This document shows, piece by piece, positions 1-34,172 of a stretch of 34,172 bases of DNA (position 1 is the first letter of the stretch; every line of letters starts with the position of its first letter). Under the pieces are notes generated by a model. It saw only the letters and a list, made by a program, of their open reading frames with translations. It had not been told where the DNA came from and ran no database searches. The stretch comes from a virus: positions 1-34,172 of IMG/VR virus record IMGVR_UViG_3300007734_000604; one strand, given 5' to 3'. The translations under genes and the position numbers were made by a program.

Positions 1-127
1 GCAATCCACTTCGACATCTTCAGTGCGCTCCAGAAGCCCGCAGGCTCCATCAGAAGCACAGGGCACGTCACAGGCAGTGGCTCCTTATACTCAAAGTCCA
101 GACCCTGCCTGTAACCCATCGTGCAGC
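1..127. repeat. 127-bp terminal overlap (copy 1 of 2), assembly circularisation join
   Basis: Bases 1-127 are identical to bases 34046-34172. The segment is coding: it lies within the minus-strand frameshifted tail chaperone, which is open through the join only when the two ends are merged. An overlap of 127 equals a common maximum assembler k-mer, so this is best read as proof of a circular or circularly permuted molecule of about 34,045 bp rather than a biological direct terminal repeat. Confidence 0.93.
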
Positions 128-224
128 CTCTCTGATGACGAATCGCGTCAGGACACTCCCAGCAGCGGTTCCGATGTGATGTTATCAGCCGGGCGAAGTC
201 TCGCCATTCGACCCGGCTGAAGTT
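1..224 (-). CDS. Tail assembly chaperone, -1 frameshift extension, part 1 (gpGT-like)
   Basis: After slippage on CCCAAAA the -1 frame is open from 224 to position 1 with no stop, then continues across the circular join. The extension begins NFSRVEWRDF and is followed by a Cys/Trp segment (CWECPDAIRH) that belongs to neither unshifted frame product. No independent start with a good ribosome binding site is seen before the ATG at 119, so expression by frameshifting is the simplest reading. The whole fusion is 241 residues, a normal size for a GT-type chaperone. Confidence 0.75.
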
Positions 225-230
225 TTTGGG
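185..230 (-). promoter_or_regulatory. Programmed -1 ribosomal frameshift signal (slippery site plus stem-loop)
   Basis: On the minus strand the heptamer CCCAAAA (230-224) fits X_XXY_YYZ in the zero frame (codons CCA AAA). Three bases later a stem begins: TCAGCCGGG (220-212) pairs perfectly with CCCGGCTGA (193-185). After a single bulged T (211) an inner stem follows: CGAA (210-207) pairs with TTCG (197-194), leaving a 9-base loop. The 13 base pairs, the short spacer and the open -1 frame downstream make a complete stimulatory element. The zero-frame TGA stop lies within the stem's 3' arm. Confidence 0.85.
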
Positions 231-562
231 TAACCCACCGTCGCGACCGCAGAGGCAATACTAGAAACATCCGTCCACGGAATCCGACCAATCCACGCGG
301 ACCGCTCCTTCTCCGAACCTGCCTTCGGAAAGGCCGGCTCAAAGTTCTCACTGTCCAGGACGCACGCAGTCAGAAGATTGATGTGAGTCTGGATGATGCG
401 CTCCAGCGCTTCGAAGTCTGCCTTCATCGCCTCCCGATGTTTATCCACGGCTGCGAAGTATCGCACGCCTTCCATGGCATTCGGTTCACGGACCAGAAGA
501 CGCGCTTCCACGCCTTTGACGGTTACTGTTATCCACTCACTTTCAACGAACTGAACTGACAT
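185..562 (-). CDS. Tail assembly chaperone, unshifted (gpG-like) product
   Basis: A 125-residue protein between the major tail protein and the tape measure gene, the position of the G/GT tail assembly chaperone in long-tailed phages. The chaperone coats the tape measure during tail assembly. The start ATG at 562 is preceded by GGAGGG. The zero-frame product ends at a TGA (187-185) inside a strong stem-loop. Just before the end is the slippery heptamer CCCAAAA (positions 230-224 on the minus strand, phased C_CCA_AAA). A -1 shift there fuses the first 113 residues to a 128-residue extension. Sequence similarity to a specific chaperone family was not recognised, so the call rests on synteny and the frameshift signal. 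Confidence 0.8.
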   Translation of the reverse strand: MSVQFVESEWITVTVKGVEARLLVREPNAMEGVRYFAAVDKHREAMKADFEALERIIQTHINLLTACVLDSENFEPAFPKAGSEKERSAWIGRIPWTDVSSIASAVATVGYPKTSAGSNGETSPG

Positions 563-599
563 GTGCGCCCTCCGAAGTTTGGGCTGTTAGGGAATCTGG

Positions 600-1679
600 T
601 TAGGTAGAAGTCATCAGGAAGGAGAGCAGCGTCGCGCTGCTGTCAGGAATCGCCTGCCACTTCAGAGCATTGCTGCGATAGCCGTTCGTCTCTCCACCGT
701 TCTCCGGGAAGGCCACGTACTGCGGGTTTGCCAGCGTGATGGTCCAAGTCTGATTAGTAGCAATCGTCATGAGCAGAACGATGCTGGTGCCGATGGTGTT
801 AGCCTGCGCCTGTCCCCAGCTGGCCTGCGCGGTCTCATTGAACTCCGCCATCTCAATCTCCAGCGAAGGCGATGCGTCCAGGCGGAAGAAGGAGATGCCG
901 AACCCGTACTCCTTCCGTGTGTCGCCAACATCGTTCAGAGTCCAGCCCGTGTCGATGGTGACCTTCGTCAAAGCATCCTTTGCAACAGTTAGACCAGTGA
1001 TGGTCAGGTCGCAGTTCACGCCGATGAGGGGCGCTTCCGTCGAAGGCGACGGGTACACAGGCTGCACATCCCGACTGTTAGTAACAGCACGCCATGAGCC
1101 TTTGATGGTCCAGTCAATCATCACGCGCTGGCCGTACTCCCATGAAATCTTCGGAAGAGCCACGCAATCGAAAGCCTCATATCGCTTCCCGCCCGTCTCT
1201 TCGTACACCATGCTGAACGGCTGAACCGCATAAGGGACAGTGCCGACACCAGAACGCGCCACGCCAGGCTCAAAGAACGGCTGCACTGCAAGAAGCGTGT
1301 CATTTGCTACACCGCTGTCAGAGATTGCCCACGGCGACGACAGCCACAGCGCTGCAAGCTGCGTCTGGTTTGCAAGCGTGATGTCAAAGGCCTCATTGAA
1401 CAGCCAGAAGAATTCCGTCTGAAGCGTGATGTCCCATCCGAGGCCACCCGTCCGGCTTGAGGTGTTACCAGCCCACGGCGTGAACACTTCTTTGCGGTCG
1501 ATGATGCCAGCGCCGCGAACTGCGAACTTCGGAGCTCCGACGGCGCGGATGGCATACGCTCCAGAGTAAACGGGAGGAGTCGCGCCGTTCGTCGGAGTCG
1601 GGTCAATCCACGTACCCAGCTGGTCCTGCGTCCGGATGAATACTGCGCTTTGGTTACTAGCTAGAAGAGCGGTCGTCAT
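600..1679 (-). CDS. Major tail protein (tail tube)
   Basis: A 359-residue protein placed just upstream of the tail chaperone and downstream of the tail terminator-like gene, the usual site of the tail tube gene in siphoviruses. The start ATG at 1679 has AGGA seven bases upstream. The sequence is rich in Thr, Asn, Trp and beta-forming segments (for example WTITLANPQYVAFPENGG near the C-terminus) and has no membrane segment or enzyme motif, as expected of a tube subunit. It is longer than the roughly 150-250 residues of many tube proteins, so it may carry an extra surface domain. The assignment is mainly by synteny. It is followed after 37 bases by the chaperone gene. Confidence 0.7.
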   Translation of the reverse strand: MTTALLASNQSAVFIRTQDQLGTWIDPTPTNGATPPVYSGAYAIRAVGAPKFAVRGAGIIDRKEVFTPWAGNTSSRTGGLGWDITLQTEFFWLFNEAFDITLANQTQLAALWLSSPWAISDSGVANDTLLAVQPFFEPGVARSGVGTVPYAVQPFSMVYEETGGKRYEAFDCVALPKISWEYGQRVMIDWTIKGSWRAVTNSRDVQPVYPSPSTEAPLIGVNCDLTITGLTVAKDALTKVTIDTGWTLNDVGDTRKEYGFGISFFRLDASPSLEIEMAEFNETAQASWGQAQANTIGTSIVLLMTIATNQTWTITLANPQYVAFPENGGETNGYRSNALKWQAIPDSSATLLSFLMTST

Positions 1680-1682
1680 GGT

Positions 1683-2318
1683 TTATCCTGCAAGAGAGCG
1701 ACGCTGGTACACCTGAATGGATGCCCTGACCGTCTGTTGAATGAGAGATTGTCCCGTGTCGTCCATGCCGACGACGAAGTCCTGCGGCGCGACTCCCGTA
1801 TAGGGTGACGCGTTGTAGATGCCTGTACCCTGCCAGCCCGGTGTGCTTGAGTTCCGCAGGTCCAGATTGATGAACCCATACGTCGCAGAACACAGAATCA
1901 TGACGATGCCTTCCACGTATGCACGCAGGGCAGTCTCATACACCTCTGCCGTGAACTCTATGGCAGGGTCGCCGGCAGAGGCAGACACCAGAGGCTGCGC
2001 GACTCCAAACCCGTCGTAATAGCCCCAGTCGGAGCAGACAGTAATCTGCAGCTCATGCAGCTGGTCCATCGCTCCCAGCGCGTCAGTGATGTTCGCGCTC
2101 GAGGATGCAACAGACAGACCGATGGCCGGCTGCGACTCTGCCGTGAACAGCGTCCGCAGAGAGGTGAAGACATTCGCAGACACAGGTGCCGGCAGGTTCG
2201 GAGCGCCCATCGCCTTCTGCCATGCAGCAGTGCACACAGCAGACCAGTTCGCCAGCACCAAAGCCTTCGCCTGGTCTGCCACAATCTGTGGCCCATATGC
2301 TGTGCTGGGAGTCGTCAT
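1683..2318 (-). CDS. Tail terminator / tail completion-like protein
   Basis: A 211-residue protein between the gpG-like completion protein and the major tail protein. Its ATG overlaps the stop of the upstream gene (ATGA, 2318-2315), indicating translational coupling. The N-terminal half is helical with an Ala-rich stretch. The middle (ELQITVCSDWGYYDGFG) looks like beta structure, as in small terminator proteins that cap the tail tube. No family motif was recognised. Position in a conserved order (connector, completion, terminator, tube, chaperone, tape measure) is the main evidence. Confidence 0.5.
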   Translation of the reverse strand: MTTPSTAYGPQIVADQAKALVLANWSAVCTAAWQKAMGAPNLPAPVSANVFTSLRTLFTAESQPAIGLSVASSSANITDALGAMDQLHELQITVCSDWGYYDGFGVAQPLVSASAGDPAIEFTAEVYETALRAYVEGIVMILCSATYGFINLDLRNSSTPGWQGTGIYNASPYTGVAPQDFVVGMDDTGQSLIQQTVRASIQVYQRRSLAG

Positions 2319-2971
2319 TTGAGGCCAATCCTTCCGCCGTTCAACTTGAAGTTAGCCGCGTACTGCGCATCCACGATTCCGACTTTACCGCCCATCGCTG
2401 ACGCGGTCTTTCCCAGGCGGTCCCGGAGCTTCGCAATAAACGGGTCACCGAACCGCGTCAACGGACGCTTTGGAGTAAGAACCGTGACTGACTTAGTCTT
2501 ATTCTTTCCAAACTTCCGCGTCCAGCCGCCTGTCCCATTATCATGGTTCGAAGCATACGACAGGTTCGTACCCAGCGTCACTATGTTTCCCTGAACCGTG
2601 TACACGTAGTCTGCATTACTCTTCACACACATCGACGGGAACAGCCGCTCCCGGCCTGCTGTCCTGCTCTGCGGAGTCTTTGACCAGCGAAGCACTGAAC
2701 CCTGCTGCATCGGCCCGCCACCTAGCGCCCACCGCTTCACAGGGACATAGTACTTCTTCTCCATCGCGTTGTAGTTCGCCCACCGCGCACCCGTCGATGA
2801 ACCTTGAGACAGGAACATGTCGATGCGAGACTCCGCCCAGTCATTCGACACGCCGTCGCTGTCAGTCTTTTGACCCCAGAAGGCAGACCAGTTCCCTGCG
2901 TTCCGGATTGCCACCTCTAGCACCTTCACGCCGTCGTTCGCATTGTTCGTCATCTTGATGAAGACGCTCAT
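2315..2971 (-). CDS. Virion morphogenesis / tail completion protein, Mu gpG-like
   Basis: A 218-residue protein whose central region reads like the phage virion morphogenesis family (Mu gpG, PF05069): a hydrophobic beta segment with GNIVTLGTNLSYASNHDNG followed by a PKRPLTRFGD segment. This family usually has 'vG(T/S)n..YA..hq.G' and a 'PaRpflg' motif. In Mu-type phages the protein acts in joining head and tail. Its start overlaps the preceding gene's stop by one base (TAATG at 2971). The C-terminus is basic (FKLNGGRIGLK). The family call is from remembered motif pattern, not a search. Confidence 0.6.
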   Translation of the reverse strand: MSVFIKMTNNANDGVKVLEVAIRNAGNWSAFWGQKTDSDGVSNDWAESRIDMFLSQGSSTGARWANYNAMEKKYYVPVKRWALGGGPMQQGSVLRWSKTPQSRTAGRERLFPSMCVKSNADYVYTVQGNIVTLGTNLSYASNHDNGTGGWTRKFGKNKTKSVTVLTPKRPLTRFGDPFIAKLRDRLGKTASAMGGKVGIVDAQYAANFKLNGGRIGLK

Positions 2972-3456
2972 TACATTTTGTAGACGGCAGAGTTCGTTGC
3001 CAGACGCGAACCGCTGTTCAGCTGCGCATTCGTCAGCTGCTGCTGGTAGTTCGCATTCGAACGAAGGATGTTAGGACTGAACAGCCCGTTAGGACGAGTC
3101 TTCGCCATGTCCTGGACGTGAACCCGCAAACGCTCCCACAGCTGCTTCGCCTCATCGTCCAGGCGGTCTGCCATCGTGTCGCTGTTCTGCTGACGGCTGC
3201 GAAGGACCTGCGCTGCGAAACGAAGCAGGATATACTTCTGGCAGTTCCGGTACATCGTCGCGCCAGAGTCTGCTGCGAGCGTCGTGATGCTTACACCCAT
3301 GCCGATGAGGAACCCGCAAAGGTCCGCTGCATGGTCGTCAATGATGGCCTCTGCCTGCGTTTCAGTCGGCTGCGTCGTCGTGCTGAACGCAATTCTAGGC
3401 AGGTAACGGCCGATGTCCGCAGGAACCACACCAAAGGTTGAGTATTCGTTCGGCAT
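2971..3456 (-). CDS. Head-tail connector / head completion adaptor
   Basis: A 161-residue, mostly helical protein directly after the major capsid gene. That is the position of the gp6/gp36-like adaptor that binds the portal ring and prepares it for tail attachment. The sequence has a helix-rich core (residues about 30-115, including AEAIIDDHAADLCGFLIGMG and LLRFAAQVLRSRQQ) and a long Asn/Gln-rich C-terminal tail, a common layout in connector proteins. The ATG at 3456 has AGAGG seven bases upstream. It is coupled to the following gene by a TAATG overlap. Confidence 0.6.
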   Translation of the reverse strand: MPNEYSTFGVVPADIGRYLPRIAFSTTTQPTETQAEAIIDDHAADLCGFLIGMGVSITTLAADSGATMYRNCQKYILLRFAAQVLRSRQQNSDTMADRLDDEAKQLWERLRVHVQDMAKTRPNGLFSPNILRSNANYQQQLTNAQLNSGSRLATNSAVYKM

Positions 3457-3522
3457 CTTGAACCTCTTTGCTGTGAAGAGACTGCAACCGGAGGGGTCAG
3501 AGCTGCAGCCTCATCACAGCAC

Positions 3523-3536
3523 CCGGCCGAAGCCGG
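3523..3536 (-). promoter_or_regulatory. C(UUCG)G hairpin after the capsid gene
   Basis: On the minus-strand transcript CCGGC-TTCG-GCCGG forms a perfect 5-bp stem with the very stable cUUCGg tetraloop. It lies 14 bases after the capsid stop codon, in the 93-base gap before the connector gene. No uridine run follows, so it is more likely an mRNA stability or processing element, or a partial attenuator, than an intrinsic terminator. Confidence 0.6.
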
Positions 3537-3549
3537 AGCTGCGTCCGAA

Positions 3550-4578
3550 TTACGACACCTCGAGAAGAGCCGCGAACTTGTTCTGCGGGTCGTTCGCAGT
3601 CGCGCCGACAACCGTGACGCCGAGGTCGCACTCAATGTGCAGACCCTGACCCTGCGGATTGTACACGGGGTAGGTGTGGACGGTGCCGGTCGCCTCAGAC
3701 GGGTTCGGAGTCATCGTCTGGATGAAGCCCGACGAACCATAGGACTCTGCCACCTTGAAGATGGAGAGGACCTGTCCACCACTGCCGCCGATGACAGACG
3801 GAATCGCCGGAGACGACGTGCCACCCTGCTGGGTGGTGACGTAGTGCGGGAAGACGACGAGCTCCACGGGAATGAGGAGCTTCGACGCGAACCACGCCTT
3901 CAGCTGCGACATGTCCGTGACGCCAGTGCGGGCGTAGCTCGAGGTGTCAGAAGCCAGCGCGTAGCCAGACTCTGCAACCTGCGTGAGCTTCAGAAGGCCG
4001 TTTGCAACCTCCATGTTGCAGCATGCAACGAAGCGACCGCTGGAGAGGTCAGCACCGCCAGCCATGATGTTGATGATGAGCTGGTTCAGATAACCCTGCA
4101 GGTCCGCAGTCGGAGCATTGTTAATCGTCAGAGCATCGGTGTACGCGTAGTTCGCAGCGGTCGCGATGGTCGTACCGACGAGCGACGTCATCAGCTGCGT
4201 GCCCTGCGCCAGAAGCTTCTGCGTGTAGGTCGCGAGGATGTCGGACCCGCGCGCCTCGAACTCCGCAATCTGCTTCGTGCTGAAGTTCATCTGGCCGAAG
4301 CGGTAGATGCCAGCCTGGTACGTGCCGCTGCTGATGCGGAGACCGCCCGGCGATGCAGGCGAGTCGTATCCGACCGGCGAGTTCGCGTTGCCGGAAGGAC
4401 CGACGTTGAGCTGGTCGTTGTCCAGGAAGAAATGGTAGAAGCCCTGACGCGTATCGACCTTGATGATGGGCGAGACGAGAGCAGCTTCACGGCCCGTCGC
4501 GCCGAAGCGCGGGAGCGAAATCTGCTGGAGGACTGAAGGGCGAAGTGCCCCTGTATTTACGCCAATGGGAAGAGACAT
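3550..4578 (-). CDS. Major capsid protein
   Basis: A 342-residue protein in the standard capsid position: after protease/scaffold and decoration genes and before the connector. The N-terminal part has the extended arm expected of HK97-fold capsid proteins, followed by helical segments (IAEFEARGSDILATYTQKLLAQ, an elongated helix in two pieces) and a beta-rich C-terminal half with VELVVFPHY and HIECDLGVTVVG. The gene is isolated by non-coding gaps of 36 and 93 bases that contain stable hairpins, consistent with high, separately tuned expression. Start ATG at 4578. The family is assigned by context and general fold character rather than a signature motif. Confidence 0.75.
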   Translation of the reverse strand: MSLPIGVNTGALRPSVLQQISLPRFGATGREAALVSPIIKVDTRQGFYHFFLDNDQLNVGPSGNANSPVGYDSPASPGGLRISSGTYQAGIYRFGQMNFSTKQIAEFEARGSDILATYTQKLLAQGTQLMTSLVGTTIATAANYAYTDALTINNAPTADLQGYLNQLIINIMAGGADLSSGRFVACCNMEVANGLLKLTQVAESGYALASDTSSYARTGVTDMSQLKAWFASKLLIPVELVVFPHYVTTQQGGTSSPAIPSVIGGSGGQVLSIFKVAESYGSSGFIQTMTPNPSEATGTVHTYPVYNPQGQGLHIECDLGVTVVGATANDPQNKFAALLEVS

Positions 4579-4583
4579 GCGTT

Positions 4584-4614
4584 ACTCCGAAGTGTGGGTC
4601 AGCGACCGGGTTGA
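4584..4614 (-). repeat. Intergenic repeat copy, decoration-capsid gap
   Basis: The 36-base gap between the decoration stop and the capsid start reads, on the minus strand, TCTAATCAACCCG (across the stop) and later CTTCGGAGT just before the capsid RBS. The same two blocks occur in the gap upstream of the decoration gene. The cUUCGg loop here has a short stem with one mismatch. Confidence 0.55.
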
Positions 4615-5046
4615 TTAGAACTTGGTGACGTTGAACTTGATGGTGAACTGCTCACCAGCGGCCGCCGGAGTCAGCGCGTAACCGACGATGTAATCGCCAG
4701 CCGAAGGAGTCGCGACGATGAACGTGCCGGAACCATCGCACTCAACAGCCGCGCCAGCAGTCACGCCACCAGAACCGGCGATAGCACCGTCGAAGCAGCC
4801 GATGAGCGTATCGTACACTTCGCAGCTGGTCGCGTAAGCAGGATACGAGCCGCTGTCCGAAGCAGCGCCAACGACGACGACGCCAATCGGAAGGTCCGTG
4901 GCAGCAGTACCGAGCTTCAGGACGGTAACACCAGCAGCCGCAGTCAAACCGCTGTCGATGGTGAGAAGCTTGCCTGCAGCGTCAGTGAGGTCAGCATCGA
5001 TAAGGTACTTCGAAGTGGAACGAGGATTGAGGTCAGCGAGAGCCAT
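4615..5046 (-). CDS. Head decoration protein
   Basis: A 143-residue Ala/Gly/Thr-rich beta protein between the protease/scaffold and the capsid gene, the usual place of a capsid decoration (cement) protein (compare lambda gpD or the DUF2190 group). Features include an acidic small-residue core (VTVLKLGTAATDLPIGVVVV), a low-complexity Gly/Ala stretch (AGSGGVTAGAAVECDGSG) and no basic or helical scaffold-like segment. GGAG precedes the ATG at 5046 by six bases. Both flanking intergenic regions share sequence with each other, which suggests a cassette-like insertion. Function is inferred from position and composition. Confidence 0.6.
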   Translation of the reverse strand: MALADLNPRSTSKYLIDADLTDAAGKLLTIDSGLTAAAGVTVLKLGTAATDLPIGVVVVGAASDSGSYPAYATSCEVYDTLIGCFDGAIAGSGGVTAGAAVECDGSGTFIVATPSAGDYIVGYALTPAAAGEQFTIKFNVTKF

Positions 5047-5065
5047 GATTTACTCCAAAGGAGGA

Positions 5066-5079
5066 GACTCCGAAGAGTC
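5066..5079 (-). promoter_or_regulatory. C(UUCG)G hairpin upstream of the decoration gene
   Basis: GACTC-TTCG-GAGTC on the minus-strand transcript is a perfect 5-bp stem with a cUUCGg tetraloop. It lies 8 bases after the protease stop and close upstream of the decoration RBS. It is part of the repeated intergenic sequence also seen at 4584-4614. Confidence 0.6.
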
Positions 5080-5087
5080 GGGTTTGA

Positions 5088-5723
5088 TTAGAGAGAGGTG
5101 AACTTTGCAGTGGCGCGCTTCTCTTCGACAGAGGTCGGTGCCTTCCCGTCGCGAATCCAGCACCAGGCGTCAATCGGGTCGATGCTCTCGGCCTCAGCGA
5201 GGTCAGAGATGCACTTAATCTGCTGCGCGTCCGACAGGTCGTTCCACTTGGGCATGTTGCCCATGACGTCCGACAGGTTCAGGCTGTTGCCGTTCGTCAT
5301 GCCAGGAGCGATGGGCGACACCGCGCGAGGAGCTGCAGCTGCAACCTTCGCTGCAACAGGCGCGAGGTCCGAAAGAAGCGCCTCAAAGGTCGCAGTCTTT
5401 CCGGCGACCAGTGCGTCAGTCAGAAGGGCCTCCATCGCGCTGCTAACCTTGCGGCCAGTAATCGCGCTCTTGACCTTCTCCGCTGCAGCCGAACGCTTCA
5501 CGCGATTCAGCTCTGCACGAAGCGACGCCACCTCCGACATCGGAGCCTCCGCGTCAGCCTCTGCAACGGCCTCGTCTTCCTTCTTGGCTTCGACCTCAAT
5601 GGAGGACTCAATGCCAGGCTCTGCAGCAGCAGCAGCGGAGACGAGCTTCAGAAGCTCCTCCACCTTCGATTGGTCCAGCCCAAGCTCCGCACAGTAAGCG
5701 CCCATCATATCTGCAAACTTCAT
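5088..5723 (-). CDS. Putative scaffold protein from an in-frame internal start
   Basis: An in-frame ATG at 5723 is preceded by GGAAGG with seven bases between, a strong internal ribosome binding site in the middle of the protease gene. Initiation there would give a 211-residue acidic, helical protein equal to the C-terminal scaffold domain. This nested arrangement is known in Mu (I/Z) and lambda (C/Nu3). Here it is inferred from the ribosome binding site and domain break. Confidence 0.65.
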   Translation of the reverse strand: MKFADMMGAYCAELGLDQSKVEELLKLVSAAAAAEPGIESSIEVEAKKEDEAVAEADAEAPMSEVASLRAELNRVKRSAAAEKVKSAITGRKVSSAMEALLTDALVAGKTATFEALLSDLAPVAAKVAAAAPRAVSPIAPGMTNGNSLNLSDVMGNMPKWNDLSDAQQIKCISDLAEAESIDPIDAWCWIRDGKAPTSVEEKRATAKFTSL

Positions 5724-6290
5724 GGTGTTTCCTTCCGAAAGGGATACCCCGCGCATCTCTGCGACGGGTACCTGTTGAGTCTTTATCTGTGGCACCGTGA
5801 CGAAACTGACTTCTCCGATTCCGAACGGGAACCGCCTGTCTGTTTCTGTCGATGCGCCTGCGCGAATGTTCGGAGAGATGTACGGCACCTCCCCGGCATC
5901 AAAGCGCGCAGCCCACTCCGGACTGGTCACGTCCAACCCGCCATAAATCATACGCGACGCAGGCTGTTTGATACCCAGCTTCGCAGCCTCTCCAGCACTC
6001 AGAACGCGAATCGCCCGGAGGTAGCCTGCGGCAGTCCCGTCCTTCACATGCTCTACAGCAATCGGAGGAGCGAACTCCTGTAGCCAGTCTTCCAGCGACG
6101 ACACGACATCATCAAACCGGAACTGCAACTTATCGGGGTCCGTCTTCGCAGCTGCAAGGTCCCACACGGTGCCATGCGCGTGAATCTTCCCCTCTGGAAG
6201 CAGAGACACCCAGCGAAGGGCACCATCGTCTCCAAGGTTGACCTCGTTCGTCCGGATGCGGGGACGGTTATTTGCGCTGCTCTTTGACAT
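5088..6290 (-). CDS. Capsid maturation protease with C-terminal scaffold, Mu gpI-like
   Basis: A 400-residue protein. The N-terminal half matches the layout of Mu gpI-type prohead proteases: AVEHVKDGTAAGYLRAIRV, then a DVTSPEWAARFDAGEVPYISP segment and a GIGEVSFVTVPQI segment that resembles the 'hL(T/V)..P' end of the protease core. The C-terminal half is acidic and Ala/Glu-rich with coiled-coil character (ASLRAELNRVKRSAAAEKV), as in scaffolds. The ATG at 6290 with AGGA seven bases upstream is preferred to the upstream in-frame GTG at 6320. A separate scaffold is probably started internally at 5723. It follows the portal gene after a gap that holds the divergent LexA-like gene. Confidence 0.75.
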   Translation of the reverse strand: MSKSSANNRPRIRTNEVNLGDDGALRWVSLLPEGKIHAHGTVWDLAAAKTDPDKLQFRFDDVVSSLEDWLQEFAPPIAVEHVKDGTAAGYLRAIRVLSAGEAAKLGIKQPASRMIYGGLDVTSPEWAARFDAGEVPYISPNIRAGASTETDRRFPFGIGEVSFVTVPQIKTQQVPVAEMRGVSLSEGNTMKFADMMGAYCAELGLDQSKVEELLKLVSAAAAAEPGIESSIEVEAKKEDEAVAEADAEAPMSEVASLRAELNRVKRSAAAEKVKSAITGRKVSSAMEALLTDALVAGKTATFEALLSDLAPVAAKVAAAAPRAVSPIAPGMTNGNSLNLSDVMGNMPKWNDLSDAQQIKCISDLAEAESIDPIDAWCWIRDGKAPTSVEEKRATAKFTSL

Positions 6291-6349
6291 GCAAGCATCC
6301 TGCACGCGCTTTCTTTGCACTGAAAGTCTTTGTTTGTCGCTTTATCCTC

Positions 6350-6377
6350 CACTAGTGTGGCGTTCGCCGCAGTAGTG
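6350..6377 (+). promoter_or_regulatory. Dyad upstream of the LexA-like gene (candidate operator)
   Basis: The perfect 8-bp palindrome CACTAGTG (6350-6357) is followed by TAGTG (6373-6377), which pairs with CACTA at 18-base spacing; GGCG-TT-CGCC lies between them. The site is in the divergent gap between the protease start (6290) and the LexA-like gene start (6416), a natural place for autoregulation. A weak -10-like TATTCT lies at 6398, but too close to the RBS to be convincing. Confidence 0.35.
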
Positions 6378-6415
6378 CAATCCTATCTGCGCTGCGGTAT
6401 TCTTTTGGAGGAACC

Positions 6416-6667
6416 ATGGACCAGTCAGCACTATCGAAAAGACAAAAGGCGCTCCTTGACGAGCTCCATCGCTGTCACGCAGTCGGATTTCACCCGTCTC
6501 CCAGAACCCTTGCAGCACGCATCGGCTACTTCGGAGACAAAGCCGTCCGGTCTGAGCTGATGTCACTCTTCATCGAAGGCCACATCACTCAAATCTTCAA
6601 AGGCATCGGCTCCAGGTCCAACAGGTACATCCTCAAAGGTTGCACCTGCGAGGTCTGCAGCCTCTAG
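6416..6667 (+). CDS. Small LexA-like winged helix-turn-helix DNA-binding protein
   Basis: An 83-residue protein on the strand opposite to its late-gene neighbours. Residues about 7-73 follow the LexA DNA-binding domain pattern: a first helix (LSKRQKALLDELHRCH), a 'P(S/T)...LA.RIG' helix-turn-helix (28-55), and a wing (HITQIFKGIGSRSNRYIL). There is no peptidase domain, so it cannot self-cleave like LexA. The tail has three cysteines (C76, C78, C81). GGAGGAACC precedes the ATG, a strong ribosome binding site. Its stop overlaps the portal stop in the shared CTAG (6664-6667). A regulatory role in phage gene expression is inferred. It is the only rightward gene inside the late operon. Confidence 0.75.
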   Translation: MDQSALSKRQKALLDELHRCHAVGFHPSPRTLAARIGYFGDKAVRSELMSLFIEGHITQIFKGIGSRSNRYILKGCTCEVCSL

Positions 6668-9600
6668 TCGTACAGCCCGATGTAACCGCAGCGGCAGCGG
6701 CCTGCGCCACCTAGACAGTCTGGGTCTGGAAGCGGAGGCAGCTGAAGGTCAGTGCCGACGACGAAGTCACGGACGTTGTACTCTTTGCCGTCCAACGATT
6801 CGCAGACATCGCAGCGGTCCGCGTCATTGATACTAGAACGGATGACCCGGTCAGGCACCAGCGGAGCCAGACCAGAAGAGGCCAGCGCTGCAGGAGTCTG
6901 CGCGTACCCTGCTGCGCGCGATGCGGACTCAATCATGTTCCGGGGTTGAAGCGTGCTGGTCATCAGGCCGGCAGGCGTAATCCGCGTGACAAACTTAGAC
7001 ATATCAGCGCCACCCAGAATCGCCTGCTCCACTTCGCCCTGGACACGGTCCGTTACAATCTCTGCGGCCTTCTGCGTTGCAGCTGCAGCCAGCGCGAACT
7101 GCTGGTCAGCTGCAGCCTGGAACGACTTCACTGCATCGTCGATTTGAGCAGACGGCTTTTCAGTAACACCTAGGCCAGAACGCGCAGTCAGCTTCGCCTC
7201 ATCGACGACGCCTTCAATCACGTTCTTCCGCAGCTCATTGGCTCCATCAGTCAGTGCGGCAGAGTAGAGCTGAAGGTACTTATTCCAAAGCGCATCACGC
7301 TCTCCAGCCTGCCACCCATCGGCCAGACCTGCAATCACGGCTGCGCGATGCTCGTCCGCAATCGCTAGAATCGCAGCCGTCAGCAGCTCGTCCAATGCCG
7401 CGCGGCTGTCAGCCAGTGACACCCAGCTCACCACCTTCTCCTCCGGGCGGAGAGGCCGGTAATTGACGAACTCTTTGCCATCGCCTCCGACGACTAGGAA
7501 GCCTTCGCCTTCGCCGTCCGAAAGGTCACCGCCACCAGCCTTCGACCTGTCAGACAGACGCGACGCGCGACGATGAGCGCCCTGCGCGTACTCCATCAGA
7601 AGAGAGCGCACCCAGCGACGGCCGGCATCTCCTCCACGCAGCTGGTACGCATGGTACGAAGGACCGCCAGACTTGAACGACTTAGTCTCTACCTGACGCG
7701 GGTACTCACGGCCGAAGTACTCTGCCAGCTTCATCACGCGACGCCAGGACAGACGCTTTCCACCTGCGAGCTCGCGTGCAATCAGCAGCGCTTCCGTGTC
7801 AGTCGTCCGACCCTTCGCGATTGCCTTATGTGCTTCTAGAGCGGCAGTAGCAGCCTGCATCACATCAGCAGGAATCAGACTGTCAGGTGCTTCAGACATC
7901 GACGCGACCAGAAGCGTCGCTTCATCGGCCATGTCATCAGATGCATTATCCAGCTCTGCCACCTTTCGCTTCGCCCATGCTGCGCCAGCGTCGCCGCCCC
8001 AGAGGTCCCACGCGATGCGACCCGCAGACGGGAAGCCTGCCTCTCCATCGTTGAAGCCCTCCGCGTCTTTATCCACAGCATGACGCGAGAAGTAAGAGGC
8101 CATCCGGCGAACCGTGTCTTCAGACAGGTTCTTCTTATTCTTGATGTCACGCGCTCTAGCGACGCCCACTGCAGTTCCGCCACGGCCGTGTTCATCGCGC
8201 CATGCAAGAGCACGCTCTGCAGCCGATGCCATCGCGTCAGTCGGAGCCGTGTTCACCTCGTCTGACATCTTCGCGTCAGGTGGCTCTGCAGCTGCAGGCG
8301 CAAACGCAGATGCCTCTCCAATCGCAGCAGGAACCTCCACGTTACCGCCGATGACGACCTGCGGAACATCAGCAGGCGCTGTCTCTGGAGCAGTAGGTGC
8401 AACCGTCAAGGATTCCTTTACAGTTCCATCCGCAGCAGGTGCCGCAGACGCAGGCTCCGCAGCCACTGGTGCGGCAGATGGTACTCCCATCTGCGCTGCA
8501 ACCATCGCCTTCGCTGCATCCTCTTGAATGCCAGCACTCTGCAGCAGCAGGAATGCCGCCTCCGGTGCAAGAGGAATAGGCTGCGTCGGAGTAGGCTGCA
8601 ACGAAAGAAGGACCTGCTGCGCGACCTGCAGTGAACCGACCAGAAGTGAAGCGGGTTTATCCACGCTCTTCTCTTCAGTCATCTCTGGAGCGCCGATGAC
8701 ATTACGACCCCATGCCTCGTCATCTGGTCCCTTCGTCAGAAGACCTGCCTGCACGCCCTGGACATACGCAGCCCATCCTTCCAGACCCGTCGTCATCTCC
8801 GCAGACTGCGACCGCATGACAGGAAGCTTCCCGGTATACCCATGCGCCTTCGCCAGCCATCCGAACATGCCAGTGGAGGCGCGCTCAAAGATGCTGTCAA
8901 CCCATGCCTTTGCGCGACGGCCTGCCGCATCATCCACCGTCTCTGCCATGGCACGCGAACCAAACTGACCGATGCCGGCCAGATTATCGTTCAGCATCCG
9001 CTGGATGAGAGTGTCGTAATAGGTGAGCTGCGCGATGACATCCGGACCTGCGCCCTTCGGATACTTCATCTCCACATCCACAGACCGTGGACGAAGGATG
9101 TACTTCCGCACGCCATCTTGAAACTGACCGGCCAGCGTGTTCATCGCGTCGATGTCGTCAGTCGATACCGACGGGTCATACGCGATGTCTAAGAAGCCCC
9201 AGCTCATCTGGTTGTAGATACCAGCGTTCAGTGCAGTCTGCTTCCACAGCTCATATGGCTGAAGCAGCGAACGCAGGATGCTCCGGCCTTCCCACTCACC
9301 TGCAGTCGCTGTGCCGTGAACCACGTGCACTAGGTCAGCAGCTCCAACGTTCGCGTATCCTTGACCCGTGGAGAACTTCACGCCGCGCATGAAGTAGGTC
9401 CCCGGCTCTGGGTCCCACAGCATCACGGCAGAGTGTGCCACAGGATACCATTCAACAGAATTACCCTCTAGCAGACGCGGCATCATTAGACCAAAGCCCA
9501 TGAACGCATCCAGAATGACGTACTGCCACAGCGCGTTCGCGCCGTTCAAGGTGCCGTCAAAGACGACCGCCTCCTCAATCACAGCCTGACGGCAGATGTG

Positions 9601-9918
9601 CATGAAGGCTTTCTCTTCTGCGCCTGGCATCGACGTGTGAGGCCAGACGACCTCCTTCGGAAGAGACGATGCTTCCGTGATTGACCAGTACACAGCCGAC
9701 GCGATGCCGGAGTGAGTCTGCATCATCTCCTGGTACTTACCAGTAACACTGCCGCCTGTGCCGCGTCGCTGGTACGGTCCGAATGTGCTGTTAGGGTCAG
9801 CGTCTGGAAAGCCGCCCTTGAAGTTCCGGACGCCCATGATGCTAACGCGAGTGTTTGCGTCAGCTACTGAAATCGGATTGCCAGACGGGTCCACTAAACC
9901 AGAATTCCGCGTCACCAT
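6664..9918 (-). CDS. Portal protein fused to a MuF-like head morphogenesis domain
   Basis: A 1,084-residue polyprotein. Residues about 1-420 look like a DUF935/Mu gp29-type portal, which forms the ring through which DNA enters and leaves the head. Residues 480-560 are an Ala/Pro linker. Residues 563-658 hold a domain with VARARDIKNKKNLSEDTVRR and FPSAGRIAWDLWGGDAGAAW. Residues about 690-780 hold a diverged second copy (RVMKLAEYFGREYP, then RGGDAGRRW). Residues 835-1000 are helical. Residues 1020-1084 resemble the C-terminal cysteine motif of Mu gpF/SPP1 gp7 proteins (C1036, C1039, C1068, C1075, C1077, with LPDPDCLGGAGRCRC). Portal and MuF are usually separate genes. The ATG at 9918 overlaps the large terminase stop. 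Confidence 0.8.
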   Translation of the reverse strand: MVTRNSGLVDPSGNPISVADANTRVSIMGVRNFKGGFPDADPNSTFGPYQRRGTGGSVTGKYQEMMQTHSGIASAVYWSITEASSLPKEVVWPHTSMPGAEEKAFMHICRQAVIEEAVVFDGTLNGANALWQYVILDAFMGFGLMMPRLLEGNSVEWYPVAHSAVMLWDPEPGTYFMRGVKFSTGQGYANVGAADLVHVVHGTATAGEWEGRSILRSLLQPYELWKQTALNAGIYNQMSWGFLDIAYDPSVSTDDIDAMNTLAGQFQDGVRKYILRPRSVDVEMKYPKGAGPDVIAQLTYYDTLIQRMLNDNLAGIGQFGSRAMAETVDDAAGRRAKAWVDSIFERASTGMFGWLAKAHGYTGKLPVMRSQSAEMTTGLEGWAAYVQGVQAGLLTKGPDDEAWGRNVIGAPEMTEEKSVDKPASLLVGSLQVAQQVLLSLQPTPTQPIPLAPEAAFLLLQSAGIQEDAAKAMVAAQMGVPSAAPVAAEPASAAPAADGTVKESLTVAPTAPETAPADVPQVVIGGNVEVPAAIGEASAFAPAAAEPPDAKMSDEVNTAPTDAMASAAERALAWRDEHGRGGTAVGVARARDIKNKKNLSEDTVRRMASYFSRHAVDKDAEGFNDGEAGFPSAGRIAWDLWGGDAGAAWAKRKVAELDNASDDMADEATLLVASMSEAPDSLIPADVMQAATAALEAHKAIAKGRTTDTEALLIARELAGGKRLSWRRVMKLAEYFGREYPRQVETKSFKSGGPSYHAYQLRGGDAGRRWVRSLLMEYAQGAHRRASRLSDRSKAGGGDLSDGEGEGFLVVGGDGKEFVNYRPLRPEEKVVSWVSLADSRAALDELLTAAILAIADEHRAAVIAGLADGWQAGERDALWNKYLQLYSAALTDGANELRKNVIEGVVDEAKLTARSGLGVTEKPSAQIDDAVKSFQAAADQQFALAAAATQKAAEIVTDRVQGEVEQAILGGADMSKFVTRITPAGLMTSTLQPRNMIESASRAAGYAQTPAALASSGLAPLVPDRVIRSSINDADRCDVCESLDGKEYNVRDFVVGTDLQLPPLPDPDCLGGAGRCRCGYIGLYD

Positions 9919-11168
9919 GTGTTCACCCTGGAAGATGTCGCCTGATTCTTCGGAATCGTGCGGACATCACGACTTACACCTAAACGCTCTGCGCCATGCC
10001 ACGCCAGAGCGTGCGCGCAAACAGCGTCATCGTTCATTGACGACGGCGCTTCGTAAACAATCCTGTTGCCGCGCATCTCGTACTCAAAGCCTTCTAGCTC
10101 CGACCGATGCACGCCGTCGATAACCGAAGTGCGCCCCTGCTGTAAAGCCATTGCGAGGCCTTCCATCAAACCCTGTTTAGAGGCAGACGAGAAGATGAAT
10201 GGTTCAACCCACACCTTCTCCTTCTCCAGCTGCTCTCCGACTGGGTCGCCCACTCCGGTCGCATCGTAAAACACGCAGGCCTTTGACTGCGGTCCGACGA
10301 TGCTTTTGATTTGCTCCACGATGCGGCTGTACGGCAGGCCATGCCACCGATGGAACTGCGCCACCTTTCGGTTCGCGTCTAGTCCGATGAGAACCGTATG
10401 GTCACGCTTCCGCGCTATGTCTAAACCCCATACCCGAACGGGAGCGCCTGTGAGCTGGCCGTTGCAGAGCTCCGCGCAGTTCCGGATGGCGTCGATGCCG
10501 AACGGATTCGCACCGTCGTCGCTGGGTTCGCAGTAATACAGCTGCCTGAACACAGAATGCGGCATGGAGCGACGCGCCATCTCGAGGTCAGCAGCGTGCC
10601 ACAGGCCGGCAGCGACAGCGTCGTCAGCAGTAAGACGATGGTACGCGAAGCCCGGCTCTCCTGCCTCTGCCTTTCTGCTCCACTGGTAATGACGATTGCT
10701 GCGGCCGCGAACGTTGCCGATGAGACGCATCCGCCCGCGCGTCGCTGTCGTCGTGCTGTACACAGCGTCAACGGCATCGTCTTTCATGCGACTGGCTTCG
10801 TCTAGGACGGCACTTGAAACGGCAGACCCGTAGAGATTATCAGGTTTATCAGCGCTCTTGAACATCCAGCGCCGTTCACCCGGGCCGATGATGCTGCGGT
10901 CGGACAGCGACTGACGGAAGCCCGGCTTTCCGCGCAGCAGCTTCCACGCTTCACGGAAGGCCATGTCTGCCTGCTGATACACTGGTGCCACCCACCAATG
11001 CTCCGAATCGGGCGCGGCCTTCAGCATCTCCGATATCTGCCAGATGATGCAGGAGAGAGTCTTCCCTGCCTTCGTCGTCGATTCAATGCAGACGATGCGT
11101 GCAGGGTCCAGAACCGCAGCGCCCTGCTTCTTATACAGGCGCGGAAGTTCAACGACGATTTCAGGCAT
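9912..11168 (-). CDS. terL: Terminase large subunit (ATPase and nuclease)
   Basis: A 418-residue packaging motor. The ATPase domain has a deviant Walker A (ESTTKAGKT, residues 29-37), a Walker B (AVLDEAS, D123 and catalytic E124) and a probable coupling motif near STTTATRG. The RNase H-like nuclease domain shows its three acidic positions in WGLDIARKRD (D250), FYDATGVGD (D302) and MNDDAVCA (D380/D381). It cuts concatemeric DNA and pumps it through the portal. Its start overlaps the small subunit gene by 8 bases and its end overlaps the portal start, so the three genes are translationally coupled. The length is slightly short for the family, but all motifs are present. Confidence 0.93.
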   Translation of the reverse strand: MPEIVVELPRLYKKQGAAVLDPARIVCIESTTKAGKTLSCIIWQISEMLKAAPDSEHWWVAPVYQQADMAFREAWKLLRGKPGFRQSLSDRSIIGPGERRWMFKSADKPDNLYGSAVSSAVLDEASRMKDDAVDAVYSTTTATRGRMRLIGNVRGRSNRHYQWSRKAEAGEPGFAYHRLTADDAVAAGLWHAADLEMARRSMPHSVFRQLYYCEPSDDGANPFGIDAIRNCAELCNGQLTGAPVRVWGLDIARKRDHTVLIGLDANRKVAQFHRWHGLPYSRIVEQIKSIVGPQSKACVFYDATGVGDPVGEQLEKEKVWVEPFIFSSASKQGLMEGLAMALQQGRTSVIDGVHRSELEGFEYEMRGNRIVYEAPSSMNDDAVCAHALAWHGAERLGVSRDVRTIPKNQATSSRVNTW

Positions 11169-11586
11169 CTTCGCCCTCTGCGCCGCGAATGCGGTCCACG
11201 ATGGGTATCTCTATCTTGAATGAGACGGCCTCTCCGCCGGTCGTGATGTCCAGCGCCTTCCGCTGCGCGACATCCAGCCCCAGGAGCTTAGACCTGCGGT
11301 CTTCAATCGCGAGCGCAGCTGCGATGGCTTTCGGGTCTCCGGCTTGAACCTTCTCCCACAGCGCCTCCATCATCGCGTCCAGGCGACCTGCCTGATTCGC
11401 CACATGCTTCTCCGCAGTGCCGACCAGCTCCTCCTTCTTCTCCTCCAGCGCCTTATGCAGCAGCTGGCATACGTAGCCACCAGACAGGCCTAGCGCCTCT
11501 CCTATCGCGCGCATGCTCTTCCCTTGCAGGCGGAGCTTCCATGCCTCTTCTTGAAAGTCCTGCTTCTCTTCGCGGGTGAAGCCCAT
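11161..11586 (-). CDS. terS: Terminase small subunit
   Basis: A 141-residue protein directly before the large terminase. Residues about 5-50 form a helix-turn-helix (KSMRAIGEALGLSGGYVCQL) for recognising the packaging site. Residues 50-110 are helical and would form the oligomer core, and the C-terminal tail would contact the large subunit. The ATG at 11586 has GGAG six bases upstream. It is the first gene of the leftward late operon, next to the divergent control region where its own binding site is likely to lie. Confidence 0.85.
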   Translation of the reverse strand: MGFTREEKQDFQEEAWKLRLQGKSMRAIGEALGLSGGYVCQLLHKALEEKKEELVGTAEKHVANQAGRLDAMMEALWEKVQAGDPKAIAAALAIEDRRSKLLGLDVAQRKALDITTGGEAVSFKIEIPIVDRIRGAEGEDA

Positions 11587-11641
11587 TGTTCGCTCCAGGT
11601 GCGTTCACGCGCGAGGGTTTGCAGGCGGCGTGGACAGGTAG

Positions 11642-11670
11642 TATGTACGCCCACAGTGCTTCTGACGCAA
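11642..11670 (-). promoter_or_regulatory. Candidate late promoter for the terminase-head operon
   Basis: On the minus strand TTGCGT (11670-11665) is followed after 17 bases by TACATA (11647-11642), about 55 bases upstream of the small terminase start. The -35 hexamer is reasonable and the -10 is weak. An inverted repeat overlaps the -35. The call is by inspection only. Confidence 0.35.
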
Positions 11671-11684
11671 GAACTAGCGCGTCA
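11663..11684. promoter_or_regulatory. Inverted repeat TGACGC-N10-GCGTCA (candidate operator)
   Basis: Two perfect 6-bp arms separated by 10 bases give a centre-to-centre spacing of 16 bases. The repeat overlaps the -35 of the candidate late promoter. It is suited to a dimeric helix-turn-helix regulator such as the LexA-like or CII-like protein encoded in this genome; which protein binds is unknown. Confidence 0.4.
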
Positions 11685-11697
11685 ATAGCGGAGGCAT

Positions 11698-11716
11698 GCG
11701 GCCTTTAGCAAGCCGC
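11698..11716. repeat. Small inverted repeat GCGGC-N9-GCCGC
   Basis: Five-bp perfect arms with a 9-base spacer in the divergent intergenic region. The purpose is not clear; it could form a minor hairpin in leader RNA. Confidence 0.35.
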
Positions 11717-11834
11717 CGCTCTTCTGGGTCCCACAGTTCCGGTCTTCATCGTCCGGAGGAGGCTCGGGAGAGTGTATGCGCTTTGACACGCTAGAAGGGT
11801 GCTTTGCCGCTCTTGACGGCCTTTGACGGAATCC

Positions 11835-12113
11835 GCCCCACTTCGCGCCCCACTACTCAAAACCTCGTTTGCGCGAGGAAGTATGCGGGCGCGGAGGTCT
11901 TTTTGGGGTGCGCCCCAAAACTCAACACACCACACCGACTATGTGCGCGGACGTGCAGGCGTGTGCGCAGGTGCGCGGGTGCGCGCGTGTATAGGTGCTG
12001 TGTGTTCAGATGTGGGGCATGTGGGGCAGTAAAGAAAGATATGAGAGTAAACAGTAAGATAGAGAGATAAACCCGCCCCAGACCGTGGGGCAACCGTGGG
12101 GCGCGAGTGGGGC
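11835..12113. other. Candidate replication origin: GTGGGGC iteron cluster with AT-rich stretch
   Basis: Seven copies of one 7-mer occur in 280 bases. Two are in inverse orientation (GCCCCAC at 11835 and 11847). Five are direct (GTGGGGC at 12012, 12021, 12085, 12096 and 12107); the last three have an exact 11-base period and the first two are part of a 9-bp tandem repeat ATGTGGGGC. Between the direct groups lies a purine- and AT-rich segment (12028-12070), a plausible unwinding element. A 20-bp hairpin sequence sits at 11901-11920 and a GTGCGC-rich alternating tract at 11941-11990. The region is non-coding, divergent and adjacent to the primase-helicase gene. Iterons with an AT-rich tract are typical of origins; they could instead be regulator or packaging sites. 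Confidence 0.6.
11901..11920. repeat. Inverted repeat TTTTGGGG-N4-CCCCAAAA
   Basis: Perfect 8-bp arms around TGCG, inside the candidate origin. It reads GCCCCAAAA on one side, sharing the GCCCC core of the iterons. It could extrude as a cruciform, act as a dimeric protein site, or serve as a hairpin in a transcript from either side. Confidence 0.6.
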
Positions 12114-12180
12114 GGATTGAGGCAGAAGGCACTTTGAGAGGGTAAAACAGGCCTATTCTGGGGGCATCGGCCGAAAATCG

Positions 12181-12206
12181 GGGAGCAGCTACCAGAAATC
12201 GCTCCC
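12181..12206. repeat. Inverted repeat GGGAGC-N14-GCTCCC
   Basis: Six-bp perfect arms in the leader just upstream of the early promoter candidate. It could be an operator or a hairpin. Confidence 0.35.
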
Positions 12207-12210
12207 GTCT

Positions 12211-12251
12211 AGTCTGGCTAGACTTGCTTTTGCACCGTTAGAGAGTATGCT
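12211..12251 (+). promoter_or_regulatory. Candidate early promoter with overlapping operator-like dyad
   Basis: TTGCTT (12224-12229) and TATGCT (12246-12251) are 16 bases apart and match sigma70-type hexamers at 4/6 and 4/6. They lie about 30 bases before the primase-helicase ATG. The dyad AGTCT-N4-AGACT (12211-12224) touches the -35, a common place for a repressor. No run of evidence beyond inspection. Confidence 0.45.
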
Positions 12252-12279
12252 CACCCTCCCCCATCATTGAGAGGACACG

Positions 12280-15033
12280 ATGAGCGAGACGAGGTGCCTG
12301 GACGCGGCCCTTCTGTACGCTTCGCGAGGCTGGCAGGTTTTCCCTGTTGGCTCCGGGAAGTCGAAGAAGGAGCCATTTACGAAGAACGGCCTGCACGATG
12401 CGACGACGGACCCACCGACGATACGCAGCTGGTGGAAGAAGTGGCCTGCAGCGAACGTGGGCATCCGGACGGGGCAGGCCTCTCGTCTGGCAGTGCTGGA
12501 CCTAGACGCGAAGGACATTCCCGTTGAAGTGCTGATGGAGGAGTGTGAGCGGCTGGCCGGTTCACCCTTCCCACGGACGGCGATGTCAAAGACGGGAGGC
12601 GGAGGTCTGCACCTTCTGTTTGAGCTGGAAGAGGGTCAGGTCGTCCAGAACTCCACGGGAAGCATCTGCAAGAATGTAGATACGCGCGGAGAGGGCGGCT
12701 ACATCGTGGCTCCTCCTTCGCTGCATAACAGCGGGAAGCTGTACGCATGGGCGGAGGAAGACGGCGACACGGGTCTGGAGTCGGAGTGTCCGCCTGCAGC
12801 TGCAACGTGGCTGCTTCGCCTGCTGAAGAGTACGGGAACGACGGTGCGTGAAGAGCGGGTTCGGAACGGCGACCTAGGCGATGTGTCCTGGGTGGCATCG
12901 GCGCTGTTCAGTCTAAGTGCGTCGATGGCATATGCGGACTGGTTCCGCGTGGGCATGTCACTGCGCGATGTGCCGGACGGTTACCAGCTGTGGATGGACT
13001 GGTCAGCGACCTCTCCGAAGTTCGATGATGAGTCAGCGAAGGTCCAGTGGGAGCGCATCCAGAAGAACGGAAAGTCGTTCATCGGTCTAGGAACGCTGTG
13101 GCATGCAGCGACGCAGGCTGGGTGGAAACCGCCGAAGAAGGTCAAGGCAGAGCCGGTCATGCCTGCATGGATGCTGGACGATGTGCCGGTATTTGAAGAG
13201 CCGTCTGCGAAGAAGGAGAAGGCTGCTGCGGAGGAGCCTGCAGCTGCGCGGACATTCGCTCCGAACCTGCCAGAAGATTACGACATCGACGAGAACGGGC
13301 GTCTGGTCCGTGTGGCGATGGTCAAGGGCAGGGACGGCAAAGAGGTAGAGAAGCATGTGCTGGTGTCAGACCCTCCCTTCTTTATCACTAAGCGCATCCT
13401 CGAGGTGACGATGGGTGTGGAGAGCCTGCAGGCGGAGTGGGACGACGAAGGCCGGAGGAAGATACAGGTGGAGTCACGGAAGGTGTTCTGCAGCGGTAAC
13501 GCTCTGTTGGGTTGCCTTGACGCTGGGATACCTGTGACCTCTGCGACCTCTGCGGAGGCAGTGCGCTACATCGGCGCATCGGAGTCGATGCTTCGCAGGT
13601 GTGCGCACCAGGAGCGGATGTCGCGGGTGCTAGGATGGCATGGCAAAGGCTTCCTGCTGGGAGAGGTTGCAATGGGCGACGCCCCTGCCTTCTTGAAGCT
13701 GGATGAGACAGGCGCGAAGGCCGTGTCGATGGTTCACCAGAACGGGACGGCGCAGGAGTGGACGAAGGCACTGCTGCCCTATCTGATTGAGCATTCCACG
13801 CTGCGAGCTCTGGTGGCATCAGCGTCTGCATCGGCGCTGCTCCCATTTCTGGGAGAGACAGCCCGGACCTTCTTCATGGACCTGTGCGGAGAGACAGGCT
13901 GCGGAAAGTCGCAGATGATGCAGGTGGCGCTGTCAGCGATTGGTCATCCTCTGGAGCTGGCAACGACCTACAGTTCCACGCCGATTGCGATTCAGAGTTA
14001 TGTCAGCATGTTCGCTCACCACACGGTGGCGATTGATGAGACGAAGAACTGGTCGGAGCGTTTAGGACCAAAGGGCCTGTCTGCTCTGGTGTACCAGCTG
14101 ATGAGCGGACGCGGCCGTGACCGTGGAACGACGGTCGTCGGAAAGTTTCAGCGGACGGAAGAGTTCAAGAGCATCATCATCAGCACATCGGAGTATCCGC
14201 TGTCGTCGATTACGGGAGACGGTGGCCTTCGCTCTAGGTGCGTGACGCTGCATGGGTTGCCATGGGGAGAGCAGTCGCCGGAGATGGCAGCGAAGATTGC
14301 GGACCTGCTGTCTCACATGTCGATGCATTATGGGCACGCGCAGATGCGGATGGTGGAACATCTGCAGGGTCTGGACGATGCCGGGAAGAAGGCACTGCGC
14401 GCATCGTGGAACCATTACCAGGCGGAGTTCACGACGCGTGCACTGAAGCTGTCGCCGGGGAATAAGGTGGCACCTCGTCTGGCTGGTTACATGGCGACGC
14501 TAGAACTAACATGGAGGCTGCTGCAGGACTTCATGGCGAAGTGGGTTGGAGAGGCCGCTTTGCCTGTGGACTGGTACGACATCATGGTCGGCACCGATGA
14601 GCTGTGGATGAAGGTGCTGTCAGCCGGCGCGAGCGCAGACCGTCCGCTTGCAGCTCTGGAGTTCGTCATGGGACTGGTGGCACTGGAGCCGGATAAGTTC
14701 GCTCCAGTGGGTGCAAAATCAGCACAGGCTCCGAACGGTGGCTGGATGGGCGTGGCGCGCGTGCAGGACGGGACGGTGTCTGAACTGGGACTGGTCGTCA
14801 GCAAACTGCGCGAGGTGTTGAAGCGTGCGGACTTTGACGCGGAAGGCATCTTCAAAGCGTGGCAGCTGCGCGGGTGGCTAGAGACTGATGCGAAGCGCCT
14901 GGACAAGAAGGCGATGGTGGCAGGCGTCAGAACGCGCTGCATGGTTTTCTCTAAAGAGGCTTTGACGGCCTCGCATGGAGAGGCGCTGCCGGAGATGCGC
15001 ATCGTGGACGACAGGTACGATGATGTCGTTTGA
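12280..15033 (+). CDS. Primase-polymerase / DUF927-type helicase fusion (replication protein)
   Basis: A 917-residue protein. Residues 1-190 form a bifunctional primase/polymerase domain: VLDLDAKD supplies the metal-binding pair D74/D76, and GGGGLHLLF supplies H111. Residues about 210-285 resemble a PriCT-type linker domain (WFRVGMSLRDV, then LGTLWHAATQAGW). Residues about 310-700 form a DUF927-type ATPase with Walker A GETGCGKS (537-544) and Walker B VAIDETKN (D586, E587). It should prime and unwind DNA at the phage origin, which probably lies directly upstream. The ATG has GAGGA five bases before it. It is the first gene of the early operon. Confidence 0.85.
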   Translation: MSETRCLDAALLYASRGWQVFPVGSGKSKKEPFTKNGLHDATTDPPTIRSWWKKWPAANVGIRTGQASRLAVLDLDAKDIPVEVLMEECERLAGSPFPRTAMSKTGGGGLHLLFELEEGQVVQNSTGSICKNVDTRGEGGYIVAPPSLHNSGKLYAWAEEDGDTGLESECPPAAATWLLRLLKSTGTTVREERVRNGDLGDVSWVASALFSLSASMAYADWFRVGMSLRDVPDGYQLWMDWSATSPKFDDESAKVQWERIQKNGKSFIGLGTLWHAATQAGWKPPKKVKAEPVMPAWMLDDVPVFEEPSAKKEKAAAEEPAAARTFAPNLPEDYDIDENGRLVRVAMVKGRDGKEVEKHVLVSDPPFFITKRILEVTMGVESLQAEWDDEGRRKIQVESRKVFCSGNALLGCLDAGIPVTSATSAEAVRYIGASESMLRRCAHQERMSRVLGWHGKGFLLGEVAMGDAPAFLKLDETGAKAVSMVHQNGTAQEWTKALLPYLIEHSTLRALVASASASALLPFLGETARTFFMDLCGETGCGKSQMMQVALSAIGHPLELATTYSSTPIAIQSYVSMFAHHTVAIDETKNWSERLGPKGLSALVYQLMSGRGRDRGTTVVGKFQRTEEFKSIIISTSEYPLSSITGDGGLRSRCVTLHGLPWGEQSPEMAAKIADLLSHMSMHYGHAQMRMVEHLQGLDDAGKKALRASWNHYQAEFTTRALKLSPGNKVAPRLAGYMATLELTWRLLQDFMAKWVGEAALPVDWYDIMVGTDELWMKVLSAGASADRPLAALEFVMGLVALEPDKFAPVGAKSAQAPNGGWMGVARVQDGTVSELGLVVSKLREVLKRADFDAEGIFKAWQLRGWLETDAKRLDKKAMVAGVRTRCMVFSKEALTASHGEALPEMRIVDDRYDDVV

Positions 15034-15116
15034 GGTAGTAGACTTCGAAGATAGCGCCTTTCCCATCTGACCTCTGGAGCAGGTGAAGAAAGTTCGCTGT
15101 CTGTGTTGAAAGTAGG

Positions 15117-15145
15117 TTGACAGTGTATCTTTGCGAGACTAGGAT
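15117..15145 (+). promoter_or_regulatory. Strong sigma70-type promoter candidate before the recombination module
   Basis: A perfect TTGACA (15117-15122) is separated by exactly 17 bases from TAGGAT (15140-15145), in the 169-base gap after the primase-helicase gene and 57 bases before the next start. It would drive the recombination genes independently of the upstream promoter. Confidence 0.65.
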
Positions 15146-15202
15146 AGCATTCCGCTAGAGAGATTCCCCATCACGGCCATCGGGCCACACCAAAGGAAGG
15201 TT

Positions 15203-15667
15203 ATGGACATCCATACCGACATTAGTCCTGTTCTGTCTCTTATTCCCCCTACTCTGACCATCGTGGCGCAGGTCCTGCCTCTGCCGTGGAAGGTCACCTA
15301 CACGTCGGCAACGTCGTACTCTCTGACTGCAGAGCGGAAGGTTGACCTGCTCACTGACATTCCGGTGGATGATGCCCCCGGTTACCACAGTGAGTCGTGG
15401 AAGGTTCACTGCGTGGTTGTGATGGACGAGGTCCGCATCGTGCTGCAGGTCGGCACCCACGTCATGGACAATTTTGCAGGCTCCTTCTCTGCTGGCTGGA
15501 CGAATCTGACGACTGCGACGCCGTCGCGTCCGGTTCTGCGTGCGCAGCTTGAGAAGGCTCTGACGAACGAAGGCGCAGCTCACGCTGTGACCGCCGTCAT
15601 CGACGAGCTGGTGATTCTGATGCAGGAGCGTCGTGACGCCATCCGCGCGACGGTGTCCCATGACTAA
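15203..15667 (+). CDS. Unknown protein upstream of the exonuclease
   Basis: A 154-residue protein with no recognised family. The first two thirds are beta-rich (TIVAQVLPLPWKVTYTSATS, then WKVHCVVVMDEVRIVLQVG); the rest is helical (LRAQLEKALTNEGAAHAVTAVIDELVILMQ). AAGGAAGG precedes the ATG. Its stop overlaps the exonuclease start (ATGACTAA), so the two are translationally coupled. A role in recombination or replication, for example as an accessory to the YqaJ/RecT pair, is suggested by context only. A single-stranded DNA-binding fold is possible but unsupported by a motif. Confidence 0.75.
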   Translation: MDIHTDISPVLSLIPPTLTIVAQVLPLPWKVTYTSATSYSLTAERKVDLLTDIPVDDAPGYHSESWKVHCVVVMDEVRIVLQVGTHVMDNFAGSFSAGWTNLTTATPSRPVLRAQLEKALTNEGAAHAVTAVIDELVILMQERRDAIRATVSHD

Positions 15668-16733
15668 GCCTGTTCACACATACGCGAATAAGCAGGCCGT
15701 GGCTCTTCCTCCTGCGGAACATGGCAGCGCGCAGTGGCAGCTGGGTCGCGCGAACCACATCGGTGCGTCTGAGGTCGCAGCGGTTCTGGGTGTGTCAAAG
15801 TGGGCAGGCCTGCTGGACATCGTCCGGACGAAGCGTGACCTGCGCGCAGGCATCGTGGACGAGAACGATAATGACGCGATGCGCTTTGGTCGCGACTTCG
15901 AAGAGTTCATCGTCCGGGCTGGCATGCAGAAGCTTGGCATCAGCACGATGTCGTCTCCTCTTTCGTGGACGCATCCGGAGTCTCTGGCCTTCGGAGCGCT
16001 GTCTGCGACTCCTGACGCGCTCATCCTGGACGAGCGGATTTCATCTGGGTTCGGAGAGGAGCTGGTGGTTGCAACCTTCGAAGCGAAGGTAGACCGCAGC
16101 GGCGCAGACTGGCAGCAGGTGGACGAGTTCGGCTTCGCTGACCTTGAACCGGGCGATATCCGGCTGGGGTATTATCTACAAGTGCAAGCTCAATTGCTGG
16201 TCTGTGGATGCAAGAAGGGTTACCTGTGCGTGGCGACCGGCCTAGGATACGACCGCATCCACCTTCTGGAAATCTTCGAAGATAAAGAGACGCAGGCGAC
16301 CATCATCGAAGCGGCAGAGGCTGCTATCGCGTGGGTCAATGACAGCGCCGGTAGGTGGCCTGCAGCATCGGACAGCGACAGCCTGGCATCTCTGGCAGCG
16401 ACCATCCGACCGAAGGCCACCGACGACTCCATCATGGTGTCTGGTGCCGTTGAAGCAGCGATGGAAGAGTACACCGACTTGAACCGCTCAAAGAAGGTCA
16501 TTGAAGACCGGCAGGACGCGCTGAAGAAGGTCATCGTGGCATACCATGCGGAAGGTCCGAAGCTGCACACGGCTTCCGGCATAAAGTCGTCGTTCACGCC
16601 GGAGTCTTCGAAGGAGGCCTTTGACGCGAAGGCGTTCGAAGAGGCGCAGCCTGCGATGGCTGCACTGTACCGGAAGACTGTGACGCGGTCTGGCGGCGCG
16701 ACCATCACAGCGCCACGGGCGAAGAAGGGCTAG
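15660..16733 (+). CDS. YqaJ-type recombination exonuclease
   Basis: A 357-residue nuclease of the lambda-exonuclease/YqaJ family, which resects double-stranded DNA ends to give single strands for RecT. Visible motifs are the N-terminal GASEVAAVLGVSKW (residues 35-48), MRFGRDFEEFIV with the conserved acidic pair (E81, E82), FGALSATPDALI (D119) and the catalytic E-x-K in TFEAKVD (E141, K143). The C-terminal third has a helical hairpin (SKKVIEDRQDALKKVIVAY) often found in this family. The start ATG at 15660 overlaps the preceding gene's stop and is preferred to an upstream in-frame start. RecT is encoded three genes downstream. Confidence 0.88.
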   Translation: MTKPVHTYANKQAVALPPAEHGSAQWQLGRANHIGASEVAAVLGVSKWAGLLDIVRTKRDLRAGIVDENDNDAMRFGRDFEEFIVRAGMQKLGISTMSSPLSWTHPESLAFGALSATPDALILDERISSGFGEELVVATFEAKVDRSGADWQQVDEFGFADLEPGDIRLGYYLQVQAQLLVCGCKKGYLCVATGLGYDRIHLLEIFEDKETQATIIEAAEAAIAWVNDSAGRWPAASDSDSLASLAATIRPKATDDSIMVSGAVEAAMEEYTDLNRSKKVIEDRQDALKKVIVAYHAEGPKLHTASGIKSSFTPESSKEAFDAKAFEEAQPAMAALYRKTVTRSGGATITAPRAKKG

Positions 16734-16741
16734 GCCTTCGC

Positions 16742-16760
16742 GCTGGGTTCAACGCCCGGC
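16742..16760 (+). promoter_or_regulatory. Intergenic tRNA T-arm-like hairpin, copy 1
   Basis: GCTGGG (16742-16747) pairs with CCCGGC (16755-16760) with one wobble pair, closing a 7-base loop TTCAACG. It sits nine bases after the exonuclease stop, in a CTAGG context shared with the similar element at 17522. A T-rich TTTATTT follows at 16768, so it may act as a weak terminator. A second small hairpin, GTCGC-N6-GCGAC (16782-16797), precedes the next RBS. Confidence 0.4.
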
Positions 16761-16817
16761 TTCGCGCCTTTATTTCAACCCGTCGCAATGAAGCGACATT
16801 AGAACAGGAGAGAGGTC

Positions 16818-17510
16818 ATGAAGGTTCAAGAACAGTTAGCGTTACAGTGTGTGCTGATGTCTCTGCAGAACAGGGTACTTCCGAAGAAGGATGAGAACGC
16901 TGTTGAATTTGCGCATCGTCTCCACGACCTTGGCTCTGGCATCCTTGCAGAGATGCTGATGGAGGCTGATGTCCTGGACGACGGGGAGAGCGGTTCTCCG
17001 ATTTACACGGAAGCAGACGACCAGTCGGAGGAGTTTGAGCCGGAGGAGACGCTGACGGAAGGGACGCGGATTCGTTACTACATCGACGAGGACGGTCAGG
17101 AGGACTGGTACAGCGTCAGTGAGCCGTCTGCGAAGCTGGTGCCTGTGCATGCCTGCCCGCACTGCGATAAGACCTGCAGCGAAGCGGAGGTGGATGCAGT
17201 CTTCGGTTTCCGGAACATGAAGCATGTCACGTCTGAAGGTGAGTTCACTGTGGTTCGCCGGCAGAGCTGGTGCCGTGACTGCCGTCTAGAGGCACTGCGT
17301 CAGAAGCAGGCTGCGCGTCTGGAAGTGACGCAGGAGCTGAAGAAGGAGTTCGGCATTCCTGCCGGCATGCCTCCGGAAGACTTCGTCAAGCTGTTCCGTG
17401 TTATGTCTAAAGGCCGTTCGCCGTTGCAGGTGTGGCTTCAGAACATTGAGCGGACGAAGAAGTGGGGCGACATTACCTGGAGCGTGACGCCTCCGAAGAA
17501 GCCGGACTAG
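16818..17510 (+). CDS. Zinc-ribbon protein of unknown function
   Basis: A 230-residue protein with a four-cysteine zinc site: C113-x2-C116 (ACPHCDKTC) and C152-x2-C155 (SWCRDCR) separated by 35 residues. The block resembles the 'CPxC ... FG(F/Y)R ... SWCxxCR' pattern of small phage-associated zinc proteins. The N-terminal part is helical, residues 55-80 are very acidic, and the C-terminal part is basic with AARLEVTQELKKEFGIP. GGAG/AGAGG sites precede the ATG. It lies between the exonuclease and RecT genes, so nucleic-acid binding is plausible but unproven. Confidence 0.75.
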   Translation: MKVQEQLALQCVLMSLQNRVLPKKDENAVEFAHRLHDLGSGILAEMLMEADVLDDGESGSPIYTEADDQSEEFEPEETLTEGTRIRYYIDEDGQEDWYSVSEPSAKLVPVHACPHCDKTCSEAEVDAVFGFRNMKHVTSEGEFTVVRRQSWCRDCRLEALRQKQAARLEVTQELKKEFGIPAGMPPEDFVKLFRVMSKGRSPLQVWLQNIERTKKWGDITWSVTPPKKPD

Positions 17511-17521
17511 GTTAGGCCTGT

Positions 17522-17542
17522 GGCTGGGTTCGATTCCCAGCC
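17522..17542 (+). promoter_or_regulatory. Intergenic tRNA T-arm-like hairpin, copy 2
   Basis: GGCTGGG (17522-17528) pairs perfectly with CCCAGCC (17536-17542) around the loop TTCGATT, which fits the tRNA T-loop consensus TTCRANY. The following GTCCG (17543-17547) can pair with CGGAC (17503-17507) at the end of the upstream gene, giving an acceptor-like stem. No anticodon or D arm is present, so this is not a tRNA gene. It could be a tRNA-mimic regulatory RNA, an attachment-site remnant, or a plain hairpin. Confidence 0.45.
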
Positions 17543-17587
17543 GTCCGCATTCCCCTGGTCAAAGGACCTCAACGAAGGAGAGAGAAG

Positions 17588-17983
17588 ATGTCACGCATTG
17601 CAGACGAGCATTACATCAAAGGCCGCGAACGGGAGCAGGCGCTGGAGTTCGTGGAGTACATCGTGGCGTGCGCCGCGAACTACTTCCAGCGGAAGCATGG
17701 GCCTCTTCCAAAGCGCGTGGACGCTGTGGCGACTCCCAGCAGGAAGCGGAACAGCCCCCGCAAGTGGACGGAGCATCCTGTCCACGGCACGACCTTCGCG
17801 GAGATGAACCGGCAGATGTCGACTATCCGTAACACGCTGCGGACGCTTGAGAACCTGCAGAAGCAGCTGCCATGGCAGACGCGAGAAGCGGAGATTGAGA
17901 TGCAGAAAAAGTTGCTTTCCAATCTGCACCGGGAGTATGATTCTCTTCGCAAGAGCATCGTCGCTAGCGAAAGCTCCAACTAA
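17588..17983 (+). CDS. Coiled-coil protein of unknown function
   Basis: A 131-residue protein with a helical N-terminus (QALEFVEYIVACAANYFQRK), a basic Pro-rich middle (PSRKRNSPRKW) and a C-terminal coiled coil (STIRNTLRTLENLQKQLP through LLSNLHREYDSLRKSIVAS). GGAGAGAGAAG precedes the ATG, a good ribosome binding site. No family was recognised. It lies directly upstream of RecT in the same orientation. Confidence 0.75.
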   Translation: MSRIADEHYIKGREREQALEFVEYIVACAANYFQRKHGPLPKRVDAVATPSRKRNSPRKWTEHPVHGTTFAEMNRQMSTIRNTLRTLENLQKQLPWQTREAEIEMQKKLLSNLHREYDSLRKSIVASESSN

Positions 17984-18049
17984 CCAATCGCAACCCCAGA
18001 TGAAGCCGCATTTCGCGGTCTTCGTGCGTTTAGACTAAGGACATTGACA

Positions 18050-18880
18050 ATGACAACCGAAATTCAGACACAACCACGCAAAGACCTCATCGGCTGGCTT
18101 GCAGCTCCTGCGACCATGGAGGAGTTCCGAAAGGCGCTCCCCGCTGTGATGACTGCGGAGCGCTGGACGCGTTCGCTGCAGACGACTGCGCGGAAGAACC
18201 CGAAGCTGCTCTCCTGCTCTCTGGCATCCGTCCAGGCGTGCATCATGACGGCAGCGCAGCTGGGACTGGAGCCTAACGTGCAGGGCCTGTGCTACCTCAT
18301 CCCGCGCGGCAACGAATGCACGCTCATCATCGGGTACGAAGGCATGCTGGCGCTGATGCGTCGCAGCGGAGAGATTCGGAGCTTCAGCGCGAATGTGGTG
18401 CGGAAGTCGGACACCTTCAAGATTGCGCGTCACCTTGAGGTGCCGTTCATCCATGAAGAGAACCACGACCCGGACGCCGACGACAGCATGGTGGGCGTGT
18501 ACTGCTTCGTCCGCTTGAAGAGCGGAGAGAACTTCATTGAGTACATGTCTAAGAAGCAGTGCGACCAGATTCGTTCGCGCAGCCAGTCTGGTTCGTCTGG
18601 TCCGTGGAAGACGGATTACGAACAGATGTGCCGGAAGACGGTCATCCGTCGCGCGTTCCATTACCTTCCGAAGTCCACGGACATCGTCCAGGCGCTTGAG
18701 CTGCTGGACGACGAAGAGCGTTCTGGTCAGACCATCGACGCGACGCACGCGCCTCTGGAGACTGTGAAGCGTGGAGCTCTGCGTATTCCGATGGCACCTC
18801 CGGCCGCAGACGATGAGGTGGAGAAGGTGTCCATCGACGTGGACGCGACTGACGCCGACGATAATGAGCTGCCGCTGTGA
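18050..18880 (+). CDS. recT: RecT-family single-strand annealing protein
   Basis: A 276-residue RecT homologue that anneals complementary single strands produced by the YqaJ-type exonuclease. The core pattern is clear: SLASVQACIMTAAQLGLEPN, then GLCYLIPRGNECTLIIGYEG and LALMRRSGEI, and later CRKTVIRRAFHYLPKS, the usual ordering in this family. The C-terminal tail is acidic (VSIDVDATDADDNELPL), typical of SSB-interacting or regulatory tails. The ATG at 18050 with AAGGA eight bases upstream is preferred to the TTG at 18044. The next gene starts with GTG overlapping its stop (GTGA). Confidence 0.93.
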   Translation: MTTEIQTQPRKDLIGWLAAPATMEEFRKALPAVMTAERWTRSLQTTARKNPKLLSCSLASVQACIMTAAQLGLEPNVQGLCYLIPRGNECTLIIGYEGMLALMRRSGEIRSFSANVVRKSDTFKIARHLEVPFIHEENHDPDADDSMVGVYCFVRLKSGENFIEYMSKKQCDQIRSRSQSGSSGPWKTDYEQMCRKTVIRRAFHYLPKSTDIVQALELLDDEERSGQTIDATHAPLETVKRGALRIPMAPPAADDEVEKVSIDVDATDADDNELPL

Positions 18881-19353
18881 GCGTCATGCGCGGGAGCCGG
18901 ACCGCCTTTCCGGAACATAACTGCCCACACTGCGGCATGTACGCATGGGGCGCTGTGGAGTTCATCGCCTCTAACGGGTCGCAGCATTACCGCTGTGGCT
19001 GCATGGAGTGCGACAGCGAAGTCGTGGCATGGCCTGACCGCGTGCAGGAGGCTTTGCCGGGCATGTCTGACTGCAGGGTGGGAGACAGGTACGACCTGAC
19101 GAAAGAGTTCGCGCTGTCGCAGGGCATCGTGAAGCGGGTCCAGTCGCCGGAGCTTCAGTATGCAGCTGCAGAGTCGTTCTCCGGTCAGACCTGCAATGTC
19201 TGCGGCGACCCGTTCGTTGAAATGCATCATTACGCACCGAAGGAGTTCTTCGGAGTCGCGGAGGCCGATGCCTTCGGAACAGTTCCGCTTTGCAAGAAGC
19301 ATCACGACAGATGGCACCAGGTCATCAATGATTTCATGAAGAGGGCACGATGA
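18877..19353 (+). CDS. HNH-like zinc protein adjacent to RecT
   Basis: A 158-residue protein with two metal-binding blocks. The N-terminal block is a zinc-ribbon-like CPHC (C16, C19) with CGCMEC (C40, C42, C45). The C-terminal block is HNH-like: CNVCGD (C106, C109), EMHHYAP (H117, H118) and LCKKHHDRWHQ (C139, H142, H143, H147). HNH proteins cut or nick DNA. The His-His pair and CxxxH fit the beta-beta-alpha-metal fold, but the catalytic Asn is not obvious. The GTG at 18877 overlaps the RecT stop, so it is coupled to recombination. Its stop overlaps the start of the next gene. Confidence 0.65.
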   Translation: MSVMRGSRTAFPEHNCPHCGMYAWGAVEFIASNGSQHYRCGCMECDSEVVAWPDRVQEALPGMSDCRVGDRYDLTKEFALSQGIVKRVQSPELQYAAAESFSGQTCNVCGDPFVEMHHYAPKEFFGVAEADAFGTVPLCKKHHDRWHQVINDFMKRAR

Positions 19354-19697
19354 TGACGGCAGAAAAGACAGACACCTTCCCGGAGGTGCGTGAGCTCATC
19401 CGGATGCGGACCTCGCAGGTTCACGGCAGTTACTCTGCGCTGGCAACCTCCTGCGGAATGAGCAGGCAGCTGCTCTACAAGCGGGTGGAGTCAGCGACGC
19501 AGTGGCCTAACACGCACAAATGGTGGGTCTTCGTCCTGTTCCTTCACGACCCGCTGGACCGGCTTACAGTGCAGGACGCGCTGGCCGTCAGCGTACCATC
19601 GAAGGAGAAGGTTCAACACGGCCTGCATGGACAGGAGGTCGTCTGGGAAGAGTGCAAGAAGACGAAGGGGAACTGGCACCAGTGGAGGCGGGCATGA
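19350..19697 (+). CDS. CII-like helix-turn-helix regulatory protein
   Basis: A 115-residue protein with a helix-turn-helix at residues 27-46 (SYSALATSCGMSRQLLYKRV). The following region (THKWWVFVLFLHDPLDRLT) resembles phage regulatory proteins of the CII class. It probably binds DNA and adjusts early or late transcription. The ATGATG start overlaps the preceding stop, with GAGGGCACG upstream. The next gene starts within its stop codon (ATGA at 19694). Family placement is by pattern and moderate in certainty. Confidence 0.6.
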   Translation: MMTAEKTDTFPEVRELIRMRTSQVHGSYSALATSCGMSRQLLYKRVESATQWPNTHKWWVFVLFLHDPLDRLTVQDALAVSVPSKEKVQHGLHGQEVVWEECKKTKGNWHQWRRA

Positions 19698-20074
19698 GCA
19701 CTGAACAGTTAGAACAAATCGAAGAGTTGGCGCGCCGCGCCGTAACGTGCAAGCGCTGGCGGTGGATGCCGGGCATGCTGTCCAATAAGGACCTGCGTGT
19801 CACGCGATGCGACGACGACGGCTATGTAGTCGGCTACTACGAGAACATGTCGTACATTGCCGAGTGCGTGCCCGGCTCTCTCCCAGACCTCTCCGACCCT
19901 GCGACGCTAGGCTGCCTGCTGGCAATCGTGCGGGAGCGTTTCCCCAACGCAACCACGAATTGGGCAATGGTCAGTGGCGAGAGACGATGGACGGTGCATG
20001 GCGTGCGAGCCGGAGCGTATCTCTACCCAACCGAAGCCGCTGCTCTGGTCGCAGCTCTGGAGGCCGCACCATGA
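19694..20074 (+). CDS. Unknown small protein
   Basis: A 126-residue protein starting at an ATG that overlaps the preceding stop (ATGA). It has short helices at the N-terminus, then a beta-rich part with DDDGYVVGYYENMSY, and a C-terminal segment ending WTVHGVRAGAYLYPTEAAAL. This resembles small phage-encoded unknowns of the 'LexA/DUF' accessory type, but no family is identified. It ends within the start of the next gene (ATGA at 20071). Confidence 0.7.
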   Translation: MSTEQLEQIEELARRAVTCKRWRWMPGMLSNKDLRVTRCDDDGYVVGYYENMSYIAECVPGSLPDLSDPATLGCLLAIVRERFPNATTNWAMVSGERRWTVHGVRAGAYLYPTEAAALVAALEAAP

Positions 20075-20352
20075 ACATTGATTACAGTAAACTCCCGGAT
20101 GGCCAAATCATTGATGGAGCCGCGCTGGTGTCGATGAAGCTGCAGGAGGCAAAAGGCTTCATGGCCGATGTCACGACTGCCAGGTACAAGCTGGGTCGCT
20201 GCAAGAAGAGCATGCAGGAGCCTGCGTGGAGCTGCATGATGGGCGTGTACACGATGCGCATTGAGAACTTGAAAGGGTTCATGGCGGAGATGAAGCTACT
20301 GCTGCAGCGGCTCCAGCTGGAGATGAAGAGCAGAGGCATTCATGACGACTAA
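20071..20352 (+). CDS. Unknown small helical protein
   Basis: A 93-residue protein, Met/Lys-rich and mostly helical. It contains two similar segments, KLQEAKGFMADVTTARYKLG and RIENLKGFMAEMKLLLQRLQ, which look like an internal repeat around 'KGFMA(D/E)'. They suggest an antiparallel helical hairpin. It starts in the preceding stop (ATGA) and overlaps the start of the next gene (20342). No family recognised. Confidence 0.7.
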   Translation: MNIDYSKLPDGQIIDGAALVSMKLQEAKGFMADVTTARYKLGRCKKSMQEPAWSCMMGVYTMRIENLKGFMAEMKLLLQRLQLEMKSRGIHDD

Positions 20353-20824
20353 CACTAACCGTGAAGCAGCCATCGCCCGCATCATGGCCGTGGCGCAGGA
20401 ACTTGCAGACCGTGACGCTGCAGCTGCACAGGCCGTCATCGACAGGAAGCAGAAGAGGAAGGAAACGAAGAAGGCGTGGCGTCTCGCAAACCCAGAGAAG
20501 GCGAAGGAAGCACAGCGGAAGAAGCAGGCGAAGCGCGATGCCTGGAGGCGTCAGAAGTACGCGACTGACCCTGTGTATGCAGCAAAGGTCCGTCAGAAGC
20601 GCAGAGAGGAGTACGCAGCAAAACGGGAGCGTCTGGGTGCAGAGGTATGCAACGCGATTCAAAGAGCCGCTGTGAATGCGCGGAAGGCCAGCAACCCAGA
20701 GGCGTTCAGGGCAAAGGAGAGAGAGTACCGGAAGCAGCGGAGAGCGCAGCAGAAGGCGGCAGCTGTAAAGCACTGGCTTACAACTGAACCATCCGAAGAT
20801 TCCGGAGAGATGACCAGCTCATAA
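20342..20824 (+). CDS. Lys/Arg-rich putative nucleic-acid-binding protein
   Basis: A 160-residue, highly charged helical protein. Its central part (AWRLANPEKAKEAQRKKQ, then KYATDPVYAAKVRQKRREEY) is of the 'NPEK..E.Q+++..++DAW++QKY' type, which occurs beside nuclease domains in some phage HNH/GIY-YIG proteins and likely lies along DNA. No catalytic domain is present here. The 446-residue protein at 23020 has similar character (NNPERYEQYKRDAAEAYAKK), hinting at a shared origin or role. Followed by a triple 10-bp repeat. Confidence 0.7.
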   Translation: MTTNTNREAAIARIMAVAQELADRDAAAAQAVIDRKQKRKETKKAWRLANPEKAKEAQRKKQAKRDAWRRQKYATDPVYAAKVRQKRREEYAAKRERLGAEVCNAIQRAAVNARKASNPEAFRAKEREYRKQRRAQQKAAAVKHWLTTEPSEDSGEMTSS

Positions 20825-20854
20825 CCGCGCATTACCGCGCATTACCGCGCATAA
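20825..20854. repeat. Three tandem copies of CCGCGCATTA
   Basis: Copies at 20825, 20835 and 20845 (the last ends TAA) follow a 10-base period, close to one helical turn, directly between the stop of the basic protein gene and the RBS of the next gene. The period would place a bound protein on one face of the helix, so a regulator or operator array is possible. It could also be a simple slippage repeat. Confidence 0.6.
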
Positions 20855-20863
20855 GGACACACC

Positions 20864-21301
20864 ATGAGTGAAGTCATTAGAGAACTTGCAACCTACTTAG
20901 TCGAAGATGCCGTGTACCAGAGTCATGAGCTGCTGTTTCGCAAGGGAGATGCGGAACTCGCGCAACATGCTTTGAAGCGAAAGCCAACAAAAGCAGAGGT
21001 TTCAGAGGTCAGAAAAGCGTTAGAGGTCTGGGGGTCTCTGGCTGTTAAGTGCAGGAACGAAGAAGAAGGATGGGTTTCGCTCTACGCATGGGTCATTGTG
21101 CCATCATGGATGTCTAGGACTAAGCCAAAGATGCAGGAGACTTGCATTACCTTCGGACCTGTCATCAGAAACACCAGAAACAGCAGCCAAGAGAAGAAAA
21201 ACGAACTCATTGAAAAGATGGTTGCATGGACATGTGGCGATACAACAGATTTCGTCACAGGCGACGATTTGGTTGCGATGTTAAGGTCTGACAATGAGTG
21301 A
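20864..21301 (+). CDS. Unknown protein with lower GC than its neighbours
   Basis: A 145-residue protein, helical at the N-terminus (VIRELATYLVEDAVYQSHEL) and with a middle beta part (EGWVSLYAWVIVPSWMS). Codon use is visibly more AT-rich than that of adjacent genes (for example TTAGAGAACTTGCAACC), suggesting recent acquisition. It is preceded by the triple repeat and by AAGGACACACC. That RBS context is identical to the one before the 56-residue protein at 24413. It overlaps the start of the resolvase gene by 8 bases. No family was recognised. Confidence 0.7.
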   Translation: MSEVIRELATYLVEDAVYQSHELLFRKGDAELAQHALKRKPTKAEVSEVRKALEVWGSLAVKCRNEEEGWVSLYAWVIVPSWMSRTKPKMQETCITFGPVIRNTRNSSQEKKNELIEKMVAWTCGDTTDFVTGDDLVAMLRSDNE

Positions 21302-21803
21302 CAGAACCTCCTTCATCTACTCCGGTGTGGACCCGGGAAAGAACGGCGCAATCGCCAGCATCGACCAGGACGGCGCAGTCCTGAAGATTAGCCGCTTCAA
21401 AGACGCGGACACGGAAGGCCGCATCGCCCTGGTCATCGCAGACCACTTCGCGGAGCTGGACGACGGCATCCACGCAGCGACCATTGAACGGGTGGGAGCG
21501 ATGCCGAAGCAGGGCCTTTCAAGTACGTTCACTTTTGGAAGGGTGTATGGGGAGGCGTGGGCTGGCCTCTTACTCTCAAAGGCCGGAGGCGTCCGCGTCC
21601 ATGCAGTCACACCATCCATGTGGCAGCGCGACATGTACCTTCCGAAGCGAGACTGCGTGACGAACCATAAGCGCACCTTGAAGGAAGAGGCGGAGAAGCG
21701 GTTCGGACGGAAGTTCATCCTCGCAGAAGCCGACGCGGTCTGGCTGGCCGAATGGTCGCGCGTGAAGGGACCGTGGAGCCGTGGCATGCGGGCGGAGGGT
21801 TAG
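21294..21803 (+). CDS. RuvC-like Holliday junction resolvase
   Basis: A 169-residue nuclease of the RuvC/RNase H-like fold. Motifs are GVDPGKNGAIA with the first metal ligand (D13), ATIERVGAMPKQG with the acidic E65, and near the C-terminus AEADAVWLAEW with the last acidic cluster. Phage proteins of this type resolve branched recombination intermediates before packaging. It complements the YqaJ and RecT proteins encoded upstream. AAGGTCTGACA precedes the ATG. The next gene starts immediately after its stop (TAGATG). Confidence 0.82.
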   Translation: MSDRTSFIYSGVDPGKNGAIASIDQDGAVLKISRFKDADTEGRIALVIADHFAELDDGIHAATIERVGAMPKQGLSSTFTFGRVYGEAWAGLLLSKAGGVRVHAVTPSMWQRDMYLPKRDCVTNHKRTLKEEAEKRFGRKFILAEADAVWLAEWSRVKGPWSRGMRAEG

Positions 21804-22043
21804 ATGGCGGAGGCGTCCCCAGCTGCAAAGGACAAACAGCCAGGGACGGGACCTTTCGGTCTCTTTGGTCCCCACCATTACCTGCCCGGCATTCTAGCAG
21901 AAGTGCCGCCCGTGACAAGAAGGCAGGTGGACATGTGGATGCGCAACGACGCTCCGATGCCTGAAGGCCTCTTCCTCATCTTCGGACTAGTGTTAGGCGT
22001 CATCATCGGGGTAATCATCCGTGACTCATACGATGGGAGGTAA
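21804..22043 (+). CDS. Small protein with C-terminal membrane segment
   Basis: A 79-residue protein. The first half is polar with Gly/Pro-rich parts (GTGPFGLFGPHHYLPG). Residues about 54-73 form a transmembrane helix (GLFLIFGLVLGVIIGVIIRD). The basic/aromatic region before the helix suggests the N-terminus lies in the cytoplasm, but this is a guess. It follows the resolvase directly (TAGATG). No family; a membrane-associated accessory function is possible. Confidence 0.65.
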   Translation: MAEASPAAKDKQPGTGPFGLFGPHHYLPGILAEVPPVTRRQVDMWMRNDAPMPEGLFLIFGLVLGVIIGVIIRDSYDGR

Positions 22044-22044
22044 C

Positions 22045-22257
22045 ATGCTGACGACTTACAGGACCGCAGACAAAGCCATTCTGGAGAGCATGGGAGACGG
22101 GCGCATCACGCTCTGCCTTCCGACCCAGCAGAACATCGACGACCTCGAGCATCAGTGCGATAGGTGGCAGGACGACGGCAGCGTCGTCAGGTTCATCTCC
22201 GACCTTCACGGATGGACCGTCGTCGTCGTGAAGACGAAGGCCATCAGTGTCATCTGA
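22045..22257 (+). CDS. Small protein, first of a tandem paralogous pair
   Basis: A 70-residue protein. The ATG at 22045, with GGAGG shortly upstream, is preferred to the GTG at 22021. It shares the pattern 'YxTAxxAIxxSxxxGxxTxCLPTxxN...DDGS...WxVV' with the next gene, so the pair looks like a duplication. It contains a short beta end (GWTVVVVKTKAISVI). The function is unknown; small tandem early proteins are often host-takeover factors, but nothing shows that here. Confidence 0.7.
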   Translation: MLTTYRTADKAILESMGDGRITLCLPTQQNIDDLEHQCDRWQDDGSVVRFISDLHGWTVVVVKTKAISVI

Positions 22258-22267
22258 AGGAGCGCCC

Positions 22268-22468
22268 ATGTACGACACTGCGCGCGAAGCAATCTTCCAC
22301 AGCCGGAACAGCGGAAAGAGTACGAGCTGCCTTCCGACGATGGAGAACTACACTGAACTAGTGGAGGCCTGCTGGGACCGCAGGCTGCGCGACGACGGCA
22401 GCATCCTGTTCTCCTGCACAGCGCAGGAGACAAACTGGAGCGTCGTGATGGAGAGGCGACCATGGTAA
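22268..22468 (+). CDS. Small protein, second of the tandem paralogous pair
   Basis: A 66-residue paralogue of the preceding protein, with the shared CLPT, DDGS and W.VV blocks. The ATG at 22268 has AAGGAG six bases upstream. It has one more cysteine (SCTAQETNW) than its twin. Its stop overlaps the start of the next short gene. Confidence 0.7.
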   Translation: MYDTAREAIFHSRNSGKSTSCLPTMENYTELVEACWDRRLRDDGSILFSCTAQETNWSVVMERRPW

Positions 22469-22575
22469 TGGCACTGATGGCTGCAGCTCAGCCCAAAGCA
22501 GACCCGCTGATGCTGGCCTTCATGGTCATCTTCTTCTCTTACACCGCGTGGCTACTCTGGAAAGAGACGCGCTAG
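22462..22575 (+). CDS. 37-residue single-pass membrane peptide
   Basis: An ATG overlapping the preceding stop opens a 37-codon frame ending at TAG. The product is hydrophobic from LMLAFMVIFFSYTAWLLW (residues 16-33), with KETR at the end, which fits one transmembrane helix. GGAGAGGCGACC precedes the ATG. The translational overlap supports expression. Function unknown. Confidence 0.6.
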   Translation: MVMALMAAAQPKADPLMLAFMVIFFSYTAWLLWKETR

Positions 22576-22577
22576 TG

Positions 22578-22606
22578 TTGACTCTCTCTCGTTGACGCTG
22601 TAAAGC
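22578..22606 (+). promoter_or_regulatory. Candidate promoter before the 22653 gene
   Basis: TTGACT (22578-22583) is followed after 17 bases by TAAAGC (22601-22606), in the 77-base gap upstream. The -35 is good (5/6) and the -10 is weak (3/6). A small hairpin GGTCT-CCCC-AGACC (22621-22634) lies between it and the RBS. Confidence 0.4.
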
Positions 22607-22652
22607 AGGTGGGCAACCACGGTCTCCCCAGACCAGTCACGAGAGAGGGACG

Positions 22653-23027
22653 ATGAAGATGTCACTGGAAGTGTTTGACGTGATTCGTGAAGCGGCGAAA
22701 GCGGACGATGGAACGGCGCTGCTGATGCCTTTCGATGGCACGCTGTTCATTGAATACAGCAAAGCCGGATTCGAGCTGGTCGGCATCGTGGACGACGAGA
22801 AGCTGCTGCTGCTCTCTGGCACGTGGGAAGAGTACGACCCATCGACCATTGCCTGCATTGAGCGCGCCTGGTGCGCTCGGAACCTGTCTCAAGGTCTGGT
22901 CATCTGGACGATGCTGGATGTGCTGTCAAAGATGCCGGCAGATGCATCGGAGCAGCGCGGCCTCATGCGTCTAGTCATAAAGAACTGGTCCTGCCTTCAG
23001 CACATGGAGGCGCTGACCAATGGCTGA
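22653..23027 (+). CDS. Unknown protein
   Basis: A 124-residue protein with an acidic N-terminal helix, a beta part (ADDGTALLMPFDGTLFIEYS, then FELVGIVDDEKLLLLSG) and a helical C-terminus. GAGGGACG precedes the ATG. Its stop overlaps the start of the large basic protein gene. No family recognised. Confidence 0.7.
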   Translation: MKMSLEVFDVIREAAKADDGTALLMPFDGTLFIEYSKAGFELVGIVDDEKLLLLSGTWEEYDPSTIACIERAWCARNLSQGLVIWTMLDVLSKMPADASEQRGLMRLVIKNWSCLQHMEALTNG

Positions 23028-24360
23028 ACATCATCCGAAGACCGACCTCGAGGTGCGCTTTGAGATGTTCAAGAAGCAGTACCACGACCGCCTGGACGAA
23101 GCGAAGCGGACAGGGAAGCCGATTCCAGCTCACACGCAGCGCTGGTACGATAAGCAGATTGAGGAGTACCGGACCTCTCTGAAGCGTCTAGGTCTAATCA
23201 TGACGCTTTCAATGCCGACCGTGGCAGAAGCCGTGGAGCGCATCGCAGCTGTGAAGCAGAAGGTGGATGCGCGTGCGCCCGTCTCTGAAGAACAGCAAAA
23301 GAAGGAGCGGCAGGCGAAGGTCAGGAAGTACACCAAAGGTTGGCGAGACAGACGCGTCGTCACCAACGAAGAGCGCGAGAAGCAGCTGCAAGTCCGTCGC
23401 GAGTGGGACAGGAACCGCCGGCAGAAGGAACGGGAGCGACGAGCTGCAGCGCGACAGGCCCTGCGCGAATCGGGCATCAAAGTAGAGGTCCATGTTCCGG
23501 AGCCGATTGCAGTTCCAAAGGACATCATGGCGCTGCGCATTGAAAAGAAGCGCGCGAAGCAGCGGCGAAAGACTGCAAAGAAGATGGCGCGCATCAACGC
23601 ATGCCCGGACCTGCGCGAAGAGTATCTTCAGAAGGAGCGGTTTAGAGCAATGAGGAAGCGTGCTTCAAAGCGCGACCCTGCACTGGTGACAGCGGCCATG
23701 CTGTCGACAGAGGCCTTCATCGCTGATGCGATAAAGAGCGGCCAAATCGACCCCAAGGAGCAGAAGCTATGTGCTCACTCCATCCGCATGGCGCAGTCGC
23801 ATCTGACGCAGGAAGAGCGAAAGAGACTGAACCATAAGAGAGCGGAGCAGCGTCGGCAGGAGAAGCGTAACGCAGACCGCATCGCATCTCTCACGTCGAA
23901 GATTGTGGAACCCGGATGGGCGGAGAGAGCCATTGAAACAGACCAGGAGCTCCGCGGCCTCTTCGACGACTACATCGCGCGCAGCGTGAACTCCACGGTC
24001 TGGTACAAGGTCACGCACAACATCCCGCACACGGCCGAGGATGTGGCAGCGATAAAAGCGCAGCGCACCTTCCTGCTTCTACTAAACCTCAACGCTGACC
24101 ATGGCTTCCTGCATCGCCTGGACCAGCTGCGCAAAGAGAGCCTGCGACGCTCCGGGCAGAAGCAGTGGGCGCTGATAAAGAACAACCCAGAGCGGTATGA
24201 GCAGTACAAGCGCGACGCGGCAGAGGCATACGCAAAGAAGCAGGCGAAGCGGATAAAGATGGGCGTGGAAGCCATCAGCGACGAGATTGCGTCACAGGCG
24301 GTCTTTGACCATTGGGCAGCTGTGTACGAAGTCGCGAGAAAAAATGCGCGGAAAATTTGA
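23020..24360 (+). CDS. Large basic coiled-coil protein, unknown
   Basis: A 446-residue protein, strongly Lys/Arg/Glu-rich and almost wholly helical, with stretches such as REWDRNRRQKERERRAAARQ and RKRASKRDPALVTAAMLSTE. It ends with a segment of the NPERYEQYKRDAAEAYAKKQ type similar to the 160-residue protein. It looks like a nucleic-acid-associated structural or regulatory protein. There are no zinc or catalytic motifs and no membrane segment. It is the longest unknown of the early region, next to its convergent end. It overlaps the previous gene by 8 bases. A function cannot be assigned. Confidence 0.7.
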   Translation: MAEHHPKTDLEVRFEMFKKQYHDRLDEAKRTGKPIPAHTQRWYDKQIEEYRTSLKRLGLIMTLSMPTVAEAVERIAAVKQKVDARAPVSEEQQKKERQAKVRKYTKGWRDRRVVTNEEREKQLQVRREWDRNRRQKERERRAAARQALRESGIKVEVHVPEPIAVPKDIMALRIEKKRAKQRRKTAKKMARINACPDLREEYLQKERFRAMRKRASKRDPALVTAAMLSTEAFIADAIKSGQIDPKEQKLCAHSIRMAQSHLTQEERKRLNHKRAEQRRQEKRNADRIASLTSKIVEPGWAERAIETDQELRGLFDDYIARSVNSTVWYKVTHNIPHTAEDVAAIKAQRTFLLLLNLNADHGFLHRLDQLRKESLRRSGQKQWALIKNNPERYEQYKRDAAEAYAKKQAKRIKMGVEAISDEIASQAVFDHWAAVYEVARKNARKI

Positions 24361-24412
24361 GTAGCGTTCTGCGCCCTGTATGCATGCCTCTCCCCGTCAA
24401 GAAGGACACACC

Positions 24413-24583
24413 ATGTTGAACGTCATCGAACATACCGCCTCCCCTTCGCTCTCCCAGCGCGTGCAGCTCCACGCCGTCGACCTCATCGACAGGAACGTAG
24501 AGACGGCAAAGAAGGTCCTGCTGGTGCTGACCTATGTGGGTGCAGTGGCAACGGTCGCGCTGCTCTTCCTGCGCGTGTTTTAG
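24413..24583 (+). CDS. 56-residue membrane protein at the end of the early unit
   Basis: A 56-residue protein with one C-terminal transmembrane helix (KVLLVLTYVGAVATVALLFL, residues about 35-54) and a polar N-terminus. The ATG at 24413 has AAGGA seven bases upstream, in the 14-base context AAGGACACACCATG shared with the 20864 gene. The stop (TAG) overlaps the convergent stop of the lysis-module gene at 24580-24583. The 52 bases before the start hold nothing else recognisable. Confidence 0.65.
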   Translation: MLNVIEHTASPSLSQRVQLHAVDLIDRNVETAKKVLLVLTYVGAVATVALLFLRVF

Positions 24584-24978
24584 ACGGGCGGCTGCTCTGG
24601 AGGCTGCGCACTGCGTTCGCCTGCGCTTCCCGGGCTGCGACTGCCTGCGTCGAAGACATTAGCCATCGCGCTTCCCAGAATGCCGGTCATGACCAGCAGG
24701 ATGTCTTTGCTCATCTGGAAGTACGAGGTGCCGATGCCGTCCTTGTCGACGCTGCCTGGCACATACCAGTTCACCAGCGTGAGCGCGCCGAGGAAGCCCA
24801 TCAGCGCGGCAATGCCAAGGAAGATGAGACGAAGGATGGACAGCTTGCGAGCAGCCCGTCTGTCAGCAGCAGCAATCTCAATGGCGATGCCACGATTGAG
24901 ACGCGCCACCTCTGCTTCAGCGACAGCCGCTCGAGCAAGAGCTTCACTAAGAGTAACAGTCGGGTCCTGTTCAATCAT
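24580..24978 (-). CDS. Holin-like membrane protein with N-terminal coil
   Basis: A 132-residue protein with a charged N-terminal helix (EALARAAVAEAEVARLNRG), a first membrane segment (LSILRLIFLGIAALMGFLGA, residues about 46-65), a polar loop with aromatic residues, a second segment (KDILLVMTGILGSAMANVF, residues about 88-106), and a Pro/Gln-rich tail. Two membrane helices and position in the endolysin cluster fit a holin or related accessory protein. GGGATGAG precedes the ATG. It is the last leftward gene. Confidence 0.6.
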   Translation of the reverse strand: MIEQDPTVTLSEALARAAVAEAEVARLNRGIAIEIAAADRRAARKLSILRLIFLGIAALMGFLGALTLVNWYVPGSVDKDGIGTSYFQMSKDILLVMTGILGSAMANVFDAGSRSPGSAGERSAQPPEQPPV

Positions 24979-24980
24979 GG

Positions 24981-25292
24981 CTACTCATCCCAATTGTCAA
25001 CTTGCTGCTCAATGCGGTCGACCCTGCGTCCAAGGTCCTGCACATCGTCTGCCAGTCGCCGGAGAGTCTGACCGTCTGGCATTTCGTCCAGGCGGTGCCG
25101 CATCTCTTTGACCTCCGCCCGAAGCTCCTTCCACTCTTCGCGTACCATGTTGAACGCAAAGGTAAGAACTAGAAGGACGATTGTGGATGCAAGAGAGCCG
25201 ATAACAGTAACAACGCGCCACATGGTAGGCAGGCCGATGACGGCCTTTGATGCGATGGCCTCCACTGAACCGGTCGGACCGTTACTCGCCAT
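24981..25292 (-). CDS. Single-pass membrane coiled-coil protein of the lysis module
   Basis: A 103-residue protein starting at ATG 25292 (the upstream in-frame start overlaps the neighbour far more). One membrane helix (WRVVTVIGSLASTIVLLVLT) is followed by an extended coiled coil (EEWKELRAEVKEMRHRLDEM, then DDVQDLGRRVDRIEQQVDNW). This N-terminal anchor plus periplasmic-type coil is the layout of inner-membrane spanins, but no outer-membrane lipoprotein partner is seen. An alternative is a holin-associated protein. Confidence 0.6.
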   Translation of the reverse strand: MASNGPTGSVEAIASKAVIGLPTMWRVVTVIGSLASTIVLLVLTFAFNMVREEWKELRAEVKEMRHRLDEMPDGQTLRRLADDVQDLGRRVDRIEQQVDNWDE

Positions 25293-25530
25293 CTGACTTC
25301 GCCTTCGCAGCGTCCGCGTCCAGAGCGCGTTCAACGGGAGTCTTCAGCTCTACGTTACCAGCTGCAAGCGCAGACACGCCAGAAGCCAGAGCAACCCACA
25401 TGGGAACGGTGACTGCACCTAGACCGCCTGTGATTGCTGTGACCAGAACGGGAACGACAGTCCCGATGAGGCCACCGGCCAGAAGGCCCCAGTTGAGTTT
25501 GCCTTTACTGTTCGTCAGCTTCACGGCCAT
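25282..25530 (-). CDS. Small two-pass membrane protein, holin candidate
   Basis: An 82-residue protein with two hydrophobic segments (GLLAGGLIGTVVPVLVTAIT, residues 15-34; GAVTVPMWVALASGVSALAA, residues about 38-57) and charged ends (KLTNSKGKLN; AKAKSDGE). Size, two helices and position directly after the endolysin suit a holin that releases the endolysin. Start ATG at 25530; the RBS is weak, and a CCCT-TGCG-AGGG hairpin precedes it (25547-25558). Confidence 0.65.
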   Translation of the reverse strand: MAVKLTNSKGKLNWGLLAGGLIGTVVPVLVTAITGGLGAVTVPMWVALASGVSALAAGNVELKTPVERALDADAAKAKSDGE

Positions 25531-25566
25531 GGTGCACCAGGCGCAACCCTCGCAAGGGCGGTTAGT

Positions 25567-26331
25567 CTAAATCTTGGAAGGGTCAAACCACCCGATTGTC
25601 CTATCGACTTGAGGTGCGTTCGTCCACAGATGAGTTTTGAGATAAACGCCATCGCCGTCGCGTGAGCCGGCAGCGTTAGTGTTACCCTCAATGGTCGTCC
25701 AGCCGGTGGCATCGACCTTCACGACGACGCCAGTGTGACCCTGTACCCACGTCCCGGCGCGACACTCCTTCGCACCAGTCGGGTCCTTCGCGCGACACCA
25801 GACCCAGCCGGCCTTTACCTTTGACTGGAAGCCAGCCTCCAGCGGCGTCGTCTTCGCATCAGCAGCGCACTTCTTCGAAGCGAGGTGCCACTGGGTCGCG
25901 ACGGAACCGCTGCACCATGCCGGAGGCTTCGTCAGGCCGCGTGAGTTCATCACGTTCCATGCGATGAAAGAAGCGCACCAGGGCGAACCTTTCGTCAGTC
26001 CGACGCAGTGCAGGTACTTCTCCACATCAGGACCGTGGTTCGCGCCTCCGACTTCACGCACTCCTTTGCGGAGCTCCACATAGCAGGACTCCACCAGCTT
26101 CCCAGCGACGCCTTCAATCGGCGCTTCCGGCGCAGGAGGAACCAGCTTCGCAAAGGTTCCGGGTCCCAGCTTCCCATCGGCCGTCAAACCCTTCGCAGCC
26201 TGGAAGGTGGCAACCGCATCCGCGAAGGCAGCGGAGGCAGGGTCCAGCGTGGAGAAAGGAGGCGGCAGCTCCTCGCGCTTCCATGTCTTTCCGACCTGCT
26301 TCAGATTGTACTCAATGCGTGCGTCAGACAT
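25567..26331 (-). CDS. Endolysin: peptidoglycan-binding plus CHAP-like peptidase
   Basis: A 254-residue cell-wall hydrolase. Residues about 30-65 form a peptidoglycan-binding domain (FQAAKGLTADGKLGPGTFAK). Residues about 78-250 form a cysteine peptidase/amidase domain: C119 in KGSPWCASFIAWNV as nucleophile, H199 in VQGHTGVVVKV, and EGNTN (E215, N217) as the third polar position, the CHAP pattern. The N-terminal wall-binding domain is typical of endolysins of Gram-negative hosts. No signal peptide or SAR helix is seen, so a holin is needed. AGGGGC precedes the ATG. It overlaps the preceding gene by 8 bases. Confidence 0.85.
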   Translation of the reverse strand: MSDARIEYNLKQVGKTWKREELPPPFSTLDPASAAFADAVATFQAAKGLTADGKLGPGTFAKLVPPAPEAPIEGVAGKLVESCYVELRKGVREVGGANHGPDVEKYLHCVGLTKGSPWCASFIAWNVMNSRGLTKPPAWCSGSVATQWHLASKKCAADAKTTPLEAGFQSKVKAGWVWCRAKDPTGAKECRAGTWVQGHTGVVVKVDATGWTTIEGNTNAAGSRDGDGVYLKTHLWTNAPQVDRTIGWFDPSKI

Positions 26332-26716
26332 CTTTGCCCCTTTTTGCGTATTTGCGCTTCGCCTTCACTTCGATGGCGACGCCATGGTGGATGATGTCAG
26401 GCTTTGGAGCAGGCTTCTCTGCGAGGGTGCCCATCAGGATGTCCGCAGGAGGATGATGGATGAACGGATAGCTGCCATCGTCCACGGGACTAACAGGCTT
26501 CTGCGACTCTGGTGTGGGTTCAAGCTTCGCCCACTGTTGAATGGCTTCTGAGAGGCTGGAAACCGCATCGACGAGCTGCTGCCGGTCATGATGATTGAGG
26601 TTGAAACCGCGCGCCACATGGCCGCTTCTGATGACGATGCCGTCTGTGGTTACAGAAGCGCGGTAACGTTTGATTTCGTTGAGGAAGGCAGGAAGCATCG
26701 CAAACACATGATTCAT
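26324..26716 (-). CDS. Unknown protein before the endolysin
   Basis: A 130-residue protein. The ATG at 26716, with GGAG nine bases upstream and 22 bases after the preceding stop, is preferred to an upstream in-frame start that would overlap by 50 bases. The N-terminal half is helical (LPAFLNEIKRYRASVTTDGI); a Pro-rich middle (LEPTPESQKPVSPVDDGSYP) leads to a basic C-terminus (VKAKRKYAKRGKDV). Its role in tail or lysis is unknown. Confidence 0.6.
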   Translation of the reverse strand: MNHVFAMLPAFLNEIKRYRASVTTDGIVIRSGHVARGFNLNHHDRQQLVDAVSSLSEAIQQWAKLEPTPESQKPVSPVDDGSYPFIHHPPADILMGTLAEKPAPKPDIIHHGVAIEVKAKRKYAKRGKDV

Positions 26717-26738
26717 CTTCTGGAACTCCAATCGGAGG

Positions 26739-27197
26739 TTAGGGGAGCAACGCTTCTGTAAGTGCGTCTTCAAGGATGTATAGACCAAAGTAACCGCCTG
26801 TCCCAGAGGTGGACTTGACTGTTACTTGAACGGCAACCCACTTATCGTCTGTCCAGCCCGGAGTGAACTGAACTGAAGATGTTGAAGGTGCCGCAGCTAA
26901 CGATAAAGCGGCAACGGATGCCTCAATGTAGACTTTGATATCGCAGTTATAACCAGAAGCCACGACAGTGACTGAATCACGTGTGAGCTTAGAGTTATGA
27001 ACATACAGCTGCGCTGAAGTCTCATAACTGGTGTTAGCAGTAAAGTAAGGCGACAGCGATGTGAGCATCCGGCGCTGGTTCGCAAAGATGAACCTATCGC
27101 GACCCAGCAGCTCCTGCATGGTCAGAGCTCTAATCGTGTCTGGAGGCCCGCTGCTGTAAAGCGGAAATGGGTATAAGGTAGGAATCGGAAAGGTCAC
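26739..27197 (-). CDS. Distal tail-associated protein, unknown
   Basis: A 152-residue beta-rich protein with a GTG start overlapping the preceding stop (GTGA), and GGGGGACCT before it. Segments such as SVTVVASGYNCDIKVYIEAS and VAVQVTVKSTSGTGGYFGLY indicate a beta-sandwich fold, as in phage tail tip or fibre accessory proteins. Ends before the next gene by 22 bases. The function is inferred from position only. Confidence 0.6.
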   Translation of the reverse strand: MTFPIPTLYPFPLYSSGPPDTIRALTMQELLGRDRFIFANQRRMLTSLSPYFTANTSYETSAQLYVHNSKLTRDSVTVVASGYNCDIKVYIEASVAALSLAAAPSTSSVQFTPGWTDDKWVAVQVTVKSTSGTGGYFGLYILEDALTEALLP

Positions 27198-28600
27198 AGG
27201 TCCCCCTGGTTCTCAATGATTCGGGCGTACACATTGAACAGATAAAAGACCGCTCCCTCTTCGCCTGCCTGAATCTTCACGGTCCAGATTTTGCCTTCCT
27301 CAAGGTACACATCGCGCAGGTTGAACGTGAGAACGCTGCCGTCTGTCATCTCTGACTGATTCATGCTGTCACGCATACCCCATGCCGCCACAGCAGTCGG
27401 TTCGTACCAGCCACGCGCAGTAATGCCGGCAACCGATTGCGGAAGTCTGCTTCTTAGCGGAGTGAAGTGAACATCCTGCTTTGGAAGCACAGGATTATCT
27501 GCATCATCTAGCAGCGTAACACTAATCAGATTGCGTGTTACTGTGTTCAGTGCAAAGACTTGAAACGTGATGGACAGCGTTTTGTAATCCACCAACGAAT
27601 TTGTGGTGAAACAGAAACTAGTCGTCACCTCGTCAATGCTAAGATACGTGTTTTGAGCAGAAATAACGCATCCCAGAGAGAACCGCTGCGACAGGCCGTT
27701 GCACAGGTCCGGCTGAAACTGCGTGCGCCCCCTGTTCTGAATGCCAATGACTTGAGACAGCGCCACTGTGCTGTTATGACTTAACTGCGGAGGAGCATTG
27801 TTATAGTTCGCGGACACAGAGCTGTAAGCGATTCCAAACAATGTAATCGCTCCAAGCTCATACACGGTCGCGTTTCCAATCTTTGATGAATTGTAAACTG
27901 GACGAAGCCGTGGAGGATTGGTGGTCAAAGACGGAAAGACAGATGCGTATGCGTCAGGATTACCCGGCGGAGCATTCGTCGCAATGTAGTTCATCTGATA
28001 CTTTGTTTCTTGTATGCCAGCGCTAGGACTTTCAACGCCTGTCAAATCTAGAAGCTCAAACTTCTCGCCTTCAGTTATGTTGTAATGCCCGGCACCAGTG
28101 CGCTGGTCTAAGTAGATGATGCTCTCTACTCCTCCTCCAATGTCCACAATTCCTTTGTTCTCAAGAATTGACGAACGAAAGGTCAAAGAGAACACCTGCG
28201 GTCCGCTGGTCGGAGTAGATAAAGGCATTGAGACATCAAAGTATTCCGCTGTATCTTTGTTCGGAAGCAATCCGGTCTGAATGAACTCTCCCGTCGTCAG
28301 GTGCTGGATAGTTACAATGCCTTGAAAGCCGTCTGCGTCCACGCTGTTCGTCAGCGTCTTATAAGTGACGCGGAAGTCCACCTGTGTCACCTGCTGACCA
28401 AGATTGACTGTAAACATGAAGCCGCGACCTTCACTATACGATGACCAGGTAACGCTGTCGTGAGCGTTGAACGCGATGCCGCCTCCGCGCCGGAGGTCTT
28501 CGTTATAGCTGTTCGCGTTGACAGTGAGGCCGTTCGCCAGAAAGGACGAGTAGGGCATGTCCGGAAGCGCCTGCGCGTCGTCAATCTTCTTCCATGCCAT
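27194..28600 (-). CDS. Distal tail / probable receptor-binding protein
   Basis: A 468-residue protein downstream of the hub gene. The ATG at 28600 overlaps the hub stop as TGATG with GGAG six bases upstream; this is preferred to the GTG 12 bases earlier. The sequence is beta-rich with many Asn/Thr/Ser residues (for example WSSYSEGRGFMFTVNLGQQV) and no repeats or enzyme motif. Its base composition looks more AT-rich than the head genes, common for host-range proteins. Assigned by location. Confidence 0.5.
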   Translation of the reverse strand: MAWKKIDDAQALPDMPYSSFLANGLTVNANSYNEDLRRGGGIAFNAHDSVTWSSYSEGRGFMFTVNLGQQVTQVDFRVTYKTLTNSVDADGFQGIVTIQHLTTGEFIQTGLLPNKDTAEYFDVSMPLSTPTSGPQVFSLTFRSSILENKGIVDIGGGVESIIYLDQRTGAGHYNITEGEKFELLDLTGVESPSAGIQETKYQMNYIATNAPPGNPDAYASVFPSLTTNPPRLRPVYNSSKIGNATVYELGAITLFGIAYSSVSANYNNAPPQLSHNSTVALSQVIGIQNRGRTQFQPDLCNGLSQRFSLGCVISAQNTYLSIDEVTTSFCFTTNSLVDYKTLSITFQVFALNTVTRNLISVTLLDDADNPVLPKQDVHFTPLRSRLPQSVAGITARGWYEPTAVAAWGMRDSMNQSEMTDGSVLTFNLRDVYLEEGKIWTVKIQAGEEGAVFYLFNVYARIIENQGDL

Positions 28601-31137
28601 CAGCGACTCCACGGGTATGAGAAGGCAGTGTCACCATTGACCATACCACTATTGTCCGCCTGGAACGCGTCCCAGCATTCCTGCAGGTCTTCTGGCATGA
28701 CATTAAAGGCGGTCGTCGCAAAGTCCATGATGATGATGTCTCCTGGGACTGCACCGTCAAACTCTGAACCACTAAAGACCAGCGCCACTCCTCCGACTCC
28801 GATGAGACGAGCTGTGATGTTATACGGTGTCCCGTACTGGTCGTACAGCGCGCAGCGATAGTTCTTTGGAATGCCTGTCGTCCGCTGCAGCGTTTGGTCA
28901 AATGCCTCCTGGTCAGTCTTTGGAGCTCCAATCTGCGACAGATTACTGGTAAACGCGTTATCCTCAATGACGATGACTCCGCTGTCCGCTACTTCAAGTA
29001 CGCGGCCGCTCACAGAGACCATGGATACACGATTCGCTGCAAACAGGTAGCCCGGCAGGAACAGCGTGTAAGATGTCGTCGGAGTCTGCCAGCTGCGCGC
29101 GGCCTTCAGCACGATGCCCGTCGCATTTGCCACGCCCATGGAGCCTCTGCCGTTGACGATGAACTCACTGCTGAAGGCTACATACTCTCCGATGGAGAGC
29201 ATCTTTGCCGCATCACGAAGCGTTACCTCAATAATGCCAGCAGCCTGCGAGTAACGCGTGATGAGGTTTGTGCCATTGGAGAAGGCGAATGAGTTTATCG
29301 TTGCCGCCTGGTAATCGTCGCCCTGCTGCATGAAGCTTCCGACGGATACAACCTTTCCAGCTCCGGAAATGATGCGCTCAATGTTTGCCACAGGGTTCTT
29401 TGTAAGAGACAGCTTCTCTGCAGTGATGACTGCAGGATACTCCACCGTGACAGACTGGATGCTGTTGGACCTGTCAAAAGTCAGTCCGACTTTAGGCTCC
29501 GCAAAGTCAGAGTCGTTTATCGCAGTAGCCCATGGGTTCTCTGATGCCCACCGGCCAAAGCTGATGCGGCCTTTATCATAAACCATGAAGAGCCCTAGGT
29601 TCTTCATCATATTATCCAGAACCTCTCCGATGGTCTTTGGACCAGAAGGCTTCACAGGAACAATGACCGTGTTAGGGACGCGCGCTCCAATGAGAGGGTT
29701 CCACATCTGCATCAAAGGCAGGTCCACCTGCATCTGGTCCGTGTTGAACGCATTGTTCAGCGAACCTAGGTCAATGATGTCAGCGATTTCTGAAAAAGAG
29801 AACGGAATCCACGCAGCCATGCCCCATGCCCGGACACCCTGCTCACCTGTCGGGTCTGCGTTGTACGTTCCAAAAATGAGGTCCACGATTGCAGCTTGGA
29901 AGTTTGCCGCGCTGAAAGCCATCTCCGCAACGACTGACTCATCAATTGAGAGATTTGCAATATCAGTGCTGTAACGCGCTCGCAATCTTGCAAGAGCCGT
30001 ATCTGAACCGGCAGCAAAGGTCAGGGTTAAGTCGTCCCCATTGCTTACACTGAACGTTCGGTAATACCCATCGTTGAAGATGAGACTGAATCCGACCGCT
30101 CTGAAGTCATTCAGATGAGTCGTGACAGGATTCGCGGCCAGCGTCAGTTCGTTAGCAGTAGCCTCAACGATAGCGGTAACGCCACCATATCCGCCGTTCC
30201 TGACATTGAGAGTAGCGTACCGTGTGTCGTACGCCTGCGCCGAAAATTCAAAGATTGGACCAGTTATGCTGGTGCTGACGTATGTCTTCAACACGCCTTC
30301 GAAGTCGTTGTTCGGAGGCAGAGGCGCATCCCTGTCTTCGTTGTAACGCCTCTCACTGAAGCCGGGATATCCTACGTATCGAAGACCAGATTGAGCAACT
30401 GACCATGGCGCGTTTTTGATGACGCCCATCAGCGACATGCACTCTACACTAATCTGGTTATCTGTGCCGGCCGAGGTCTGCAAGCTGAGGCGAGACACGA
30501 CTCCACGGAAAATGACCGTTTCATGCGTCGCGTCAGGAGCATCAATCTCTACCGTGGAGATGGTCACGGCCTGCTGCTCTGCTCCGCCTGTAGGAAAATG
30601 ATTCCCCTGCCAGTACGATGCGTACAGCGTGGAACCAGTAGCCTGATTTCCAACCACATGAAGCGGAATCGGCTGGGGAACAGACCCGTACGCCATCTGC
30701 GCTGTGATTTGTCCAGGCGTCGATGAGTCAGAGCCGGTCACATAGTACGCAGCCCCATTGATGCGGACGATGTCTCCGGCTCCGATGGTTGAAGCGTCTG
30801 TGACATAAATCGTCGGAGCGGGAGAAGGCGTTACATATCGCGTCGTCTGGATGCTAGCTTCATTTATGCCTCTGACTTCTGAGGCTCCACGCGACATCAG
30901 TACAGACAGCGTCTGCGTGTTAGCTAGGACACTGAAGGTCGTCGTCGGGTCCGAACCCATCGACGAGAAGATGCCTATCTCTGACGACAGCTGCGTCGTG
31001 AGGTTTGTAATAACGCCTTCAATCGCTGTGCTTTGCAGATACGACAGCGGCCGACTGGTCAGTGTCAGCGGATACGCTTTATCAGCCTCAAAGCCGATGC
31101 CTCTGATGCGAACGATGATGACGCGGTCGGAGGCCAT
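28600..31137 (-). CDS. Tail hub protein
   Basis: An 845-residue protein after the first distal tail protein. Features include an N-terminal beta domain starting DRVIIVRIRGIGFEADKAYPL, a hub-like central motif KTIGEVLDNMMKNLGLFMVY followed by DKGRISFGRW, and a beta-rich C-terminus. The 'tigevl..m..n.g....y.k.G.i.f' block is common in phage tail hub proteins. It probably forms the ring that closes the tail tube and carries the receptor-binding proteins. GGGGAG lies eight bases before the ATG; the start overlaps the preceding stop (TAATG). The gene ends within the start of the next. Confidence 0.6.
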   Translation of the reverse strand: MASDRVIIVRIRGIGFEADKAYPLTLTSRPLSYLQSTAIEGVITNLTTQLSSEIGIFSSMGSDPTTTFSVLANTQTLSVLMSRGASEVRGINEASIQTTRYVTPSPAPTIYVTDASTIGAGDIVRINGAAYYVTGSDSSTPGQITAQMAYGSVPQPIPLHVVGNQATGSTLYASYWQGNHFPTGGAEQQAVTISTVEIDAPDATHETVIFRGVVSRLSLQTSAGTDNQISVECMSLMGVIKNAPWSVAQSGLRYVGYPGFSERRYNEDRDAPLPPNNDFEGVLKTYVSTSITGPIFEFSAQAYDTRYATLNVRNGGYGGVTAIVEATANELTLAANPVTTHLNDFRAVGFSLIFNDGYYRTFSVSNGDDLTLTFAAGSDTALARLRARYSTDIANLSIDESVVAEMAFSAANFQAAIVDLIFGTYNADPTGEQGVRAWGMAAWIPFSFSEIADIIDLGSLNNAFNTDQMQVDLPLMQMWNPLIGARVPNTVIVPVKPSGPKTIGEVLDNMMKNLGLFMVYDKGRISFGRWASENPWATAINDSDFAEPKVGLTFDRSNSIQSVTVEYPAVITAEKLSLTKNPVANIERIISGAGKVVSVGSFMQQGDDYQAATINSFAFSNGTNLITRYSQAAGIIEVTLRDAAKMLSIGEYVAFSSEFIVNGRGSMGVANATGIVLKAARSWQTPTTSYTLFLPGYLFAANRVSMVSVSGRVLEVADSGVIVIEDNAFTSNLSQIGAPKTDQEAFDQTLQRTTGIPKNYRCALYDQYGTPYNITARLIGVGGVALVFSGSEFDGAVPGDIIIMDFATTAFNVMPEDLQECWDAFQADNSGMVNGDTAFSYPWSR

Positions 31138-31961
31138 TAGGTTTCTCCCCGGAAGAACATGCCCGTCGTCGTCCAGAGGCGCGGTTCATCATCCGCCTGG
31201 ATGAAGTCCTTTGCAGAGTCCTTTGACGAAATCGTCGGCATTCGCGCGACGAGGTAGTCTTCACTGGTGAACCCTGCAGTCGTCGATGCCTGCTGATAAA
31301 GACGAAAGGTCACGCCCGCTGCAGCTGCCGCCAGCATCTTCTCAAGGATATTGTTAGGGTCGTCAACGCTTCGCTGCGCCTTCTGCGCATACACCTGCTG
31401 CGTCGCGTACCAGGTGAACGCGTTAGCAGCTGGAAACAAAGTGGACCGCAGCTCAATGTCTGCGACCGCGCCCCAGTTCACGACATCAGTGGACAGACCA
31501 GACATCTCCGATGACGATGCTGCCGCGCGCTGGGAAACCATCCGAACCAGATTGCCAGACACACCAGAAGGTGCCCACAGGCCGGCAGCGTTATATGGTG
31601 CAGAACCGAATTCCGTCCCGCCAGAGCCGGGGAACGTTACTGTCGTGGAGTCAAACCCGTACACTGCTGCATCTGCAAGCGAACTGAAAAAGAAAGTAAT
31701 CGGACTTGCAGCGTCATACTCCCAATACAGTGAAGCGCGGAACAGGTCTGGACCTGTAGTGTTATTCACATTGTAGCTAACATTGATAAATGTCGCGCCT
31801 GCATTATCCAGAGCAGTCCAGATGATGCCTGCAAGCGTGTCCAGCGGTGGCGTCGACGTTCCGCTGTACCCATATCCCCACACCGTGGTTCCGCCTGCTG
31901 TGCCGGCTGTCGTCGAGAACAGCGGCGCGTACACCTGCCATGTGACTAACGGGAAGTTCAT
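31137..31961 (-). CDS. Distal tail protein
   Basis: A 274-residue protein directly after the tape measure, the usual place of the distal tail (Dit-like) protein that joins tube and tip. It is beta-rich with aromatic clusters (YWEYDAASPITFFFSSLADA) and has a helical part near the end (ILEKMLAAAAAGVTFRL). TAGGAG precedes the ATG by eight bases. No sequence family was recognised, so the call is by order. Confidence 0.55.
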   Translation of the reverse strand: MNFPLVTWQVYAPLFSTTAGTAGGTTVWGYGYSGTSTPPLDTLAGIIWTALDNAGATFINVSYNVNNTTGPDLFRASLYWEYDAASPITFFFSSLADAAVYGFDSTTVTFPGSGGTEFGSAPYNAAGLWAPSGVSGNLVRMVSQRAAASSSEMSGLSTDVVNWGAVADIELRSTLFPAANAFTWYATQQVYAQKAQRSVDDPNNILEKMLAAAAAGVTFRLYQQASTTAGFTSEDYLVARMPTISSKDSAKDFIQADDEPRLWTTTGMFFRGET

Positions 31962-31962
31962 C

Positions 31963-33879
31963 TTATGCTCCTACTGGAACGAGGCCGCGCCTCTGTGCAG
32001 ACCTCTGCATCATCGCAAACTGCCGGGCGATGCTTTCGCCGTCTGCGAACGCTGCGTCAACACGTAGATTGAAAGATGTGTTCACAGGCGCTGCCGCAGG
32101 AGCTGCTGCTGCCGGTGTCGCAGATGTGGCCTTCTTCCCTTCCGCACCTAGGTAGGCTGCGGCAGAGTATGCAGCCACGCCAGCTGCAGCCATGGGTATT
32201 GCCATCGGGTTCAGCTCTGCCGCAAACGCAGCAGCCTTAACCATCGCCTGGTCACCTAGCGCACTAATCTGACCTCCGATGGCCTTCTTCGCAAGCTTCT
32301 CTGCAACCTTCGCTGCCTTCTCACCGTCTGCCAGCTGCTGGCCTGCAAGTTTGCCGTACTCCTGGAAGCCAGCCGTGAGCTCAGACACCTTCTCATCATG
32401 CGCGGCCTTCTCCTTCGCGCGCTGGGCATCGGCAAACTCTGCTGCAGTCTGGTTCAGGTTGAAGGTCAGGTCGTGAAGCTCAATCGCGCGCTGCTTCGCT
32501 GCCTCAAATTCGGTCTGGTCTGCGATTTCCTTCTGCGTCTTTGCATCTAGGTATGAAGATATTTCAGCAGACGATGCGTCACCGAACTGAATTCTCCGGG
32601 CAGCTTCAACCGCCTTCGCCTGTTTATCGTCTGCTTCAATTCGGTCAGCAGTGGCTTGAGCTTTTGCACGTTCTCCGGCAACGTATGCAGCGGTGCTGTC
32701 AGCCAAAGCCTTCGCAGAATCTGCTGCTCTTTGCTTCTCTCCTTCTTTTGCAAGCGCGTCCATGTCCGCGTACATCTTCTGTTCATCAGTCATCTTCGGA
32801 GCAGCCGGTGCGCTTCGAATAGTCGGAGTGTTTGTAGGAGTGTTTGTTGCATTCTCCGCTTCAGCCTTCATCTGGTTCGTTACACCCAGAAGCTCTGCTG
32901 CTAGAACCTGCCGCTGCGCTCCCAGCGACTGAAGCTGCGTCTTCGTCGCTTCAGACATCACCATGACGGTGGCTAGTGCGGCCCTTCTGGTTGCTGTCTG
33001 CAGGTTATTGAAGTACCGATTTGATGCAGATTCAAACTCTTCCTGTTTGATTTGACCTGCCGCCAGCTGACGCGAAGCAAGGTCGCGAGCCTTTCTGTCA
33101 TTCTCTTCCTCTTCAGCGTTTGCCAGCCGTTTGTAATCTGCGATATCCTGCTCTTTCTCTGCCAGCTGGACCTGTGCAGCGATGGCATCCGTCGCAGTAA
33201 GTGCAGCCCGGATGCTAGCCTTCCGGCCGTCTTCCGTGGCACCTGTCAACGCTCTGACAGCCTTCAGATTGCCTTCGATGGCCGTCTGATTGTTGTCGTA
33301 ACTCTTCTTCATCTGGTCTTGAGTGGCTTTTAACTTTACCAGCTCTTCCTTCTGCTTCCGCGTCGCGTCTGCGTTCTCATTTCCAAAGTCGCGCAGCAGC
33401 TTCAAGAACTCACCCATCCATTTCAGAGGGGTGAGCAGCGCTTCCACGACAGTCGTCAGCGTTTCGATTCCGCTAATGAGCGTCCGCGTAATCTCCTCCA
33501 TGTCGTCCGTTCCCATCACGGCCGTGAAGAGCTTACTCGTCATCTCACTTAGCGCCTTATCGATGTCCGCCATCGCCTTAGCGCCCTGGTCCCCCTGCGT
33601 TGAATAGAACGCGCTCATTGAGCTTGAGAGAACTCCCAGCGCAGTCTGCGCCGCAGTAAAGCCTGCCGTCACTCCAGCAATGGCTTTGATGGCGGTGCCA
33701 CCTCCGATGCGATTGACTAGCGTACCGGCCGCTTTATCAGCTTCGCTTGCAACGTCTTTGAGCTGCTTAGAAAGAGACTTGCCTTCGAACTCTAGGTCCG
33801 CCATCCCCTTCTTCGCATCATTGATGGCTTTGACCAGGCTTGTGCTGTCGCCTTCAAGAGTCGCTACTGCCTTTGCCAT
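31963..33879 (-). CDS. Tape measure protein
   Basis: A 638-residue, mostly helical protein that sets tail length. It shows long charged coiled-coil stretches (NRYFNNLQTATRRAAL, then KTQKEIADQTEFEAAKQRA), a hydrophobic segment near the N-terminus (AIAGVTAGFTAAQTALGVLS) and one near the C-terminus (LNPMAIPMAAAGVAAYSAAA), and a Pro/Ala linker before the end. The usual 0.15 nm per residue predicts a tail of about 95 nm (inference). It starts three bases after the -1 frame stop of the chaperone. Confidence 0.85.
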   Translation of the reverse strand: MAKAVATLEGDSTSLVKAINDAKKGMADLEFEGKSLSKQLKDVASEADKAAGTLVNRIGGGTAIKAIAGVTAGFTAAQTALGVLSSSMSAFYSTQGDQGAKAMADIDKALSEMTSKLFTAVMGTDDMEEITRTLISGIETLTTVVEALLTPLKWMGEFLKLLRDFGNENADATRKQKEELVKLKATQDQMKKSYDNNQTAIEGNLKAVRALTGATEDGRKASIRAALTATDAIAAQVQLAEKEQDIADYKRLANAEEEENDRKARDLASRQLAAGQIKQEEFESASNRYFNNLQTATRRAALATVMVMSEATKTQLQSLGAQRQVLAAELLGVTNQMKAEAENATNTPTNTPTIRSAPAAPKMTDEQKMYADMDALAKEGEKQRAADSAKALADSTAAYVAGERAKAQATADRIEADDKQAKAVEAARRIQFGDASSAEISSYLDAKTQKEIADQTEFEAAKQRAIELHDLTFNLNQTAAEFADAQRAKEKAAHDEKVSELTAGFQEYGKLAGQQLADGEKAAKVAEKLAKKAIGGQISALGDQAMVKAAAFAAELNPMAIPMAAAGVAAYSAAAYLGAEGKKATSATPAAAAPAAAPVNTSFNLRVDAAFADGESIARQFAMMQRSAQRRGLVPVGA

Positions 33880-33882
33880 GGC

Positions 33883-34172
33883 CTATCCCTTTTTACTGGA
33901 GAACAGCTCCGCCATCCGCGTCGCCGCCTTCGTCTTCTGGTCGTCGTAATTCTTCTGACCCTCTGCGACCTCGTACTGAACGAACTCTGCCAGCTCCAGC
34001 TGCGTGTGCGTTACCTGCTCCAGCGTAATGACTGGAGAGCCGCGCGCAATCCACTTCGACATCTTCAGTGCGCTCCAGAAGCCCGCAGGCTCCATCAGAA
34101 GCACAGGGCACGTCACAGGCAGTGGCTCCTTATACTCAAAGTCCAGACCCTGCCTGTAACCCATCGTGCAGC
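33883..34172 (-). CDS. Tail assembly chaperone, -1 frameshift extension, part 2 (C-terminal end)
   Basis: This is the C-terminal part of the -1 frame extension. Bases 34046-34172 duplicate 1-127. It ends with TAG at 33885-33883, three bases before the tape measure start ATG at 33879. That spacing is typical of the GT-type frame ending against the tape measure gene. The segment is acidic and helical (LELAEFVQYEVAEG) with a lysine-rich end (SSKKG). By analogy with lambda gpGT, the extension would be the part that binds the tape measure; this is inference. It could alternatively be translated alone from the ATG at 34164 (equal to 119). Confidence 0.75.
   Translation of the reverse strand, partial: CTMGYRQGLDFEYKEPLPVTCPVLLMEPAGFWSALKMSKWIARGSPVITLEQVTHTQLELAEFVQYEVAEGQKNYDDQKTKAATRMAELFSSKKG
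34046..34172. repeat. 127-bp terminal overlap (copy 2 of 2)
   Basis: Exact duplicate of bases 1-127. Removing one copy restores the continuous minus-strand reading frame from the tail chaperone region (224 down to 1) into 34045 down to 33883. Confidence 0.93.

Follow-up and report, generated by a model that had tools for sequence, protein, structure and literature searches.

What is the role of a dense cluster of short repeats that lies between two divergent genes of a phage genome? The window, i.e., the whole stretch of DNA that was analysed, is a genome record of 34,172 bases of which the ends (1–127 and 34046–34172) are identical over 127 bp; the assembly is therefore probably circular and complete. 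The genome is that of a phage that encodes a terminase large subunit of its own (terL, 9912–11168) and has a long late operon. A leftward operon starts from terS (11161–11586) and terL, and a rightward operon starts from the gene of a 917-residue protein (12280–15033). The two divergent genes are separated by 693 bp (11587–12279), inside which the repeats are found. A sequence-only reading had described seven copies of GTGGGGC at 11835–12113, two inverted and five direct, as a candidate iteron origin. All seven exact copies were recovered, at 11835(−), 11847(−), 12012(+), 12021(+), 12085(+), 12096(+) and 12107(+), the last three with an exact 11-bp period, and the whole genome contains a single further copy, at 17462. 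The AT-rich purine segment, the 20-bp palindrome and the adjoining Prim-Pol/DUF927 gene that had been pointed out are also present, and are listed below.

One explanation of the cluster is chance, or low-complexity drift, in GC-rich intergenic DNA. The motif is GC-rich, as is the genome, and its count over the whole window is ordinary when taken alone (12/100 shuffles reach 8). However, when the 279-bp region was shuffled 2000 times with dinucleotides preserved, no 7-mer ever occurred seven times, the largest number being 5, and elsewhere in the genome no stretch of 279 bp matches the cluster in 7-mer count. Furthermore, the positions of the sites are kept across initiators that are 43% identical, and all relatives have analogous arrays in the corresponding position. 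Chance clustering is refuted by this conservation, and its probability is regarded as negligible.

The repeats are better described by the 6-bp core TGGGGC than by the 7-mer, because in the relative L003 a T replaces the leading G of two of the seven copies. This core occurs nine times in 11587–12279 and 19 times genome-wide. Two of the nine copies are additional to the earlier list: one at 11912(−), inside the palindrome, and one at 12075(−). The parts of the candidate origin and its two neighbouring genes are as follows.

11161–11586, minus strand: terminase small subunit (HTH), the divergent neighbour, upstream of terL.
11835–11841, minus strand: outer iteron of the left half-origin; conserved in L003 and found at the same place and in the same orientation in L008.
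11847–11853, minus strand: outer iteron of the left half-origin; conserved in L003 and L008.
11901–11920, no strand: 20-bp palindrome TTTTGGGGTGCGCCCCAAAA, the inner iteron of the left half-origin, read from the sequence.
11979–11993, plus strand: alternating purine-pyrimidine run GTGCGCGCGTGTATA at the origin centre, assessed by run-length shuffles.
12012–12018, plus strand: first iteron of the inner pair; the 9-bp pair is kept in L008 (598+, 607+).
12021–12027, plus strand: second iteron of the inner pair, 9 bp from the first; the pair is kept in L008.
12028–12074, plus strand: AT-rich, purine-rich spacer (68% AT), the highest-AT window of the intergenic region and a candidate melting site.
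12075–12080, minus strand: first core of the outer array, TGGGGC (inverted); the 11-bp phasing is kept in L003 and L008.
12085–12091, plus strand: iteron of the outer array, from the sequence and the L008 comparison.
12096–12102, plus strand: iteron of the outer array, 11 bp further on, from the same evidence.
12107–12113, plus strand: iteron of the outer array, another 11 bp on, from the same evidence.
12280–15033, plus strand: protein with Prim-Pol, PriCT_2, DUF927 (MCM-like AAA+ helicase) and a C-terminal HTH_56, the proposed iteron reader (Pfam; SaPIbov1 Rep 8tch and Cch 5dgk).

The iterons of the window thus fall into two opposed sets, of which the left has fewer sites than the right. The palindrome in the left set holds two facing cores, TGGGGT at 11904 (+) and TGGGGC at 11912 (−), and an inner TGGGGC (−) is found at the equivalent position in L008. 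It is the right set that contains the AT-rich stretch, the L008 counterpart of which is 84 bp long and 67% AT. The centre between the two sets is GC-rich (39% AT) and carries the alternating run, and a run as long as this was seen in 8/500 shuffles. The central gap of most relatives contains similar CGCGCG-TATA alternating runs, up to 26 bp in L056, and the 500-shuffle test was positive for most lineages, L060 being an exception. The run is possibly prone to form Z-DNA or a starting point of melting. The DNA that separates the array from the initiator gene also contains a short hairpin followed by T's, resembling a terminator (12207–12223).

To place the cluster in a wider context, a family of phages was gathered by a scan with the terminase large subunit, and 23 loci had a readable interval between terS and the replication gene. 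A family of 6–8-bp repeats lies between terS and the divergent replication gene in all 23, L080 being the weakest case. The repeats come in five dialects: TGGGGC, TGGGAAG, GGGAACA, GTAACA and TGGGGAC. The TGGGGC dialect comprises the window, L003 and L008, and the GTAACA dialect spans two lineages (D1 and D2). A DNA-level search of the region against annotated phages found no match.

In most comparisons the cores vary less than their surroundings. Between the window and L003, which are 95% identical, 0/54 core positions are changed versus 36/639 elsewhere (Fisher p 0.05). The corresponding numbers are 1/48 versus 191/458 for L056–L059 (p 9e-10) and 1/56 versus 202/604 for L072–L075 (p 1e-8), while in the L059–L071 comparison changes in the cores were not rarer than in the background. 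The L008 initiator is 43% identical to that of the window and, outside the sites, the intergenic DNA can hardly be aligned, yet L008 keeps the order, orientation and phasing of the sites: inverted outer sites, an inner inverted site, the 9-bp pair, the AT-rich spacer and an inverted core, after which direct cores follow at spacings that are multiples of 11 bp. The sequence-only reading had counted a lack of conservation in relatives among the findings that would refute it, and core, order and spacing are indeed kept. L008 also has three tandem copies of a 28-nt unit (CCGGAACGCGTAGTGGGGACCCCCGGAC) near terS (5266–5349), outside the iteron array.

The gene next to the array suggests which protein reads it. 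The protein encoded at 12280–15033 matches Pfam DUF927 with an E-value of 6.8e-29, and the HTH_56 at its C terminus scores 27.6 bits, just above the cut-off of 26.2 (42.4 bits in L008). A profile made from the DUF927 and C-terminal part of the family matches SaPIbov1 Rep (8tch_A) over nearly its full length with an E-value of 3e-62, in an alignment that extends to the C terminus, and it also matches Cch of SCCmec (5dgk) with an E-value of 7e-28. When an AlphaFold model of the initiator (pLDDT 76.7) was searched with Foldseek, the top two matches were again SaPIbov1 Rep 8tch (E 1e-19) and Cch 5dgk. The structural Z-scores were 27.3 for 8tch and 28 for Cch, compared with about 13 for MCM proteins, and the rmsd of 12–14 Å shows that the domains are placed differently. 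The DUF927 initiator of the window is a homologue of SaPIbov1 Rep, to which Cch, also a DUF927 protein, is reported to be related (PMC7581432). SaPI Rep recognises iterons via its C-terminal domain (PMC7581432). Behind the initiator gene of the window lies a recombination module (15633–21803) with a YqaJ/RecE-like exonuclease, RecT, an HNH protein and a RuvC-like resolvase.

Four of the dialects have, beside the array or one gene away, a gene for a DUF927 protein that ends in an HTH_56 domain; in the remaining dialect the contigs stop short of the initiator position. In the D2 lineage, a gene for a ResIII/SNF2-type helicase is inserted between the array and the DUF927 initiator (L060 3003–4727, L062 3028–4740, L066 3023–4735). 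A relative of this helicase adjoins the TGGGGAC array in L009 (178–2049). The initiator of L011 runs across contig ends.

The dialects make it possible to ask which protein the repeat sequence follows, and here two further explanations have to be weighed. The first is that the repeats form a packaging site (pac or cosB-like), to which the HTH of TerS binds and brings TerL to the DNA. The repeats of lambda cosB adjoin terS, and in the window terS is the next gene (start codon 11586), its product having a weak HTH match. However, the TerS of the window is about equally close to that of D2 (47–49% identity) and that of L008 (50%), and TGGGGC is used in L008 and not in D2. Likewise, D1 and D2 share GTAACA even though their TerS proteins are 41–45% identical. 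The initiators of D1 and D2, in contrast, are sisters (tree support 1.0), with about 55% identity in DUF927 and about 52% in the C-terminal domains, and those of dialects B (TGGGAAG) and C (TGGGAACA, also given as GGGAACA) are sisters as well. The repeat sequence does not track TerS, and a terminase pac or cosB site was rejected on this ground.

The second explanation holds that the repeats are operators for a regulator of the divergent early (primase) and late (terS) promoters, such as the small HTH-like protein encoded at 19350–19697, or that the initiator represses its own gene besides starting replication. The region does lie between divergent genes, and homologues of the small protein were found in 6/6 relatives tested. 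This protein, possibly a regulator, has no Pfam or PHROG match and is about 25–43% identical in the six related genomes. However, it does not follow the dialect either, as the D2 protein is 38% identical to that of the window and 32% identical to that of D1, and a search of the region for sigma-70-like promoters found none. Trees of TerS and of the small HTH-like protein put D2 nearer to the group of the window, and TerL gives a third arrangement, some branches of these three trees having low support. Judged from the sequences compared, the repeat dialect tracks the DUF927 initiator rather than TerS, TerL or the small HTH protein, which argues against both the packaging site and the small-protein operator.

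Phages outside the family bear on the same two explanations. In stretches of 8 kb from Thermoanaerobacterium, Faecalibacterium, Ruminococcus, Roseburia and Klebsiella phages and from unannotated gut phages, the densest 7-mer window is at the 3′ end of the DUF927 gene, away from terS. The repeats behind these genes include ten copies of GGTAACC, ten of GGTGAAA, seven of GTAACAA, eleven of GAACCAA and nine of GGTTACA, and Roseburia phage Jekyll has four copies of GTAACAA. The signal is weak or ambiguous in two of the nine stretches, one from Anaerostipes AC844P1 and one from a contig that breaks off at this point. HTH_56 was found in five of the six such proteins scanned, that of Klebsiella not being recognised. 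In the latter phage (P12620-1, L123 4845–5140), the eleven GAACCAA copies are directly behind the DUF927 gene. No terS is annotated in the 8-kb stretch of these phages, which likewise speaks against a packaging site, an explanation given a very small probability. In Firmicutes phages the array is behind rather than before the DUF927 gene, and the operator explanation is considered improbable, though autoregulation by the initiator through the repeats may be a second role. The sequence-only reading took iteron origins to be uncommon in phages with Prim-Pol/DUF927 replication. This view is not supported, as nearly every DUF927 locus examined has an adjacent array, and on these sequence comparisons iterons beside DUF927 genes look like the rule.

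The dialects differ in sequence, and the spacing of their sites follows one plan. From one side, an outer array is followed by 43–68 bp, a pair 7–9 bp apart and 95–117 bp; then come an inverted pair or single site, 43–68 bp and the other outer array. Typical spacings are about 50 bp, the 9-bp pair, about 105 bp and about 50 bp, and L008 is a stretched version of the plan. The template was matched by 12/17 loci with probabilities of 0.004–0.037 per matching locus, which are only descriptive, because the template was drawn post hoc and some outlying sites were omitted in L074, L076, L079 and L011. Dyad symmetry of the site positions alone was significant only for L059 (D1), D2 and Epona. In the window it was not (6/9 sites, reached by 24% of random sets), and the claim is therefore one of a conserved spacing plan and not of perfect dyad symmetry.

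Taken together, the conserved core, order and spacing, the homology of the adjacent protein to the SaPI initiator and a dialect that tracks this protein favour the iteron origin. The cluster is very probably a phage replication origin of the SaPIbov1-type (DUF927) initiator helicases, with iterons that would be read by the adjacent DUF927 protein. The HTH_56 at the C terminus of the initiator would bind the TGGGGC iterons. These would act as two half-origins in inverted orientation, with a centre of about 100 bp between them. In either half, the inner site or 9-bp pair would be separated from an outer array, phased at about 11 bp, by a spacer of about 50 bp, which is AT-rich in the right half. 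The outer and inner sites of one half may position one MCM-like hexamer, such that the two halves load two opposed hexamers for bidirectional replication. Melting is predicted in the AT-rich spacer or in the centre, and the fused Prim-Pol would prime the first strands.

Skew had been suggested as a check on the origin. The cumulative GC skew does have a minimum at 11571, but this proves little because gene direction changes there, and the third-position skew per gene showed no clean terminus. Weighing against the origin reading are also the marginal HTH_56 score of the window, the smaller number of sites in its left half, its GC-rich centre where an AT-rich one might be expected, and the L059–L071 comparison of the cores. 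A LexA-like protein, named earlier as a possible binder, was not found among the ORFs scanned, which were part of all ORFs.

How does this candidate origin relate to known ones? Lambda-type origins are likewise phage origins in which iterons adjoin an AT-rich region. Lambda O merely recruits the host helicase, and its iterons are inside gene O. Here, the proposed reader is itself a helicase (DUF927 AAA+) and the array lies outside its gene, so a lambda-type O origin was rejected. The closer likeness is to SaPIbov1 Rep (8tch) and PICI origins (PMC6092414, PMC7581432), which have a homologous DUF927/MCM-like initiator with a C-terminal DNA-binding domain and several short iterons in two sets, with an AT-rich stretch, adjoining the initiator gene; for SaPIs this comparison rests on a solved structure and papers rather than on a SaPI sequence. 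The origins of phage-inducible islands are described as lying immediately 3′ of the initiator and as having, without exception, an AT-rich region between two iteron sets (PMC6092414). The array of the window and its family relatives is 5′ of the initiator gene, which speaks against the origin reading as far as SaPIs serve as its model, and the locus is therefore not filed as a PICI replicon. A PICI satellite, which would rely on a helper phage to supply its capsids, was also rejected, since the 34-kb genome has its own terL and long late operon. Other differences are the Prim-Pol fused to the helicase, the iteron TGGGGC and the GC-rich centre with its alternating run. As a complete tailed phage with a 5′ location beside terS and a different place for the AT-rich stretch, the window has a variant of the SaPI/PICI-type origin and not an identical one. 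Cch of SCCmec (5dgk) has the same DUF927 and HTH_56 core, but it lacks a fused Prim-Pol (a chain of about 600 residues) and belongs to a chromosomal cassette. Origins of SCC elements were not identified before, and one was tested for another helicase, Cch2 (PMC7581432).

In 2018 the organisation of island origins was stated to be common to no other known bacterial replicon (PMC6092414). As far as the open literature goes, the tailed phages described here appear to share this plan, contrary to that statement. It is about an even bet that one fixed-distance blueprint, which loads two opposed MCM-like hexamers, is common to the DUF927-HTH_56 initiators of tailed phages, satellites and chromosomal cassettes, and that the iteron sequence varies freely with HTH_56 to give mutually orthogonal initiator-origin pairs. 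Constant spacings combined with a variable repeat sequence suggest how two hexamers get placed on DNA, a question that is common to archaeal and eukaryotic MCM. Matching initiators are available for most of the five dialects, which makes it possible to test directly how specific a self-loading, MCM-like helicase is. The analysis provides an entire phage family, apparently uncultured, with candidate replication origins. It further suggests that complete tailed phages infecting distant hosts, too, make use of the SaPI/PICI origin plan. Satellites and phages with a common initiator type could, therefore, compete for each other's origins.
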